A stretch of DNA of 64,000 nucleotides from Acidobacteriota bacterium (GCA_003225455.1 QIAB01000032.1:26486-90485); one strand, 5' to 3'. Shown: positions 1 through 64,000, numbered from the stretch's first letter. Numbers and translations: made by a program. Notes: generated from the letters alone by a model not told the origin.

Positions 1-1229
1 GGCCGTCGGGGTCGCTACAGGCCCAAGCCGCAGTGGATTACGTGGCGGCGGAGTTACGAAAACTTGATCTCGAAGTTCGCCTTGAGGAGGTCCGTGTTCC
101 GCGCTGGACGCGTGGCGTAGAAACCGCCGAACTGATTGACTACCCGGGGCAAGCTGCCGGCACAACCCAAAAAATTGTGGTGACCGCTCTCGGCGGCACA
201 GTTCCAACCCCGCCCGGAGGAATCACGGCGGAAGTGGTCGTCGTCGATAACTTCGATCAGCTCGCCGCCTTGGGTAGGCAAAAGGTCGCGGGGAAAATTG
301 TGCTCTTCAATGAGCTGTTCGATAAAAGAAAGGCGGCGGCCGGTTTAGCTCTGGAAGCGTACGGAGAAGCTGTTGCCTATCGTGCAGAAGGGCCGAAGCA
401 CGCAGCCGAGTTGGGGGCGATTGCGGCTTTGGTGCGATCGGTTGGCGGAGCGGACTATCGTCTGCCGCATACTGGCTGGAGCGCGCCCTCCGGGATTCCG
501 GCGGGAGCGGTGACCAGCGAGGACGCCGATTTGATTGCTCATCTCGCTGCTCAGGGCAGAGCGCGCATGCGCCTGACGCTGACTTCCGAGAACGGGCCAG
601 AGGTCTTGAGCTACAACGTGATCGCGGACCTGAAGGGATCGGAGCATCCCGAGCAGGTAGTAATCGTGTCAGGGCACCTTGATTCCTGGGATCTGGGGAC
701 GGGCGCGATCGATGATGCTGCCGGGGTTGCGGTGGCCATGGAGACTGCCGAACTGATCCAGCGCCTGCACCTGCATCCCAAGCGCACGATTCGAGTGATT
801 GCCTGGATGGATGAAGAAAACGGCGGCCGTGGGCATGACGCCTATGCGAAAGCACATGCAAGTGAGTTTGCGAATTACGCGGCAGTCATGGAAAGCGATC
901 TCGGGGCGGCGCATCCGCTGGGCTTCAACGCGAAGGTCAGTGCAACCACGCTGGGCTGGCTCAAACCGGTGCAGAAAATTCTGGAAAGTTTCGGGGCGAA
1001 CATTGTCAGACCGACCAGCTATAGTCCCGGCTCGGATATCACGCCTATGGCGAACGCGGGAGTGCCGGCGCTCGGCATCATGCCAGACGGCCGCACCTAC
1101 TTTAATTTTCACCACACCGCCGCGGATACGCTGGACAAGATCGCTCCCCAAGAGCTTCGGGAAAACGCCGCCGCCATGGCTGTCATGGGATATGCCATCG
1201 CCAGCTTGCTGGAGCCGTTGCCGCGGTAG
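1..1229 (+). CDS. M28-family zinc peptidase (carboxypeptidase Q-like), 5' truncated
   Basis: The reading frame is open from the window edge, so the true start lies upstream. The visible 400 or so residues carry the complete M28 metal site: GHLDSWD near nt 670-690, the DDAAG motif near nt 710, the DEEN pair near nt 810, an ESDLG aspartate near nt 890 and the FHHTAADT histidine near nt 1110. These ligate two zinc ions in aminopeptidases and plasma glutamate carboxypeptidases. The role is probably periplasmic or secreted dipeptide hydrolysis. The signal peptide, if any, is outside the window. The gene ends 220 nt before galT on the same strand, with nothing recognisable between them. Confidence 0.88.
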   Translation, partial: PSGSLQAQAAVDYVAAELRKLDLEVRLEEVRVPRWTRGVETAELIDYPGQAAGTTQKIVVTALGGTVPTPPGGITAEVVVVDNFDQLAALGRQKVAGKIVLFNELFDKRKAAAGLALEAYGEAVAYRAEGPKHAAELGAIAALVRSVGGADYRLPHTGWSAPSGIPAGAVTSEDADLIAHLAAQGRARMRLTLTSENGPEVLSYNVIADLKGSEHPEQVVIVSGHLDSWDLGTGAIDDAAGVAVAMETAELIQRLHLHPKRTIRVIAWMDEENGGRGHDAYAKAHASEFANYAAVMESDLGAAHPLGFNAKVSATTLGWLKPVQKILESFGANIVRPTSYSPGSDITPMANAGVPALGIMPDGRTYFNFHHTAADTLDKIAPQELRENAAAMAVMGYAIASLLEPLPR

Positions 1230-1450
1230 CGCAGCTCCTCGTTCCGCCAGAGCGGAATTCAGTAAATGATCTGATATTTTGTGGCGCTGTCCTCCCGATA
1301 AAGAAATTCCAAATTGGATCATCAGTCCGACGCATACTTTCCGGAATGGAACTTCGCACCCGCATTGATCTCGCGCATCACTGAATCGAGAGCACATCCG
1401 CCTTGGCCTTCCAAATGCATCAGCATTGAAAAAGCGTTGGAGTGAAATTC

Positions 1451-2449
1451 ATGCCAGAGCTACGGCAAGATCGATTCACGAAAGAATGGGTATTTGTGGC
1501 CAGCGAGAATATCCAGCATCCGCAGGAACTCGTAGTGCCACGCGCACGCAAATCGGTGCCATCGTTTGATCCCAACTGCCCGTTCTGTCCTGGCCATGAA
1601 ACCCGCACGGCGCCGGAAATTCTGCGGGTGTCCTCACCAAAAGGCGGATGGACGCTCAGAGTCATCCCCCGCAAGTTCGCCGGGCTGAGTAGCGAACTGC
1701 CGGAGCATAATTTCGCCACTGCAATTGAAGGATTTGGCATCCACGAAATAATCGTCGAAACGCCAGATCATTCGCTCAGCACTGCATTACTGCCAGAGCC
1801 GCAATTACTGAGTCTGTTGCGCAGCGCAAAGGCGCGCTACGACGAAATCTGTCTCGACCCCCGAATCGCGTATGCCACAATTTATAAGAAGCACACTGTG
1901 GAGGGTAGCGGCGGCCTCGAGCACCCCCACTCCCATTTGATTGCCAGCCAAGTCATTCCTCCCCCAGTGGCAGGGCGGTTGCAGCAAGCTCGCCGTCATT
2001 ATGGGCAAACAGGTGAATGCATTTTTTGTGCAGCGCTTCAGGAGGAGCTAGATACCCAGAGCAGAATTGTCGCTGCTACGCAACATTTCATCGCCATTGA
2101 GCCATTCGCATCACCGAGCCCATTCTGCACGCAAATCTATCCGCGAAGGCACATGGCAAATTTTGGGGAAATTAATGCAGAAGAATTACTGGATTTCGCT
2201 CGGATTCTGCGCACGATTCTGAGCAAGTTCTACTCCGGGCTGGAGAATCCCGATTTCACTTACAACATGCGCAGTTCGCCCGTGGCCAACGCTGGCGTCA
2301 ACTACTACCACTGGTGCTTGCACCTTGTCCCCAATCTGCCAATTCCCGGCCTCGAGCAGGAGGGGAAGATGTTGCTTAATCCGGTTCTGCCTGAAGAGGC
2401 GGCGCAGTTCCTAAGGGAGGTTCGCGTGGAGCAAGCCATTCCCGCATAG
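1451..2449 (+). CDS. galT: Galactose-1-phosphate uridylyltransferase family (GalT/HIT superfamily)
   Basis: A 332-residue nucleotidyltransferase of the Leloir pathway, exchanging UMP between UDP-glucose and galactose-1-phosphate; the related ADP-glucose phosphorylases are an alternative. A CPFCPGHE zinc-ligand motif sits at residues 43-50 and the catalytic HPH (158-160, followed by SH) in the N-terminal HIT lobe. A second lobe has CIFC and an HWCLHLVP segment. Start chosen at ATG 1451 because a GGAG sits 8 nt upstream; a GTG nine bases earlier overlaps that site. No other galactose gene is adjacent, so the in vivo substrate is an inference. Confidence 0.9.
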   Translation: MPELRQDRFTKEWVFVASENIQHPQELVVPRARKSVPSFDPNCPFCPGHETRTAPEILRVSSPKGGWTLRVIPRKFAGLSSELPEHNFATAIEGFGIHEIIVETPDHSLSTALLPEPQLLSLLRSAKARYDEICLDPRIAYATIYKKHTVEGSGGLEHPHSHLIASQVIPPPVAGRLQQARRHYGQTGECIFCAALQEELDTQSRIVAATQHFIAIEPFASPSPFCTQIYPRRHMANFGEINAEELLDFARILRTILSKFYSGLENPDFTYNMRSSPVANAGVNYYHWCLHLVPNLPIPGLEQEGKMLLNPVLPEEAAQFLREVRVEQAIPA

Positions 2450-2475
2450 CCATCTGGATCCGGGTGCCGATGAAA

Positions 2476-2826
2476 CTAATGGCGACGTCGAGTTTCGCGC
2501 ATAGCCGTGGCGAAGGTCCGCCCTCCAAGGCTCACTCCCTGCTCCAGCGTTCCTGTGACCGCCACTTTCGCTCCATTGCCGGGAACACCATAGCCATGAC
2601 TGAGCACCCACATCGAGCCAGTCCCATCATTTACTTCGTAGACGCCGGTTCCGAGTAATCCAAACGAATTTGTAACCCGGCCCGCGATGCTAATCTCTTT
2701 GCCCGCATACCTTCCCGGATCGCGGTTAATTTTCTCGATGCTCTCCCGTGGAGGGCATCCAGCAAGCAATAGAGTCCCAATCGCCAGCAGCGCAACTGGC
2801 AAGATTCTCGCCCGAATTCTCCTCAC
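2476..2826 (-). CDS. Small OB-fold-like lipoprotein
   Basis: A 116-residue protein with a basic N-terminus, a hydrophobic segment and a lipobox LLAGC, so it is likely diacylated and membrane anchored. The mature part (IAGRVTN ... VYEVNDGTGSMWVL ... VAVTGTLEQG) has the repeating short beta-strand pattern of nucleic-acid-binding-type OB folds found in many periplasmic lipoproteins. The start is GTG 2826, with an AGGGAGG five nt upstream. It converges on galT with a 26-nt gap. Specific function unknown. Confidence 0.75.
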   Translation of the reverse strand: MRRIRARILPVALLAIGTLLLAGCPPRESIEKINRDPGRYAGKEISIAGRVTNSFGLLGTGVYEVNDGTGSMWVLSHGYGVPGNGAKVAVTGTLEQGVSLGGRTFATAMRETRRRH

Positions 2827-3017
2827 GGAAACCTCCCTCTTCTGAAACCCGCAACATCGCCTTTTGTCGCGGTTTAGCCTGCTGATCCAACCAACACCAA
2901 GAAATTGGATGCACTTCGCAACTGTGGTGATGGCCGGTACGCTGCTGCTCTCCCGTTAAGCCTGTATCGTTCAAATTGAACGTCGCTGAGAGGGCCGCTT
3001 CCGCACCCGCCCTTGAA

Positions 3018-4985
3018 TCACTTAGTCCGAACTATGTTTTTCCTTAGCCGCTCCGCCCGATTTTCCGCTTGCTGCGCTTCTTGAGTTTTCCCCAATCCCC
3101 TGTATGCTTGCGCCAGGGTTTCGAACACTTCCGGATTGTCCGGCTGTGATTTCGTAATCGGCTCGAGCTGCTGCAAGGCATCGGCAAAATTGCCCTGTGC
3201 GATCTGGGCCTTGGCCACGCCGAGCTGCGCCTCTACGCTTTTCGGCTCAAGCAGTAGAGCGGCTTCGAACTGGTCGTCGGCAGCTTTGGGGTCTTTCAAA
3301 GCCAAATAAACTCTGCCGAGAAGTAAGCGTGCGGGAAGTTGGCTGGGTTGCAGTTTCAGGCTAGCTTCCAACGCATCGCGCGCGCCGGCTAAATCGCCGT
3401 TTTTCTCCAGCGCCTGCCCGGCCTCGAAAGCGGCGGTGGCATCGTCAGGACGAATCTCTCGAGCCGCTTTCAAATACTGCGCCGCTTTCGCGTACTCTCC
3501 TGCCTTCAACTCTAGCTCGCCGATCTGCTTCAATGCGGTCGGCGATTTCGGATCAAGTTGCAGGACCTTTTCGAGCGCGGCTCGCGCTTCTGCCGGACGT
3601 TCGCCTTCAGAAGCGATCATGGCGATGTGCAACAAGTTCTGTTCTTCGATTTTGTCCTTGGGATCGGGCAAGAGCGAAGGTTCAGGAACGTTGGTCGAGC
3701 GGCCGACATCCGCTTGCCCGAGATATCCCAGGGCTTTCAATTCGTTGACAGTCCCCTGCCCCACAGTGGCCCGAGAAGGCGCCGCAGCGGGCAACTTCGC
3801 GCGCAAGTCCGCCAGCAGTTTGCGATCTTTTTGGACGGCCTCATTCCGCGGCTGATATTGATTGCTCAACTCACCAGGATCTTTGTGCAGATCGTACAGT
3901 TCCGGTTTGGGCGCTTCGATGAACTTGAAGCCCTCCGCACGAACCGAACGCAGTGGCGCCCAGCCAAAGCGCAGAGGATAATCGGTTTCGCCGAAAGCCG
4001 TGCGGGAAGCGGATTCTGGGCCGCCGAGGTATGGCTTGAGAGATTCTCCATCCAGCTTCTCAGGCGCAGGCACATGCAGAAGATCAAGCACGGTAGGAAG
4101 GATGTCAGTTGTGCGCACCTGTGCGTCCACTACTTTGGAGGCATTGGTGTGACTCGGCAGTTTCACGATTAGCGGAACATGGATCGTGGAATCGTAGAGA
4201 AAAATTCCGTGGGTATCCTCATGATGCTCCCCGAGGCCCTCGCCGTGATCGCCGACAACTACGATTAGGGAATTGTCATACCGCCCTAGCTTCTTTAAGT
4301 ACGTTAGAAAATTTGCCAGCGCCGAGTCGGCATAAGCAATCTCGCCGTCATAAAGACGATCTTTGTACGTCTGCGAGTAGGGCGGCGGAGGCTCATACGG
4401 ATCATGGGGATCGTAGAGATGAACCCAGACAAAATGTAAGCCGCCTGGATGTGCGGCTATCCATTTTTCTGCATGCTGCACGACGTCCATGCCTCGCCTC
4501 TCGACCCGCCCAAACCGCGATTTCGTCTGCGGATGCTCCGGGAAGTTGTCGTAGAAATCAAATCCGCGATCAAGCCCCGGCGCGAGGGATTTGCTGTCGA
4601 GAATGACAGCCCCGATGAACGCAGCAGTGTGGTAGCCCTTCTTTTTGAGTAGCTCCGCCCAAGTCGGGTGCGCAGGCGCAAGCGGTATAGCGAAATCCGT
4701 GACGCCGTGCGAACTGGGAAGCAGTCCAGTAAGAATTGTCGTATGAGAAGTATTCGTGATCGGGCTGGGAGTAAACGCTTCGGCGAAGCGAACGCCATCT
4801 TTCGCTAGGCCATCCAGCGCGGGGGTTTGCACGCGCTCGTAACCGTAGCAGTGGACGTGGTCGGCACGAAGCGTGTCGATTGTGACCAAGTAGACATCCG
4901 GAGAGGATGGCTTTTGCGAAGCTACTTGCGCTCGTGATGCCCCGATAACGGCACAACACAAAATAAGAATTTTCAGGACTCGCAT
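3018..4985 (-). CDS. Sulfatase-superfamily/TPR fusion protein 1 (Thr active site)
   Basis: A 655-residue exported protein: signal peptide (1-19), an alkaline-phosphatase/sulfatase-superfamily domain (about 28-400) and a C-terminal run of TPR repeats (about 430-650). Metal-binding motifs are present: IDTLRADH at 36-43 and a DHGEGLGEH block. The catalytic position that is Cys or Ser in formylglycine sulfatases is Thr77 (TNTSH), with His81 in place of the usual Arg. It may therefore be a phospho-ester hydrolase or transferase rather than a true sulfatase. ATG 4985 was chosen over TTG 4991. It is divergent from its paralogue at 5066, which has Thr at the same residue number. Confidence 0.85.
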   Translation of the reverse strand: MRVLKILILCCAVIGASRAQVASQKPSSPDVYLVTIDTLRADHVHCYGYERVQTPALDGLAKDGVRFAEAFTPSPITNTSHTTILTGLLPSSHGVTDFAIPLAPAHPTWAELLKKKGYHTAAFIGAVILDSKSLAPGLDRGFDFYDNFPEHPQTKSRFGRVERRGMDVVQHAEKWIAAHPGGLHFVWVHLYDPHDPYEPPPPYSQTYKDRLYDGEIAYADSALANFLTYLKKLGRYDNSLIVVVGDHGEGLGEHHEDTHGIFLYDSTIHVPLIVKLPSHTNASKVVDAQVRTTDILPTVLDLLHVPAPEKLDGESLKPYLGGPESASRTAFGETDYPLRFGWAPLRSVRAEGFKFIEAPKPELYDLHKDPGELSNQYQPRNEAVQKDRKLLADLRAKLPAAAPSRATVGQGTVNELKALGYLGQADVGRSTNVPEPSLLPDPKDKIEEQNLLHIAMIASEGERPAEARAALEKVLQLDPKSPTALKQIGELELKAGEYAKAAQYLKAAREIRPDDATAAFEAGQALEKNGDLAGARDALEASLKLQPSQLPARLLLGRVYLALKDPKAADDQFEAALLLEPKSVEAQLGVAKAQIAQGNFADALQQLEPITKSQPDNPEVFETLAQAYRGLGKTQEAQQAENRAERLRKNIVRTK

Positions 4986-5048
4986 GAACAAGTCAGACTA
5001 GCACAATCACGCTGAACCACACCCGGGGAGCAGAGTCCTTCGCTGAGA

Positions 5049-5054
5049 TATAAT
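5049..5054 (+). promoter_or_regulatory. -10 hexamer TATAAT close to the start of sulfatase-like gene 2
   Basis: A consensus -10 box ends 11 nt before ATG 5066 in the 80-nt divergent intergenic region. No Shine-Dalgarno lies between it and the start and no clear -35 is visible. Transcription would begin about 5 nt before the ATG, implying a leaderless or near-leaderless message. Confidence 0.4.
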
Positions 5055-5065
5055 TTTTGTAGCTG

Positions 5066-7018
5066 ATGGAATTCTCCCGTTGCTTTAGGTGCGCGCTCCT
5101 GGCAGGCTTTCTCGCCGTCGGATACGTCTCACTCGCGGCCACTCCACCTCCCAATGTAGTGTTCATCACAATTGACACTCTGCGCCCAGATCATCTGGGT
5201 TGCTACGGCGATAAGCAAATCCATACGCCGAATATCGACGCTTTAGCCGCTGACAGTGCTCGCTTCGACCACGCCTATACCGCTGTTCCTGTGACGCTGC
5301 CGTCACACACGGTGATTTTCACCGGGACTTATCCCATGCTCAGCGGCGTGCACGATTTTGCAGCGAATAGGCTGAGCCCAACTCAGCCGACGCTGGCTTC
5401 GGTTCTAAAGGAGAACGGATATACGACAGGCGCCGTCATCGGTTCGGCGGTGCTCGATTCACGCTTTGGACTGAATCATGGTTTTGATTTTTACTACGAC
5501 CACTTTGACTTCAACCGTCTGCAGGAATCGAATCTCGATGAGATGGAACGCCCCGGCAACGTGGTTGCCGACGTGACCTTAGATTGGCTCGCGCAAAATT
5601 ATCAGAAAAAGTTCTTTCTCTGGATGCACCTTTACGACCCGCACTATCCGTATCGCCCACCGGCTCCATACAGTGACCAATACAAAGATCGTCTCTACGA
5701 TGGCGAGATCGCATTCGCGGACGCACAGCTTGGGCGTTTGATCGAATTTCTAAAAAACAAAGGACTGTACCGCAACACGCTAATCATTCTCAGTGGCGAT
5801 CACGGGGAAAGCCTGGGAGAACACGGCGAGAAGACCCACGGATTTTTCATTTACAACGCAACGCTGCACGTTCCACTCATCATCCATCTTCCTGCAGGCG
5901 TGCACGCAAGAACGGTTGACAACTTGGTGAATTTGGCCGACTTGATGCCTACAGTTTTGCAAGCGTTAAATATTCCGATCCCCGAACAGGTCCAAGGCCA
6001 GAGCCTGCTTCCGCTGATCTCTCCCAAGGAGCAAGAAAACTCGCGCAGCCTGTACGCAGAGACCTTCCTGCCACGTCTGCATTTCAACTGGAGCGAGCTG
6101 CGCGGGGTGGAAACCGTCAAATATCACTTCATTGATGCTCCGAAACCCGAGCTTTACGATCTGAGCAAAGATCCGGGGGAAACCCACAATCTTTTTGCAG
6201 AGAAAAAAGCGGTCGCCGAAGAACTGCGCGCGCGCCTCGCCTCACTCATTCGGCAATACAGTGCGGGGCAGGAGCTGGCGGAGAAAACCGGGCTTGATCC
6301 TGCCTTGATGGAGCGACTGAAGTCACTCGGATATGCGGCCTTCTCGGGAGGCGGCAATCCTGAAAACAGCAGCCACAGCTTTACCGATCCGAAAGACAGA
6401 ATTCAGACATACGAGATCTTCTCGGACGCCATGGCCGATAGCCAGCACGGGGAATACGCGAGTTCGATTGCAAAACTGAGTGCGGTCATGAAGACTGAAC
6501 CCGATTCCGTGCCCGCCCACTATTTGCAAGGATTGAATTATTACCGCACTCATGAATATCCCAAGTCTGTGGCGGAACTCGAGCGTGCAGTGCAACTAAG
6601 TCCGAATTATTCGCTGGCGGTCTTTCAGTTGGGTCTGGCATATGATCGTGTGAGTAACTGGGATCAGGCGATCCAAACCCTCAAACGGGCTCTGGAATTA
6701 GATTCGACGAATTTCTCCGCTGCGTATGACTTGGGTCTGAGTTATTTGGAGAAAAATATGACTAACGAAGCGGCGGCGGCGTTCCGGCAGTCTGTGACCA
6801 TCAATGATGGCTACGCTCCCGGCCACCGCGCATTGGGACAATTGTTGCTGTCGCAGGAACGGATAGACGAAGCGCTCGCCGAACTTCGCAAAGCCGCCGA
6901 ACTGGCGCCGGGTGATGCCAGTACCCATATCTCGCTAGCCAAAGCTCTGACGGCCAAAGGAATGGCAGGTGAGGCTCAGGAAGAAATGCGGAAGGCGGAA
7001 CGGGTGCAGCCACAATAA
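5066..7018 (+). CDS. Sulfatase-superfamily/TPR fusion protein 2 (Thr active site)
   Basis: A 650-residue paralogue of the divergent gene at 3018-4985. A signal peptide (about 1-25) is followed by the sulfatase-like fold with IDTLRPDH at 36-43, a nucleophile position occupied by Thr77 in VTLPSH, and a DHGESLGEHGEKTHG metal block. From about residue 440 the chain becomes TPR repeats (for example YLQGLNYYRTHEYPKSVAEL). As in the other two copies, Cys/Ser is replaced by Thr, so no formylglycine can form. It is followed 14 nt later by a third paralogue on the same strand, probably in one transcript. Confidence 0.85.
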   Translation: MEFSRCFRCALLAGFLAVGYVSLAATPPPNVVFITIDTLRPDHLGCYGDKQIHTPNIDALAADSARFDHAYTAVPVTLPSHTVIFTGTYPMLSGVHDFAANRLSPTQPTLASVLKENGYTTGAVIGSAVLDSRFGLNHGFDFYYDHFDFNRLQESNLDEMERPGNVVADVTLDWLAQNYQKKFFLWMHLYDPHYPYRPPAPYSDQYKDRLYDGEIAFADAQLGRLIEFLKNKGLYRNTLIILSGDHGESLGEHGEKTHGFFIYNATLHVPLIIHLPAGVHARTVDNLVNLADLMPTVLQALNIPIPEQVQGQSLLPLISPKEQENSRSLYAETFLPRLHFNWSELRGVETVKYHFIDAPKPELYDLSKDPGETHNLFAEKKAVAEELRARLASLIRQYSAGQELAEKTGLDPALMERLKSLGYAAFSGGGNPENSSHSFTDPKDRIQTYEIFSDAMADSQHGEYASSIAKLSAVMKTEPDSVPAHYLQGLNYYRTHEYPKSVAELERAVQLSPNYSLAVFQLGLAYDRVSNWDQAIQTLKRALELDSTNFSAAYDLGLSYLEKNMTNEAAAAFRQSVTINDGYAPGHRALGQLLLSQERIDEALAELRKAAELAPGDASTHISLAKALTAKGMAGEAQEEMRKAERVQPQ

Positions 7019-7032
7019 CTCCGGATAATGAA

Positions 7033-9114
7033 TTGGGACGATTCTTCCAGCTATCGGCTTGCTTCTGGCTACTTGTTTCGATGGCTGTTGCTGCTCCAGC
7101 GGCACGCAAATCCCCGCCCAACGTAGTTTTGATCACCATTGATACGGTTCGCGCCGATCACGTTGGCTGCTACGGCGCAAAGGAAGTGCAAACCCCGACT
7201 ATCGACGCGCTCGCACGCAATGGAATTCTCTTTGAGCATGCTATCTCGCAGGTTCCGCTCACCTGGCCTTCGCACGCGGTCATCCTTACAGGAACGTACC
7301 CGTTCCAAAATGGCGTGCAGGATTTTACCGGTCAACCGCTTGCGCCGCAGTTTCGCTCGGTGGCACAGGCTTTCAAGCAGCACGGGTATGCCACCGGCGC
7401 TGTGGTCAGCGCATTTGTTCTGGACCGAAGTTGGGGACTAGCTCGCGGCTTCGACTTCTATGACGATGCCTTTTCGCCGGAAGCCTTCCAGAAAAGAGAT
7501 TTGGGCCTGGTCGACCGCAAGGCAGGCGAAAGCGTCACGCACGCGATCAACTGGCTGAAGCAACCTTCTCATCGCCCATTTTTTTTCTGGCTTCATCTTT
7601 ATGATCCACACAGCCCCTACGATCCCCCCGAGCCATTTCACACGCAGTATCGCGGTCATCTTTACGACGGGGAAATTGCTTACGCCGATCGCGAACTGGG
7701 ACGTTTGATTACTTGGCTTAAAAGCAATCAGCTCTACGATCGCACAATGATTATCCTGCTCAGCGACCATGGCGAATCGCTCGGCGATCACGGAGAGAAA
7801 GAGCATGGATTCTTCGTCTACAACTCCACGGTGCGCATTCCGCTGATCGTAAAACCGCCCGCTGGAAGCGGCTTTCGGTCGGGCCGTATTGCGCGTCCAG
7901 TCGAAACGACTGCTGTTGCGCCGGCGCTGTTGGCCTTTGCAGGGATTAAGGATCCGGTTGAAAAACAATTCAATTCACGCGGGTTGCTGGGGGCAGCAGC
8001 AGAAAAAGAAGATGTGGCGTACAGCGAAACTTTTTACCCGCTGAACTCCTTCGGTTGGAGCCCGCTGCACGCGCTCGAAACCAGTCACTATCAGTATGTT
8101 GATGCCCCTGAGGCTGAGCTGTACGATCTGGCGGCCGATCCAGGCGAAAAAAACAATCTGATCACCGCCCAAGGCGCGACCGCCTCCGTGCTAAAAGAAA
8201 AGCTGTACTCCCTGATGCGGCACAATCCCTACAAGCCGACCGAAGGAGGCAACTCCAACCTCAGCCCCGACGCGCTAGAGAAGCTGCGTGCGCTCGGCTA
8301 CGTGGCTTATCACTCGCCGGTGTCGCCGGACACCTTGGCCGCCGGCTTGCCCGATCCAAAGACCAAGCTGGAAGAATTCAATTCCATCCTCGCTGCCGAA
8401 GATGCTTTTCATGCCAACGACTTCGATAAAGGCGAGCAACTGCTGGCCAAAGTCCGCGAACAGGACCCGAAGATGTACATCGTGCCGTTCATGCTTGGAG
8501 AGGCGGCAAATGCGAAAAAAGATTGGCCAGAAGCCGAGGCCGAATTCAAGAAGTGCCTGGATTTGAATCCCAATTTTGATCAGGCGATGACAGGCTTATC
8601 GCGCGTGCTGATGTATCAAAACAAAGACGAAGAAGCCAAGCAGTGGGCACGCAGTGCGCTGAAGTACAATCCGCAGAACTACCGGGCTTGGTACGAGCTC
8701 GGTTTTATCGAGAGCAAGAGCGATAAACAAGCCGCCATCGCCGCTTACGAGAAAGCGGTTGCCGTCCAAGGAAACTTCGCGCCTCTGCGACGTGATTTGG
8801 GCCTGCTCTACTATCAGCAGCAAAACTATACCGAGGCGGCAAAGCACCTGGCTAAAGCAGCAGAACTGGGAATGAGCGAAGCGCCGCTGTGGAACTTTCT
8901 GGGAATCTCCTACAGCCGCACGAAGCGAGTGGCCAAAGCGGTTGAAAGCTACAAGCAGGCGCTAAAACTCGATCCAGAACTGGCGGAGACACATCTGAAT
9001 CTGGGATATGCGTACGAGGGTCTGGGCCAAGAAAAGATGGCGAATCAGGAATATCAGCAGGCCTGCCGTTTAAAACCAGAATTTTGTGAGTCGATCAAGT
9101 CCCGCAGAAAATAA
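7033..9114 (+). CDS. Sulfatase-superfamily/TPR fusion protein 3 (Thr active site)
   Basis: The third 693-residue paralogue. TTG 7033 is the best start: it gives a good signal peptide and puts IDTVRADH and Thr77 (LTWPSH) at exactly the residue numbers seen in the other two copies. The DHGESLGDHGEKEHG metal block is intact. The C-terminal 250 residues are TPR repeats (YKQALKLDPELAETHLNLGY and similar). It converges on the TPR gene at 9121 with only 6 nt between the stops. The substrate is unknown; sulfated or phosphorylated extracellular polymers are an inference from family and context. Confidence 0.85.
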   Translation: MGRFFQLSACFWLLVSMAVAAPAARKSPPNVVLITIDTVRADHVGCYGAKEVQTPTIDALARNGILFEHAISQVPLTWPSHAVILTGTYPFQNGVQDFTGQPLAPQFRSVAQAFKQHGYATGAVVSAFVLDRSWGLARGFDFYDDAFSPEAFQKRDLGLVDRKAGESVTHAINWLKQPSHRPFFFWLHLYDPHSPYDPPEPFHTQYRGHLYDGEIAYADRELGRLITWLKSNQLYDRTMIILLSDHGESLGDHGEKEHGFFVYNSTVRIPLIVKPPAGSGFRSGRIARPVETTAVAPALLAFAGIKDPVEKQFNSRGLLGAAAEKEDVAYSETFYPLNSFGWSPLHALETSHYQYVDAPEAELYDLAADPGEKNNLITAQGATASVLKEKLYSLMRHNPYKPTEGGNSNLSPDALEKLRALGYVAYHSPVSPDTLAAGLPDPKTKLEEFNSILAAEDAFHANDFDKGEQLLAKVREQDPKMYIVPFMLGEAANAKKDWPEAEAEFKKCLDLNPNFDQAMTGLSRVLMYQNKDEEAKQWARSALKYNPQNYRAWYELGFIESKSDKQAAIAAYEKAVAVQGNFAPLRRDLGLLYYQQQNYTEAAKHLAKAAELGMSEAPLWNFLGISYSRTKRVAKAVESYKQALKLDPELAETHLNLGYAYEGLGQEKMANQEYQQACRLKPEFCESIKSRRK

Positions 9115-9120
9115 CGGCAT

Positions 9121-10149
9121 TTAGTTTGGAACGCTTGTCGCCGGTCCGGAGGAACTCTGAAGTTGTTGCAGCAATTGTCTAGCATGCGTGTAGTGTGGGC
9201 TCGCAGGGAACGCACCGACAAAATCCCGAAGTTGCGCTATCGCATCTGCCTTCCGGCCCTGCCGCAATAACAAATTCACAAGCTGCAAGCGTGGTTCGCT
9301 CATCGCAGGATCCAGCTGGATGGCCTGCCGCAAAGCGTTCTCTGCTTCGGGAAGCTTGCCCAAATGAATGTCCAATGATCCAAGCACGAAGTGTCCCAGC
9401 GCCGAGTCCGGCTGTCGCCGCATGCCCTCTCCCAGATAGCGCTCGGCCTCTGGCATCTGCCCCATCAACGTGCATACATTGCTCAAATTGAAGTAACCCG
9501 CGGCATCGCTCTGATTCAAGCGGATCACTTCCTCGAATTCCCTCTGCGCCGCTGCGAACTCCGACTTGCTCAGATAAACCGAGCCAAGGTTGTTGTGGGC
9601 TGGATAGAAATCCGGAGCGAAGGTCACTGCCTTCTCATAATGTCGGATCGCGTCCTCATGGTTGCCTTTCCGATCCGACTCTACTCCGCGGTCGAACTCC
9701 TTCACCGCGTTTTTGGAAAAACGCCGCCGATACTCCGCTGAATCACTGAGGTGCGGATTGCTACCTTGCTCGCGATTTACAAGTGGTTCGTTTCTTGCTG
9801 GCTCACGTGGCGTTAAGCTTATCTGCGCCATGGACGTAGCAGAGATGGAGGTATTGAGTTCGACAAGCTTATCGACTGGGTAGAAACGCTCGTCGTGAAT
9901 CACCACGTGGTAGGGATTGCTTCCAAGACCATAGAATCCGAACTTTCCTTCATCATCACTGTACCCGCTGGCCAGCGTGGCCCCGCGCAACTGCAGTTCT
10001 ATAAATACCCTGCCCGGGAAATCACCTCTGCTTAGGTGCAGCTCGCCAATGATGTTGCCTACGCCTACCTGCGCCCGAAGGGTGGAAACCGAGATGAGCA
10101 GAAAGACGACGGAGGCGAGGATTAGATTGCGGCCGAGCTGCGGCGGCAT
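9121..10149 (-). CDS. Secreted TPR protein with N-terminal carboxypeptidase-regulatory-like domain
   Basis: A 342-residue exported protein. Residues 1-26 form a signal peptide; about 30-110 look like a CarboxypepD_reg beta-sandwich (GELHLSRGDFPGRVFIELQL ... SGYSDDEGKFGFYGLG), the same domain type that begins the neighbouring TonB receptor. About 150-320 contain at least four TPR repeats (AHNNLGSVYLSKSEFAAAQREF, in two overlapping helices). It lies downstream of the receptor on the same strand but behind a strong terminator at 10161-10201, so it may be expressed separately or by read-through. It probably scaffolds envelope protein complexes. Confidence 0.75.
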   Translation of the reverse strand: MPPQLGRNLILASVVFLLISVSTLRAQVGVGNIIGELHLSRGDFPGRVFIELQLRGATLASGYSDDEGKFGFYGLGSNPYHVVIHDERFYPVDKLVELNTSISATSMAQISLTPREPARNEPLVNREQGSNPHLSDSAEYRRRFSKNAVKEFDRGVESDRKGNHEDAIRHYEKAVTFAPDFYPAHNNLGSVYLSKSEFAAAQREFEEVIRLNQSDAAGYFNLSNVCTLMGQMPEAERYLGEGMRRQPDSALGHFVLGSLDIHLGKLPEAENALRQAIQLDPAMSEPRLQLVNLLLRQGRKADAIAQLRDFVGAFPASPHYTHARQLLQQLQSSSGPATSVPN

Positions 10150-10160
10150 GGCCTACTCCG

Positions 10161-10201
10161 ACAAAAGAAAGAGGGCTTGTCATTAGCGAGGACAAGCCCT
10201 C
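10161..10201 (-). terminator. Rho-independent terminator of the TonB receptor gene
   Basis: Perfect 11-bp inverted repeat: GAGGGCTTGTC at 10171-10181 and GACAAGCCCTC at 10191-10201, with a 9-nt loop. On the minus strand it is followed by a T-rich tract (positions 10170-10161). It begins 15 nt after the stop of the receptor gene. Confidence 0.85.
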
Positions 10202-10215
10202 AACGTTACCGCGGC

Positions 10216-13200
10216 CTAGAAGCTTACCTTCAGCCCAAACTGAAGATTGCGCGGATTCAAAGTGCCACCGGCCTGGCCGAAGTTGCTGATGGGAAACTGG
10301 TTGTGAGTTGTCTCCAAGCTAGCTTGGCCCGGCTCGGCCAGAAGGAAGTTAGTGTGGTTGAACACGTTGAAGCCCTCAACCCGGAACTGCAGACCAACTC
10401 TCTCGGTAACTCTAAAGTTCTTGAAGAGAGACATGTCTGCAAACCACTGCTTCGGACCAACGAAAGTGTTGCGGCCGAGGTTTCCCGGGCAGCCCAAGCA
10501 GGGGGTGGTGAAGTTACCGCCGCCTGGCGCCCACTGCGGACCCCACCCGTTTGCCCACATATCGTGCGTGGCGCTGTCAAAGCTCGGAAAGATTGAATTC
10601 GGGCGCGAGTTTCTGGAGTGGCTGTTGGTACGATTGAGTTCGTAGTCGCCACCAGAATTAACGCACGTGCCGCCATTGACGTCAGCTGCGGTGCACGCAA
10701 GTGGGTCCCCGGTCACCGGGTCAAAATTAACGGTCGAGTCCAGGCTTTCCGGCCGCCGGTCGTACGGAGACCAGTGCGCTCCAGTCTGGAAGGACCAAAT
10801 GCCGTTATATTGCCATCCGCCGATCAGAGCGTTCAGGAATCCCGTGTGCTTGCCGAACGGTAGATCCCACACATAATTGAACACTACCCGGTGGCGAATG
10901 TCGAAGATGGAATTGCCCCGGTCAAGACGTGGCCTGGTCCAGTCGGTGGTGAACCCGTCGCCCGCCGCGTCACCATTGGCGGTGGTGGCACCGCTGTGCC
11001 AAGTCGAGCCATCATCAATGCTGTGGCTGTATGTATAGTTCACGTTGAACAGCAAGCCGTGGCTGGTTTGTTTCTTCAGTGCCATCTGCAAAGAGTTGTA
11101 ATTGGAGTTAGCGGCGTTCTCCCAAACCCGCAGCGTCCCGTAGTTGCTGTTGATATGTCCGCCAGGCTGGCCACAAAGAGTGCGCCCGATGTCGTCCTTA
11201 ACGCAACCGCCCGAGGGCAGGTGTCCTCCAGGAATACGGTTCACGTCATCAGCGCGGAACAACTTGTGCCCGGTCGTCCCGACGTAATCCACCTCGAGCG
11301 ACAGCTTGGGCACAATCTCCCGCTGAAGGCTAAGGAAGTAGTTGTAAACATACGGGTCACGGACACCCTTCGGGAAAATGATGCCCGTCAGGAATGCGGT
11401 TTGCGGGTTGCTGGCAGCCCAACCGGAGAGATTGCCCACGGCCTGCGCGCCAACGCCCTGGCCGGGGTTCTTGGCAGGACCAGTGAAAGTTGGGGTGGCG
11501 CCGCTCGGGCTGCAGGTCGTACCCGTGGCGTCGCAGGTGGTTGGGCCGTAAACGATCACCGAGTCGCCGCCGTCCAGCGCCGCACTATCCGCTAGGTTGA
11601 AGGAATAGAAGGGCGGATTCCAGCGCGAATTGGAAAGCGGATTGTAGAGGGTGGATTCGTAGGAGACGCCGAATCCCCCGCGCAGAGATGTCTTGCCATC
11701 GCCCAACATGTCCCAGGCAAAGCCGACGCGAGGACCGAAATTGTTGTGATCTCCTTTGCCCAGTGAGCTCGTTTTCGCGAAACCGCCAGGACCGCATACG
11801 CCCTGCAGCGTTGCTTTAGGGTCGGCACAAGGAAAAGTATTAGCCGATCGCAGCTGGCCAGCTCCAGTTGTGATGTTATCGAGGATGCTGTTGCCCGGAC
11901 CGAGAATGAACGTAGTTGCCAGATTGTTAAGCTCGTGGTGGCGCTGGTAGACATCGTAGCGTAGTCCAAGATTCAGAGTTAACCGCCTAGTGGCCTTCCA
12001 GTCGTCCTGAAAGTAGGCTCCAAATTCGATATTCCGCCAGTGGCGGACATTGCTGGCCAACTCGGCCTGCTTGCCGGAAACGAACCCGGGATCGACGCCC
12101 GCAACCTCAAAGTAAGGGGCGTCCGCGGCCATCCAGATGCTGTCGGAAAACTCGTATGACGGGCGGGCCACGTTGAACTCGCTGTTCTCGATGTTGCGCT
12201 TGATGTCCCCGCCGACTTTAATGTTATGCGACCCATGGTTGATCGAGACCATATCGCTGTAACTGTACTCATGTTCTTTAAATAGCTGCGGGTAGCCGTT
12301 GTAAGAGCCAAAGCCAGCGTTCCCATCATCGAGGGTCAGTTGCGGCACACCCGGCAAAGCGGTGCCAATTTTTTGAACAAAACTGGTGTACCCGGCGCGA
12401 AACTCATTAATTACGCTCGGACTAAACGTGTGCACCTCGCTAAACTGCCCATTGGGGTAGACGTTGTCGGTGGGGTTTGTGAAGCCGCGCGTGCAAGCCG
12501 GGTCGCAAGGTCCGAAAGTGTCGCTGTTGCGCAGCCAGTTGTACTGGACGAACAAGCGGTCTTTGCCGCTGGGCTGATAATCAATTCTGCCCGATGCCTC
12601 TTTGCCTTGGAACAGGTTGCCGATGGCTTGCGTCTGCTGCCCATAGAGGGCAATGCTATTACATAGGTATGGGCTGCCGACGGGCAACGCCGCATCGAGG
12701 GCGGCGAAGCTTGCCTCAATATCAGCGGGAACCGGGTCCCCGTTAGGCGTAGCGGTTTCTGTTGCCACCGCCCCAGGATAGGAAGTGCAATTGGTTCCCG
12801 CTACTGCCGGTGCAAAGTTCTTGAAGAGCAGGGCAGCGGTTGAGTTTGGCAGAGCCGAAATCACCGCCTGCCGGAACTGCGGCGACTCGACAATGATCGT
12901 TGTCGGGGGTGCTTGGTTCGTGAAATGATCCTGTTGATAGGAGACAAAAAAGAATAGCTTGTCCTTTACAATGGGGCCGCCGAAGGTGCCGCCCACCTGG
13001 TTGAAGCGCAGCTCCTGCTTCGGCACGCCTTGCTGATTGTTGAAGAAGTAGTTGGCGTCCAGCTTGTCGTGACGGAGGAAGTCCCATACGCTGCCGTGCC
13101 AGTTATTGGTCCCGGACTTAGTCACCAGGTTCGTGACCGATCCAGCGCTGCTGCCATACTGGGCGGAGTTGTTCAGGCCGAGCTGCTGAAACTCCGCGAC

Positions 13201-13830
13201 GGTTTCTTGAATAGGGACGTTGTCAACCCCACCACTCAGGCCCTTGTTGGAAACTCCGTTAATAAGGAAGCCGTTAAAGTCTTCGCGCAAACCATTGACG
13301 ACGGTGCTGTGGCCATTCTCGAAGTCAACACCGCTGACATTGACCGCACCAGGCGCGAGCTGGATCAGGTCGTAAACGTTGCGGCCATTGAGCGGGAGAC
13401 TCGCGATTTGAGTGGAATTAACCGTGGAAGAAAGTTTCGAGTCTTCTGTATTGACCGCGGCTGCTTCGCCGGTGACCTCCACAACTTCGCGGGCCTGGCC
13501 CATTTCCATGTGGAGGTCAACCCGCTGAACGACTCCCGCGTTCAGCGACAAGTTACTGTCTGTACGGGTCTTGAAGCCCTGGGCTTCCGCAGTAATCTTG
13601 TATGTCCCGACGGGCAGCTCTCTTACAACGTAAAGGCCACTTTGATTGCTAGAAGTTGTGACCGACAAATTCGTCCCCATATTTGTGACGGTGACTTTAG
13701 CGTTTGGAATCGCTGCACCGGACGGGTCGGTTATGGTTCCGGTGAACTGGCCGTTCTGAATCTGGGCGAAAGCGCTTAAGGCCAGCACAAGCACTGAAGC
13801 GGCAACGAGGCAGAACTGCAGCTTTTTCAT
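10216..13830 (-). CDS. Oar-like TonB-dependent outer-membrane receptor
   Basis: A 1204-residue protein of the large acidobacterial Oar/TonB-receptor type. After a signal peptide (1-23) comes a carboxypeptidase-regulatory Ig-like domain (GTITDPSGAAIPNAKVTV, about 28-110), then a plug domain (NGRNVYDLIQLAPGAV region) and a long beta-barrel ending NPRNLQFGLKVSF with a C-terminal Phe. ATG 13830 was chosen because a GAGAGGG Shine-Dalgarno precedes it and it begins the signal peptide; an upstream in-frame extension of 45 residues is rejected. It probably imports or binds a large, perhaps glycan or peptide, ligand. The surrounding TPR, FG-GAP and sulfatase-like genes suggest a shared surface system. 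Confidence 0.92.
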   Translation of the reverse strand: MKKLQFCLVAASVLVLALSAFAQIQNGQFTGTITDPSGAAIPNAKVTVTNMGTNLSVTTSSNQSGLYVVRELPVGTYKITAEAQGFKTRTDSNLSLNAGVVQRVDLHMEMGQAREVVEVTGEAAAVNTEDSKLSSTVNSTQIASLPLNGRNVYDLIQLAPGAVNVSGVDFENGHSTVVNGLREDFNGFLINGVSNKGLSGGVDNVPIQETVAEFQQLGLNNSAQYGSSAGSVTNLVTKSGTNNWHGSVWDFLRHDKLDANYFFNNQQGVPKQELRFNQVGGTFGGPIVKDKLFFFVSYQQDHFTNQAPPTTIIVESPQFRQAVISALPNSTAALLFKNFAPAVAGTNCTSYPGAVATETATPNGDPVPADIEASFAALDAALPVGSPYLCNSIALYGQQTQAIGNLFQGKEASGRIDYQPSGKDRLFVQYNWLRNSDTFGPCDPACTRGFTNPTDNVYPNGQFSEVHTFSPSVINEFRAGYTSFVQKIGTALPGVPQLTLDDGNAGFGSYNGYPQLFKEHEYSYSDMVSINHGSHNIKVGGDIKRNIENSEFNVARPSYEFSDSIWMAADAPYFEVAGVDPGFVSGKQAELASNVRHWRNIEFGAYFQDDWKATRRLTLNLGLRYDVYQRHHELNNLATTFILGPGNSILDNITTGAGQLRSANTFPCADPKATLQGVCGPGGFAKTSSLGKGDHNNFGPRVGFAWDMLGDGKTSLRGGFGVSYESTLYNPLSNSRWNPPFYSFNLADSAALDGGDSVIVYGPTTCDATGTTCSPSGATPTFTGPAKNPGQGVGAQAVGNLSGWAASNPQTAFLTGIIFPKGVRDPYVYNYFLSLQREIVPKLSLEVDYVGTTGHKLFRADDVNRIPGGHLPSGGCVKDDIGRTLCGQPGGHINSNYGTLRVWENAANSNYNSLQMALKKQTSHGLLFNVNYTYSHSIDDGSTWHSGATTANGDAAGDGFTTDWTRPRLDRGNSIFDIRHRVVFNYVWDLPFGKHTGFLNALIGGWQYNGIWSFQTGAHWSPYDRRPESLDSTVNFDPVTGDPLACTAADVNGGTCVNSGGDYELNRTNSHSRNSRPNSIFPSFDSATHDMWANGWGPQWAPGGGNFTTPCLGCPGNLGRNTFVGPKQWFADMSLFKNFRVTERVGLQFRVEGFNVFNHTNFLLAEPGQASLETTHNQFPISNFGQAGGTLNPRNLQFGLKVSF

Positions 13831-14247
13831 CGACTTACCCTCTCGCGGTGTGATTTTTTCCAGTCTCGATATCCTGAACAATTGCCATGGATGACGAAGG
13901 AATCTCAGCACATTTGAAGAATCGCTCATGTCACAGCACTTTGCGCTGTTGAGTCGAGTTGTCAAGCTATGTTACTGATTTCCTTGGATAAGAACTAAGC
14001 TCCGGCCCAAAAAGACCAAGACATTTACGCATACATTCGTGCATGAGGGCGCACGTAGCTCTCCAAAGCTTTGAGTAAGAGAGTCAATGGGTTACGGGGA
14101 AGTGCCTATGAAGATCAATAGACTCTCTCTAACAGCACTTCAATTTTTGGAATGTGCTTGGTTGTTGTTAGCTAATGGGACTTTACAATCACAGTGAACA
14201 TGCGTTTTGTGCTTTCAAGGCGAGCTGCTGATTGACGAGTTGCTAAA
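13831..14247. other. 417-nt intergenic region upstream of the TonB receptor
   Basis: No coding potential recognised. It lies between two minus-strand genes and must hold the receptor promoter and leader. The Shine-Dalgarno is at its right-hand limit. A TTGACA occurs on the minus strand at 13965-13960, but no matching -10 box follows at 16-18 nt, so I cannot place the promoter. The sequence is A+T-richer than its surroundings. Confidence 0.5.
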
Positions 14248-16014
14248 TCAACGATGTTTCGTAGGCAGCGACTCTGTCGAGCCCCGCCCTTCCCGTATCA
14301 CCAGTTCCTGATCGGCGGACTCCGGCCCGATCGTGTCTACCTTGCCGGATGACCATCGCACTACGATGGAATCGACTCGCCCCGCCTCTCCCAACCCAAA
14401 GTGCAGCCGGGGGTCGCCGGCGGATTCGAAGCTCGAGTTGGCGCGGGCTTCGGCAGTCTGGGTAATTCCTCCGGCTTTTACTTCTACTCGGGTGCCGAAG
14501 CCGTCTCGATTCGATTGTGTGCCGATCAACTTTACGCGCAGCCAGTGAGCTTTCTTCGTGGATTGATTTCGTAGCAGAACCGGGGAGCCATCGAGCACGG
14601 TTATTAGCAAGTCTTCGTGGCCGTCGTTCAGGAAATCGGCGCTGGCCAGGCCACGGCCGACGTAACGGCGTGCCAGAGGAGCGCCTCCCCGCGGTCCGAT
14701 CTCTTCAAACTTGCCACCGGTCAAATTGTGAAACACGAGGGGGCGCTCAGCGTAAGTGACTCCAAATGAATGCTGATCAACCTGCGGATTGACGTGGCCA
14801 TTGGCGACGAAAATGTCCGGCCATCCGTCGTTGTCGAGATCGACGATCCTCACGCCAAAGCCGAGGAAAGGAATACTTATCGGTCCAAATCCCGCTGGCC
14901 CGGCCATGTCGGTGAACTCGCGGCCATGATCGTTGTGATAGAGATTATTGGAATCATCGGAGAAGTTTGTCTTCACGATGTCCGGCCAGCCGTCGTGATC
15001 GTAGTCCGCCGAATCAATTCCCATGCCCGCCTGCTCGCGACCGTCAGCGCTGTATGCCACTCCAGCTTCGGCGCCGACTTCTGTGAAGCCGCCTTTGCAG
15101 TTGTTGTGATAGAGAAGCGACGGGGAAGAATCGTTCGCCACATATAGATCGAGGCAGCCATCCAGATCGTAATCCAGCCAAAGGACGCCTAAACCGTAAT
15201 AGCTGCCGGGGTCGATGTTTAACTTCTCGGTCACGTCCGTAAATGTGCCGTCGCCGTTGTTGTGATAAAGACGATCCCGTCCGCCTTTTAGACCTCGTGG
15301 ACCGCAGGAAACCGGGATCCCGCGATAGGAACAAAACGGGCCTTGCCCGAACTCCGGCAGGTGATCGAGATCAAGATCGACGTAATTGGCGACATAAAGA
15401 TCGAGGTAGCCGTCGTTATCGTAGTCGCCGAATGCGGCGCTGGTGCCCCACCGGCCAGGATTTCCAACGCCGGCTTTTGCAGTTACGTCAGTGAACGTGC
15501 CGTCGCGGTTGTTGTGGAACAGGACCCCGCCGTCCAGATAGGTGATGTAAACGTCTTCCCACCCGTCATTGTCGTAATCGCCGACGGCTGCGCCAAAGCC
15601 CCAGCCGCAATGGTTCAGGCCGGACTTGGCAGTTACGTCGGTGAAAGTGCCGTCATGATTATTACGATAGAGTTTGCTCGGATGACATTTGCCGGCGCGC
15701 AGGTCTTCGAGAGTCGAGCCATTCACCAGCAAAATATCCATCCAGCCGTCGTTGTCGTAGTCGAACACGGCGACGCCGCCACACATGGTTTCCATGATGT
15801 AGCGCTTTTCCAGGCTGCCGCAGGTCAGGTGAAAGTCAATTCCTGCTGAGCGAGTGACGTCAAGAAACGAAATCGAAGAAGCTGCTGTAGGCTTAGCCGG
15901 AGTGGCAGGACGTTTGGTTCTAGTTTGCGGTTGCGATCTGGCTGCCGTGATGTAAACAGCCGTACAAATAATAAGGAGGGCGATGACAATTGAAAGCAGT
16001 TTGCATTTCCGCAT
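14248..16014 (-). CDS. CRTAC1-family FG-GAP/VCBS-repeat protein with C-terminal ASPIC/UnbV domain
   Basis: A 588-residue exported protein: N-terminal membrane or signal segment (about 5-26), then at least seven calcium-binding FG-GAP/VCBS repeats of the form DYDNDGW-DI/V, and a C-terminal UnbV domain (LHFGLGEAGRVDSIVVRW). Such proteins form seven-bladed beta-propellers at the cell surface and are often encoded beside TonB receptors in Acidobacteriota and Bacteroidota. ATG 16014 overlaps the stop of the upstream TPR gene as TGATG, so the two are translationally coupled. An in-frame extension upstream lacks a signal peptide and is rejected. Confidence 0.88.
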   Translation of the reverse strand: MRKCKLLSIVIALLIICTAVYITAARSQPQTRTKRPATPAKPTAASSISFLDVTRSAGIDFHLTCGSLEKRYIMETMCGGVAVFDYDNDGWMDILLVNGSTLEDLRAGKCHPSKLYRNNHDGTFTDVTAKSGLNHCGWGFGAAVGDYDNDGWEDVYITYLDGGVLFHNNRDGTFTDVTAKAGVGNPGRWGTSAAFGDYDNDGYLDLYVANYVDLDLDHLPEFGQGPFCSYRGIPVSCGPRGLKGGRDRLYHNNGDGTFTDVTEKLNIDPGSYYGLGVLWLDYDLDGCLDLYVANDSSPSLLYHNNCKGGFTEVGAEAGVAYSADGREQAGMGIDSADYDHDGWPDIVKTNFSDDSNNLYHNDHGREFTDMAGPAGFGPISIPFLGFGVRIVDLDNDGWPDIFVANGHVNPQVDQHSFGVTYAERPLVFHNLTGGKFEEIGPRGGAPLARRYVGRGLASADFLNDGHEDLLITVLDGSPVLLRNQSTKKAHWLRVKLIGTQSNRDGFGTRVEVKAGGITQTAEARANSSFESAGDPRLHFGLGEAGRVDSIVVRWSSGKVDTIGPESADQELVIREGRGSTESLPTKHR

Positions 16015-17057
16015 CACTGGACCCGGCCGCTGGCCATGCCTCCAGTTTGCGGCTGGGCCTGCTTTAGTTGCGCAAAGTGGTGCCACTCGGTTTGTGCCTG
16101 GTCGCGCTTTCCCATCTTTTCTAGTGTGCGGGCCAGTTGGTAGTGCGGGCTTGGGTCGGCCGGCTTGAGTTGGATCGAGCGTTCGAGAGCGCCGACCGCC
16201 GCTGCGGTATCACCGGCAAGTGCGAGTGCCTTACCTAAATCGTAAAATGCATCGCCATTTTGCGGATCGAGATCAGCGGTTTTTTTTAAATTAGCTAGTG
16301 CGGATTTTTCATCTCCGGATTCCAACAGAGAATGGCCGAGTTGATAGAGAACGCTGGGATTGTCCGGCGACCGCTTCAGTTCTCTTTCGTATTCGGCAAT
16401 CGCTTCCTGATTGCGGCCCAGGCTGGCATATGCAAAACCCAAATGGTAATGCCCTAACGGCACCATCGGATCCAGGCGCAGAGCGGTTTGAAACTGCTCA
16501 ATCGCCTGCACTGTCCGATTTGTATTTTGATAAGCGCGGCCGAGCAAGAGGTGAGCAAGAGCATTCGTTGATTTGAGTTTGAGTGCGCGTTCTAGTTCGG
16601 CGGCTGCCGGGGCGTACTGATTTCGATCGAGAAGGACCAGCGCGAGGTCGAAATGAATTTCGAATTGCGCTCCGTCCAGTTGTTCGGAATGGTGCAAGGC
16701 TTCCAGCGCGAGCGTATCTTGCCGGCTTTTAAAATAAACCAGTCCCATCCAGTGCTGAAGTTGGGCATCATCGGGCCAATGCGCGACCGCCTCACGTCCA
16801 AACTGGGCTGCTTGGGATAAGCGCCCTGCCTGCAGATAGCTCAATAGCAAGCCGCGATTCGCCTGAAGATTTTCCGGACCCAACTGGCGGGCTTGCTCAA
16901 AATCCTGGACAGCTTGCTCGAAAAGTCCGCGATCGAGGGCGGCTTGACCTTCTCGCAGGAGGATTTGCATTCGCGGCGACGATTGCGCGTGTAGGAAACC
17001 AGCGAGACACGTGACCAGCAGCAGGGACCTGAACAACCACTTTGCGATCTTTGGCAT
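16014..17057 (-). CDS. Secreted TPR-repeat protein
   Basis: About 347 residues: signal peptide (1-24, ending LHAQ) followed by about eight tandem TPR repeats, for example ALAHLLLGRAYQNTNRTVQA and VPLGHYHLGFAYASLGRNQEA. TPRs mediate protein-protein contacts, so this is probably a periplasmic or outer-membrane-associated scaffold. The stop overlaps the start of the FG-GAP gene (TGATG), indicating a two-gene operon. ATG 17057 was preferred to a TTG at 17126 because it begins the signal peptide; neither has a strong ribosome-binding site. Confidence 0.8.
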   Translation of the reverse strand: MPKIAKWLFRSLLLVTCLAGFLHAQSSPRMQILLREGQAALDRGLFEQAVQDFEQARQLGPENLQANRGLLLSYLQAGRLSQAAQFGREAVAHWPDDAQLQHWMGLVYFKSRQDTLALEALHHSEQLDGAQFEIHFDLALVLLDRNQYAPAAAELERALKLKSTNALAHLLLGRAYQNTNRTVQAIEQFQTALRLDPMVPLGHYHLGFAYASLGRNQEAIAEYERELKRSPDNPSVLYQLGHSLLESGDEKSALANLKKTADLDPQNGDAFYDLGKALALAGDTAAAVGALERSIQLKPADPSPHYQLARTLEKMGKRDQAQTEWHHFAQLKQAQPQTGGMASGRVQ

Positions 17058-17173
17058 GGAACTGCTCAGCAAGCGGCGACAAATGGCGCTCAGCCGAATC
17101 GTAACGGTTGCGAAGAACTCACGCAATGCGGCGAGAATGCGTTACCTTTATCTGGGATTGACGACGGCGTGTT

Positions 17174-17779
17174 TTATGGTTTCGCTTTCTCTGAATCCGC
17201 AATGGCTTGACGCAGCTTTTCAACGGCGGGAACGGTTGGATGCTGCAAACTATTGCGGGCCGTATATCGCCACAACGGAGGTGAATCCAGCGGATAATCA
17301 ACGCCACCGAGATAAACCGCCAACACGTCGTCTGGGGAACTGATTTCGGATCGCATGGTTGGAGTGCCATTCCTTTCGGTGCCCGACGCGCTCAAATCCG
17401 GGGGCGTACCTCTTTGTCCACGAATCGTTATCCCACTGTCATCAGGATTTACGACCACCGGAGGCTCGTTGGGAACGCCACCGATAGCTGGCTTGATTGG
17501 TTTGCCGCCCTTGCGGACAACGAGAATCAGATCCGAGTTCGCGGTGTTGAGCGTGGTCTTGAACCGGCCCCATTTTTCCAGAGCAGCTTCTACATCGGAC
17601 CGCGCTGTCTCGTTCTCGCCGGGGCTCATGAGCGGTATGCCGGCATCAGGATCAACTATTACTGCTACGAATTGTGCGCGGAGAATCGCTGCCGGTAAGC
17701 TGGATTTCTTCTTATCTTTCGGAGAGGAGGGAATCGCGAGAAGCAAAATAGCTAGTGCGATTGCCGAGCATCTTCGCAT
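17174..17779 (-). CDS. Secreted hypothetical protein
   Basis: A 201-residue protein with a short signal peptide (MRRCSAIALAILLLAIPSS) and no domain I can name. Its centre has alternating beta-type segments (FVAVIVDPDAG; SDLILVVRKGG), suggesting a compact alpha/beta fold, followed by a Pro/Gly-rich stretch. ATG 17779 has an AGGAGG five nt upstream, which decides the start over an upstream in-frame extension. It lies 116 nt before the TPR/FG-GAP pair on the same strand. Function unknown. Confidence 0.65.
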   Translation of the reverse strand: MRRCSAIALAILLLAIPSSPKDKKKSSLPAAILRAQFVAVIVDPDAGIPLMSPGENETARSDVEAALEKWGRFKTTLNTANSDLILVVRKGGKPIKPAIGGVPNEPPVVVNPDDSGITIRGQRGTPPDLSASGTERNGTPTMRSEISSPDDVLAVYLGGVDYPLDSPPLWRYTARNSLQHPTVPAVEKLRQAIADSEKAKP

Positions 17780-17850
17780 GGCAACCTCCTGAAAAGCCGA
17801 GTATACCTTTAGCGGGATGCACGCGGCCGGAATAAAGGTTGCGTTGCAGT

Positions 17851-17878
17851 TTGCGATGTATCTGCTCGCACTTATAAA
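17851..17878 (+). promoter_or_regulatory. Candidate promoter for the DinB gene
   Basis: TTGCGA at 17851-17856 and TATAAA at 17873-17878, spaced by 16 nt. The -10 ends 11 nt before the GTG start at 17890 with no Shine-Dalgarno, so the transcript would be almost leaderless. Confidence 0.4.
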
Positions 17879-17889
17879 GTAATCGTATT

Positions 17890-18360
17890 GTGGACATCGT
17901 TGATTACCTGCATCGTCTCTTCGCCTACGATGATTGGGCAAACCGGGAAGTGCTTGGCGCATTGCATAGCGCGGCAACTCCGCCAGCCCGATCGCTAAAG
18001 CTGATCGCGCACATTCTTTCGGCAGAAGGGCTGTGGCTGGCGCGCCTTAGCCAGCAAAAAGCAGTGCTTCCGGTCTGGCCCGACCTCACATTCGCCGAGT
18101 GCGACGCAGAAGCAGAGAGGCTTGCTGTTTCGTGGAGGTCATACCTCGAGGAATGCCAGGAACACGGTTTGTCGCGGCAAATTGAATATGTGAATAGCAA
18201 GGGAGAAAGCTGGACCAGCCGAGTCGACGACGTGTTGCTCCACGTCGTTACCCATTCCGCATATCATCGCGGGCAGATTGCCAGCGACATGCGCGCCGCC
18301 GGGCTCACTCCCGCTTACACGGATTTCATCCACGGCGTCCGGCAGGGGCTCGTGAAGTGA
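17890..18360 (+). CDS. DinB-family metal-dependent four-helix protein
   Basis: 156 residues with the DinB/YfiT histidine triad: His41 (LIAHILSAEG), and His122 and His126 in THSAYHRGQ. Members are four-helix bundles binding Ni or Zn; several act as thiol-dependent transferases, and others have no known reaction. The start is GTG 17890, without a Shine-Dalgarno but just behind a promoter-like sequence. The stop overlaps the next gene by 4 nt (GTGA), so the methyltransferase-like gene is coupled to it. Confidence 0.85.
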   Translation: MDIVDYLHRLFAYDDWANREVLGALHSAATPPARSLKLIAHILSAEGLWLARLSQQKAVLPVWPDLTFAECDAEAERLAVSWRSYLEECQEHGLSRQIEYVNSKGESWTSRVDDVLLHVVTHSAYHRGQIASDMRAAGLTPAYTDFIHGVRQGLVK

Positions 18361-18788
18361 GGATAACGCTCGATCGGTTTACTGCATTTCTCATCTTTCA
18401 GCTCTGTGCTGCGCTGATGGTAATTTTGGTAATTGTGTTTCGTCCCGGGCCTTGGAGCGCCGCCCGATGGACGGGCCTGGGCATCGCCGTTCCCGCTGCC
18501 GTGCTCCTATTCATTGCCCGTTGGCAGTTGGGCCGATCGTTTTCGGTCACGCCTCAAGCCCGCCAGCTTGTTACACACGGTCTGTACTCCAGGATTCGCA
18601 ACCCTATTTATGTTTTTAGCGGCCTGATGGTGGCCGGAATCCTGATTGCGCTGCAAAGGCCGTATTCGCTCTTGTTTCTGATCGTTTTGATTCCGGTGCA
18701 GGTTTTCCGAGCCGATAAGGAGTCCAAGGTTCTCGAAGCCAAATTCGGCGAAGCTTACCGCGAGTACAGAGCAAAGACCTGGTTCTAA
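18357..18788 (+). CDS. Isoprenylcysteine carboxyl methyltransferase-like membrane protein
   Basis: 143 residues with about four membrane segments and the C-terminal ICMT/PEMT motif: HGLYSRIRNPIYVFSGL, then EAKFGEAYREYRAKTWF, where the HGxYxxxRNP and Ex(n)YxxY elements bind S-adenosylmethionine in this family. The bacterial substrate is unknown, perhaps a lipid or small hydrophobic molecule. GTG 18357 overlaps the DinB stop. A second member of the family is encoded at 54482-55027 in the LPS operon. Confidence 0.82.
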   Translation: MRITLDRFTAFLIFQLCAALMVILVIVFRPGPWSAARWTGLGIAVPAAVLLFIARWQLGRSFSVTPQARQLVTHGLYSRIRNPIYVFSGLMVAGILIALQRPYSLLFLIVLIPVQVFRADKESKVLEAKFGEAYREYRAKTWF

Positions 18789-18808
18789 TGCGGACGCGCA
18801 GAGCCATG

Positions 18809-18814
18809 TAGAAT
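18809..18814 (+). promoter_or_regulatory. -10 hexamer TAGAAT before the kelch gene
   Basis: The hexamer ends 8 nt before ATG 18823 and no ribosome-binding site is present, again suggesting leaderless translation. No convincing -35 element is seen. Confidence 0.35.
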
Positions 18815-18822
18815 CTTCTGCG

Positions 18823-19884
18823 ATGACAAGATTCGTCGCATTCATTTTCGTCTTCTTTTTGGCCGCGCTTTTGTTCGCAGTTCCCCTACCTAAATTCGAG
18901 CCGCTTCCCACGGCGCTATCAAACAATGCCGTCGCAGAGGTTAAGAGCCGAGGATCGCTGCTGTTGTACTCCTTCATGGGCATCGGGCCGAAGAGAACCT
19001 GGGATGCGATCACAAACACGGGATACTATTTGGATATTGACACCGGGAAATGGAGCCTTACGCACCCGGTCCCCGGAACTGCGGGCCGGATTGGTGCAGT
19101 CGCCGCGGGAGTGCGCGAACACATATTTCTGTTCGGCGGCTATGCTGTCGATGCGCAGGGCGGCGAAATCACGGTCCCTGATGTCAACGTTTATGAGCCG
19201 CTGAGAGATCTCTGGTTTCGGGGAGCGGACATTCCAGTGCCAGTGGACGACTCCGTTGCAGGGGTTTACCGTGATCGCTTCATTTATTTGATCAGCGGGT
19301 GGTCAAAGACCGACGCGGTCCGCGATGTTCAGATATATGACGCGGAGAAGAATAAGTGGCTCCAGCGCACACCAATCCCTGGCACTCCTGTTTTCGGCCA
19401 TGCCGGCGGATTGGTTGGCGACACAATCGTCTACGTGGATGGCGCGCACAAGAACCCGTCAGCCGATCAGCCTAAATATGTTGCCAGCGACGAATGCTGG
19501 ATGGGCAAGATCGATCGTCACGATCCGACAAAAATTCAGTGGATGAAAATTCCCAGTCATCCGGGCAACGCGCGTTATCGCATTGCCGCCGGAAGCTCGG
19601 AAAAAGATCAAATGATCTATTTCTCAGGTGGGACGGACAATCCATACGACTTCAATGGAATAGGCTACGACGGCAAACCGTCCCAACCGTCGCCCGTGAC
19701 ATTCGCGTTTAATGCGCGCACGGGAAAGTGGGAGACCCTCAACGAAAACACACCGAACCCCACCATGGATCATCGTGGCTTGCTGGTGATACCAGAGGGC
19801 CTGGTCATTATCGGAGGGATGGAAAAAGGACAACAGATAACCGCACGCGTTGCCGTTCTGCCCAAACAGGTCAAGAGCAAATAA
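18823..19884 (+). CDS. Secreted kelch-repeat beta-propeller protein
   Basis: A 353-residue exported protein with signal peptide (1-20). Repeats of the kelch type are visible: IFLFGGYAVDAQGG, FIYLISGWSKTD, DTIVYVDGAHKN, MIYFSGGTDNPYD and GLVIIGGMEKGQ, each a hydrophobic strand followed by GG. This matches six-bladed galactose-oxidase/kelch propellers, including N-acetylneuraminate epimerase-like proteins. I cannot identify a catalytic residue, so binding or mutarotase activity is open. It stands alone between two convergently arranged groups. Confidence 0.78.
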   Translation: MTRFVAFIFVFFLAALLFAVPLPKFEPLPTALSNNAVAEVKSRGSLLLYSFMGIGPKRTWDAITNTGYYLDIDTGKWSLTHPVPGTAGRIGAVAAGVREHIFLFGGYAVDAQGGEITVPDVNVYEPLRDLWFRGADIPVPVDDSVAGVYRDRFIYLISGWSKTDAVRDVQIYDAEKNKWLQRTPIPGTPVFGHAGGLVGDTIVYVDGAHKNPSADQPKYVASDECWMGKIDRHDPTKIQWMKIPSHPGNARYRIAAGSSEKDQMIYFSGGTDNPYDFNGIGYDGKPSQPSPVTFAFNARTGKWETLNENTPNPTMDHRGLLVIPEGLVIIGGMEKGQQITARVAVLPKQVKSK

Positions 19885-19975
19885 ACTACCTCTTTCAAAC
19901 GTCCAAGCCCCGCGGCCTTCGCCCGGTTACACGAATTGACACTCCGCAAAAACCGAAGTAGTTTCTTGTTTAGTA

Positions 19976-20275
19976 ATGCTGCGGTCGTTTATGAAGCGTT
20001 GGCAGTGGGTTCTTCTCATCACCGAGCTGGCGTTGTTCGCCATTATCCTGATCCTGCCTCAAGTTGACCTGCCCGACTTCACGTTTCACGGCGGCACTGC
20101 GCCGGTAGCAATGAAGGCGCGCATCTCACCCTCGCCGATGCGGCTCGCAATCGCGATTGGAGCGACGGTCGCCGCTACCTCACATCCGGTGCAGCAACGT
20201 CTGGAGATTCCGGATTTTACCGCTCCTTCTACGGCCCATTCGCGGCTATCCCTGTTCTGCGTTCTGATCTGCTAG
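19976..20275 (+). CDS. Small single-pass membrane protein, hypothetical
   Basis: A 99-residue open frame with a strongly hydrophobic segment (VLLITELALFAIILILP, about residues 12-28) followed by a polar tail. The motif QVDLPDFTFHGGTAP after the membrane span looks protein-like rather than random. No homologue can be named with certainty. The start is ATG 19976, possibly ATG 19991. Codon usage resembles the neighbours. It is the only candidate gene in the 620 nt between the kelch and phosphatase genes. Confidence 0.5.
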   Translation: MLRSFMKRWQWVLLITELALFAIILILPQVDLPDFTFHGGTAPVAMKARISPSPMRLAIAIGATVAATSHPVQQRLEIPDFTAPSTAHSRLSLFCVLIC

Positions 20276-20290
20276 CCACAACTCACTCTG

Positions 20291-20310
20291 CTTTTCTTTA
20301 CGAAGAAAAG
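20291..20310. terminator. Weak hairpin after the small membrane-protein gene
   Basis: Perfect 8-bp inverted repeat CTTTTCTT/AAGAAAAG around a TACG tetraloop, 15 nt after the stop at 20275. The stem is A+T-rich and the following T-tract is short (TTT), so it would be a weak terminator at best. The rest of 20276-20507 holds nothing I recognise. Confidence 0.3.
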
Positions 20311-20507
20311 TTTGCTCCGCGCGGGCGTGCCTCTCTTCATCGGGGTGCGCGGAGCGAGCGGGGCAGCAGCTCCAGTTGTGGCGTCTGCCGGGATCTTGGA
20401 GAGGGACCCGGCCCCGGAACTGTCGAGCAGCTGCCCCGGCTTTGACAGGGGTTCAGCCGCGCAATCGGAACACGTGCTTTCACGGCAGGACTCTACCGCC
20501 CGGAGAT

Positions 20508-22676
20508 CTATCGCGCACGCGCCAAAACCAGCGTCACATCATCCGGCTGCTCGTTTGCGCCGATCCAGTCGTCTACAGCCGCGGTCACAATTTCGCTGAT
20601 TCGCGCCAGGGGCAGATGGCGGTTCTCCTGCACTAACTCAATGAGCCGCTGCTCGCCAAACTCGCCGAAGTCATTTTCCGGCTCGGTTACTCCATCGCTG
20701 TACGCCAGAAAGGTCTCACCGCGGTGAAGCTGCACTGTGGCTTCATCGTAGCTGACCTGCTCGAATAAACCGACCACCGTGCCCCCGCGATCCAGCCTGC
20801 GCAGTGAACCGTCTCCGCCCAAAATGATCGGTGGCAAGTGCCCGCCATTGCTATAGGTGAGCGTGCGGTCCCGCGCCTCATACATGCCCAGGAACAAGGT
20901 AGCGTACTTCTCCATGGGCGTGCTCTGGTAAAGCTGATGATTGAGCAGCGAAAGCATGGCCGAAGGGGATACCTCTAGGCCGCGCAAATCCGAGAACCCC
21001 ATTGCTGAGCTGGTACTCTGTCCTACCGCTACAGTTTCGCGCAGCACGGGAATGCCTTCGATGCTGTAGGCCCGCACGGCTGAGTGAATGGTCGCCATCA
21101 GGAGCGCCGCCGAAATACCTTTGCCGCTGATATCGCCCACCGCCAGAATCAGCCGGTCCGGATTCACAGTTAGGAAATCGTAATAATCTCCGCTGACCGT
21201 ACGCGCCGGCCGGCAAAAGCCATGCACCTCGAGTGAAGGCAATTGCGAAATCTGTTGCGGAAAAAGCATCGCTTGCACTTCCTGCGCAATGGCCAGCTCA
21301 TGCTCCAGCCTTTGTTTTGCTTTCTGCTCCTCGATCAGCTTTTCGATGGAAGCAGTCATCGAGTTGAAGGAATTAGCCAACGCAGCTAGCTGATCGCTCG
21401 ACTTCACCGGGATGCGGTGGCTGAACTCTCCCCGATTGATATGCTTTGTAGCTTGGTAAAGATGCGCCACGGCGCCAGTCACAGAGCGCGTCAACCGGGT
21501 GCCGATAAACAAGGCGAGCAGTTCGATGATGGAGAAAGTAATCGCTACGACAAATAAGATCAGCTCGACGCCACGAACGAAATCACCGAACGTGGCGAAC
21601 AAGCGGGCGTAGAGCATGGAAGGCCGAGTTTCGACGCGCAGCAGGGCGCCGACTTTTTTCTGTTGTCCAGTGACCCACTCAGTGACCGGAAGAGGCGTAC
21701 CAAAGGTGATGACTCGATCGAAAACGCCACTTGCTTCCGGCAACTGACCGGCCACAAACATGAGATGAAGTTCCTCCTGGCCGGTGCCCATTACCAGGCC
21801 ATTCTTGCTCTCGCTGATATTGACCGAATACTGATCTTCGCTTTTATCAGACCCTGGGGCCGCTTGAATGGGCGTCGGCCGCTGCTCGAAGTTAGCAGCA
21901 TAGAGCGCGATCTCTCCTAAATCAGCAGCAGTCTTGTCGAGAAGGTTACGATCCAGCTGTTCGCTTGAGATGACTACAAGTTTTCGCGAATTCGAATTCA
22001 ATACACTCGCGGACCGTAGATACAAGCCGCCGCGATCGCCCACAATTGCGCTGAAGTGAGGTCCTAAGAATGAAGGTATGTCGAAAGCAGGTGCCCCTTT
22101 TGTCCCCACACAAAGAGCGAGAAGCTTGCCGTTCTCCCATGCGCAAATTTCTCGCGGAGCGAATGAAGGATCGTTTCGCCTGAGTCCTTCGAGAGACTCC
22201 GCAGCCGGCGGCTGGCCGCGCGCAATCCGAGCCGCCAATTCATTTGCGATAGCGGCATTCACTGCCTGCAAGCTGCGCAGCCGCGAACTGAGGTCCGAGG
22301 TGACCACAAAATTCGCGAACTGCCCCGCAAAAAGGTAAATCGTGATGGACGCCATGGTCACCAGCAGCGCCACCGGAATCACGCCGATGAACATGTAGGT
22401 GACGATTAGGCGGTTCCGCAGTCGCCACAGCAATTTCGATCTGAGCCAACGAAAACCGAGGAAAACGAAAAGTCCAATCGCCGCAAAACTAAGAACGCTA
22501 ACCCATCCGCCCAGGCTTTGAGCGTAAGATACTTTGAAAATTCCAAGCAGCTTTTGTAAGGCGAACAGAGCAATATCGATCCCCAGCAGATACCAGGCGA
22601 TGCGCGCGATCCGGCTTTGAGGCAAAACGCCAGCTTCGCTGAGCCGCAAACGAATGTAACGGTAGGAAACTTCCAT
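20508..22676 (-). CDS. Membrane-bound SpoIIE/RsbU-type PP2C serine phosphatase with HAMP domain
   Basis: A 722-residue sensor phosphatase. Two membrane helices lie near residues 25-75 and another at about 95-120, followed by an extracytoplasmic domain (about 125-350). A further helix at about 365-390 leads into a HAMP segment (TRSVTGAVAHLYQATKHI) and a short coiled coil (LIEEQKAKQRLEHELAIA). The C-terminal PP2C/SpoIIE domain has the metal motifs SGDYYDF and GDISGKGISAALL, then YSNGGHLPP and AYSDGVTE. Such enzymes dephosphorylate anti-anti-sigma factors in partner-switching stress responses. No anti-sigma or STAS gene is adjacent. Confidence 0.92.
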   Translation of the reverse strand: MEVSYRYIRLRLSEAGVLPQSRIARIAWYLLGIDIALFALQKLLGIFKVSYAQSLGGWVSVLSFAAIGLFVFLGFRWLRSKLLWRLRNRLIVTYMFIGVIPVALLVTMASITIYLFAGQFANFVVTSDLSSRLRSLQAVNAAIANELAARIARGQPPAAESLEGLRRNDPSFAPREICAWENGKLLALCVGTKGAPAFDIPSFLGPHFSAIVGDRGGLYLRSASVLNSNSRKLVVISSEQLDRNLLDKTAADLGEIALYAANFEQRPTPIQAAPGSDKSEDQYSVNISESKNGLVMGTGQEELHLMFVAGQLPEASGVFDRVITFGTPLPVTEWVTGQQKKVGALLRVETRPSMLYARLFATFGDFVRGVELILFVVAITFSIIELLALFIGTRLTRSVTGAVAHLYQATKHINRGEFSHRIPVKSSDQLAALANSFNSMTASIEKLIEEQKAKQRLEHELAIAQEVQAMLFPQQISQLPSLEVHGFCRPARTVSGDYYDFLTVNPDRLILAVGDISGKGISAALLMATIHSAVRAYSIEGIPVLRETVAVGQSTSSAMGFSDLRGLEVSPSAMLSLLNHQLYQSTPMEKYATLFLGMYEARDRTLTYSNGGHLPPIILGGDGSLRRLDRGGTVVGLFEQVSYDEATVQLHRGETFLAYSDGVTEPENDFGEFGEQRLIELVQENRHLPLARISEIVTAAVDDWIGANEQPDDVTLVLARAR

Positions 22677-22814
22677 GAGGCAGAAGGATTATATGTCAGT
22701 GGGTTTACTCTGGATGTGGCGCACCTGTTTCTCCCGAGAAAGCCAAGCTACTGCAACAGGGCATACAGATTTTGCGGGTGTAATGCAATTGATAGGAATC
22801 CGCCTTCGCCCTGC

Positions 22815-22820
22815 TAAAAT
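22815..22820 (+). promoter_or_regulatory. -10-like TAAAAT six nt before a GTG start
   Basis: The hexamer ends only 6 nt before GTG 22827, the distance at which the transcript would begin on or next to the initiation codon. No Shine-Dalgarno is present. Confidence 0.35.
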
Positions 22821-22826
22821 CCCTGC

Positions 22827-23573
22827 GTGCCCGAAAAGTTGTTGATTGCCGTTTGTGTGGCCTGGTTGGCATATGCCAGTGCGCAACAAGCTTCCCAACC
22901 GCAAGTGAAGGTCAATATGCTGAACGTCTGCTCGCCTTCGGCGGATGACCAGCGCGAGATTTCATCCGCGCTGGCGCGTGTTCCCAAGCAACCTCTTTTC
23001 GCGCCTGATTTCGAAGTAGATCGCGGGCGCTCCAGCATGGCGGAAAATCCCAACTTCCTGCAACCCGGATCGGGCGCGCAGGTCTCCGCTGCGGATGACA
23101 TTGCCAAATGGGTTCGCATTCGACGCGAATTCTCCGTGCAGGCGTTGTTCTCAACCGTGCAGTACTCGTTCAGCGCCGATCCGAAGAACATGATTGAGAC
23201 GCTGGTCTTCCGGGTTCGTGACCCTAAGGACTTGATGCAGGTTTCCATCGAGGACGGCGCCTCCGCCGTAACCACGCCTGCGGCTATGCTGGCCACCAAC
23301 ACGCCCGCTACGCGAATCAAACTCGAGCGGTTTGGAAAGTCTTCGGTGGTTCTGGCTCGCTGTTACGCGACGGACCAAGGTCCGGCGCCCGATCAAAGCG
23401 CGTACGAGCCGCTGTTTCAAAGCGCATCTGCAATTGTGGCGAACTACCGAGGGCTGCTGGGCGCACGCCGTATGGTGCCGGAGGAATTGGCGCGCGTTGG
23501 CGCGGCAGCAAGCAGGCCGAAGCCCTTGGGAAAGAAGTCTGAGGCGAGAAAGCCCACATGCGGAGACAAGTGA
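22827..23573 (+). CDS. Secreted conserved hypothetical protein
   Basis: 248 residues with a signal peptide (ending SAQQ, about 20). The body contains two Cys-bearing segments (LNVCSP; VVLARCYATD) and a basic, Lys/Pro-rich tail ending KPTCGDK. The mid-region alternates charged and hydrophobic residues, consistent with a soluble alpha/beta domain. No named family is recognised. The GTG start is supported by the signal peptide and the adjacent -10 box. It precedes trxB by 130 nt on the same strand. Confidence 0.65.
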   Translation: MPEKLLIAVCVAWLAYASAQQASQPQVKVNMLNVCSPSADDQREISSALARVPKQPLFAPDFEVDRGRSSMAENPNFLQPGSGAQVSAADDIAKWVRIRREFSVQALFSTVQYSFSADPKNMIETLVFRVRDPKDLMQVSIEDGASAVTTPAAMLATNTPATRIKLERFGKSSVVLARCYATDQGPAPDQSAYEPLFQSASAIVANYRGLLGARRMVPEELARVGAAASRPKPLGKKSEARKPTCGDK

Positions 23574-23703
23574 ACTCTCTCTGCGTCCTTCGCGAAACGT
23601 TTGCGTCCTTCGCGTTTAGAGAACTTAGCTCGGGCTTCGTCAGTGTCCGAAAATCTGCAAGCTGCAACTAATTCGTGATTATTAAATCTAAACTCATAAA
23701 TCT

Positions 23704-24627
23704 ATGGATCACATCCGCAACGTAGTCATCATAGGATCTGGCTGCGCCGGGCACACCGCTGCCCTCTACACCGCGCGCGCTAATCTCAAGCCGCTGATTC
23801 TCGAAGGCCACGAGCCTGGAGGGCAACTGTCGCTTACCACGTTGGTAGAAAATTTCCCGGGCTTTCCCGAGGGAATTCAAGGTCCGGAGCTGATCGAAAA
23901 TATGCGCAAGCAAGCCGGACGCTTCGGGGCGCAATATCAGCTCGGCCACGTAGATCGCGTCGACTTGAGCGAGCGGCCGTTTGTGTTGCATGTCGGTCGA
24001 GAGACCATTCACACTCGGACGCTGATCATCGCCAGCGGCGCGTCGGCGCGCTGGTTAGGACTTCCAAGCGAACAGGCGCTAATCGGACACGGCGTGTCTT
24101 CCTGCGCCACCTGCGACGGTTTTTTCTTCTCGGGCAAGGAGATCGCAGTCGTCGGTGGCGGCGACTCGGCCATGGAAGAAGCCCTGTTTCTCACGCGATT
24201 CGCCACAAAGGTGACGCTTATTCATCGTCGGGAGGAGTTCCGCGCCTCGAAAATCATGCTCGACCGCGCCCGCCATAATGAGAAAATTCAATTCCTCACC
24301 AGCACAGTAGTTGAAGATGTCTACGATCCGGCGAAAGCCGAAGTAACCGGACTCAAGCTGCGCAACACTTCAACCAAAAAAGTTTGGGATTTCCCGGCCA
24401 GCGCGATGTTTCTCGGCATCGGACATATTCCCAATGCGCGCATGTTCGAAGGTCAACTCGACACCGACGCAGATGGCTATCTCGTGACCAAGAACAATGT
24501 CTTGACCCGCGTGCCCGGAGTTTATGCGTGCGGCGATGTCCAGGACCGGCGCTATCGCCAAGCCATCACCGCGGCCGGAACCGGCTGCATGGCGGCATTA
24601 GAGGCAGAGAGGTTTCTGGAAGAGTAA
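23704..24627 (+). CDS. trxB: Thioredoxin-disulfide reductase
   Basis: 307 residues, the usual length of the low-molecular-weight flavoenzyme that reduces thioredoxin with NADPH. The FAD-binding GSGCAG (11-16) differs from the common GSGPAG by one residue. The redox-active CATC is at 134-137, the NADPH-binding GGGDSAMEEA follows at about 157, and the C-terminal FAD motif VYACGDVQDRRYRQ is intact. ATG 23704 lacks a clear Shine-Dalgarno. It acts in cytoplasmic thiol homeostasis. An M20 hydrolase follows 40 nt later. Confidence 0.95.
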   Translation: MDHIRNVVIIGSGCAGHTAALYTARANLKPLILEGHEPGGQLSLTTLVENFPGFPEGIQGPELIENMRKQAGRFGAQYQLGHVDRVDLSERPFVLHVGRETIHTRTLIIASGASARWLGLPSEQALIGHGVSSCATCDGFFFSGKEIAVVGGGDSAMEEALFLTRFATKVTLIHRREEFRASKIMLDRARHNEKIQFLTSTVVEDVYDPAKAEVTGLKLRNTSTKKVWDFPASAMFLGIGHIPNARMFEGQLDTDADGYLVTKNNVLTRVPGVYACGDVQDRRYRQAITAAGTGCMAALEAERFLEE

Positions 24628-24666
24628 GGACGACGGGGAGTACCCACCCTCACTGTGGAGGCAAGC

Positions 24667-26100
24667 ATGTCACGAGAGCAATCAAACTGTGTTCGCATTG
24701 AAGAGATCCACAAATTAACTGCGCCTGGTTCCGGCCCCCAAAAATCTCAGAACGATTGGGCTTATCTGGCATCGTCTCTGCTGCTCGCAATCCTCACTGC
24801 CTCCATGTGGGCCCAGGTGGCCGCGCCTTCCGGCGAGGTGGAGACCGTATTCTCCCAAGCGCGTGCACTGTATGTGGACGTGCACCAAAATCCCGAACTT
24901 TCCGGGCACGAGATGCAAACGGCGGGGAAGTTGGCGAGCCGTCTTCGGGCCCTCGGTTACGAGGTCACAGAACACGTGGGGGGCAGCGGGATTGTCGCGC
25001 TGCTAAAAAATGGCCCCGGCCCAACCGTGATGCTGCGCACCGAGCTCGATGCGCTGCCCGTCGAGGAAAAAACCGGTTTGCCTTATGCCAGCAAGATGCG
25101 CACAAAAGATGACGCCGGCCGAGACGTCCCCGTGATGCACGCCTGCGGGCACGACCTGCACATGGCATCGCTCATGGGAACCGCCACGATCATGGCGAAC
25201 ACAAAGAGCGCCTGGCATGGAACGCTCATGCTGATCGGCCAGCCCGCGGAGGAGACGATTACCGGCGCCAAGAAAATGATCGACGACGGCTTGTTCACCC
25301 GTTTTCCCAAGCCTGACGTCGCCGTGGCGCTGCACACCAGCAACGAACTTCCAGCAGGAAAAGTTGGGATCGCCTCCGGCTATCGATACGCGAACGCCGA
25401 CTCCGTTCGCATCACAATCTACGGCAAGGGTGGACACGGCTCGGCGCCGCACACGACTGTTGATCCTATTGTGATCGCCGCCAGAACCATACTCGCGCTC
25501 CAGACCATCACGTCACGCGAGGTCAAGCCAGGAGAGGCGGCTGTGGTGACCGTGGGATACGTTCAGGCTGGCACGAAGAACAACATCATCCCCGACCAGG
25601 CCGAACTGGGACTCACTGTCCGCAGCTACAAGCCCGAAATTCGCAAGCAGGTTCTCGCGGCCATCTCGCGGATCACGAAGGCGGAGGCGCAAGCCGCCGG
25701 CGCACAGCGCGAGCCGTTGATCGAGCACTACGAAGCAACCGACGCCGTGTACAACGAGCCCGCGCTGGCACAACGGCTCAAACCTGTTCTCGAATCGGCA
25801 CTTGGCAAAGACAACGTTGCGGTTGCCGAGCCAATTATGGGCTCGGAGGATTTTTCCTACTTCATTGCCCAGGGCGTGCCGTCATTTTTCTTCGGGCTTG
25901 GCGGAGCGAATCCGCAGAAATATGCGCAAGCCAAAGCCGCGGGGGAAAACTTGCCCTCCAACCATTCTTCTCTGTTCGCTCCTGACCTCGATCCCGCGCT
26001 GCGCACCGGAATCGCCGCCGAAGTGGCAGTGCTGCGCAATCTTCTAAGCGGATCGGCGGAAGAGCTCCGCAAGTCAGCACAACAACAATCAAGCTACTAG
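24667..26100 (+). CDS. M20D-family amidohydrolase/peptidase, exported
   Basis: About 477 residues. An N-terminal hydrophobic stretch (WAYLASSLLLAILTASMWAQ) sits about 30 residues in and could be a long signal peptide or membrane anchor. The M20 di-metal site is complete: HACGHDLH, ETITGA, HTSNELP and the late MGSEDFSYF. The dimerisation lid contains GKGGHGSAPH. Relatives hydrolyse N-acyl or hippurate-type amides. ATG 24667 has GGAGG five nt upstream, preferred to the GTG at 24655 that overlaps this site. Confidence 0.88.
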   Translation: MSREQSNCVRIEEIHKLTAPGSGPQKSQNDWAYLASSLLLAILTASMWAQVAAPSGEVETVFSQARALYVDVHQNPELSGHEMQTAGKLASRLRALGYEVTEHVGGSGIVALLKNGPGPTVMLRTELDALPVEEKTGLPYASKMRTKDDAGRDVPVMHACGHDLHMASLMGTATIMANTKSAWHGTLMLIGQPAEETITGAKKMIDDGLFTRFPKPDVAVALHTSNELPAGKVGIASGYRYANADSVRITIYGKGGHGSAPHTTVDPIVIAARTILALQTITSREVKPGEAAVVTVGYVQAGTKNNIIPDQAELGLTVRSYKPEIRKQVLAAISRITKAEAQAAGAQREPLIEHYEATDAVYNEPALAQRLKPVLESALGKDNVAVAEPIMGSEDFSYFIAQGVPSFFFGLGGANPQKYAQAKAAGENLPSNHSSLFAPDLDPALRTGIAAEVAVLRNLLSGSAEELRKSAQQQSSY

Positions 26101-26136
26101 CGTGTGCCGAGGAGGGCAAAGCATTCTCACCCACAA

Positions 26137-26994
26137 TCAACTCCCTGAGTATTTAAAGAAACCCCTCCCGCTCTTTCTTCCCAGCCATCCCGCATCTACC
26201 ATCTTTATCAACAACGGACAGGGCCGATACTTCGGATCTCCGAGTCCAGCGTGTAGCACGCGCATGATGTCGAGGCACACATCGAGCCCAATAAAGTCCG
26301 CCAACGTCAGCGGCCCCATGGGATGCGCCATACCCAGCTTGAATACTTCATCCACCGCCTCGGCTGTGGCCACGCCTTCCATGACTGTATACATGGCCTC
26401 GTTAAGCAGTGGCATCAGCACGCGATTGGAAACAAACCCGGGGGCATCGTTCACTTCAACCGGCGATTTCTCGAGCTTCACTGCAAGATCACGAACTGTT
26501 TGAAACGTTTCATCGGAAGTCGCGAACCCACGAATCACTTCGACCAGCTTCATGACCGGCACCGGATTGAAAAAATGCATACCAATCACTTTGTCCGGCC
26601 GCTTTGTCAACGACGCAAGCCTGGTGATCGAAATCGAAGAAGTATTCGAGGCCAGAATTACCTCTGGGCGGCAGATGCGGTCGAGATCGCGAAACAGTTC
26701 AGCTTTTATTTCAAATTTCTCCGTGGCCGCCTCGACGACGAAATCGCACTCAGCAAGTCTGACTTGCTGGACTGTCGTCACGATTCTTGCCAGCGCAGCG
26801 GTCTTGTCCGCAGCCGTGATTTTATTTTTCGCGACCTCGCGTTCCAGATTGTTTGCGATCGTCTCAACCGCCCGGTCGAGGAACTTCTGTTCCACATCGC
26901 ACAGAGTCACGGAGTAGCCGCTGCGGGCAAATACATGGGCGATACCGTTACCCATGGTTCCAGCGCCCATGACGCCCACTGTCCCAATATCCAT
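26137..26994 (-). CDS. 3-hydroxyacyl-CoA (3-hydroxybutyryl-CoA) dehydrogenase
   Basis: 285 residues, the usual length for the monofunctional enzyme that oxidises L-3-hydroxyacyl-CoA with NAD. The Rossmann motif [14 protein letters not shown] is at residues 5-18; the catalytic region has NTSSISI and [13 protein letters not shown], with the catalytic His in MHFFNP. The C-terminal domain has [13 protein letters not shown] 26994 was chosen because GGAGAG lies just upstream; an in-frame GTG at 27009 precedes that site. It acts in fatty-acid beta-oxidation or butyrate metabolism; partner genes (acyl-CoA dehydrogenase, thiolase) lie far away near 62-64 kb. Confidence 0.93.
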
Positions 26995-27217
26995 AGCTCT
27001 CTCCGGCACTTAAGTGCGCCAGTCTAACACTCGACGTCGACCCCGCCCGGTCCAGCATTTAAGGTTCGCTTAAGTTTCAGAAAATAAATGGGTTCCGCGA
27101 AACTTAGGGCATCAAATCGTGTTTTCTCTAGCATCACAGTTTCAGTAGACCGGGACAGGCAGCGACAGGGAGGGCGGGGTGAAGGCCTCCAAGCCAGGTA
27201 ACCCGGTAGGAGGAATT

Positions 27218-27829
27218 ATGAAGAAATTCAGGATGGCAGCATTGGCATTGGCAATGACGCTGGCCTTCAGCGGCCTGGCGCTGGCTCGCGATCACGATGA
27301 TGACGATAACAACCGTCGCGACCGGCATCACGACCGCGACCGGGATCGTGACCGCGATCATGATCGCCGCTGGCGTGGCGACGGAGACCACGACCGTGAC
27401 GATGGCTACAATCGCGGATGGTGGCACCGTCGCAACAATGATCATGATCGGGATGACGGTTATTACAACAATGGGGGATGGTGGCATCGGCGCCAAAATG
27501 ATCACGACGCCGACGATGGCTATTACAACCGTGGCGGTGGATGGTATGGGTATCCGACTGGTGGCTACGGCTACCCCGGCGGAGTCTATAGCCGTGGTGG
27601 GTACGGCGGCGGCGGGTACAACATCGGCTACCAGGATGGCTCAAACCAGGCTCGCAGGGATGTAGCCCAGAACAAACCTTTCAATCCGAATCCGCGCAAT
27701 GGCAATCACTCTGATCGTGGCTATAACCGCTCGTATGGGGACAAGTACGCATACCAGGACCAGTACCTGCGGGGCTATCAGGCAGGCTACCAGGGCAACT
27801 TCCGCGGCACGCGCGGTTGGGCGTACTAA
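27218..27829 (+). CDS. Secreted Asp/His/Arg- and Gly/Tyr-rich repeat protein
   Basis: 203 residues. After a signal peptide (1-23) the mature protein begins with a DHDDDD stretch and an HDRDRDRDRDHDRR stretch. Three imperfect repeats of about 19 residues follow, each of the form DHDRDDGY-N-GWWHRR-N. Next is a Gly/Tyr-rich segment (about 110-145) and a C-terminal domain with repeated GYQ motifs. The His/Asp density suggests divalent-metal binding or a coat-like role; this is inference. ATG 27218 has a consensus AGGAGG six nt upstream. It is monocistronic, with its own terminator. Confidence 0.8.
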   Translation: MKKFRMAALALAMTLAFSGLALARDHDDDDNNRRDRHHDRDRDRDRDHDRRWRGDGDHDRDDGYNRGWWHRRNNDHDRDDGYYNNGGWWHRRQNDHDADDGYYNRGGGWYGYPTGGYGYPGGVYSRGGYGGGGYNIGYQDGSNQARRDVAQNKPFNPNPRNGNHSDRGYNRSYGDKYAYQDQYLRGYQAGYQGNFRGTRGWAY

Positions 27830-27832
27830 GCA

Positions 27833-27855
27833 CTGTTCTGACTCAGTCAGAACAG
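27833..27855. repeat. Perfect 23-nt palindrome ahead of the terminator
   Basis: CTGTTCTGACT at 27833-27843 and AGTCAGAACAG at 27845-27855 are exact reverse complements around one central C. It starts 4 nt after the stop codon at 27829 and is followed by the G+C-rich terminator. It could be an extra RNA hairpin or a protein-binding site. Confidence 0.6.
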
Positions 27856-27857
27856 AC

Positions 27858-27888
27858 AAGCCGCCGGAAGTTCCCGGCGGCTTTTTTC
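27858..27888 (+). terminator. Rho-independent terminator
   Basis: Ten-bp stem AAGCCGCCGG/CCGGCGGCTT with a 6-nt loop, followed by six T residues ending at 27887. It terminates the Asp/His-rich protein gene. Confidence 0.92.
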
Positions 27889-28041
27889 TAACCACAACGC
27901 CGCTCACGTTTGTGATAAGCCTCGCCGCTGAGTTGGCGCATCCCCTACAATCGCCTGAGCACTTCCAGCGCAATCACCTTTGGCCCCAGTAAGAGCGCTC
28001 CGAGAACGATCATGAACTATCTCTGCGCCGAACCCCGCAAT

Positions 28042-28251
28042 TTACTCCTTGGTTTGGCCCTGATCGGCCGGGGCATTAGCAGCTATTGCGGTAGCCGACT
28101 TCTCTTCCTCGACTTTCATGGCCGCCTTGAAGCCGCGGATACCCTCTCCGATTCCTTTGCCAAGTTCGGGAAGCTTCTTGGGGCCGAATACCAGCAGCGC
28201 AATTCCGAAAATAACCAGTAGATGCATAGGTTGAAACAATCCTTCAAACAT
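28042..28251 (-). CDS. tatA: Twin-arginine translocase subunit TatA/TatE
   Basis: 69 residues with the TatA signature: a short N-terminal hydrophobic helix (LLVIFGIALLVFGP), the FGPKKLPELGKGIGEGI hinge and amphipathic helix, then a charged tail. TatA oligomerises to form the pore that exports folded proteins. A consensus AGGAGG precedes ATG 28251. Two genes in the same minus-strand group (at 28961-30171 and 31288-32274) encode proteins with twin-arginine signals, which fits a local Tat theme. tatB and tatC are not in the window. Confidence 0.95.
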   Translation of the reverse strand: MFEGLFQPMHLLVIFGIALLVFGPKKLPELGKGIGEGIRGFKAAMKVEEEKSATAIAANAPADQGQTKE

Positions 28252-28291
28252 AGGTCCTCCTTGAACTGCGATGAGAAGACGTCAAGTCACG

Positions 28292-28334
28292 GAAAAATGC
28301 AGGTGCTGTGACTCACCGCTTCCACCACAGCACC
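28292..28334 (-). terminator. Probable terminator after the multi-TM gene
   Basis: GGTGCTGTG at 28302-28310 pairs perfectly with CACAGCACC at 28326-28334 across a 15-nt loop. On the minus strand it is followed by TGCATTTTTCC. It lies between the multi-TM protein gene and tatA and would separate their transcripts. Confidence 0.5.
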
Positions 28335-28388
28335 CGCTAGTGATGCAGGGAGAGACACCATCAATCCCGGCATTTCAAGCCTCACATA

Positions 28389-28895
28389 CTAGCGGAAGGG
28401 CCCGATATACCAAGCGTAGTAAGTCCCTATGCCGCTAATCACAACAACTAACCACAGCACAAATTCCGCTCGCATCCATAGCTTCCAGTTTCTGAAGCGG
28501 AGCCACACCGGAAGAACATTGGTGCCTGCCACGAGAACGATGTAAAGTCCCAGGAACTCAGCCGCCATTCCCAGAGCCGCATGAGCTATAGGCGCAGCGT
28601 AATACGACCTATGAAGGGCCTTGGGGAATGTTGGATTCACTTGCCGCCGAAACGTGGGCCACATCACCAGTCCGATCATCCACAAGTTCAGGAGCAGCAC
28701 CGTCGTTTGGCAAATGCCGTGGGCCCTGTAACGTTTTTGCTTTGCAAGAAAAGCGCCTGCGACAAGTGCCGCTGCCATCACCAGCTGCACGACGAGGTTG
28801 GCATCGGCCTCGAAGGTGGCGCCGGTCCCGAGAAATCCTGTGACTGGCAACGAATACAACACAATCAACCAGCTCCATCCTGCTGTCAGTAACAT
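28389..28895 (-). CDS. Five-helix membrane protein, possibly DUF420/cytochrome-oxidase-assembly-like
   Basis: 168 residues with about five hydrophobic helices (around 6-22, 33-50, 58-78, 105-125 and 140-160). A His in YRAHGICQ and another in IAHAALG could be metal or heme ligands. The pattern resembles DUF420-type proteins linked to cytochrome c oxidase assembly, but the match is judged by eye only. ATG 28895 has GGAGGAG just upstream. It follows the ferritin-like gene by 65 nt and shares its strand, in a group of copper- and iron-related genes. Confidence 0.6.
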   Translation of the reverse strand: MLLTAGWSWLIVLYSLPVTGFLGTGATFEADANLVVQLVMAAALVAGAFLAKQKRYRAHGICQTTVLLLNLWMIGLVMWPTFRRQVNPTFPKALHRSYYAAPIAHAALGMAAEFLGLYIVLVAGTNVLPVWLRFRNWKLWMRAEFVLWLVVVISGIGTYYAWYIGPFR

Positions 28896-28960
28896 GCAAA
28901 CTCCTCCATCCGAAGGTCGTCTTCATAGTCCACCAGCGAAAGACCAACGCAGCTAAGGAT

Positions 28961-30171
28961 CTAGCTAGTTCCACGCCTCGCGTCATCGGCCTCTTGCGCA
29001 AGCTTAGTCACGAAGCCAAAAAACGCCTGCGACTGGCCGACGAAAACGTTCATATTAATGAAGCCTTGGAGCGCGACCGCGGCAGCGTGCTTGGTGGCGG
29101 TTGGCCGAATGATCGAACATACTGGTAGTTTCCGGCTGAGGAATGCAGTCGGCTCCGGCATGATCAGGTTTGACTTCAAGTCCTCACGGACCGAATCCTT
29201 GGTCAGGTCGGGGAAAGTCACGCTGAAACCGGTCACTGGGTCCTTCACATCCATCAGCGGGACCGCATTGCCGGCCTTGTCGTGCCAGGTTTGGAAGTGT
29301 GCGATTTCCGTTCCGCCAATGCTGAGCAGAATGCGCAAAACCTCAACGCTGGAAACTCTCTGCGCCAATCCGGGGTACATGCTCGCTCCACCTACTTCGA
29401 TATTGGCGAAGTGAAAGCCTGCCGTGTTAGCAATCGCCTGGAGGAAATTCGGATCGTTCAAATCGTCATCAGTACGCGGAATTCCTGGATGCGTCCCAAC
29501 GATCAGACTCGGAACCGCTGGCGCGAATGTGTCACCAAGATCCGGATTGCCAGTGCGGCTCCGATACCGCATCCACCACGTCGTGTCGACCGTTAACTGA
29601 GTCAGAGCGGTAAGCCGCCCGATCTGGTTCGCGCCCGTCGCCTTACTGCTCGATAATGTGCGGAACTGGTCGAGGCCCACAGGGTCTGCACCTTTTGAAA
29701 CTAGGAATGCGTTGATGAAAGTTTCGTCTGTTATTTCATCTTCAGTATTGTCGTGAATGTACTGCGCCATGTCGCCATCAAGCTGGCGCTTGTGTACGGC
29801 GCGCTGCCGCCTGTAGGGGTTGAGGGATATCCAGGAATCTGCTGACTTGCTATGGCAGACACTTCGTTGTCCTGGGTTCCAGCGAGTTCCGTGTACTGCA
29901 GCCAGAGGTCGGATTCAATGATTTCTGCTGCCGCCAGCCAGCGCAGGATAGCCGCATCGCCGCGCGTCAGGTGGCCGTTACCCGGCTCGGCCAAGGCTAA
30001 TGGTATGTTCTCCAAAATCGTAGCGCCTGCCGTTACTGCGGCTCCGGCAACCACGCTGTTCTTCAGAAATGAACGTCGGTTGAAAGATTTCTTCTCAGGG
30101 AAAGACACATCTTCGCTGGCAGGTTGGTTTGAATTCGACGTTGTGTGATCTATGAGTTTTTTGATCTTCAT
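28961..30171 (-). pseudogene. Tat-exported ferritin-like domain protein, frameshifted
   Basis: Two overlapping frames encode one protein. The 5' part (30171 to about 29781) has a Tat signal (NRRSFLKNSVVAGAAV) and the first helix of a ferritin-like bundle (AILRWLAAAEIIESDLW). The sense then passes to another frame near 29781, where LDGDMAQYIHDNTEDE and TEIAHFQTWHD continue the family pattern to the stop at 28961. A single missing base explains it. It may be a recent pseudogene or a sequencing error. Intact relatives are exported di-iron or ferritin-like proteins of unknown reaction. It sits between DUF2231 and the multi-TM gene. Confidence 0.75.
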
Positions 30172-30400
30172 ATTAGGTTTGCTTCCTTTTGCTGATTAGG
30201 ATTTGGGAATCGGAGACCGAATTCACTGAGTGCACTGTAGGTGAACGTTTCTTGTTAGGTGTCATATTCATGTCAGGATCCGGTCAAAGCTTCGTAAGAT
30301 GTGCATTTGAAATTGCTTCTAACTCGAATGCAGACGGCCCCGCACTGCGCCGTATTACTGGGTGTCCCGCGTGAACTCCGTTGAGGTGATCGGCCATGGC

Positions 30401-30847
30401 TCATGGATTGACCCCACTTAGAAATCCGCCGAGATGAGCGGTAAGCGCAATGACGGCTACTCCGAGTAGTTCGACTGGAATGCGATAACTTGGAAGCAAT
30501 GGCGGTTCGGCTTTGCGCGTCCGCCAGTGCATCCACCAAGACGCAATCACCAAAACCGCGGCAATTGAGGCTGCAATGACGTGCAATAGCAGCAGACCTT
30601 TGAGCCTTTTGCCCTCAAGAGCGAACTGCCAGGCCAACAGACCCGTCAGGACTGCAGGAAGTACCGTCGCTGCAGCAATGGAAAGGTTCAGATATGCGGC
30701 GCTTGCAAGCTGCGAATTGCGTTTTCCTCGCGATAACAGATCCAATCCAACTCCGGTCATAAACAGTGCGATCGGAAAGTGGATGAGCACAACATGCTGC
30801 GCGTGCTTTGCTAGCAGAATCATTCGAAGATCGAAAGGGTTAACCAT
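30401..30847 (-). CDS. DUF2231-like membrane protein
   Basis: 148 residues with four predicted helices. The start region HAQHVVLIHFPIALFMTGVGLDLL, spread over two segments, is the hallmark of DUF2231 proteins, where conserved His residues in helix 1 could bind heme or copper. ATG 30847 was chosen because it begins this motif; an upstream in-frame extension overlaps the cupredoxin gene. It follows the cupredoxin by 31 nt, so the two are probably co-transcribed. A redox membrane-anchor role is inferred from neighbours only. Confidence 0.75.
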   Translation of the reverse strand: MVNPFDLRMILLAKHAQHVVLIHFPIALFMTGVGLDLLSRGKRNSQLASAAYLNLSIAAATVLPAVLTGLLAWQFALEGKRLKGLLLLHVIAASIAAVLVIASWWMHWRTRKAEPPLLPSYRIPVELLGVAVIALTAHLGGFLSGVNP

Positions 30848-30878
30848 ATCTGCACCTGTCCAAGTCAGTGAACGTCGG

Positions 30879-31238
30879 TCACTGAACAACGATCTTCCCG
30901 ACCATCTTAGGGTGAATACTGCAGTAGTACGAGTACGTGCCTGCCTTGCTGAAGGTGTAGGAATACTTGTCGTCTGTATCCAGGGCCTTTGACTTGAACA
31001 CTCCGTCATTACTGGCAATAACGTGGGGCACATCGTCCTTATTGGTCCAGGTCACTGTGCTGTTCACCGGCACAGTGAGGGTGTCCGGGCCAAAGGTGAA
31101 GTTGTCCACTCTCACTTCGGTTGGCGCTGACTTGGCGTCCTCGCTCCTTGCTCGTGTCGGATGCATAATCAAAACAGCTGCGAGAGCGAATGGAAGTGCA
31201 GCCGCCAAGCTTCTAAAGAACAGTTTTCTCCTCATCAT
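30879..31238 (-). CDS. Cupredoxin (plastocyanin/amicyanin-like blue-copper protein)
   Basis: 119 residues with signal peptide (about 1-31) and a single cupredoxin domain. The type-1 copper ligands are all present: His72 (VPHVIAS), Cys106, His109 and Met112 (YYCSIHPKM). The strand pattern (VNSTVTWTNKDD; GTYSYYC) fits amicyanin/pseudoazurin-like proteins. It should carry single electrons in the periplasm. ATG 31238 has AAGGAG seven nt upstream. It lies 49 nt after the Tat metallophosphoesterase and 31 nt before DUF2231. Confidence 0.93.
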   Translation of the reverse strand: MMRRKLFFRSLAAALPFALAAVLIMHPTRARSEDAKSAPTEVRVDNFTFGPDTLTVPVNSTVTWTNKDDVPHVIASNDGVFKSKALDTDDKYSYTFSKAGTYSYYCSIHPKMVGKIVVQ

Positions 31239-31287
31239 TTGAATTCTCCTTGTGATTTAGTAATGGAACAGGTTTGGACTCAACTCC

Positions 31288-32274
31288 TCAGCCGAGCGAT
31301 GAGTCCACAAGAGCCAACGCATGCCGTCGTTGCACGTAGTTGACATCGGTGATGCCAAGAACGCTGCGTAGTTGTTCCGCAGGCACCTTCATCGGGCCCG
31401 GGCCTTCGGCTGCTCCAGGCGCGGGTTGAGGGAAGGCGGTCGAAAACGCAGTGTGGAAGGTCACATTGCCTTCGACTTTCTGCATAGTCTGGTGAATGTG
31501 TCCGTTCAGGACTGTGACGGAGCCAAACTTCTTCAGATATGACAAAGCCTGCGCACTGTCGTCAGTACCCCATCCCCATTGCGGATAAACCGTCCAGAGC
31601 GGGATGTGAGCGAAAACCACGATCGGCGTGCTGTGCTTCAGGTGCTTCACGTCACCCTCAAGCCATTCGAGTTGTTCCGGTCCAAGCGTGCCCAGGCCGC
31701 CCGCCTTGAGGTTCATCACATTCACTAGGCCGACAAAGTGGACTCCGTTTTTGTCGAAGCTATACCAGCCCTGTCCTTTGGAATTCTTTGCATAGCGCTC
31801 GCGGAACATGGCCCCCTCATCGTTGAGAACGTCGTGCTCTCCCGGCACGAATAAAATCTCTTTGTTGGTGGCTTTGAGGATCTGGTCGACATTGTCGAAC
31901 TCCTCGGGTTTCGAGAGATGGCTGATGTCGCCGGTGTGCAAAAGGAACTCGGGCTGTTCGGGAAGAGCATTAATCTTGTCCACGGCAGCCTTCAGTGTCG
32001 CGATCACGTCGGGATTGGCCGGCTTATTGAATCCCATGTGGCTGTCACTGATCTGCACGAAGCTGAACTCGCCCCGTTTGTGTGACTTCATCCCTGAGCC
32101 CATTTGCGATCCCAGAGCGTAGGACTTCAGCACGCCACCCTGAATCACGCAGAGCGCGCCCGTGCCGGCCCAGGCCATGCACTTGAGAAAACCTCGGCGG
32201 TCGATTCCGTCATTATTATGGTCGTGCTCGATGAAGCCGCTCGGATTCGGATCGAACAGTTTTTTTTTCGACAT
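31288..32274 (-). CDS. Tat-exported calcineurin-like metallophosphoesterase
   Basis: 328 residues. Twin arginines at 26-27 (RRGFLK) begin a Tat signal with a hydrophobic stretch through about residue 50. The phosphoesterase motifs follow in order: SDSHMG, HTGDISH, GEHD (in place of the usual GNH[DE]), VFAHIPLW and NGHIHQ, giving a di-metal site. The Glu in GEHD is a notable substitution. ATG 32274 has GGAGGG seven nt upstream, preferred to a start 13 codons earlier. It heads the minus-strand group with cupredoxin and DUF2231. Confidence 0.9.
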   Translation of the reverse strand: MSKKKLFDPNPSGFIEHDHNNDGIDRRGFLKCMAWAGTGALCVIQGGVLKSYALGSQMGSGMKSHKRGEFSFVQISDSHMGFNKPANPDVIATLKAAVDKINALPEQPEFLLHTGDISHLSKPEEFDNVDQILKATNKEILFVPGEHDVLNDEGAMFRERYAKNSKGQGWYSFDKNGVHFVGLVNVMNLKAGGLGTLGPEQLEWLEGDVKHLKHSTPIVVFAHIPLWTVYPQWGWGTDDSAQALSYLKKFGSVTVLNGHIHQTMQKVEGNVTFHTAFSTAFPQPAPGAAEGPGPMKVPAEQLRSVLGITDVNYVQRRHALALVDSSLG

Positions 32275-32640
32275 TAAAGTTCCCTCCGGTTCAGAGAATG
32301 TATTCCGCCACATCCGATGGATACAGGCGACGCAAACCGCTACAGGGTCAAGTTGGATTCCGGCTCGCGTCGCCTGCCAGGACGTGTTACACCTGCATAA
32401 ACCAGGGCCCGCCAGGTTTTATTCCATCGGAATTACTTTTGAGTTGCGACGGGGTGGTGGGAATGAAATGCCCGCCGGCGGCGGTTAATCCTTCTTCGCT
32501 TCACTGGGACGAACGGGGGCCTTGGACTCTGAAGCGAGGCTGCCACGACGCCGCAAGAATTAAGTCCTTGTGGTCCATCGCGCTGTTCCCCACCGCCTTT
32601 GAGGTAAGGAAAACAAAGAAAAGGCTTGACATGTCGAATA
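32275..32640. other. Intergenic region between divergent genes
   Basis: 366 nt without recognisable genes between the metallophosphoesterase (minus) and the operator-like palindrome. Short open frames here show no protein-like composition. A TTGACA at 32626-32631 is the only promoter-like element I can point to. Confidence 0.5.
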
Positions 32641-32662
32641 CTGTTATAGTCAACTATAACAG
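32641..32662 (+). promoter_or_regulatory. Perfect 22-nt palindromic operator candidate
   Basis: CTGTTATAGT at 32641-32650 and ACTATAACAG at 32653-32662 are exact reverse complements separated by CA. A TTGACA (32626-32631) lies 9 nt upstream, so the palindrome covers the expected -10 region. It precedes a same-strand run that contains a GntR/YtrA regulator and an ABC transporter, so autoregulation by that GntR protein is the likely reading. Confidence 0.65.
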
Positions 32663-32762
32663 CAATGCAGCAGAGATGCGGTAAAGCTGGTCGCTCGCAA
32701 ACGAGTACGCCCAGCGCATAACCTTGGCCCCCAAAAAAATGAGCTCTGAAGGAGGATGAAAC

Positions 32763-33353
32763 ATGAAATCACTTCGTTTTATGCTGCCCGTTGTTCTGAT
32801 GTCGCTCACCACCGTGGCTTTTGCCCAGTCTGACGCACAAAAGTCCGACGCGCAAAAGTCCGTCAACAAACCCGCGCAGTCTGACGCGGAAAAGTCTTTC
32901 ACCCAATTGAAAACCCTCGCTGGTACCTGGCAAGGCCGGTTTGCCGTAGACCCTCCGCAAGCCGATATGGACACCAGCAAGCCCACGCAGATCACGATGC
33001 GCGTGACATCCAGGGGGAACGCGCTGGTGCATGAAATGGCGGAAGTGGGAACGCAGGATGATCCGACTCGCCACGACCATCCCGTCACCATGTTCTACCT
33101 GGACGAGGGCCGCTTGCTGCTGACGCACTATTGCGACGCCGGCAACCGGCCGCGCATGGCCGCCAGAACCTCACCGGACGGGAAAACGGTAGAATTCGAT
33201 TTTCTCGATGTCGCCGGGAGCCTGCAATACGGACACATGCAGCATGCCGTGTTCACTGTCATCGACGCCGACCACCACACCGAGGACTGGACCTATATGA
33301 TGCCAGGGGACAAACCCATGCATGCGCATATAGACCTGAAGCGGGCACAGTGA
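32763..33353 (+). CDS. Secreted lipocalin-like hypothetical protein
   Basis: 196 residues: signal peptide (1-22), a short linker with three SDAQKS-type repeats (about 22-45) and a domain beginning LKTLAGTWQGRFAV, which resembles the opening strand of lipocalin or DUF1579-like beta-barrels. Conserved-looking motifs follow: TSRGNALVHEM, LLTHYCDAGNRPRM and HHTEDWTYMMPG. The ligand is unknown. A strong GGAGGA lies before ATG 32763. It is the first gene after the 22-nt palindrome, and an eroded-looking paralogue follows at 33492. Confidence 0.7.
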   Translation: MKSLRFMLPVVLMSLTTVAFAQSDAQKSDAQKSVNKPAQSDAEKSFTQLKTLAGTWQGRFAVDPPQADMDTSKPTQITMRVTSRGNALVHEMAEVGTQDDPTRHDHPVTMFYLDEGRLLLTHYCDAGNRPRMAARTSPDGKTVEFDFLDVAGSLQYGHMQHAVFTVIDADHHTEDWTYMMPGDKPMHAHIDLKRAQ

Positions 33354-33491
33354 CGGCGCTATGCGGGCCCGTTCGGCAACTTTGCTCTTCCGTCACTCAG
33401 GAAAGGCTAAGAACGAGCCCGCAGGCGGCATACTGGAGAAAAGTTTGAGCCCAGCCAAGGAACTGCATCGAGAAAGAGAAAAGGATGGATC

Positions 33492-33869
33492 ATGAAATCG
33501 CGTCTTGCAGTCTCCCTCCTATCAATTCTGATCGCCTCGAGCTTCGCATCGGACGCTGCCGCCGCCTTCGAAAAACTCAAATCGTGGACAGGTAAGGTCT
33601 GTGGTCGCTATGCCGTACAGGTTTGCAATCGCCTCACCCTCCGTGACCCTGCCCTGATGAGTGCAATCAAATGCAGCAATAGAGACGGGGTTACGATGAT
33701 CCACCGCGATGGCGACCGCGTGCTGCTCGGGCAGAACTCCGCCACTGCAAACATGCAGGGCGTCGTCTTTAAACTCGTTGGCTCCGATTATCGCAACAAA
33801 TCCCTAGAGTTCATAACGACGGCGACCAGGCAGATCCATGAAGTGCTCTGGTTGATGGGCATCAAATGA
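33492..33869 (+). CDS. Short diverged paralogue of the preceding secreted protein
   Basis: 125 residues with a signal peptide (1-24). The segment AFEKLKSWTGKVCGRYAV aligns by eye with the start of the upstream protein's domain, and VTMIHRDGDRVLLGQNS matches the strand before LLTHYC, but the central and C-terminal parts are shortened. HEVLWLMGIK looks like the remains of the final strand. It may be a truncated, non-functional copy or a small derived protein. It lies between the first gene and gntR on the same strand. Confidence 0.5.
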   Translation: MKSRLAVSLLSILIASSFASDAAAAFEKLKSWTGKVCGRYAVQVCNRLTLRDPALMSAIKCSNRDGVTMIHRDGDRVLLGQNSATANMQGVVFKLVGSDYRNKSLEFITTATRQIHEVLWLMGIK

Positions 33870-33971
33870 CACTGCTCCGGCCGCCATGCCTTGCGATGAA
33901 TCCACGCGGTGCATTGGTCGAGTCGAGCGAATCGCCTATAGCTTTCTGAACAGAGTTGTCTGGAATACAAA

Positions 33972-34367
33972 ATGGACCGTGAGTGGAATGATAATCAACC
34001 GATTTACCGCCAACTTCGCGATCGTGTGGTCGCGATGATCCTCGACGGAGTCCTCAAGGAAGGCGATCCGCTGCCGTCTGTGCGTAATGTCGCGGCGGAA
34101 TATCGGGTCAATCCACTTACCGTCCTGAAGGGTTATCAAGAACTGGTGAACGAGGAGCTTGTCGAGAAGAGGCGGGGCCTCGGCATGTTCGTCAAGGACG
34201 GCGCGCGCAATCTGCTGCTACGCGGGGAACGCCAGAAATTCCTTGTCGAAGAATGGCCCAGGATCCACGCAACCATTCAGCGGCTCGGACTGAAGGCGGA
34301 AGAACTCCTGGATGGGGCAAACCATCGGTCGTCGTCGAAAGCTACAAAGAAGGCTGATAGTGACTGA
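33972..34367 (+). CDS. GntR-family regulator, YtrA subfamily
   Basis: 131 residues. The N-terminal winged helix-turn-helix is clear (PIYRQLRDRVVAMILDGVL, then GDPLPSVRNVAAEYRVNPLT and LVEKRRGLGMFV). The C-terminal effector region is only about 50 residues, as in the YtrA subfamily, which usually represses a linked ABC transporter. That arrangement holds here: an ATPase and a permease follow on the same strand. The likely operator is the palindrome at 32641-32662, upstream of the whole run. Confidence 0.9.
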   Translation: MDREWNDNQPIYRQLRDRVVAMILDGVLKEGDPLPSVRNVAAEYRVNPLTVLKGYQELVNEELVEKRRGLGMFVKDGARNLLLRGERQKFLVEEWPRIHATIQRLGLKAEELLDGANHRSSSKATKKADSD

Positions 34368-34384
34368 GTTTGAAAGGAAGCGAG

Positions 34385-34515
34385 CCCAGCGCGCGATTAT
34401 CGCGCCGCGAAGAGCGCCCTTCGACGCGCTTCGCTTGCTCAGGGCAGGCTCAGGACGCTACGCGCGGCTCGCTCAGATTCCTCGCTGCGCAAAGGACGCT
34501 TGCTCAGAATGACAT
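34385..34515. repeat. Intergenic repeat-like insertion between gntR and the ABC ATPase
   Basis: A G+C-rich stretch built from short repeats (CGCGC, CTTCG, GCTCAGG/GCTCAGA) that ends in GCTCAGAATGACA, a tail resembling the TCGGAATGACAA end of the element at 44682-44786. It interrupts an otherwise compact operon and runs up to the ATPase start, making the true start uncertain. Confidence 0.4.
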
Positions 34516-34523
34516 TTCAACCT

Positions 34524-35399
34524 ATGGCATGCATAGAAGCTCGCGGCCTCCACAAGACGTTCGGCACAATCATCGCGCTGGACGGCGTCAATTTGCGTGT
34601 TGAAGAGGGCCGCATCCTGGGCCTCATCGGTCCAAACGGTGCCGGCAAAACCACCGCGCTGAACGCGATCCTCGGACTCACGCCGTATCAGGGAGAATTG
34701 AGGGTGCTCGGACGCGACCCCTGGATGGAGCGCGATCTGCTGATGCGGGATGTCTCCTTCATTGCCGACGTGGCCGTGCTGCCGCGCTGGATAATGGTTT
34801 CGCAGCTGCTCGACTACGTCGCCGGCGTGCATCCACGATTCGATCGTGCGAAGGCAGAAGGTTTTTTGGCGAAGACCACCATCCGGCTCACGAGCAGGGT
34901 CAGGGAATTGTCAAAGGGCATGGTGACACAACTGCACCTTGCCGTTGTGATGGCCATCGACGCGCGCCTGCTGGTGCTGGACGAGCCGACGCTTGGCCTC
35001 GACATCCTGTATCGCAAGCAGTTCTACGATTCTCTGCTCAACGACTACTTTGATCGCAACCGCACCATCGTGGTGGCGACCCACCAGGTGGAAGAGGTGC
35101 AGCACGTGCTCACCGATCTCATGTTCATCGACCGCGGCCGCATTGTCTTCGATCGCAGCATGGAAGAAGTGGAGTCGCGCTATCTGGAAGTGATGGTGCG
35201 TCCCGAGCAGGTCGCCGCAGCACGGGCGCTGAAGCCGATGCATGAGCGCCAGGTGATCGGCGGCAGCGTGCTGCTCTTCGATGGCGCTGATCGTCAGCGC
35301 CTGACAGCGCTCGGCGAAGTGCGCACGCCCAGCATTGCCGACCTGTTCGTTGCGGTAATGGGTAATCACGCCAGCGTGACACAAGGAGCGGCCAGGTGA
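34524..35399 (+). CDS. ABC transporter ATP-binding protein
   Basis: 291 residues. Walker A is GPNGAGKTT, the signature is LSKGM, Walker B is LLVLDEPTLGLD and the switch His is in VVATHQVEE. The order and the C-terminal extension of about 80 residues match ATPases of the YtrB type that pair with YtrA-like regulators. The start is uncertain: ATG 34524 begins the conserved strand (ACIEARGLHKTFG), while ATG 34509 and TTG 34500 would derive from the repeat upstream. The substrate is unknown; drug or peptide efflux is typical for such operons. Confidence 0.9.
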   Translation: MACIEARGLHKTFGTIIALDGVNLRVEEGRILGLIGPNGAGKTTALNAILGLTPYQGELRVLGRDPWMERDLLMRDVSFIADVAVLPRWIMVSQLLDYVAGVHPRFDRAKAEGFLAKTTIRLTSRVRELSKGMVTQLHLAVVMAIDARLLVLDEPTLGLDILYRKQFYDSLLNDYFDRNRTIVVATHQVEEVQHVLTDLMFIDRGRIVFDRSMEEVESRYLEVMVRPEQVAAARALKPMHERQVIGGSVLLFDGADRQRLTALGEVRTPSIADLFVAVMGNHASVTQGAAR

Positions 35400-36352
35400 A
35401 TACGATGAATACTCAGTCGAACGCCATGCCCGAGTCTTCCCGCGACTCGCAGATAGACGAATCACAGGTCGTCACGCCCGCAGTGCTCTCGGCGACTCGT
35501 CCCATGTACTGGTCGGTGCGACGCGAATTGTGGGAGAACCGTTCGATCTACATTGCGCCGCTTGCCGTCGCCGCCCTGATTCTGTTCGGCTTCATGATCA
35601 GCACGATTCATCTGCCGGGCAAGATGCGTGCTGCGTTGGCGTCCCACCCGTTGCATCAGCAAGAGTTCATCGAGCAGCCGTACAACTTCGCGGCGCTTCT
35701 GCTGATGGCGACCTATCTTATCGTCGCGGTGTTCTACTGTCTCGACGCGCTGCACGGCGAACGTCGCGATCGCAGCATTCTGTTCTGGAAGTCGCTGCCG
35801 GTCTCCGATCTCACCACAGTACTCTCGAAGGCGAGCATCCCGCTCGTGGTTCTCCCGCTGCTCACCTTCGCGGTCACTGTTGTCACGCAGTGGATCATGT
35901 TGCTGCTGAGCAGCGCAGTACTTCTCGGTAGCGGTCTGAGTCTCGGGACGCTGTGGACACATTTGCCGTTGTTCCGGATGTCACTGATGCTGCTCTACCA
36001 CCTTCTCGCCATGCATGGGCTCTACTATGCGCCAATCTACGGCTGGCTGCTGCTGGTTTCAGCCTGGGCGCGGCGGGCTGCATTTCTATGGGCTGGCTTA
36101 CCGCTGCTTGCGATCGGCGTCGTCGAGAAGATTGCCTTCAACACTTCGCATTTCGCCGCCATGCTGCAGTCCCGCTTCAGCGGCGGCCCGGAAGCCATCG
36201 CCTACCCAGCGCAGAGTAGCGTGATGCAGGAGATGACATTACTCACTTTGGGTAAATTTCTGATCAGCCCCGGTCTGTGGATCGGTCTGGCCGTCTTCGC
36301 GGCATTCCTCGCCGCAGCCGTGCGCCTGCGCCGCTATCAGGGACCGATCTGA
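35396..36352 (+). CDS. ABC transporter permease (ABC-2-like)
   Basis: 318 residues with about six hydrophobic helices (around 50-70, 100-120, 145-185, 195-215, 220-245 and 290-310) and a cytoplasmic loop with GERRDRSILFWKSLPVSD, typical of ABC-2-type export permeases. GTG 35396 overlaps the ATPase stop by 4 nt (GTGA), so the two are translationally coupled; ATG 35405 is an alternative. It is the last gene of the gntR-ABC run; the next gene faces the opposite way. Confidence 0.88.
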   Translation: MNTMNTQSNAMPESSRDSQIDESQVVTPAVLSATRPMYWSVRRELWENRSIYIAPLAVAALILFGFMISTIHLPGKMRAALASHPLHQQEFIEQPYNFAALLLMATYLIVAVFYCLDALHGERRDRSILFWKSLPVSDLTTVLSKASIPLVVLPLLTFAVTVVTQWIMLLLSSAVLLGSGLSLGTLWTHLPLFRMSLMLLYHLLAMHGLYYAPIYGWLLLVSAWARRAAFLWAGLPLLAIGVVEKIAFNTSHFAAMLQSRFSGGPEAIAYPAQSSVMQEMTLLTLGKFLISPGLWIGLAVFAAFLAAAVRLRRYQGPI

Positions 36353-36467
36353 GTCGGATGAACGCCTGATCCCAGTTCTGGGGAAAAGGAGAAACAGCCG
36401 TGAGCGCAACTGGATTGACCAACCGGGCGAGCGCTAGGGCACTGCTCAGCGGGGGCGACGGCAGAGA

Positions 36468-36845
36468 TCACTTCGCCTTCGAACGGACTCGTGCTTCGTT
36501 CTCCTTCATCCGGGCCTTCACCAGTTTCTTCACCAGCGCGGCGGGAAGCGGCTTGTCGGCTGGAAAGCGGATGGTCCCCTTGGAAGTGCTGTAGGGCTTG
36601 AGTTTGCTCTGGTAAGCCTTGATGACGGCAGCGCCGGGGAAGAAGCTGCAGTGGTCTTTGAACGCAGCGAAGGATACGAGCATTCCGTGATATTTGTAGG
36701 TAGGAATCTGGTAGCTGATCGTCTCGGTGGCTTTGGGGGCGGCGGCGCGGATGATTTTGCGCAGCTTCTCGAGAGCGTCGCGCGCGTCTTTTGGGACCGC
36801 GGCGAGGTAGGCGTCAGTGTTCGCGGGCGTTGCACCTCTCTTCAT
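36468..36845 (-). CDS. DUF1801/YdhG-like protein
   Basis: 125 residues. The pattern TDAYLAAVPKDARDALEKLRKIIRAA spread over two helices, then ETISYQIPTYKYHGMLVSFAAFKDHCSFFPG, is that of DUF1801 proteins, which have a frataxin/YdhG-like alpha/beta fold. The basic tail (VKKLVKARMKENEARVRSKAK) may contact nucleic acid or phosphate. ATG 36845 has AAGGAG nine nt upstream. The cellular role of this family is not established. It follows the MoaD-like gene on the same strand. Confidence 0.85.
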   Translation of the reverse strand: MKRGATPANTDAYLAAVPKDARDALEKLRKIIRAAAPKATETISYQIPTYKYHGMLVSFAAFKDHCSFFPGAAVIKAYQSKLKPYSTSKGTIRFPADKPLPAALVKKLVKARMKENEARVRSKAK

Positions 36846-36897
36846 GATCGGAATCTCCTTGGTCGAAGAAAAACTGCTTAGTCCGCCATTCTGCAGC

Positions 36898-37206
36898 CTA
36901 TCCGCCAGCAATCGCGCCGATAATGATGAACGGCTCCTTCCCTGAGGCGACAGCATCCGGCAGGGGCGCGTCGGGCGGTTCGTGGGAGAGGTCTTCTTCG
37001 CAGGCGAAGAATCGGAGGAAGGGGCGGCGCTGTTGGGTGTCGTGCTCGCGGATGGCGCCCCGCAGCATGGGATAGCGGGCCTCGAGGGCGTCCAGCACCG
37101 ATCGCTGCGTGGCCGGGCCTGGTTTCAGATCGGTGACTTCGAGCGTCACCTCGCTGCCGACGTGAGCCAGGTTTCGGAGATGGAAGGGGAGGATGATGCG
37201 GATCAT
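36898..37206 (-). CDS. MoaD/ThiS-like ubiquitin-fold protein
   Basis: 102 residues ending in GAIAGG; the C-terminal diglycine is the residue pair adenylated and thiocarboxylated in MoaD/ThiS sulfur carriers. The N-terminus ([19 protein letters not shown]) fits the first beta-hairpin. It is longer than molybdopterin MoaD and no moa gene is nearby, so a different sulfur-carrier role or none is possible. A truncated second copy of its first 30 or so codons lies at 38922-39056. Confidence 0.82.
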
Positions 37207-37230
37207 GACGTACTCTATTTTACTTTCAAC

Positions 37231-37791
37231 CTAGAGTTCGGCAAGGCGCAGCGCTGCATTCCATTCTTTCGTCAGTTCCAGCTGGCTAATCCATTTTTCC
37301 AAATAAAGGCGGTCCAGCGAATCGCGCCGGATTTTCATGATTCCCACCGCATCCTCAATCTGCCGCTGCGAGTGCGCCAGTTTGGCCCATTCGAGCTTGG
37401 CAAGCACCACATCTTCCGCACTCGCGACAAAAAGAGACACCTCTTGCACGTGCGCCTTTTGACGGCGTCCGAACTCTTCCTGGCTGAACGCGCGGCTCTT
37501 GCGGATGATCAGATCAATCTTCCAACCAGATTCAAGATCGATCACGTTGAATGTGGATTCCCGCTTTAATGCTTCCAGCGCCGGCTCCAAATCCGCATAA
37601 TATTCCTCGCTTGGCAGGCTTCCTACGAATGTTCGCAACTGCGCGGGAGTCGCCGCGATAACCAAATCAATATCCTGGGTGGAACGCGGAGAACCGTGGT
37701 AGGCGCTGGCAAACGACCCGGTGAGCATGTAAGCCACCCCGGCTTGGTCGAGTGCCGTAGTGATCTTCTGTAACACTCGCTGGAAGCTCAT
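37231..37791 (-). CDS. Nucleotidyltransferase-fold protein (MNT/AbiEii-like)
   Basis: 186 residues. The nucleotidyltransferase motif is clear: GS at 25-26 in MLTGSFASAYHG, the paired aspartates D40 and D42 (STQDIDLVI) and a later KIDLII third carboxylate. Such domains transfer AMP or other nucleotides and are common in type-IV or MNT-type toxin-antitoxin pairs and in antibiotic modification. ATG 37791 overlaps the stop of the small upstream gene by 4 nt (ATGA). I infer a two-gene functional unit; which partner, if either, is toxic is unknown. Confidence 0.8.
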   Translation of the reverse strand: MSFQRVLQKITTALDQAGVAYMLTGSFASAYHGSPRSTQDIDLVIAATPAQLRTFVGSLPSEEYYADLEPALEALKRESTFNVIDLESGWKIDLIIRKSRAFSQEEFGRRQKAHVQEVSLFVASAEDVVLAKLEWAKLAHSQRQIEDAVGIMKIRRDSLDRLYLEKWISQLELTKEWNAALRLAEL

Positions 37792-38015
37792 TGCAAGTCG
37801 GGCAGGGGCGCAAGAAAAAATGCCAATCGCAGCAGTTCTCGGGCAATCTGCGTTTCGGGCCACTCGGGGTGGTCCCGGCGAATTCGCTCCCGGCTCAGCT
37901 CGCGTGCGAATAGGCTCATTTCGAAAGCGAGAAGGAGCCGCTGCTCTCCGGACATGGATCGTTGAATTTCGAGTTGGACCGCTTGCGCCGCGGGAGTTGT
38001 ATCGGTAACGGGCAC
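37788..38015 (-). CDS. Small helical protein coupled to the nucleotidyltransferase
   Basis: 75 residues, probably all helical: a variable start, then EQRLLLAFEMSLFARELSRE and RIRRDHPEWPETQIARELL, a pattern of amphipathic helices. It starts at GTG 38015 and overlaps the nucleotidyltransferase start (ATGA). The size, coupling and upstream position are those of an antitoxin or partner subunit. No named domain is recognised. Confidence 0.7.
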   Translation of the reverse strand: MPVTDTTPAAQAVQLEIQRSMSGEQRLLLAFEMSLFARELSRERIRRDHPEWPETQIARELLRLAFFLAPLPDLQ

Positions 38016-38158
38016 GGAAAAATGGTACCACGCGTTGCTATTAGATTCGTCCGCCGGCGTGCGGAGCGTTCGGAGGGAAGGGGAGAGCGCTGCGAATCAT
38101 GTAAGACGCCATGATGTGGAAGATAGTTCAGTCAGGACTTAACCGCGAAGGGTGACAG

Positions 38159-38255
38159 AATGCAGCCCAACGGTCCTTCGACTTCGCTCTGTATAAACTC
38201 CAGCCCGGGGGTTAGCGTCGGGAATATATAAAACGACCCGCAGGGCCGAAAGATT
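38159..38255 (-). repeat. Intergenic repeat R1, copy a
   Basis: Contains GCAGCCC, a GGGGGTTAGCGTCGGGAATAT segment split over two arms, and CCCGCAGGGCCGAAAG. The same order of words recurs at 39129-39195, and reverse-complemented at 43507-43555 and 43697-43760. It lies just past the 3' end of the vapC gene. The strand assignment is arbitrary. Confidence 0.6.
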
Positions 38256-38260
38256 AACCG

Positions 38261-38671
38261 TCACCGAAACGGATTCCGAATCGTTAGTTGCCGATTGATT
38301 ATCTGCCCGTCCTGCAAATCTTCGGAATAAAGCGTTTTAGACCCAGCCTCCAGTGCGGCCGAAGCGACCAGCGCATCGTAGATGCTATATCCATACTTTT
38401 CTGCAATGGCCAGAGCCGCTTTGTGCGTATCGAGGGAGATTGGAACAGGGTCGGGGCACAGAATGCAAATCAGATCCAGGAACTCTGTGATTTCTTTCCA
38501 GGACATCTTGAGCTTGCGTCGAGCCACCGCGGCAAATTCGTTCAATGATTGAACGCTTACAATGCCGCCGCTTGCGAGCAGCGCCTCCGCTTTGGACGCG
38601 CGGGGATCGTTCTTCGCCACCGCGTAGATCAACACGTTTGTATCGAGGAAATCTTTATTCTTAGCGGGCAT
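38261..38671 (-). CDS. vapC: PIN-domain toxin, VapC-like
   Basis: 136 residues with a PIN nuclease fold. The first acidic residue is in FLDTNVLIYA (Asp9), Glu48 lies in SLNEFAAVARRK and the C-terminal acidic pair is near IYDALVASAALEAGSKTLYSED (read as two blocks). VapC toxins cut tRNA or rRNA. ATG 38671 overlaps the end of the AbrB-type antitoxin gene by 11 nt, the usual coupled arrangement. An upstream in-frame extension is rejected because it runs through the antitoxin gene. Confidence 0.9.
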   Translation of the reverse strand: MPAKNKDFLDTNVLIYAVAKNDPRASKAEALLASGGIVSVQSLNEFAAVARRKLKMSWKEITEFLDLICILCPDPVPISLDTHKAALAIAEKYGYSIYDALVASAALEAGSKTLYSEDLQDGQIINRQLTIRNPFR

Positions 38672-38891
38672 TCGCCTCTGCCCGGTCGAATACAAACCCA
38701 GCCGGCAAGGGACGACGCAGCCGGCGTAAGCGGTCGAGGGCGCGCTGGCGGGCGGGATCGCGGCGCACTTCAAATTCCCGCGTGCTGGCGATCCTAATTT
38801 CGATTTGGTCGCCCTCTTTTAATTTGAGCGCCTCCACAACCTCCGATGGCAGCCGCACCGCCAGGCTGTTACCCCACTTTGAGACCTGCAT
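38661..38891 (-). CDS. vapB: AbrB/MazE-type antitoxin, VapB-like
   Basis: 76 residues. The N-terminal swapped-hairpin DNA-binding domain is plain (VSKWGNSLAVRLPSEVVEA, then LKLKEGDQIEIRI). The C-terminal 30 residues are Arg-rich and would wrap the PIN toxin. It precedes and overlaps vapC, so transcription and translation are coupled; autoregulation through the AbrB domain is typical of the family. Confidence 0.92.
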   Translation of the reverse strand: MQVSKWGNSLAVRLPSEVVEALKLKEGDQIEIRIASTREFEVRRDPARQRALDRLRRLRRPLPAGFVFDRAEANAR

Positions 38892-38921
38892 AATGCCCCC
38901 GATCCCAATTGATCTACATTG

Positions 38922-39056
38922 TTATTGTATATCTTTCAGCTCATGGAAGGCAATGCCCGCGAACAGCCTGGTTTCCAGATCGACGACTTCGAGCGTCACG
39001 TCGCTGCCGAGGCGCGCCAGGTTTCGGAGGTGGGAGGGGAAGATGACGCGGATCAT
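38922..39056 (-). pseudogene. Truncated second copy of the MoaD-like gene
   Basis: Reading from ATG 39056 the first 30 codons match the N-terminal region of the MoaD-like gene at 37206 (MIRVIFPSHLRNLARLGSD against [19 protein letters not shown]). After about residue 32 similarity stops and the frame ends at 38922 after 44 residues. The ubiquitin-fold core and diglycine are lost. It lies immediately upstream of the vapB start, so the TA module may have replaced the rest of the gene. Confidence 0.75.
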
Positions 39057-39128
39057 TGTGGATAACGGAAATCTCTTTGTCGTGCAGAACATTCCCGCAC
39101 AGACATCATAGCCGCAATGGGCGAATGA

Positions 39129-39195
39129 GTGCAGCCCAGCGGCGTAAGCCCTGGGTTAGCATTAGGAAATATCAAAGCCCCGCAGGGGCGAAAAA
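39129..39195 (-). repeat. Intergenic repeat R1, copy b
   Basis: GTGCAGCCCAGCGG, CCCTGGGTTAGC, then GGAAATATCAAAGCCCC and GCAGGGGCGAAA. The GCCCCGCAGGGGC core is a 5-bp stem with a 3-nt loop. The copy abuts the stop codon of the FRG gene and may act as its terminator. It marks one edge of the FRG/HEPN/TauD cassette. Confidence 0.65.
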
Positions 39196-40287
39196 TCATG
39201 CGGCTGGACCCTTTAGAGTGTCAGGTGCCTTTGATGAACCTCCCGCGTTCGCGTTTTCCTCTACTGATACAGGTTCGGCTCGAACTAGGCGCCACTTAAC
39301 CTTTACGTTCGACAGCATCTTCTTCCGCCATTCAAAGTCCGCGAGAAGAGCGGAAACGCGTTCTTCCGTTAGAAGCCTTCGGTAATCGACCATAGTTATC
39401 GTTTGCGACAATTGCTGTCTTATTTCACCAATCTGATCCGGACGAATGCCTAATGGGTCACTAGCGAAAGATTCGATTGCGCGGTCGATAAGAATAGTTG
39501 GAATTTCATGGCAACCCATAATTTCATCGGCAACCTCAGCCAACGGATCGAAGGGAAACAATGCTCTGCCGCCATCAAATTTGGAAAGAAAGTGCTCCCC
39601 GACCGATCTCTGCTGATTGAATTGCATCATCATGACGCCTGGCCAGCCGTCAAATGAATGGATAATCGGGAGCTCTGCGGTCCACGCACATTGTTCGCTC
39701 GGCCTTGGCAATAGCTGTGGTCCAAGAGGTTCGTACCTACCGAACGGATTCTCAAGACCCTTTAGCTCCACGCGATAGATAATCCCGACGCCTTCTTCTA
39801 GCGGCTCCCAACCATTGCGAGTTTCGTGGCAAGTCGCAAAAAATGCGCCTACGTTAAAATCGTCCGTTAAATCAAGGTAGCCTGTCGGAATTCCGTAGTG
39901 TTGCGCAAGAGCAATCCGATCAAGTTTAAGTTTCTGTGAGTCGGCGTGAGATGTTATCGGATGATAGTCTAGTTCGCGTGCGAACCACCACGATTGTGCC
40001 AGCCTAAGAATAACTTTTGCCTGGTCCCGAGTGGATCTTTCCCATAAGGCACCACCAGTATTAGTAGCAAGCCCACGCACAATCGAGGGCAACATGGGTT
40101 GGTATCGTTTGTTTTGGCCTCTGAAAAGTTCTGAAACAAAAGGAATCGCCCCCCAGTAGTCTCCGTCTGAGTATCCGTACCAGACCTGTTCACGCGCTGC
40201 TCGATGATTTTCAAAGTTGGGTGAAATCTCGAGGAGTGCACTCGCATTGAAAATTCGGACTTCTGGCTGGGTGGGCTCATCAGGCAT
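39196..40287 (-). CDS. FRG-domain protein
   Basis: 363 residues. The FRG domain is shown by ELFRGQNKRYQPMLPS (53-68) and the second block LAQHYGIPTGYLDLTDD (127-142), the two most conserved parts of this family. FRG proteins occur in phages, prophages and defence islands; their biochemical activity is unproven. ATG 40287 has GAGGT seven nt upstream. The gene has visibly lower G+C than flanking genes (27 of 60 at 39841-39900). It is the last gene of a minus-strand cassette with a HEPN-zinc-ribbon protein and a TauD-like oxygenase. Confidence 0.85.
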   Translation of the reverse strand: MPDEPTQPEVRIFNASALLEISPNFENHRAAREQVWYGYSDGDYWGAIPFVSELFRGQNKRYQPMLPSIVRGLATNTGGALWERSTRDQAKVILRLAQSWWFARELDYHPITSHADSQKLKLDRIALAQHYGIPTGYLDLTDDFNVGAFFATCHETRNGWEPLEEGVGIIYRVELKGLENPFGRYEPLGPQLLPRPSEQCAWTAELPIIHSFDGWPGVMMMQFNQQRSVGEHFLSKFDGGRALFPFDPLAEVADEIMGCHEIPTILIDRAIESFASDPLGIRPDQIGEIRQQLSQTITMVDYRRLLTEERVSALLADFEWRKKMLSNVKVKWRLVRAEPVSVEENANAGGSSKAPDTLKGPAA

Positions 40288-40507
40288 AAATATTACCTCG
40301 ACGGTAGAATTACCTGTGAAACCGTGGAACTTTGGCTCGTTTGGTCGAACAGTATACCAGAAGCCGGGCGGCCTTTGGATCTTGTTCTGTCATCCCTACT
40401 GGATTCACTCGTCTCGAAACTTACGGGGGCTTACGATTGGGCTGTAATGTCCCATCGCTCAAGGCCGTGCCATAACGGGCCGTTCGCGCTACATCGTTAA
40501 CCTGCAG

Positions 40508-41473
40508 TCAGTACTCATTGAAGTCATCTTCAAAGGGCGGTTCGGCTCCTTCCGCTCTAGCCTCTTCGAGTTCCTCATCAGTGTGGAGTCCAAAGAATTC
40601 AGCTACCGAAAACCGGGAGCTCGCTGTAAACGCATCACCGAGTCCACACGCGGTCAGTTTAGACAAACCTGAGATTCGCAGATTGCATGCGATGCATTCA
40701 AAGGAAGATGGCAGCATTCTCTGCTTCTGGACAACTACTTCGTCACCAACCTCCGTTGAAACATCACCATGACTAGATCCATGAATCAGCGATGGACTAC
40801 TGCATGCAGGGCATTTTGTGCGATGGCCTGCATGTCGGCTCGCCCAAGAGATCGCTTGGGCGAGCGACGCTTCCTTCTCTGCTGGGCCTTTGTTTTCCCA
40901 AACCTTCTTGTGTTTTTCGATATCCTGCTCTACTGCCTTTGCGGCCGTATCTTGGAGAGAAGCTACGAGATCCTCGGCGGCCTTTGAATTGTCGAATAGA
41001 TCACCGAGCGCTTTGCCCATGGATTCGAGTAGCACTTTGCAGCTCGCGTAGTACTGAGGAAGCCACGAGGATGTGCCAAGCCCGGCAAACGCTTCTTCAC
41101 CAGTATGAAGCTCGGCGTTTCGACGCACGGAGTGCTTTATGCATGACTCAAAGAGCTCGTTAGTGAAGCCCGGTACGATTTCCTTCAAAATCGACATTAC
41201 TTCGTTGGTAGCCACTGAAACAGGCGTAAATCCCAACGAGGTCGGCGGACGACCTAGGGCGTGATGGACGTTACGCCAATCCTTGCGGCTCGCTAACAGT
41301 GTTGGGGAAATGTGGGAGAGCGAAGCCCGGGCAATCAATTCTAGGCTCAGGCTCGCCCAGAGGCCAAACTGCCAATCGTCGGCGGTATATCGCTCCATTT
41401 CTTCGACGTAAAGAAGAGCTTTGCTAAAGAGGGCCTCCGAGGACCACGCGTGCTGGGTCGGTTTAGCAGTCAC
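40508..41473 (-). CDS. HEPN-like RNase domain with C-terminal zinc ribbon
   Basis: 321 residues from GTG 41473. The N-terminal half is helical with a LWASLSLELIARASL helix and contains the motif R-N-A-E-L-H (118-123), exactly the RNxxxH form of the HEPN ribonuclease active site. The C-terminal part has a zinc ribbon: CPAC (221-224) and CIAC (260-263). The tail is very acidic. HEPN nucleases are common effectors in toxin-antitoxin and phage-defence systems. The start overlaps the TauD gene end by 11 nt and has GAGGTG four nt upstream; GTG 41497 is an alternative. The family is otherwise not recognised. Confidence 0.65.
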   Translation of the reverse strand: MTAKPTQHAWSSEALFSKALLYVEEMERYTADDWQFGLWASLSLELIARASLSHISPTLLASRKDWRNVHHALGRPPTSLGFTPVSVATNEVMSILKEIVPGFTNELFESCIKHSVRRNAELHTGEEAFAGLGTSSWLPQYYASCKVLLESMGKALGDLFDNSKAAEDLVASLQDTAAKAVEQDIEKHKKVWENKGPAEKEASLAQAISWASRHAGHRTKCPACSSPSLIHGSSHGDVSTEVGDEVVVQKQRMLPSSFECIACNLRISGLSKLTACGLGDAFTASSRFSVAEFFGLHTDEELEEARAEGAEPPFEDDFNEY

Positions 41474-42167
41474 TGAACACCTCAGATAAATAGACACGCT
41501 CGATGTGCCGAGTTATGCCCCGAGCAGGAACTTGGCTTCGTCCATGAAGTATCCGCCAGTTATCGATAAGGAGTATATCTCCTGGTTCTTGGAGCTGTAT
41601 CCTGATCATTGCCTCCTTCCATGCAGAGTCAGACATTGCACGCTTAAGGGCCAACGCGTGCCTGTTGAGGGGCTCAAGGAAAATCGGATCCCAACGAAAT
41701 ATCTGCTTGTCGCAATGAGAAGACATTGCACGAACCAAACCCGAGCTCCCATAGCGGCGCTTTCGGGCTCTGAGCACGGCCTTCTGCAGTACAGCCGCCC
41801 CGACTACACCGACTACGTCCGCGCAAGAGAGTAAATTGGTGAAAACATCTTCCGTTCCGACCAGACATCGCAGAAGAAGGTAATGAGGCGGGAGTATCCA
41901 ATGAGCGAGGTCTGTGTGGAGCGGAAAGAGATCAACGCCATAGTTCCCACTGTATTGATTCTTCCCAACCTCACTTATCTCTCGCGGTCTCAAAGACTGT
42001 ACAGTGGGGATTCCACTTGTCGGAAGGATTGTTTCGATATCGACAATTGTGCCTAGACGACGCGCGACCTCAACGGTTGACAAATCGGGCAGATGTATCC
42101 TCTGGACAACAAAACCGTCCCGTTGCACAGTCGCGAGAATGTTATGCTCGAGAGCAATCACGACCAC
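41463..42167 (-). CDS. TauD/TfdA-like Fe(II)/2-oxoglutarate oxygenase
   Basis: 234 residues. The iron triad is visible: His84 and Asp86 in PLHTDLAHW and His208 in DNWRILHGRS, followed by Arg220, placed to bind 2-oxoglutarate. The N-terminus resembles the cofactor-side fold of TauD-like enzymes. The substrate is unknown. GTG 42167 immediately follows the stop of the BNR-repeat gene (TGAGTG), so initiation could be coupled to it. It is shorter than classical TauD (about 280 residues). G+C is 27 of 60 at 41941-42000, below the neighbours. Confidence 0.8.
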   Translation of the reverse strand: MVVIALEHNILATVQRDGFVVQRIHLPDLSTVEVARRLGTIVDIETILPTSGIPTVQSLRPREISEVGKNQYSGNYGVDLFPLHTDLAHWILPPHYLLLRCLVGTEDVFTNLLSCADVVGVVGAAVLQKAVLRARKRRYGSSGLVRAMSSHCDKQIFRWDPIFLEPLNRHALALKRAMSDSAWKEAMIRIQLQEPGDILLIDNWRILHGRSQVPARGITRHIERVYLSEVFSDC

Positions 42168-43340
42168 TCACCCCAGCGTCTGCACCTCCACACTAAGCAC
42201 GGCCGGCAGATCGCGCACAATCGGATTCCAGCTATCGCCCGCATCGGCGGAGGCGTACACCTGGCCGCCGGTGGTCCCGAAATAAATTCCGCATTTATCT
42301 AAGGAGTCCACGGCCATGGCGTCGCGCAGCACGTTTACGTAGCAGTCTTTTTGCGGCAAGCCTTTCGTCAACGGCTCCCACTCGTTGCCTCCGCTGCGGC
42401 TGCGGAAAACCCGCAGCTTGCCTTCGTGCACGAAGTGTTCGGAGTCGCTCTTGATGGGAACGACATAAATCGTCTCCGGCTCATGCGCATGAACGTCAAT
42501 CGCGAAACCGAAGTCGGTAGGCAGGTTGCCGCTGACTTCTTTCCAGTTGTCGCCGGCATCGTCGGAGCGCAGCACGTCCCAGTGCTTCTGCATGAAGAGC
42601 ACGCCCGGGCGTGACGGATTCATAGCGATGTGGTGAACGCAGTGGCCGATTTCGGCGTTCGGGTCGGGGATGTATTGCGAACGCAGGCCGCGGTTGATCG
42701 GTTTCCACGATTTGCCGCCGTCATCGGTGCGGAATGCGCCTGCGGCCGAGATGGCGATCCAAATCCGCTGCGTATTGCTGGGATCAAGAATAATCGTGTG
42801 CAGGCACAGACCGCCCGCACCCGGCTGCCACTTGGGGCCGGTGCCGTGGCCGCGCAGGCCTGGGAGTTCCTGCCAGTTCTCGCCGCCGTCGGTCGAGCGG
42901 AAGATGGCTGCGTCTTCCACGCCGGCGTATACCGTGTCGGGATCAGTGAGCGACGGCTCCAGATGCCACACCCGCTTGAACTCCCAGGGATGCTGCGTGC
43001 CGTCGTACCACTGATGCGTGGTGAGCGGCGCAGCAGCCGCGTCGTAGGCGAACTTGTTGCTCGCGGACTTGGGAGGACCGGGTTCAGGCGGTTGCCCAGG
43101 GGGAGTTCCGGGCTGATGCCAGGTTTTGCCGCCATCATCGGAGCGCTGGATGATCTGGCCAAACCAATCGCTGGTCTGCGAGGCGTAGATACGATTGGGA
43201 TCAGCAGGCGATCCCTTGAGGTGATACATCTCCCAGCCGGCAAAGTGCGGGCCGCTGACGTCCCATTTTTGGCGCTTGCCGTCTGAAGTTAGGATGAATG
43301 CGCCTTTGTGTGTACCTGCTAGAACGCGAACTGTGGACAT
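42168..43340 (-). CDS. BNR/Asp-box beta-propeller protein (sialidase/VPS10-like)
   Basis: 390 residues with at least five Asp-boxes of the form S-D-G-G-x-T/N/S-W ([40 protein letters not shown]), one per blade of a propeller. These are seen in sialidases, VPS10 domains and photosystem assembly factors; no sialidase active-site Arg triad can be assigned with confidence, so glycosidase activity is doubtful. There is no signal peptide. ATG 43340 has AGGAGGG nine nt upstream, rejecting a 60-residue extension into the repeats. Confidence 0.85.
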
Positions 43341-43506
43341 GGAGTTATTCCCTCCTAAGTTTCGTTGAAATTTGCCTTGTTGCCATATGATCCGTTCGGG
43401 GACGGGCGAGAACTCCTTAAAGCTTCTTCTCGATGCGATCGCCGAACAGCAATACCGACATTTCCTTTTGCTGAAGCTCCTGCGGGACTTCTTCTGTTTT
43501 CTTCTC

Positions 43507-43555
43507 ACCAGGGCTAACACCCCTGGGCTGCAATCGTTCGCCGCTTTGCGGCTTC
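43507..43555 (+). repeat. Intergenic repeat R1, copy c
   Basis: Reverse-complement orientation to copies a and b: ACCAGGGCTAACAC, CCCTGGGCTGCAA, then a CGCCGCTTTGCGGC hairpin. It lies 167 nt upstream of the BNR-repeat gene. Confidence 0.6.
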
Positions 43556-43590
43556 TGGTTTCACTTCACGTTCAATCGTCACATGCGCAC

Positions 43591-43606
43591 TGTGACATCC
43601 GTCACA
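43591..43606. promoter_or_regulatory. CRP/FNR-type operator TGTGA-N6-TCACA
   Basis: TGTGACATCCGTCACA is a perfect dyad matching the consensus of CRP-family regulators. It sits 28 nt before the start codon of an 18-codon frame with a consensus Shine-Dalgarno. The short distance suggests a site overlapping the promoter, as for repression. Confidence 0.6.
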
Positions 43607-43634
43607 TAAGAAGCATTCTTTTCAGGAGGAGTTT

Positions 43635-43691
43635 ATGGCGTTCCTGAAGAAGAATAACGTCGCCTACGACGAACGTTACATTTGGGATTAG
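43635..43691 (+). CDS. 18-codon open frame with strong ribosome-binding site
   Basis: AGGAGGAG lies 4 nt before ATG 43635. The frame encodes MAFLKKNNVAYDERYIWD and stops at TAG 43691, exactly where repeat R1 copy d begins. The peptide has ordinary protein-like composition (charged and aromatic). It could be a real small protein or leader peptide, or the surviving start of a longer gene cut off by the repeat. A CRP-type palindrome precedes it, which argues for regulated expression. Confidence 0.45.
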   Translation: MAFLKKNNVAYDERYIWD

Positions 43692-43696
43692 GTCTC

Positions 43697-43760
43697 TTTC
43701 GCCCCTGCGGGGCTCGCTCACCTCACCCTGGGCTGCAATCTTTCGCCGCCTTGCGGCTCT
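43697..43760 (+). repeat. Intergenic repeat R1, copy d
   Basis: TTTCGCCCCTGCGGGGC, then CCTGGGCTGCAATC, TTTCGCCGCCTTGCGGC: the same modules as the other copies, in the same orientation as copy c. It starts 6 nt after the stop of the 18-codon frame. Confidence 0.65.
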
Positions 43761-43873
43761 CGCCGCGCTCCGCTTCATCTCCTGCTCGAAATGTTCAGCC
43801 GCTAAATCGCACGGCTGAAGCCGATGGCCTTCTACAGGTCGCACACTTATCCCAATCATCCGAGCATTCCCTC

Positions 43874-43879
43874 TACAAT
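43874..43879 (+). promoter_or_regulatory. -10-like TACAAT before the membrane-protein gene
   Basis: The hexamer ends 10 nt before ATG 43890 and no Shine-Dalgarno intervenes, implying a leaderless transcript. Confidence 0.35.
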
Positions 43880-43889
43880 ACTCACCTGC

Positions 43890-44633
43890 ATGGACCATCA
43901 CACCGTCGCCGCTATCAGCATCACGGGCACGTGTCTTGACGTGCTCGGAAGTTTGTATCTTGCATACGATTTGTTGGGCGGCCAGCATGGGCCGCTGCGG
44001 CTGCTGACCCGGGCGGTGACGTACTCGGTGGTCTTCGGAGTCGGATACAGCATTGGTCTCGGTCTTTTCTTTGGACTTACTTCCGGGATTGCCACCGGCA
44101 TCACCCTTGCCCTTGAGTTCAATCGGGCCGCACGTGGCCTGAACCACTATTCGCTGTTCTGGGAGGCGGTATTTTCCGCTATCCGCGGATTGGGCATCGG
44201 CGCTGGACTTTATCGCATGCTTGGGGTGCAGTTCGCCGTCTCCTTTGCCATACTCATCACAGTTGGCCAAGTATTGGCGTATTCGCGCGGTATGCGTCCG
44301 GGCATGGAGTATGTAGCCAATCGCGGTCCGCGCCTCACGCGACGTCAGTTCCGGGGCACTGTTGTGCGCACAGTCGGCTACACGGCGACAGCCCTGATTT
44401 GCAGCGTGCTTGTACATCACATTGACCATGCCTGGTCGTTTGCGCTCCGCGTCGGACTCGTTACGGGAGTTGTTACCGGCGTCGGTGCGACGGTGAATCC
44501 TTATATCGAGTACTACGCCGACAACCTCCCGGAGCGGCGGCTCGGGGCTTTTGGCATCGGACTCATCCTCTGCGGCTTCGCCATGCAATCCTTTCAGTAT
44601 TGGCTCGCGCTGTTCGATGTGCGGCTAACATAG
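43890..44633 (+). CDS. Multi-pass membrane protein, conserved hypothetical
   Basis: 247 residues with about six hydrophobic segments, several rich in Gly (VFGVGYSIGLGLFFGLTSGI; LRVGLVTGVVTGVGATV), suggesting tightly packed helices. A central polar region (RGMRPGMEYVANRGPRLTRRQ) is probably cytoplasmic. No domain is recognised. ATG 43890 was chosen over an extension of 22 residues because the -10 box lies inside that extension. A long frame on the opposite strand is its shadow. Confidence 0.65.
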   Translation: MDHHTVAAISITGTCLDVLGSLYLAYDLLGGQHGPLRLLTRAVTYSVVFGVGYSIGLGLFFGLTSGIATGITLALEFNRAARGLNHYSLFWEAVFSAIRGLGIGAGLYRMLGVQFAVSFAILITVGQVLAYSRGMRPGMEYVANRGPRLTRRQFRGTVVRTVGYTATALICSVLVHHIDHAWSFALRVGLVTGVVTGVGATVNPYIEYYADNLPERRLGAFGIGLILCGFAMQSFQYWLALFDVRLT

Positions 44634-44681
44634 ACTCATCGAGTGCGTCACTGACCTTGCCATTAAGACTTGTGCAAAAGG

Positions 44682-44786
44682 TTGGCATTCCGAGAGCCTC
44701 CTTTTTGGCGCGAGGAAGCTGCTTTTTTGCCGCTTTCCGCAGAAGCAGATTCCTCCTCTTCGCTACGCTCATCGTCGGAATGACAA
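44682..44786. repeat. Palindromic intergenic element R2
   Basis: Outer arms TTGGCATTCCGAG and CGTCGGAATGACAA are near-perfect inverted repeats. Inner arms GAGGAAGCTGCTT and AGAAGCAGATTCCTC also pair with one or two mismatches, forming a long cruciform of about 100 nt. A half-element TTGTCATTCCGAC occurs near 46606. It separates the membrane-protein and VOC genes. Confidence 0.65.
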
Positions 44787-44802
44787 ATTATTCGCATCAA
44801 CA

Positions 44803-45168
44803 CTACTTCTTCGTAGTCTTCCACAATCCCATCATGCGGCCCTCGGGATCGGTGAAGAGCGCGAACGAACCCATACCCGGAACCTCTTGCTCCTCGACGT
44901 GAATCTTTCCTCCCTCCGAAACGATGCGCTGACGGTAGGCAGAGAGATCATCCACATCGATGTAGAAAGTCATGTTGCCTGGCCAGGGCTCTGGACGCTC
45001 TGGCTTCAGAATGCCGCCGTTTATGCCGCCGCTACCACCAGTCTCGACGAGTCGGTAGTTCATCTCCGGCATGTGCTGGATTTTCCAGCCGAAGATCTTC
45101 TCGTAGAAGGCCGCAACTTTTGCCGGATCCTTCGACATCAACTCCCAGTGAATGACAGGCCTGCCCAT
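44803..45168 (-). CDS. VOC-family (glyoxalase/bleomycin-resistance-like) protein
   Basis: 121 residues with one beta-alpha-beta-beta-beta module pair: VIHWELMSKDPAKVAAFYEKIFGW at the start and FALFTDPEGRMMGLWK at the end. His7 and the Glu residues could be metal ligands. The VOC superfamily includes glyoxalases, dioxygenases and drug-binding proteins, so the reaction cannot be assigned. An AGAGGA lies 8 nt before ATG 45168. A second, PhnB-like VOC gene is just upstream on the same strand. Confidence 0.88.
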   Translation of the reverse strand: MGRPVIHWELMSKDPAKVAAFYEKIFGWKIQHMPEMNYRLVETGGSGGINGGILKPERPEPWPGNMTFYIDVDDLSAYRQRIVSEGGKIHVEEQEVPGMGSFALFTDPEGRMMGLWKTTKK

Positions 45169-45223
45169 GATGTTGTCCTCTCTAGAATTCGATATGCCGT
45201 TGGCACGACGCGAAGGGCAGGCA

Positions 45224-45639
45224 CTACGCCGCCTGTTCCACGTTGACCATCCACGGCGTGCCGAAGCGGTCTACGAACATGGCAAACCCCGGCGACCAGA
45301 ATGTTTTCCCGAAAGGCATGACGACATTTCCTTGTTCCGACAAGGCTTCGAAGATTTTCTTGCCCTGGGCGACGTCTTTTACGTTGATGTTTACGTGGAA
45401 ACCTTGAGGCTTCTGGAAGCGTTCAGGAGGCGCGTCCATGCCCATCAACACCTGGTCTCCGATGGTCATGTGAGCATGCATGACCTTGTTGCGCCAGCTG
45501 GGAGGCACGTTCTGCCCCTCCGTTCCCGGCGCGGCCTCGTAACGAAACAAGCCATCAATCTTGCGCCGAGGCTTTTTTCGTAGAACTTAAACGCTTCCTC
45601 GCATTGGCCGCTGAAATGAAGATGAGAATTCAATTGCAT
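45224..45639 (-). pseudogene. PhnB-like VOC protein, frameshifted
   Basis: The first 25 codons (MQLNSHLHFSGQCEEAFKFYEK) fit PhnB/YjdN-like VOC proteins in one frame. From about 45565 the expected sequence continues in another frame (KIDGLFRYEAAPGTEGQ, then VLMGMDAPPERFQ and TPWMVNVEQ) to the stop at 45224. Inserting one base at GGCG/CAAG restores the whole protein of about 138 residues. It is either a recent single-base deletion or a sequencing error. ATG 45639 has GGAGAG seven nt upstream. Confidence 0.75.
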
Positions 45640-45835
45640 GACATCTCTCCTGATTGATATTTGGAAAATCGGTGCTTCGCTGCCTCGTGAGGAGTCGTGA
45701 TACTTAGCCTCCACTGTATTGACGATTGGGCAGGCACGAAGTCGACATATTAAAAAAATATTTCAGCCGATTGCTGCGACTACTGCCGGTGCCGCGCCTT
45801 CGCCACTCAACGAGTGGGATTCCACGCGGAGTAAT

Positions 45836-45866
45836 CCCATGTCTCGCAAAAACGGCGAGACATGGG
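45836..45866. repeat. Intergenic hairpin, 12-bp perfect stem
   Basis: CCCATGTCTCGC at 45836-45847 pairs with GCGAGACATGGG at 45855-45866 around a 7-nt A-rich loop. It lies 27 nt past the stop codon of the next gene (45894, minus strand) and may act as its transcription stop, although no T-tract follows on either strand. Confidence 0.5.
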
Positions 45867-45893
45867 GCACCCCTTATCGGTGTGGATCAGGCC

Positions 45894-46355
45894 CTAAGCT
45901 GCTTTCGCAACCTGGGGACGCATCTGTTTCATGAACTCTCGCATGGCGGCGAGATGACCTGGAGAGCGGGTTTCACTCCAGGCTTCGTAGCGCTGCGCGG
46001 CTTTTTCCAGATGGGCGAGGTAGCCATTCATTTTGAACCGCTGCCTAGCCTGGGGGACCGTCGCTTTCGCGAGCTCCCAGACACCGAAGAATTCTCCACT
46101 GGTTTCGAAGAATAGATCCTCGTGGAGCAGACCATAGTTGAGCAGCGCGCAGGCCTGCTCCCAGTAGCTGAGCACCATCATCGCGAGCGCACCATTTTCG
46201 GTTCCGGGGGCCGCGATTCGTGTGGCGTCATCAAAATTTTCCACAAAGTAGTTCTTGAAGAACCAGTCGCGCGCCTGGCGCAGCTTGGCCTCGCGGCGCT
46301 GTTCATAAACTTGCAGATGAAGTTGAGCTTGTTCGTGCGTGGGTTTTGTTGCCAT
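45894..46355 (-). CDS. Conserved hypothetical protein, helical
   Basis: 153 residues, probably all alpha-helical, with many aromatic residues (WFFKNYFVENFDDA; SYWEQACALLNYGLLHEDLFF). It has no signal peptide and no motif I can name. The pattern of a hydrophobic four-helix bundle is plausible. AGGAGAAG before ATG 46355 supports the start. It has no close operon partner; the HxlR gene lies 287 nt upstream on the same strand. Confidence 0.65.
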   Translation of the reverse strand: MATKPTHEQAQLHLQVYEQRREAKLRQARDWFFKNYFVENFDDATRIAAPGTENGALAMMVLSYWEQACALLNYGLLHEDLFFETSGEFFGVWELAKATVPQARQRFKMNGYLAHLEKAAQRYEAWSETRSPGHLAAMREFMKQMRPQVAKAA

Positions 46356-46641
46356 GATTGTTCTTCTCCTTTTAGTTTTTGTTTAATGAATTTGACTACT
46401 TTGAGTTTCGAGTTTCGCTTCTTGCGGGTCCGCAGCCTTCGCAATTTTTCGAAGGGTGGGATTCCCTTTAATTGTAGATTCTTGATGACCAGAGCACACC
46501 GTCTGCTCCATTAATTTTTCGGAAATTTGGATTGCCTTCACTTCCAGAATCTGTTATGTGATTCAAAGTCAAAGTTGTAAAACCAGTACTTCAAATAGCC
46601 CTAAGGTTGTCATTCCGACGGAAGGGAGGAGTCTGATCGGG

Positions 46642-47130
46642 TCAGCGCTCCCTTCGTGCTTGTTCCGAATTGCGTTCTGAGAATTTCGGCAAGAACGGAT
46701 TCGGATCTCTCTCTCGCCACCGTCGCCGGACTTCAGCAAGGACCTCTTCGCGATTCTTCTCCATCTTCGTGATGAGAGCGCAGGGCGCTCCCGTCTCCTC
46801 GTGCCGCGCGCCCCAAATCAGCAACTCCAAAAGCACCGGCGCGAGATCAATCCCCTTTTCCGTCAGCCGGTAGTTCACCCTTCGCCCGTCTGTCTCTTCT
46901 GGTTCGGCGGTAATGATCCCTTTTGCTTCGAGCTTCTGCAGACGGTCCGTCAGGATATTCGTGGCAATCCCTTCGCCCGATTCCTCGAAGTCCTTAAATG
47001 TCCGGAAGCCGCGAACCATCAGATCGCGAATGATCAGCAGCGACCAGCGGTCTCCAAACCTCTCGAGCGAGATACTGACCGGGCAGCCGGAACGGCGTTT
47101 TGACTTAGGTCTCCCCGGCACATTCGACAC
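46642..47130 (-). CDS. HxlR-family transcriptional regulator
   Basis: 162 residues from GTG 47130. The HxlR signature is plain: CPVSISLERFGDRWSLLIIRDL at the start of the winged helix, FRTFKDFEESGEGIATNIL and LTDRLQKLEAKGII. The N-terminal Cys in SGCPVS is the redox- or aldehyde-sensing residue in some members. A TAATAT -10 box lies 7 nt upstream and overlaps the operator at 47143-47159, so the message is probably leaderless and autoregulated. The frame extends to a TTG at 47157, but that lies inside the operator. The tail is unusually long and basic. Confidence 0.88.
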   Translation of the reverse strand: MSNVPGRPKSKRRSGCPVSISLERFGDRWSLLIIRDLMVRGFRTFKDFEESGEGIATNILTDRLQKLEAKGIITAEPEETDGRRVNYRLTEKGIDLAPVLLELLIWGARHEETGAPCALITKMEKNREEVLAEVRRRWRERDPNPFLPKFSERNSEQARRER

Positions 47131-47142
47131 GCTATCAATATT

Positions 47143-47159
47143 ACTTGCAAAATGCAAGT
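47143..47159. promoter_or_regulatory. HxlR operator candidate ACTTGCA-N3-TGCAAGT
   Basis: A perfect 7-bp dyad with an AAA spacer, 12 nt upstream of the HxlR start and overlapping its -10 region (47138-47143). It is placed exactly as an autorepression site would be. No divergent gene starts nearby. Confidence 0.65.
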
Positions 47160-47256
47160 TATTTTCCCCCGGGCTACTCAGGGCAGAACGCGCTTGAACT
47201 GATGATGGAGTTCCATGCGCCTAGCGAAGACAATCTGGGAAGCACAGTGTGCGAAC

Positions 47257-48732
47257 TCAGCCCAACTTTTTCGCAACCAATTCGTTTACCACCTGAGGAT
47301 TGGCCTGGCCTTTGGAAGCTTTCATCACCTGGCCTACAAAGAAACCAGCCACGGTCTTCTTACCCGCGCGGTATTGCTCAACCTGCCTGGGATTTGCGGC
47401 GATCAGTTCGTCAATAATCTTTTCCAAGGCAGACGTGTCGCTCGATTGCTGCGGCCGCCCTTCTTCGTCGTAAACAACAGGGAAATCCTTTCCCCGTTGG
47501 AAGCACAAATCGTATAAATCTTTGAGCATCTTTCCGGAGATGGCGCCAACGTCCACTAAATCGGAGGACTGTGCCACTCCCTTCATGGAAATCGGCGACT
47601 GCTCGATCTCCAAACCTTTGGCCTTCAGACGCCCGATCAATTCACTCTGGACCAGGTTCGCCACCCGTTTTGGATTCTTTGCCGATTTCGCCGCCTCCTC
47701 AAATTGATCCGCTAGTGCTTTGCTCGACGTGAGTACCTGCGCGTCTTTCTCAGTGATTCCGTAATCCACAACCATGCGCTCGCGCCGCGCTTCCGGCAAT
47801 TCGGGCAACAACTTGCGAATTTGGCTGCTCCACTTTTCATCAACGACTAGCGGAAGTAAGTCAGGTTCAGGGAAATAACGATAGTCATGCGCCTGCTCTT
47901 TCGAGCGCATGCCGTAGGTCTTGCCCTCGTTTGCGTTATATAGCCGCGTCTCCTGCGTCACCTTGCCACCGGAGTCGATCAATTCAATCTGCCGCTCAAT
48001 CTCGTAAGCCAAAGCCTCGCGAATAAAACGGAACGAGTTGACATTTTTTACTTCCGTCTTGGTTCCAAACTCCTTCTGCCCATGCGGCCGCACACTGACG
48101 TTCGCATCGCAGCGCAGCGAGCCTTCCTCCATGTTGCAATCACTCACCCCGGTATAAAGAATGATCTCCTTCAGGCGCGTGAGATATTCGTAAGCTTCGC
48201 CTGGAGAAGCGATATCTGGCTCGCTGACAATCTCAATCAGCGGCACCCCGCTGCGGTTAAGATCGATGGCGGTTTTCTCAACAGCGTCCGGAAATCCTTC
48301 ATGCAGGCTCTTGCCGGCATCTTCCTCCAGGTGCAGGCGCGTGATGCCGATCTTCTTCGTTCCGCCTTCGCTATCGATGTCAATCCATCCATGTTCAGCT
48401 AACGGCCTGTCGTATTGCGAAATCTGATAGCCCTTCGGCAGATCGGGATAGAAGTAATTCTTCCTGGCAAAGATGGATGTCTCATTCACACGGCAATTCA
48501 GGGCCATTGCTGCCAACACAGCAAATTCCACAGCCTTGCGATTCAGCACCGGTAACGCCCCTGGTAGCCCAAGGCACACAGGGCAAACATTTGTATTGGG
48601 CGGGTCGCCGAATCGAGTGGAGCACGAGCAGAAAATCTTCGTGACAGTCAGAAGCTGCACATGCACTTCAAGCCCAATCACCGGCTCGTAGCGGGCGTGC
48701 GCTGCCACAGAACTATCCGCAGCCGTAACCAT
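47257..48732 (-). CDS. gatB: Aspartyl/glutamyl-tRNA amidotransferase subunit B
   Basis: 491 residues, full length. The kinase-like amidotransferase domain shows the typical [13 protein letters not shown] start, the zinc ligands CSCS and CPVCLGLPG, and [20 protein letters not shown]. The C-terminal helical and YqeY-like domain (from about 330) ends [14 protein letters not shown]. With GatA and GatC it converts Glu-tRNA(Gln) or Asp-tRNA(Asn) to the amidated form. gatA and gatC are not in the window. A TATAAT box ends 8 nt before ATG 48732 and there is no Shine-Dalgarno. Confidence 0.97.
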
Positions 48733-48740
48733 GTCACGTA

Positions 48741-48746
48741 ATTATA
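48741..48746 (-). promoter_or_regulatory. -10 box TATAAT of gatB
   Basis: The consensus hexamer on the minus strand ends 8 nt before the gatB ATG. No -35 consensus is visible. The transcript would start at or within 1-2 nt of the ATG. Confidence 0.45.
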
Positions 48747-48785
48747 AGACTGGAACCGAGAGACGCTGATCGGCTGAGAGGTTTA

Positions 48786-49442
48786 TTATTTCGCGGGCGC
48801 GCTCGAATACTTTTCCAGTGAGATTTCAAAATACATCAACTCGGTTCCTCTAGCATCGCGCACTCCAGTGAGGTAAAAGTGCGCGCCGGCCAATGGAGCT
48901 GAAATGTCGGAAACATCGAAAAATAAGAAGCCTGCTTTGGTGGAATGAGGTTCTACCGCTTTTGCGACAAATAGTGCGCTCTGAATTTCCTCCCTCGCTC
49001 CCTTGTTCAACCCGCCTTTTACTTTGTTTCGGGGAAACGGCAAAGGATATTGCGAACGGCTAGCCGAAGGATGCACCAGTCTGCGTTCAATGTCCTCCTC
49101 CGTGGCAGGAGCAATCTTCGTTCGGTTTGCAGTGACGAGTTGCGCTTCCATGCTGGCCAACGCAATTGGCTGGGTACCATCGTTGGTCACGACCAGAAAA
49201 ATCGGCACGAATCCGTATTCGCCATAATGCACGCTAAAAATCTTCGCCTTGTCAGCCATGTCATAGGGGTCGAGCGCAACTGTAACTTGCTCAGTCTGGT
49301 GCACATCATGCGCCGGATAGGCCCGGGCCGGCTGCGCCTGAGGCATTACGAAATCTTTCGCCGCCAAGCACACCAACGGCGCCACCGCGATTCCAACGAA
49401 GACCGCAGCACGAAGGCGAGCGCCTGGCCATGCACGAAACAT
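48786..49442 (-). CDS. Secreted conserved hypothetical protein
   Basis: 218 residues with an N-terminal hydrophobic signal (about 10-27). The mature part has beta-rich segments (VPIFLVVTNDGTQPIALASME; AGFLFFDVSDISAPLAGAHF) resembling an immunoglobulin-like fold with a conserved-type DGTQPI turn. No named family. It lies 53 nt before gatB on the same strand but has its own -10 box 8 nt before the ATG. Confidence 0.65.
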   Translation of the reverse strand: MFRAWPGARLRAAVFVGIAVAPLVCLAAKDFVMPQAQPARAYPAHDVHQTEQVTVALDPYDMADKAKIFSVHYGEYGFVPIFLVVTNDGTQPIALASMEAQLVTANRTKIAPATEEDIERRLVHPSASRSQYPLPFPRNKVKGGLNKGAREEIQSALFVAKAVEPHSTKAGFLFFDVSDISAPLAGAHFYLTGVRDARGTELMYFEISLEKYSSAPAK

Positions 49443-49450
49443 GATGGTTG

Positions 49451-49456
49451 ATTATA
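49451..49456 (-). promoter_or_regulatory. -10 box TATAAT of the secreted hypothetical gene
   Basis: Minus-strand consensus hexamer ending 8 nt before ATG 49442, again without a Shine-Dalgarno. Confidence 0.4.
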
Positions 49457-49504
49457 GGATGCGGGCGTTTTGAGCAACGGTGCCTTAGCTCGCGCCGATG
49501 CGTT

Positions 49505-49510
49505 TAGAAT
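49505..49510 (+). promoter_or_regulatory. -10-like TAGAAT of waaA and the LPS operon
   Basis: The hexamer ends 11 nt before ATG 49522 and identifies that ATG, rather than the in-frame ATG at 49498, as the likely start of the first gene. Confidence 0.4.
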
Positions 49511-49521
49511 GTCACTCTCCC

Positions 49522-50826
49522 ATGTACTTGCTGTACAGCTCGCTGCTGGCGATCAGCCTATTGATCACTATCCCGTACTGGATCTTTCAGATGCTGCGCC
49601 ACGGGAAATACGGTGCGGGCCTGCGAGAGCGGCTGGGAAGAGTAGCGAGCAGGCTGCAAGGACAGCAACCAACGTCGGCAATTTGGGTCCATGCCGTCTC
49701 CGTCGGTGAGGTAGTGGCGGTTAGTGAATTAGTGGCGGGACTGCGCCGCCAATTTCCGCAGCATCGAGTAGTGGTCTCGACGACTACGGCTACCGGCCAA
49801 GAACTGGCGCGCGCTCGATTTGGGGAGAACAACGTTTTCTACTTCCCGCTTGACTTCGCGTTTGCTATTCGCCCCTACTTGCGATTGCTCCGCCCCGAAC
49901 TGATCGTGATCGCGGAAACAGAATTCTGGCCGAACTTCCTTCATATGGCGCACGCAAGCCATACCCGCGTTGCAGTTGTGAACGCGCGCATCTCCGACCG
50001 GTCATGGCCCGGATACCGCCGCTCCCGCTTTCTGCTGAGACGAACTCTGCAAAATGTGGATCTCTTCCTGGCGCAGACCGAGGAAGACGCATGCCGTCTC
50101 GCCCAGGTCGGCGCGCCCGCAGCTCGCGTGCAGGTCAGTGGCAATCTCAAGTTTGATGTCGCGCCCGCTTCTCCTCCGCCGATTGTGGCCACATTGCGTT
50201 CTGCAATTCAGCAATCCTCTGCCGGCCCTATTATCGTTTGCGGAAGCACAATGGAAGAAGAGGAGCCGATTCTTCTGCGTGCCTTTGAAAATGTGCTGGC
50301 CAGCTATCCCAAGGCCGTGATGGTGCTTGCGCCGCGTCATCCCGAGCGCTTCGAGAAAGTTGCGGACCTGCTGCAACATCTTGGAATCCGCTTCTGGCGG
50401 CGCTCGTTATGGAATGGTGATGCCGTACACGGCGGTGTTCTTTTACTCGACAGCATCGGCGAATTGGCCTCAATCTATTCGCTGGCCGATGTTGCTTTCG
50501 TGGGCGGAAGCCTCGTGCCCAAGGGCGGACACAACATCATCGAGCCCGCCCAGCATGGCGCGGCGATAATCGTCGGCAATCACACGGAAAATTTTCGCGA
50601 CATTGTGGGCCTATTTCAAAACCGTGATGCTGTACGCGTCACCGGCCCGGCGGAGTTCCCGCTAGTCTTAATGGAGCTTTTGTCTCATGACGCGGAACGG
50701 CGGGCTCTTGGCCATCGCGCTGCCGAAACTCTGCGTTCGCAAATGGGCGCCACACAAAAAACAATGGATGCTCTCGAAGCGCTATTGCAGCCGTCCCGCG
50801 TCGGAGTGGAGACCAGCCGTGCCTAG
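49522..50826 (+). CDS. waaA: 3-deoxy-D-manno-octulosonic acid (Kdo) transferase
   Basis: 434 residues, normal for the family. An N-terminal membrane anchor (LLAISLLITIPYWIF) is followed by the WaaA N-terminal lobe (IWVHAVSVGEVVAVSELV) and AETEFWPNF, then the nucleotide-sugar lobe with APRHPERFEKV and FVGGSLVPKGGHNIIEPA. It adds Kdo from CMP-Kdo to lipid IVA at the inner-membrane face. It opens a plus-strand run continuing with lpxK, rfaE1, rfaE2 and waaC. The start follows from the -10 box at 49505. Confidence 0.93.
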   Translation: MYLLYSSLLAISLLITIPYWIFQMLRHGKYGAGLRERLGRVASRLQGQQPTSAIWVHAVSVGEVVAVSELVAGLRRQFPQHRVVVSTTTATGQELARARFGENNVFYFPLDFAFAIRPYLRLLRPELIVIAETEFWPNFLHMAHASHTRVAVVNARISDRSWPGYRRSRFLLRRTLQNVDLFLAQTEEDACRLAQVGAPAARVQVSGNLKFDVAPASPPPIVATLRSAIQQSSAGPIIVCGSTMEEEEPILLRAFENVLASYPKAVMVLAPRHPERFEKVADLLQHLGIRFWRRSLWNGDAVHGGVLLLDSIGELASIYSLADVAFVGGSLVPKGGHNIIEPAQHGAAIIVGNHTENFRDIVGLFQNRDAVRVTGPAEFPLVLMELLSHDAERRALGHRAAETLRSQMGATQKTMDALEALLQPSRVGVETSRA

Positions 50827-50843
50827 ACTAGGCATCGGTTATT

Positions 50844-50856
50844 TGTCCTAAGGACA
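50844..50856. promoter_or_regulatory. 13-nt palindrome between waaA and lpxK
   Basis: TGTCCT-A-AGGACA in the 37-nt gap, ending 7 nt before the GTG of lpxK. It includes the AAGGA that probably serves as ribosome-binding site, so it could be an RNA hairpin that modulates initiation or simply chance. Confidence 0.3.
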
Positions 50857-50863
50857 TAAATCA

Positions 50864-51796
50864 GTGACTTCGCTTTTCGGCCTTGGCGTAGACATACGAA
50901 ATGCGCTTTATAACCGCGGATTCATACGCGCCAAGAAACTGAAAGGGCCGGTCATAAGCGTCGGTAATTTGTCAGTGGGCGGTTCCGGTAAAACGCCCTT
51001 TGTTCTGCTCCTTGGCGAGTTGCTCAAGCAACGCGACATAAAGTTTAATATCCTCTCCCGCGGCTACGGACGCCGCTCTCGCGGCGTACTGCTGGTTGAC
51101 CCTTCCGGCCCTGCTCGCGAATTCGGCGATGAGCCGATACTCATGGCACGACGGCTGAACGTCCCCGTCATCGTAGGCGAGGACCGTTATGAAGCTGGCT
51201 GCTTTGCGGAACAAGAATTCGGGCCGCAGTTGCACTTGCTTGATGATGGCTTCCAACATCGCGCTCTGGCCCGCGATTTCGACATCGTCCTGGTCACGCC
51301 CGAGGACGCCCGTGACCGCTTGCTTCCTGCTGGACGCTTGCGCGAACCACTCAGCGCGCTGCGCCGTGCCGATGCCATCGTACTCACCAGCGGCGCCACT
51401 CCGGAATCTTTCCCGCTGGACAGCAAGCTGATCTGGCGTGCGCGGCGCGGCATTCAAGCTAAAGATGTTCCTATCCGCCCGGTGGTGTTCTGTGGTATTG
51501 CGCGCCCTAAGAATTTCTTGATGCAACTTCGAATTGCGGGAATCGAACCCGCAGCCGAGGCCTTTTACCGCGATCATCACTCTTACACAGAACGGGACGT
51601 GCAAGACTTAACAAAGCTGCGCGTTCAAAGCGAAGCCGATGGCTTTGTGACTACAGAGAAAGACGCCATAAACCTGGGGGAGTTTCTTCCCGCTCTTGAC
51701 TCGTTGGCAATCGTTCCCGTGAAAATGGAGCTGCTCGATGCCGATAATGCCGTGGATACCATGCTGCGCGCCATCGAGGAGCGCCGCCGGGCGTGA
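50864..51796 (+). CDS. lpxK: Tetraacyldisaccharide 4'-kinase
   Basis: 310 residues. The P-loop is NLSVGGSGKTPF, followed by ILSRGYGRRSRG and FGDEPILMARR, and the LLDDGFQHRALARD motif contains the catalytic Asp-Asp/His region. LpxK phosphorylates the 4' position of lipid A disaccharide. The GTG start is preceded by AAGGA at a suitable distance. The order waaA-lpxK within an LPS operon strongly supports the call; the organism should make phosphorylated lipid A. Confidence 0.95.
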   Translation: MTSLFGLGVDIRNALYNRGFIRAKKLKGPVISVGNLSVGGSGKTPFVLLLGELLKQRDIKFNILSRGYGRRSRGVLLVDPSGPAREFGDEPILMARRLNVPVIVGEDRYEAGCFAEQEFGPQLHLLDDGFQHRALARDFDIVLVTPEDARDRLLPAGRLREPLSALRRADAIVLTSGATPESFPLDSKLIWRARRGIQAKDVPIRPVVFCGIARPKNFLMQLRIAGIEPAAEAFYRDHHSYTERDVQDLTKLRVQSEADGFVTTEKDAINLGEFLPALDSLAIVPVKMELLDADNAVDTMLRAIEERRRA

Positions 51797-51836
51797 GAGA
51801 ATCAGCGTACCCCAGCTCTTCATTTGACCTGGGAAT

Positions 51837-52907
51837 ATGCAGGGGCTAGAAAATGAGTGGCTCAAAATCCGGATGACTCAACATCCCAAGCAGTCCGAAC
51901 GCCTCAAGAAAATAGTGGAATCCTTTCCCAAGGTCACGATCACCGTTGTCGGCGATCTTGTGGCGGATGAATTCGTGTTCGGAGAAATCTCCCGCGTCTC
52001 CCGCGAAGCTCCAGTCTTGATCTTGAAACACCGCGAGCGCAGCGTAGTCCCAGGCGGAGGAGCGAACGCGATCTGTAACCTCGCTGCGCTTGGGGTGAAT
52101 GTTCTTCCGGTTGGTGTGCTTGGGGATGACGAGCCCGGGCGCCTTCTGCTCAAGCAATTTCGCCACAAGCGTATCCCGGTCAGTGGTGTTTTAAAGGACA
52201 AACATTACGCTACCGTAACCAAGACCCGTATCCTTGCTGGCATGACGCACACAGCCCGCCAACAAGTTGTACGAGTTGATCGCGAGCCGGAATCTGAGCC
52301 CAGTCCGCATCTTAAGCGCGAACTAGTGCTGGCGGCACGGGAATACGTTCGCGCGTCGGATGCATTGCTGGTTTCTGACTACGGCTACGGTTCGGCTTCG
52401 CCCGCCATTCTGAATGAGATTCGTGGGAAGACCCCGGTCGCGGGCGTTCCTGTGGTGCTCGATTCACGCTTTCGCATGTTGCAGTTTTCCGGTGTCACCG
52501 CCGCCACTCCCAATGAGCCCGAACTGGAAGAGGCTCTCGGCATCCGTGTCGGTCAGGATTGGAAGCTCCTGTGTTCCGCCGCCGAGCAGATTATGTCGAG
52601 GATGAAACTGCAATCCCTGCTGGTCACGCGCGGGCGCGATGGCATGGTTGCCTTTTCCCGCCGCCATAAGCCCGTGGACATCGATATTTTCGGCTCCGAT
52701 CAGGTAGCAGATGTTACTGGCGCGGGCGATACTGTCATCGCCACGTTCACGGCATCTTTAGCCGCGGGGGCCAGCAGCGAAGAAGCAGCCCATCTGGCGA
52801 ATTATGCTGGAGGAATCGTGGTCATGAAGCGGGGCACCGCGACTGTGGCCCGGGAAGAGCTCTTGCATGCGATCGATCAAGCGCCACCTGCAACTAGACC
52901 TCATTGA
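51837..52907 (+). CDS. rfaE1: D-glycero-beta-D-manno-heptose-7-phosphate kinase (HldE domain 1)
   Basis: 356 residues of the PfkB/ribokinase family: VVGDLVADEFVFGEISRVSREAP at the N-terminus, VVPGGGANAICNLAALG, and the C-terminal anion hole and base DVTGAGDTVIATF. It phosphorylates heptose-7-phosphate at C1. In Escherichia coli this domain is fused to the adenylyltransferase; here the two are separate genes overlapping by 4 nt (TTGA). The start could be ATG 51837 or ATG 51873; neither has a strong Shine-Dalgarno. Confidence 0.93.
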   Translation: MQGLENEWLKIRMTQHPKQSERLKKIVESFPKVTITVVGDLVADEFVFGEISRVSREAPVLILKHRERSVVPGGGANAICNLAALGVNVLPVGVLGDDEPGRLLLKQFRHKRIPVSGVLKDKHYATVTKTRILAGMTHTARQQVVRVDREPESEPSPHLKRELVLAAREYVRASDALLVSDYGYGSASPAILNEIRGKTPVAGVPVVLDSRFRMLQFSGVTAATPNEPELEEALGIRVGQDWKLLCSAAEQIMSRMKLQSLLVTRGRDGMVAFSRRHKPVDIDIFGSDQVADVTGAGDTVIATFTASLAAGASSEEAAHLANYAGGIVVMKRGTATVAREELLHAIDQAPPATRPH

Positions 52908-53404
52908 GCACGGAGACAGAAATTAAAGAAAAAATCCTAAACGGCGAACAAGTAAGACAGCGCATCGCCGAGTGGCGGCGAGGCGGCGAATCTATCATTC
53001 TCGCGAATGGTGGCTTCGATCTGCTGCATGTTGGCCATATCCGCTACTTGCATGCAGCCAAACAGCTAGGCGGACGTCTGCTTGTGGCAGTGAACTCGGA
53101 TGAGTCAATGCGCTCGCTAAAAGGCCAAGGACGCCCGCTGATTCCGGCCGAAGAGCGCGCCGAAATTGTCTCGGCCCTCGCCGACGTGGATGCTGTAGTG
53201 ATCTTTTCGGAACCCGATGTTCGCCGCCTTATTCGCGAGATCCGCCCCGACATTCACGCTAAGGGGACTGATTACACAGTCGAAAGTGTCCCCGAACGTG
53301 ATGAAGTGCTCGCGCAGGGCGGGCGCGTAGTCATCGTCGGTGATCCCAAGGACCACTCCTCCACCGAAATCATCCGATCACGGATCGAGGCGCGCCGTTC
53401 GTGA
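52904..53404 (+). CDS. rfaE2: D-glycero-beta-D-manno-heptose 1-phosphate adenylyltransferase (HldE domain 2)
   Basis: 166 residues with the cytidylyltransferase-like fold: ANGGFDLLHVGHIRYL carries the HxGH nucleotide motif and the C-terminus has STEIIRSRI. It makes ADP-heptose from heptose-1-phosphate. The TTG start overlaps the rfaE1 stop and the stop overlaps the waaC start (GTGA), so translation is chained through three genes. No gmhA or gmhB is in the window. Confidence 0.93.
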   Translation: MSTETEIKEKILNGEQVRQRIAEWRRGGESIILANGGFDLLHVGHIRYLHAAKQLGGRLLVAVNSDESMRSLKGQGRPLIPAEERAEIVSALADVDAVVIFSEPDVRRLIREIRPDIHAKGTDYTVESVPERDEVLAQGGRVVIVGDPKDHSSTEIIRSRIEARRS

Positions 53405-54489
53405 GCGCGGCGCCGCATGTAACTGCTCCGGCATTCTGCCGCATCTTGATCGTTCGCCTCGGCTCGATGGGCGACATCATTCACACTCTTTACGCAGCCA
53501 CAGCGCTGCGAGCGGCTTTTCCCGAGGCAACTCTCGGCTGGGTGATCGAAGAACGCTGGGCTGAGTTGCTTTGTACTCTTCCTACGCCACGCTCCGGGGC
53601 GCGTTCCCCTCAGCGGCCGCTGGCCGACAAAATTCACACCGTAAACACAAAACTGTGGCGCCACCGTTTATTCCACCTTCAGACTTGGGAACAAACGGCC
53701 TCCGCGTTTAGCGACTTGCGTGCGCCGGAGTATGAAATTGCAATTGACTTCCAGGGCGCAATTCGCTCTGCCCTGCTGGCACGCTGGTCAGGGGCGCCGA
53801 TCATCTATGGTTTCGCGCGGCCGCGCGAAAATATTGCCAGCATGCTCTACAGGCGAAAAGTAATCGCGCGCGGCACGCACGTCATAGAGCAGAATTTATC
53901 ACTCGCTGAAGCGGTTATACGAACGCCGCTGGCGGTGCCGGAGATCCAGTTTCCTTACGACCCGGCCGCCGAGCATGATTGTGACTCCAATGTAGATGCT
54001 AACCGCGCAAGTAATTTTGTCCTGCTTAATCCTGGAGCAGGTTGGGGCGCGAAGCAGTGGGGACCGGAGCGGTATGGCGAGGTGGCGAAGCAACTGGCAG
54101 AGAACTGCTTGTTGTCATTCATTAATTTCGGTCCGGGGGAAGAACAGTTGGCAAAAGCGGCGGAAGCGGCCAGCAGTGGGGCTGCCCGTCCGTTTTCAGG
54201 TTCACTGACGCAACTGATCGCACTCACCCGGCGTGCGCGCCTGTTCATCGGCGGTGACACCGGCCCAATGCACCTCGCGGCGGCTTTGCGCGTTCCAGTC
54301 GTAGGAATTTTCGGCCCCACCGATCCAGCTCGCAATGGGCCGTTCGGAACCCGCAGCATCGTCCTGCGCGACCCGGCAAGCACCACATCCCACAAGCGCC
54401 GCTCTCGGCCCGACGAGGGCTTGCGCGAAATCAGTCCCGAACAAGTCGTGGAAGCCGCGCGCCGACTCTTGCGGAGCCGTTGTGCCTAG
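53401..54489 (+). CDS. waaC: Lipopolysaccharide heptosyltransferase I-like (GT9)
   Basis: 362 residues of glycosyltransferase family 9. The N-terminal motif ILIVRLGSMGDIIHTLYA and the C-terminal nucleotide-sugar motif FIGGDTGPMHLAAALRVPV, then GIFGPTDPARNGPFG, are diagnostic. An insertion near 65-75 (PRSGARSPQRP) is unusual. It should transfer the first heptose to Kdo2-lipid A. The GTG start overlaps the rfaE2 stop; the GTG of the next gene overlaps its end by 8 nt. Confidence 0.92.
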   Translation: MSAAPHVTAPAFCRILIVRLGSMGDIIHTLYAATALRAAFPEATLGWVIEERWAELLCTLPTPRSGARSPQRPLADKIHTVNTKLWRHRLFHLQTWEQTASAFSDLRAPEYEIAIDFQGAIRSALLARWSGAPIIYGFARPRENIASMLYRRKVIARGTHVIEQNLSLAEAVIRTPLAVPEIQFPYDPAAEHDCDSNVDANRASNFVLLNPGAGWGAKQWGPERYGEVAKQLAENCLLSFINFGPGEEQLAKAAEAASSGAARPFSGSLTQLIALTRRARLFIGGDTGPMHLAAALRVPVVGIFGPTDPARNGPFGTRSIVLRDPASTTSHKRRSRPDEGLREISPEQVVEAARRLLRSRCA

Positions 54490-55027
54490 TTGGAGCCATA
54501 TCGCGCGCCGCATCCGCGTTCCAGTTGGCTTCGTGTTTGCCGTTTGCTATTTCTGGCTGGCAAGACCAACGCCGCGACCTATTCTTATCGGCGCGATCAT
54601 TGTGCTTTGCGGTTTATTTATCCGCGCCCTCGCCTCCGGCTACGTGCAGAAGAATGAAGAACTCACCACCGGCGGCCCGTACGCCTATACCCGCAATCCG
54701 TTGTATTTCGGTTCGCTGATCCTGGCCGTCGGCTTCGGCTGGGCTGCTCAGAACTGGTGGATCGCGGCCGCGATCCTGCTGATTTTTGTCGTGATCTACA
54801 TGCCGGTGATTCTGGACGAAGAGAGATTTCTCCGGCAGAGATTTCCGAACTTCGCAGCTTATTCCCATCAGGTCCCGCGCTTCATTCCACGGCTCACGCC
54901 ATTCATGGGAACATCCGGCGCTTTCTCCTGGGACTTGTACCGCAAGCATCGCGAGTATCATGCGATGATAGGATCGATAGCAATGCTGCTTGCGCTCGTG
55001 GTCAAAATGCTTTTCCTGTCCCGGTGA
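54482..55027 (+). CDS. Isoprenylcysteine methyltransferase-like membrane protein (LPS operon)
   Basis: 181 residues with four to five membrane helices and the SAM-binding signature TTGGPYAYTRNPLYFGSLI plus DEERFLRQRFPNFAAYSHQVPRF. It is the second ICMT/PEMT-type protein in the window, longer than the one at 18357. Embedded between waaC and the DUF3108 gene, it may methylate a lipid or lipid-A-linked group; this is inference from position. GTG 54482 overlaps the waaC stop by 8 nt; the frame is open further upstream but only as a shadow of waaC. Confidence 0.82.
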   Translation: MPSWSHIARRIRVPVGFVFAVCYFWLARPTPRPILIGAIIVLCGLFIRALASGYVQKNEELTTGGPYAYTRNPLYFGSLILAVGFGWAAQNWWIAAAILLIFVVIYMPVILDEERFLRQRFPNFAAYSHQVPRFIPRLTPFMGTSGAFSWDLYRKHREYHAMIGSIAMLLALVVKMLFLSR

Positions 55028-55030
55028 GTT

Positions 55031-55918
55031 GTGAAAAGTCTGGTTCAGACTTCAATTAGAGTGGTACGCCAGAACCCTGGCACGCTGCGCCCCCGCTTTC
55101 CCCACAGCCCGCGCGTCAGGGTCCGTCCCGTCACTTATAGTCTTTGTTTCCTGTGCGCAGTTTCGCTCTTGCTCGCACAAGGGACGCGCCGAATTCCTCC
55201 GGCCACGATCGGCACTGCGCCTGGCCCCCGGATTGTTCCTCCGCCTCCCGGCTACCGCTTTCCCAACGGCCAGAGTTACGTCTACGGAGTCGAATGGCAT
55301 CTTTTTAATGCCGGAACGGCTACGGTAAGAATGGACTCGGCGGACGTTCAAGAGCGCGTCACCGCGATTGGCGATTCAGCAGGTTTCGTGAACACGTTCC
55401 TCAAGGTCCATGATTTTTTTGAAGCCCGCTTCGATCCCCGCACATTTTGTTCGCTCCACGTTTCCAAGCACCTTGAAGAAGGATCGCGGAAGGGTCAGAC
55501 GGAACTTGCGTTTGATTACGTCCATCACAAAAGCGTGCTCGATGACAAGAATTTGAAGAAGGGCGAATCCAGACACACGGAAAATGACATTCCGGGCTGC
55601 GTCACCGATGTTGTAAGTGGGTTCTATTATCTTGCGTCGCTGCCGTTACAGCCGGGAACTTTCAACACCTTTGTGGTAAGCGATGGTGTAAGAACCACCG
55701 ATGTAACCGCATATGTTGAAGCGCGAGACCAGGTGAAGGTTCCGGCCGGCAGTTATCGGACTGTGCGCGTCAAAGCCGAGCCAGTCTCCGGACCGCTGAA
55801 GGGCAAGACCGCGATCCTCGTCTGGTTCAGCGACGACCCGAATCACATTCCAGTGCAGATGCGTTCGAAACTCGGATGGGGCACGCTGGTATTCCGCTTG
55901 CAACGCCTGGGAAAATAG
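55031..55918 (+). CDS. DUF3108-domain protein, exported
   Basis: 295 residues. A basic N-terminus and a hydrophobic segment near 36-50 (YSLCFLCAVSLLLAQG) act as signal or anchor. The DUF3108 domain starts at about 80 (YVYGVEWHLFNAGTATVRMD) and ends VQMRSKLGWGTLVFRL. Members are periplasmic beta-rich proteins of unknown function, often beside envelope genes. It follows the methyltransferase by 3 nt, so it ends the LPS operon. Start GTG 55031. Confidence 0.82.
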   Translation: MKSLVQTSIRVVRQNPGTLRPRFPHSPRVRVRPVTYSLCFLCAVSLLLAQGTRRIPPATIGTAPGPRIVPPPPGYRFPNGQSYVYGVEWHLFNAGTATVRMDSADVQERVTAIGDSAGFVNTFLKVHDFFEARFDPRTFCSLHVSKHLEEGSRKGQTELAFDYVHHKSVLDDKNLKKGESRHTENDIPGCVTDVVSGFYYLASLPLQPGTFNTFVVSDGVRTTDVTAYVEARDQVKVPAGSYRTVRVKAEPVSGPLKGKTAILVWFSDDPNHIPVQMRSKLGWGTLVFRLQRLGK

Positions 55919-55944
55919 CTTCCATATGGGCCGCCGGCAAATCA

Positions 55945-57300
55945 TCAGCCCACGAGATCCTTCAAGCCTTCCCGGAACACCCGCGTGTGTTGGTCGACGT
56001 CCTCGGCCTGCGTTTGCGGTGACATCAGCGCCATATTGTGAAATGGAGTTAGCAGGATTCCACGATTCATCGCATACAGATGCATGAATCTCTCAAGTTC
56101 GAAATCCATCGCCTCATGCGCTTGCGTACCGTTTTTCGGAGCTTGTGGAGAAAACAGATACTCGGCACGGCAGCCAAGCTGCGTCACGTACCAGGGCACA
56201 GCGAATTCAGTGATGGCGTCTTTCACTCCCGCAGTCCAGCGCTCCGCCATCGGAATCATGTGCTCGAAGGCTTCCTTGGTTAGAACCTTGGTTAATGTGG
56301 CGCGCATCGCGGCAAGTGACAGTGCGTTACCGGCGAGCGTACCGCCCACGCCGCCGACGTCGCAATCCTCCAAGTTTTGACGATCGGCTATGCGATGTGC
56401 GACTTCCTGCGTAAAACCGTAAGCCGCGCCCGGAACACCACTGCCGATGGGTTTGCCAAAGACCAGGAAATCCGGCTCTAGATTCTCCGCCCCAGTGTAG
56501 CCGCCCGGCCCCGCGCAGATTGTGTGGGTCTCATCAATAATAAGCAGCGTGCCGAACTTTCGGGTGAACGCGCGCAGAGCCGAGTGATATCCGTGCTCGG
56601 GATGCACAATGCCCACGTTGGTCATCACCGGTTCGGCCAGCACGCACGCCACATCGCCGGGAGCAAGCGCCTGGTCGAGCGCCGCAATATCATTGAACTC
56701 GACAACTTTGGTTGTCACTGAGGGATCGACCGGAGGACCGATATTGCCCCGCCGAGCTTGAGCAGTACCATCCGCATGTAGCGTGATGAACGTTTCATCG
56801 ACCGTGCCGTGGTAGCACCAGTTGAAGACCAAAATTTTCGGCCGCCCGGTGATCTGCCGCGCTAGACGAATAGAAAAGCGATTCGCATCCGTGGCAGTCA
56901 GCGCGAATTGCCAGTATGGCAGCCCGAAGCGCTTCTGCAATTCTTCTCCCACAAACACAGCGTCCTCATTCGGCAGCATCAGCGTGATCCCGCGTCGCAC
57001 TTGTTCTTCAACAGCCTTTACAGTCGCGGATGGCGAATGCCCAGTCATCGCGCCCGTGTCACCCAGGCAGAGATCGACATAGCGATGTCCATCTTCATCG
57101 TAGAAGTGCGCACCCTGCGCCTCCCGCACAAACGGTGGGAACGCACCAGCCCACTTCGCCATCCAGTTCATGGGCACGCCGCCCAGTAGCGACTTGCCGG
57201 CGCGTTCGAACAAGGCCTTGGACTTGGGGCGCTCGTTTACAAAGCGCTCCTGCTCGCGTTGCATCAGGGACTGCAAGCGGCTGCGGTCAATTCTTTTCAT
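55945..57300 (-). CDS. Class III PLP aminotransferase (glutamate-1-semialdehyde aminomutase-like)
   Basis: 451 residues of PLP fold type I. YDEDGHRYVDLCLGD and ATDANRFSIRLARQ open the large domain; NWCYHGTVDETF, IIDETHTICAGPGGYTG and the PLP lysine in LVFGKPIGSGVPGAA are in place. The Ser/Gly loop GGVGGTLAGNALSLAA is typical of the glutamate-1-semialdehyde aminomutase branch. It is not linked to heme genes, so transamination of another omega-amine is as likely. AAGGAGGAG lies upstream of ATG 57300. It converges on the DUF3108 gene. Confidence 0.88.
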   Translation of the reverse strand: MKRIDRSRLQSLMQREQERFVNERPKSKALFERAGKSLLGGVPMNWMAKWAGAFPPFVREAQGAHFYDEDGHRYVDLCLGDTGAMTGHSPSATVKAVEEQVRRGITLMLPNEDAVFVGEELQKRFGLPYWQFALTATDANRFSIRLARQITGRPKILVFNWCYHGTVDETFITLHADGTAQARRGNIGPPVDPSVTTKVVEFNDIAALDQALAPGDVACVLAEPVMTNVGIVHPEHGYHSALRAFTRKFGTLLIIDETHTICAGPGGYTGAENLEPDFLVFGKPIGSGVPGAAYGFTQEVAHRIADRQNLEDCDVGGVGGTLAGNALSLAAMRATLTKVLTKEAFEHMIPMAERWTAGVKDAITEFAVPWYVTQLGCRAEYLFSPQAPKNGTQAHEAMDFELERFMHLYAMNRGILLTPFHNMALMSPQTQAEDVDQHTRVFREGLKDLVG

Positions 57301-57333
57301 GAAGGAGGAGAAATGTTAACAGAACCTCAGGTT

Positions 57334-57467
57334 GTGTGGGCGCGGGCGACCCGCCCGCGCAAATCAGGCAGCACCATGGAATAAGGTGGAATTCCACCAC
57401 GTGTGGGCGCGGGCGACCCGCCCGCGCAAATCAGCCGGCACCATTGAACAAGGTGGAGTCCCACCAC
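57334..57467 (+). repeat. Two 67-nt tandem REP-like repeats
   Basis: Copies at 57334-57400 and 57401-57467 share GTGTGGGCGCGGGCGACC as their first bases and end CCACCAC; they differ at about seven positions. Each contains the hairpin GCGCGGGCG-ACC-CGCCCGCGC. The second copy overlaps the 3' end of the RAYT gene, and an inverted copy lies on its other side. Confidence 0.85.
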
Positions 57468-57910
57468 AACCAACGATAGTCCCGCCAGCCAGTGACCAGA
57501 CCCGCCCTGACCGGGTTAAACACTATGTAAGACACCCTCTCAGACAAGCTGTCCTGACTGCGCAATACATGGTCAAAGGACTCATCCTGCCAAACGCGAC
57601 CCCTACGGCACAGAGCCTTGTTGATCCGGTGCGAAGACTCGCTCTTGATCGCTTGCATGATTTCCGGTATTGACCAAGCACGGTTCTCATCCACCATCGG
57701 TGTGAAAATGAGATGGGCGTGATCGGGCATGATGACCACTGCATGCAGAGTGCATTTTCTGCAATTCGCATATAAGCAGGCTTCAAGTGCCAAGTCTCGT
57801 GCCAAGTTCGGTAATATCCAGCGGTGCCATGAGGCAAAGGTGACGAACAGCGCTCGATTGTGTTTCTGGTAGTGAGGAAGACAACGGCTGTATTCATAGT
57901 TGCGGGTCAT
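57431..57910 (-). CDS. REP-associated tyrosine transposase (RAYT, IS200/Y1-HUH type)
   Basis: 159 residues. The HUH motif is in MPDHAHLIF and the catalytic Tyr in ERVSYIVFNPVRAG; WQDESFDHVLRS is another conserved RAYT block. These enzymes cut single-stranded REP hairpins. ATG 57910 was chosen because it starts the conserved YEYSRCLPHY segment; a longer frame runs into the flanking REP. Inverted REP-like hairpins lie on both sides (57334-57467 and 57939-57965), the typical REP-RAYT-REP unit. Confidence 0.88.
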   Translation of the reverse strand: MTRNYEYSRCLPHYQKHNRALFVTFASWHRWILPNLARDLALEACLYANCRKCTLHAVVIMPDHAHLIFTPMVDENRAWSIPEIMQAIKSESSHRINKALCRRGRVWQDESFDHVLRSQDSLSERVSYIVFNPVRAGLVTGWRDYRWLWWDSTLFNGAG

Positions 57911-57938
57911 ACGAGAGGGAAAATAGCACGACAGCGAT

Positions 57939-58028
57939 GCGCGGGCGAGTCGCCCGCGCCCACACAAGAAGTGACTCATTTCAAAGTGGGAATCACCGAA
58001 GCACCTTCGACGGGCGAGGACGCCCGTC
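57939..58028 (-). repeat. Inverted REP-like copy and second hairpin
   Basis: 57939-57965 is the reverse complement of the first 27 nt of the tandem repeat with one mismatch. A related hairpin GACGGGCG-AGGA-CGCCCGTC follows at 58009-58028. Together with the tandem copies they bracket the RAYT gene and end 23 nt before the hslU stop. Confidence 0.8.
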
Positions 58029-58050
58029 CTCCATCGACTTCGGTACGGTG

Positions 58051-59460
<1,410 letters not shown>

Positions 59461-59471
59461 AGCAAAGCTGC

Positions 59472-59560
59472 TCTTGGCTGTTCGTCGTTTGTCGTTAGCT
59501 ATTCTTGGTAACTTTAAAGTCGGCTTTCGGCCAAAGACCAAGGACAAACGACCAACGACT
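59472..59560. repeat. Direct and inverted short repeats in the hslV-hslU spacer
   Basis: TTCGTCGTTTGTCGTTAGC and, further right, GGACAAACGACCAACGAC are degenerate inverted copies of a GTCGTTTGTC word, able to form a long imperfect hairpin between the two genes. hslV and hslU normally overlap or sit a few nt apart, so this looks inserted. Confidence 0.45.
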
Positions 59561-59562
59561 GG

Positions 59563-60105
59563 TTAAAGTTCCTCGATTGTTACCTTCTCATTAGTATAGA
59601 TGCACATCTTGCCCGCAATCTTCATGGCCTCTTCAGCAATCTGGCGGGCCGAGAGCTGCGTATGCTCAGCCAATGCCTGTGCTGCCGCCTGGGCATACGG
59701 ACCGCCGCTTCCAATCGCGGCGATTCCGCCATCCGGCTCAATCACGTCCCCTTGCCCGCTGAGCAGAAACGTTTGTTCTTTGTCAGAAACAAGCAGCAGG
59801 GCTTCCAGATGCCGCAGAAACTTATCGGTGCGCCAGTCCTTCGCCAGTTCAACTGCCGCGCGGCCAATATTTCCGTGATATTGCTCCAGTTTCGTTTCGA
59901 AGCGGCTGAATAGGGAAAACGCATCGGCAGTCGACCCTGCGAATCCAGCCAAAATCTTGTCCTGATAAAGACGCCGAATCTTCTTCGCCGAGTGCTTGAT
60001 CACTCCCTCGCCGAGCGTGACCTGGCCATCCCCGGCCATCACCACATTTCCGTTCCGCCGGACGCAGAGAACTGTAGTGGAGCGAATCAGATGCTTTCTG
60101 GGCAT
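59563..60105 (-). CDS. hslV: HslV (ClpQ) peptidase of the HslUV protease
   Basis: 180 residues. The catalytic N-terminal Thr is in [12 protein letters not shown], after a propeptide of about eight residues that must be removed. [34 protein letters not shown] and [16 protein letters not shown] follow as in all HslV. Dodecamers form a chamber with HslU hexamers at the ends. ATG 60105 is preferred over an upstream in-frame start at 60159 because a -10 box (60126-60121) lies between them. Confidence 0.96.
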
Positions 60106-60120
60106 GGAGAGCAAACTTTC

Positions 60121-60126
60121 ATTATA
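60121..60126 (-). promoter_or_regulatory. -10 box TATAAT of hslV
   Basis: Minus-strand consensus hexamer in the divergent hslV-proS region, ending 15 nt before ATG 60105. Confidence 0.4.
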
Positions 60127-60222
60127 GCAGTCCGAGTGCGCCACGAGCCGCACCGGCATGTGATGTGACTGAAAGCAGCGCGTCCCATTACAATCGTTCG
60201 CAGACTTTCATCCCAAGAAAAC

Positions 60223-61665
60223 ATGCCAAAAGAAGGAATTACTCCTCGATCGCAAGACTACGCCCAGTGGTATCTCGACATCGTCCGTGACGCGGACCTG
60301 GCGGACTACGCCGAAGTCGTCCGCGGATGCATCGTCTTCAAGCCGACTGGCTTCGCTTTGTGGGAAGCGATTCAGAGTGGCCTGGATCAACGCATCAAGG
60401 CGACAGGCCACCAGAATGCATATTTCCCCCTTCTGATTCCGAAAAGTTTCCTCATGAAGGAAGCCGAGCACGTGGAAGGCTTCGCGCCCGAGGTTGCCGA
60501 AGTCACGCATGCCGGTGGCGAGAAACTGGCCGAGCCTTACGTGATCCGGCCAACTTCGGAGACCATCATCGGCTACTTCTACGCCAAGTGGGTGCGGAGC
60601 TGGCGCGACCTGCCGTTGTTGATCAATCAATGGGCGAACGTCATGCGATGGGAAATGCGCACCCGTCCGTTTCTCCGCACAACGGAATTTCTGTGGCAGG
60701 AAGGCCACACGGTTCACGTCGACGAAGCAGATGCCGAGCGCGAGACGCTCAAAATCTTGCACGAGGTCTACGCCGACTTCGTGGAAAAAGAGATGGCCCT
60801 ACCCGTGATCAAAGGCATCAAGACCGACAAGGAAAAGTTTGCCGGCGCTTTGCGCTCGTACGCCATCGAAGCCATGATGCAGGATGGTCGCGCCCTGCAG
60901 GTGGGCACTTCGCACAATTTAGGACAGAATTTTGCCAAAGCCTTCGACATTACCTACACCGATCAGAACAATCAGGTGCAGCATGCCTGGACCACGAGCT
61001 GGGGCGTGAGCACTCGCTTGATCGGCGCGCTGATCATGGCGCACTCGGACGATGAAGGTCTCGTCGTTCCTCCGCGCCTCGCGCCCACACAGGTGGTCGT
61101 CGTTCCGATTTTCAAGACCGATGCCGAGCGCACGCGCGTGCTGGAAGCAGTCTCACGCCTGAGCGCCGATTGGAAAGGCAGCTTGCGCTTCAAAGTTGAT
61201 GATCGCGAGCAGTACAGTCCAGGATACAAATTTAACGAATGGGAGCTGAAAGGCGTTCCTGTCCGCGTGGAGATTGGTCCCAAAGACATCGAGAAAGGAA
61301 CCGTCGGCGTGGCGCGCCGCGATCAACCGGGCAAACAGGGCAAATCTTTTGTTCCGCAGGACGGTCTCAGGCAGCGGTTGGAATCCCTGCTGACGGAAAT
61401 TCAGCAGGCTCTCTATGACCGCGCCTTTCGTTTTCGCGAAGAGCATACCTACGAAGCCTCAAACTATGACGAGTTGAAACAAGGCGTAGAAAAAGGGTTT
61501 GTGCGCGGCTACTGGGCAGGTACGCGCGAGGATGAAGACAAAATTCAGGACGAGACCGGCGCAACCATTCGCGTATTGCCGCTCGATCAGCCCGCGACAG
61601 CAGGAAAGTGCGTTTACACCGGTAAGCCAGCACAGAAGATTGCGGTATTCGCGCGCGCCTATTAA
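60223..61665 (+). CDS. proS: Prolyl-tRNA synthetase, archaeal/eukaryotic type
   Basis: 480 residues, the short type-3 ProRS lacking the INS editing domain of classical bacterial enzymes. Class II motif 2 lies around LINQWANVMRWEMRTRPFLR and EGHTVH; motif 3 in TTSWGVSTRLIGALI. The C-terminal domain ends with FARAY, where the terminal Tyr is typical of this type. It charges tRNA(Pro) in the cytoplasm. ATG 60223 lies in the gap divergent from hslV; no strong Shine-Dalgarno, with TACAAT at 60189-60194. Confidence 0.97.
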   Translation: MPKEGITPRSQDYAQWYLDIVRDADLADYAEVVRGCIVFKPTGFALWEAIQSGLDQRIKATGHQNAYFPLLIPKSFLMKEAEHVEGFAPEVAEVTHAGGEKLAEPYVIRPTSETIIGYFYAKWVRSWRDLPLLINQWANVMRWEMRTRPFLRTTEFLWQEGHTVHVDEADAERETLKILHEVYADFVEKEMALPVIKGIKTDKEKFAGALRSYAIEAMMQDGRALQVGTSHNLGQNFAKAFDITYTDQNNQVQHAWTTSWGVSTRLIGALIMAHSDDEGLVVPPRLAPTQVVVVPIFKTDAERTRVLEAVSRLSADWKGSLRFKVDDREQYSPGYKFNEWELKGVPVRVEIGPKDIEKGTVGVARRDQPGKQGKSFVPQDGLRQRLESLLTEIQQALYDRAFRFREEHTYEASNYDELKQGVEKGFVRGYWAGTREDEDKIQDETGATIRVLPLDQPATAGKCVYTGKPAQKIAVFARAY

Positions 61666-61818
61666 GTGCAGCGTTCTTTTCAGTCTGAGAGATGCAATCA
61701 GTATGCCGGATTCGATGAAAAACAGCCCAAGCTGGACATTACGAGACCGTGATGGGCATGGTGCTCAGATCGCATGTGCCCATGAGACTAGGCAGCAGTC
61801 TGGCTATTTTTGAGTTGA

Positions 61819-63615
61819 TCACGTCAGCCCATACTTTCCCCGCTCAATCATTTTCTGCGCGATCTGCTGGCGCAATTCAATCGTATTGAACGGCTCGTAT
61901 TTCGCCAGGCGGCGCAGAATTGCGAACTGGGTACGGAGCATGTCGCCCTCGGCTACGGCAGCGATAATCTTACGGGCAGCGGCTTCGATCTTCTCCATCG
62001 CTTGCGAGAGATATAGGCGCGTCATGGCAATCGGCAGCGCCGCGGAGCCTTCGCCCCGACTCGAAGCAATCTTTTGGGCGCGCAACACCGCCGATTCCAT
62101 CGCGTAGGTTTCGATCACGATGTCTGCAATCGCACCCATGATCTCCTGCTGCTCTTGGATCGCCTGCATGTATTTCTGCGTAGCGGCGCCCGCGGCGAAC
62201 AAACCGAGTTTCTTCGCCTGCGCAACCAGTTTCCGTTCATCGGCGAGCGGACCTTCAATCTCTTCACCTATAGACGGCCCCGCGAGCACTTCATCCATCA
62301 GCTTCTTGATTGCCGGCATCAGTGGCAACTGCCCACTCATCGCACGCTTTAACAGGAATCCGGTGATGATCAGCCGGTTGATTTCGTTTGTGCCTTCAAA
62401 AATCCTGTTAATCCGCGCATCCCGATATGCCCGCTCCGCCGGATACTCCTCAACGAAGCCGTAGCCGCCATATATCTGCACCGTCTCGTCGACCACGTAA
62501 TCGATCATCTCCGAGCCCCAGACCTTGATAATCGAGCACTCGACGGCATACTCTTCGATAGCCTTGAGCGTCTGCCTTGCGCTGTCCGCAGCTGACTTAT
62601 CCACTTCGTTGAGGGCGGCATCCATCATTCCGACCGTACGATAGACGAGCGATTCGCCCACGTAGATAAGCACCGCCATGTTAGCCAGCTTTTCGCGCAC
62701 CAGTCCGAAATCGGCGATAACTTTGTTGAACGCCTTCCGCTGCTTTGCGTAAGCGATGGAATTCTCCAGAGCCACGCGTGCGCCCCCCACGCACATTGCG
62801 CCGAGCTTGAAGCGCCCGACGTTGAGAATATTGAAAGCAATGACGTGCCCCTTGCCGATTTCCCCGAGGACATTTTCGACCGGAACTTTGCAGTCACTTA
62901 GAATGATGGGACACGTAGATGATCCGCGAATCCCCATCTTGTGCTCTTCCGCGCCAATGGAAAACCCAGGAAAAGTTTTCTCGACTAGAAACGCCGTAAA
63001 CTTCTCGCCGTCGACTTTCGCGAAAACCGTGAACAAGTCGGCGAAGCCGGCGTTCGTGATCCACATCTTTTCGCCGTTAAGAACGTAGTGCTTGCCATCT
63101 TTGGAAAGCTCGGCCCGGGCGCGGCAGTTCAGAGCATCAGATCCTGAAGATGCTTCCGACAACGCGTAGGCTCCGACGATCTCTCCTGCCGCCAGCCGCG
63201 GCAGATATTTTTTCTTCTGCTCTTCGGTTCCGAAATACACGATCGGCAGTGTCCCGATCCCGGTGTGCCCGCCCCATGTAGTTGCGAACCCGGCGTACTT
63301 AGCAATATGATCTGCGATCACGGCAGCCGTGACCTTATCCATCTCGAGGCCGCCATACGCTTCCGGAATTTCCACCCCGCTCAGCCCGAGCTCACCGGCC
63401 TTCTTCAACAACGCGCGTGTGACAGAGAAGTCCTTATGCTCAATCTTCTCGATGTTAGGGACGATCTCGTTGAGGGCGAATTCCTCCGCCGTCTGGCCAA
63501 TGAGCTGATGCTGCTCGGAAAAATCTTCAGGCGTGAAGACCTCGTCAGCACCGCGTTCTTCGAGCAGGAAGCTGCCGCCGGAGAATTTTGTGGACGCAAT
63601 TGCTGTGGTGGCCAT
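61819..63615 (-). CDS. Acyl-CoA dehydrogenase
   Basis: 598 residues, longer than short-chain types and like the FadE-related enzymes with a C-terminal helical extension. YALSEASSGSDALNCR and MWITNAGFADLF form the FAD/acyl pocket; IYGGYGFVEEYPAERAYRD and the catalytic Glu of IFEGTNEINRL are intact. It makes trans-2-enoyl-CoA in beta-oxidation. ATG 63615 has an AAGGGG upstream. A thiolase gene lies 141 nt upstream on the same strand, which fits a fatty-acid oxidation locus. Confidence 0.95.
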   Translation of the reverse strand: MATTAIASTKFSGGSFLLEERGADEVFTPEDFSEQHQLIGQTAEEFALNEIVPNIEKIEHKDFSVTRALLKKAGELGLSGVEIPEAYGGLEMDKVTAAVIADHIAKYAGFATTWGGHTGIGTLPIVYFGTEEQKKKYLPRLAAGEIVGAYALSEASSGSDALNCRARAELSKDGKHYVLNGEKMWITNAGFADLFTVFAKVDGEKFTAFLVEKTFPGFSIGAEEHKMGIRGSSTCPIILSDCKVPVENVLGEIGKGHVIAFNILNVGRFKLGAMCVGGARVALENSIAYAKQRKAFNKVIADFGLVREKLANMAVLIYVGESLVYRTVGMMDAALNEVDKSAADSARQTLKAIEEYAVECSIIKVWGSEMIDYVVDETVQIYGGYGFVEEYPAERAYRDARINRIFEGTNEINRLIITGFLLKRAMSGQLPLMPAIKKLMDEVLAGPSIGEEIEGPLADERKLVAQAKKLGLFAAGAATQKYMQAIQEQQEIMGAIADIVIETYAMESAVLRAQKIASSRGEGSAALPIAMTRLYLSQAMEKIEAAARKIIAAVAEGDMLRTQFAILRRLAKYEPFNTIELRQQIAQKMIERGKYGLT

Positions 63616-63756
63616 TAAAACCCCTTTCAACCACAGAGGGCACGGGGGAAATTATTTCATGTTTTCGAAGTTTTGCCAGTTACGAGAGACTGAACGGCCA
63701 TAGCGTGGGAGACATTGCAAGGCAAGAAGATGCAGTTCTTCTGTGATCCTTCGTGG

Positions 63757-64000
63757 TTAATTAAGGTTCTCAAATATCCCTGCCGCTCCCATCCCACCGC
63801 CAACGCACATCGTCACCAAACCGTAGCGTGCATTGCGGCGCTTGAGTTCACGAATAATCGCTGCCGTTAGCTTCGCTCCGGTGCAGCCCAGAGGATGCCC
63901 AAGTGCGATCGCGCCGCCATTTGGATTTACTCGCTTGGGATCAAGCCCTGCCTCTTTGATCACAGCCAAAGACTGTGCCGCAAAGGCCTCGTTGAGTTCG
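63757..64000 (-). CDS. Acetyl-CoA acetyltransferase/thiolase, C-terminal fragment
   Basis: The last 80 codons of a thiolase; the gene continues beyond the window. ELNEAFAAQ at the edge, [19 protein letters not shown] (with the catalytic His in GHP) and [14 protein letters not shown] (with the second catalytic Cys) are diagnostic. It cleaves 3-ketoacyl-CoA or condenses acetyl-CoA. It precedes the acyl-CoA dehydrogenase on the same strand, giving two successive beta-oxidation steps. Confidence 0.95.

Follow-up and report, generated by a model that had tools for sequence, protein, structure and literature searches.

A TauD-like oxygenase gene paired with a HEPN-zinc-ribbon gene: a possible mobile conflict module of bacteria

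In a 64,000-nucleotide stretch of DNA from an Acidobacteriota bacterium (QIAB01000032.1:26486-90485; hereafter "the window"), three minus-strand genes lie side by side between positions 39057 and 42167, encoding a TauD-like oxygenase, a protein with hallmarks of a HEPN ribonuclease (RNase) and of a zinc ribbon, and an FRG-domain protein. The locus raises the question of which of these genes belong together and what they might accomplish jointly. The original prediction, made from the window alone, was that of one linked three-gene system, with the HEPN RNase as effector and the other two proteins as sensors or modifiers.

Gene calls recover all three predicted genes, flanked by a BNR-repeat gene and an AbrB/PIN pair. 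The stop of the oxygenase gene and the GTG start of the HEPN gene overlap by 11 nt, and 220 bp separate the HEPN from the FRG gene. The lower G+C content that had been noticed is real but modest, amounting to 0.515 over positions 39200-42170, which is the lowest 3-kb stretch in the window, as compared with a window mean of 0.559 and 0.598 in the BNR gene. The genes and their predicted functional sites are the following:

41463-42167, minus strand: TauD-like oxygenase gene, first gene of the pair; GTG at 42167, 234 aa as called
41910-41918, minus strand: HxD half of the oxygenase iron site, H84-T-D86
41544-41546, minus strand: distal iron-site histidine H208 of the oxygenase, followed by R210, R220 and R224
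40508-41473, minus strand: HEPN gene, starting with GTG; protein of 321 aa with the zinc ribbon at its C-terminus
41327-41341, minus strand: E45xxxR49, the HEPN Ex3[KR] motif, in helix 34-55
41105-41122, minus strand: R118-N-A-E-L-H123, the predicted RNase motif, closing helix 105-123
40685-40813, minus strand: zinc-ribbon cysteines C221/C224 (CPAC, 221-224) and C260/C263 (CIAC, 260-263)
39196-40287, minus strand: FRG-domain gene, a neighbour that is not conserved as part of the unit

The first protein of the pair, whose family has a size of about 220 aa, is a TauD/clavaminate-synthase-like Fe(II)/2-oxoglutarate oxygenase. It matches Pfam TauD with 51.3 bits (cut-off 27; 1.9e-13), and searches of NCBIfam and Pfam returned TauD-related families only, with no nucleic-acid-binding or DNA-binding domain recognised. 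The AF2 model (pLDDT 94.4) has the jelly-roll fold of this class, and Foldseek aligned it with AsnO, KDO1, clavaminate synthase and NapI at E-values of about 1e-12 to 5e-11, best with AsnO (1.3e-12); OrfP is also among the closest solved structures, all of which are free amino-acid hydroxylases. The predicted HxD...H iron site is intact: H84 and D86 are kept in 92/93 homologues, the lone exception being truncated by its contig, H208 is kept in all except one truncated sequence, and the C-terminal arginines R210, R220 and R224 are near-invariant. Compared with clavaminate synthase, AsnO, KDO1 and NapI, with which it shares fold, iron site and C-terminal arginines, the oxygenase is about 100 residues shorter, forms a separate subfamily and is encoded beside a HEPN gene.

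The second protein (family size about 320 aa) belongs to no family in Pfam, PADLOC or NCBIfam, a sequence search of the PDB gave no match identifying it, and a search of a viral structure library gave none at all; PADLOC-DB 2.0.0 holds no model for either protein of the pair at E <= 1. Its identity as a HEPN protein is nevertheless well supported. HEPN domains are defined by an Rx4-6H motif, its arginine followed by a polar residue (N, D or H), that is located at the end of helix 3 and enters the helix 3-4 loop, and they have a recurrent upstream Ex3[KR] feature (PMC3710099). All of this is found here. The predicted RNxxxH motif at residues 118-123 is exact when counted from the GTG start, with N119 as the polar residue, and in the AF2 model (pLDDT 90.6) helix 105-123 ends at H123, the next helix spanning residues 134-151. 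The residues R, N, E, L and H of R118-N-x-E-L-H123 are 100% conserved in 95 homologues, a degree of conservation that lies far beyond chance; E45 is invariant and residue 49 is always R or K in untruncated homologues. Structure models were based on the window and its genome-contig relatives. Among the Foldseek matches in the PDB listed at probability >= 0.5, all are HEPN proteins, namely SO_3166, Csm6, two HepT structures and AF_0298 (probability 0.60-0.80), but E-values are weak (0.36 or worse). The CPAC and CIAC pairs are likewise present as predicted, and every homologue extending that far has all four cysteines, which, together with the beta-rich C-terminus of the model, fit a zinc ribbon.

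We infer that the HEPN protein is an RNase. In the Legionella HEPN-MNT system, RNase activity in vitro was hardly affected by the exchanges R98A and H103A (PMC11586414); hence, the Rx4H motif is no proof of catalysis. Given that the active sites are near-invariant in both the oxygenase and the HEPN protein, catalysis appears to be under selection in both, which for the oxygenase suggests more than a scaffolding role.

The linkage of these two genes is strict. HEPN homologues were sampled by tblastn, which yielded 44 plasmids, and by a pattern scan, which yielded 116 genome-contig stretches, 80 of which were kept, plus 6 viral contigs. With profiles built here, an oxygenase gene was found directly upstream and on the same strand in 93/95 HEPN loci, the exceptions being a contig-edge fragment (L021) and a HEPN gene lacking its first ~96 residues (L073); eight additional plasmid loci carry both genes. 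The oxygenase gene comes first throughout, and a 4-bp overlap is the commonest arrangement (48/95 loci). The association also holds from the side of the oxygenase. In 294 Acidobacteriota and 299 Pseudomonas genomes (the latter being the genus of locus L013), all six strong matches to the oxygenase profile (129-258 bits) lie beside a HEPN gene and no solitary member of the subfamily (>= 129 bits) was found, while the remaining TauD proteins of these sets reach no more than about 60 bits and none of the five that were checked has a HEPN neighbour. Divergence in the two families is tightly correlated (mirror-tree r = 0.936, n = 84; maximum of 1000 permutations, 0.32), which speaks for joint inheritance and not for contact, since common operon ancestry alone would yield a high value. 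The unit consists of two genes, oxygenase and HEPN.

The FRG protein itself was correctly recognised (Pfam FRG, 42.3 bits, cut-off 25, 1.5e-10) and also matches the PADLOC candidate model PDC-S15 (9e-12), but it is no component of this unit. The closest relative of the window locus, from Acidobacteriaceae bog_209 (L012; 82% HEPN identity), aligns with the window at the DNA level only across the pair (40512-42131) and has no FRG gene beside it; this places the FRG gene outside the unit. No ORF closely related to the window FRG protein was found in other pair loci, and among 291 neighbour proteins Pfam FRG can have no more than a single match on each side of the pair, as families matched twice or more were all listed and FRG is absent from them. 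In Halomonas sp. M20, a gene immediately upstream of the pair (L066:4005-5309) encodes a distant FRG-domain protein whose N-terminal region differs, the only such case outside the window; the relative L067 has no FRG gene at the corresponding place. Conversely, the sole homologue of the window FRG protein in 294 Acidobacteriota genomes (G092) has no pair beside it. Thus, the trio does not recur, and of the linked system originally proposed, the HEPN identity, the intact oxygenase iron site and the obligate oxygenase-HEPN linkage stand while the FRG component falls.

What remains in favour of a single system of all three proteins is that their genes adjoin in the window, have a low G+C content in common, and are part of one insertion separating genes that are adjacent in relatives, and that FRG proteins are phage-defence candidates themselves. 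In six relatives (L114, L116-L120), the BNR gene is followed by a MoaD-like gene within ~0-160 bp, whereas in the window the BNR stop (42168) and MoaD (36898-37206) are ~5 kb apart. The cargo between them comprises the TauD, HEPN and FRG genes and, in addition:

38973-39056: incomplete duplicate of the MoaD 5' end
37231-38900: VapBC-like genes of AbrB type and with a PIN domain, together with a gene for a DUF6036-like nucleotidyltransferase

The relatives L113 and L115 have different cargo at this junction, for which reason it (36898-42168) looks like an insertion hotspot; in L115, the BNR 3' end is duplicated. Set against the window-like DNA of L012, which covers the pair only, the scarcity of FRG among neighbours, the G092 homologue without an adjoining pair and the 220-bp gap between the FRG and HEPN genes, the three-gene reading is largely refuted and very improbable. 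The FRG gene is a neighbour here, accidental in the best explanation.

The pair is widespread and patchy. Going by record titles, the hosts of its 95 HEPN homologues belong to six bacterial phyla or more (Pseudomonadota, Acidobacteriota, Bacteroidota, Verrucomicrobiota, Planctomycetota and Desulfobacterota, including several metagenome-assembled genomes, MAGs), and only 3/297 Acidobacteriota genomes contain it. Conjugative plasmids are frequent carriers (32/44 plasmids with HEPN were typed as such), with 22/44 being Agrobacterium records of mostly near-identical plasmids, and in G163 the pair lies between genes that, as read from their translations, are relaxase-like and coupling-protein-like. 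Several genomes or plasmids of Pseudomonas, Shinella and Halomonas carry intact pairs. The HEPN protein was unmatched in phage records, and the DNA of the Cedecea pair was unmatched in E. coli genomes. Neighbours include many defence-type genes, coding for GajA/GajB (Gabija; four loci of one lineage), SduA (Shedu), PtuA (Septu), AriA, BrxL, McrBC, AbiV, AbiH, AbiJ, a DpnII/MboI-type nuclease and VapBC, as well as integrases, a TrlF ATPase and DNA polymerase IV/V; no conserved biosynthetic genes were found among them. The term "defence island" is descriptive of this setting.

Several known systems resemble the pair in part. Closest in logic is HEPN-MNT (type VII; MntA-HepT, SO_3166-SO_3165 and the Legionella system), in which an enzyme antitoxin modifies a HEPN toxin (PMC11586414). 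Adjacent HEPN and enzyme genes and Rx4H are common to both, as is, by prediction, the HEPN fold. The partner here, however, is a TauD-like 2-oxoglutarate/Fe oxygenase and not an MNT nucleotidyltransferase, which keeps the pair out of that class, and its HEPN protein has roughly double the length, owing a zinc ribbon and a helical linker to none of the HEPN-MNT kind. In HEPN-MNT the enzyme neutralises the toxin, and the oxygenase may do likewise. With the stand-alone abortive-infection HEPN proteins ApeA, AbiV, AbiJ and DUF4145, the family shares the HEPN domain and defence-island settings but no detectable relation at the sequence level; HHalign against single ApeA and AbiV HEPN sequences found none, single-sequence profiles making this a weak test. 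Zinc-ribbon fusions are also known from DUF4145 families (PMC3710099). The layout, and only the layout, is that of type II toxin-antitoxin systems, i.e., an overlapping two-gene operon with the antitoxin-like gene first, but a small DNA-binding antitoxin is lacking. PADLOC PDC-S15 candidates are matched by the neighbouring FRG protein, while elsewhere only the distant L066 gene accompanies the pair. In the text of the HEPN survey, which reports no oxygenase partner, the words "TauD" and "dioxygenase" are absent (PMC3710099), and no description of HEPN paired with a TauD/2-oxoglutarate oxygenase was found in the open-access literature. The pair looks like an undescribed toxin or anti-phage unit.

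Strict pairing together with two active sites apparently under selection favours an enzyme-controlled RNase module. We give a little under an even chance to a mobile two-gene conflict module with the HEPN RNase as effector and the oxygenase as its controller, most likely a restraining one. The HEPN-zinc-ribbon protein would cleave host or phage RNA, so that growth stops, and the co-translated oxygenase would be its dedicated enzymatic controller, probably keeping it inactive via hydroxylation of the HEPN protein or of its bound ligand; the RNase would be set free by phage attack, or once the oxygenase or its inputs (2-oxoglutarate, iron, oxygen) are lost. We likewise infer the RNase target and the anti-phage role. 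The proposal that the oxygenase gates the RNase, by hydroxylating it or by making its ligand, with activity tied to oxygen, iron and 2-oxoglutarate or to phage interference with these, is tentative and falls somewhat short of an even chance. Restraint seems somewhat likelier than activation, given the order of the genes, their coupling and the precedent of HEPN-MNT. Restraint by protein hydroxylation is disfavoured, however, by the closest solved oxygenases, which act on free amino acids and not on proteins, and an essential antitoxin role by plasmid L142, a single case in which the 5' part of the oxygenase gene is frameshifted and the HEPN frame is open. If one were to guess from the amino-acid-hydroxylase ancestry, the target might be a side chain, possibly on the HEPN protein.

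The closeness to free amino-acid hydroxylases speaks for an oxygenase that activates, and the L142 frameshift sits more easily with it; in that case, infection would lead to a hydroxylated amino acid or small molecule, or to a modified HEPN protein, that turns the RNase on, in parallel with the nucleotide signals of CBASS or Thoeris; the zinc-ribbon/beta C-terminus could bind such a ligand. Yet no ligand-binding sensor domain was recognised in the HEPN protein, and the oxygenase-first, translation-coupled order resembles antitoxin-toxin operons, and we judge activation unlikely. The combination of a modifying enzyme and a nuclease is also a known logic, and zinc ribbon and HEPN domain fit RNA binding, which would suit an oxygenase that hydroxylates an RNA or translation component and a HEPN protein that cleaves or spares the modified form in the manner of restriction-modification; the relatives of the ~220-aa oxygenase are, however, amino-acid hydroxylases and not AlkB-type nucleic-acid enzymes, and it has no recognised nucleic-acid-binding domain, making this improbable. 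We are equally doubtful about a metabolic operon, in which the oxygenase would make a hydroxy-amino acid to be bound or regulated by a HEPN-like partner devoid of RNase activity. The oxygenase fold family is metabolic and the catalytic motif is missing from some HEPN domains (PMC3710099), but here the Rx4H and Ex3[KR] residues are completely conserved, the pair is patchy and mobile, and conserved biosynthetic neighbours are lacking.

Should the reading of an oxygenase-controlled RNase be true, this would be the first toxin-antitoxin or anti-phage system with an oxygenase hydroxylating a HEPN RNase or making its ligand. The known enzyme partner of HEPN toxins, in HEPN-MNT, controls by nucleotide transfer; an oxygenase partner would add new chemistry to toxin control and tie bacterial immunity to oxygen and central metabolism.

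Some pairs are decayed or variant. In L004, the oxygenase gene is interrupted by a stop codon and the HEPN gene has an insertion adjoining the RN motif; on plasmid pRSB223 (L143:4151-5902), HTD of the oxygenase has become HVE and the HEPN gene is frameshifted ahead of the zinc ribbon. Four pairs come from MAGs whose lineages are typically anaerobic (L057, L060, L064, L065; Desulfobacteraceae, Desulfobacula, Syntrophaceae, Syntrophales), which is awkward for an oxygen-dependent enzyme unless these are misbinned or oxygen-exposed. L008 and L092 have their pairs near DNA polymerase IV/V (dinB, umuC-like) genes. A ~680-aa HATPase_c_3 protein is encoded directly after the pair at L025:7005-9041 and at L027, L031, L032, L036, L037 and L042; these seven loci form one sub-lineage, and the gene was dropped as a general third component, being possibly a lineage-specific third gene. 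A TrlF-family AAA-like ATPase gene was likewise dropped, as it adjoins the pair, on either side, on four plasmids only (L136, L137, L138, L140); in three of these, a GIY-YIG nuclease gene comes next.
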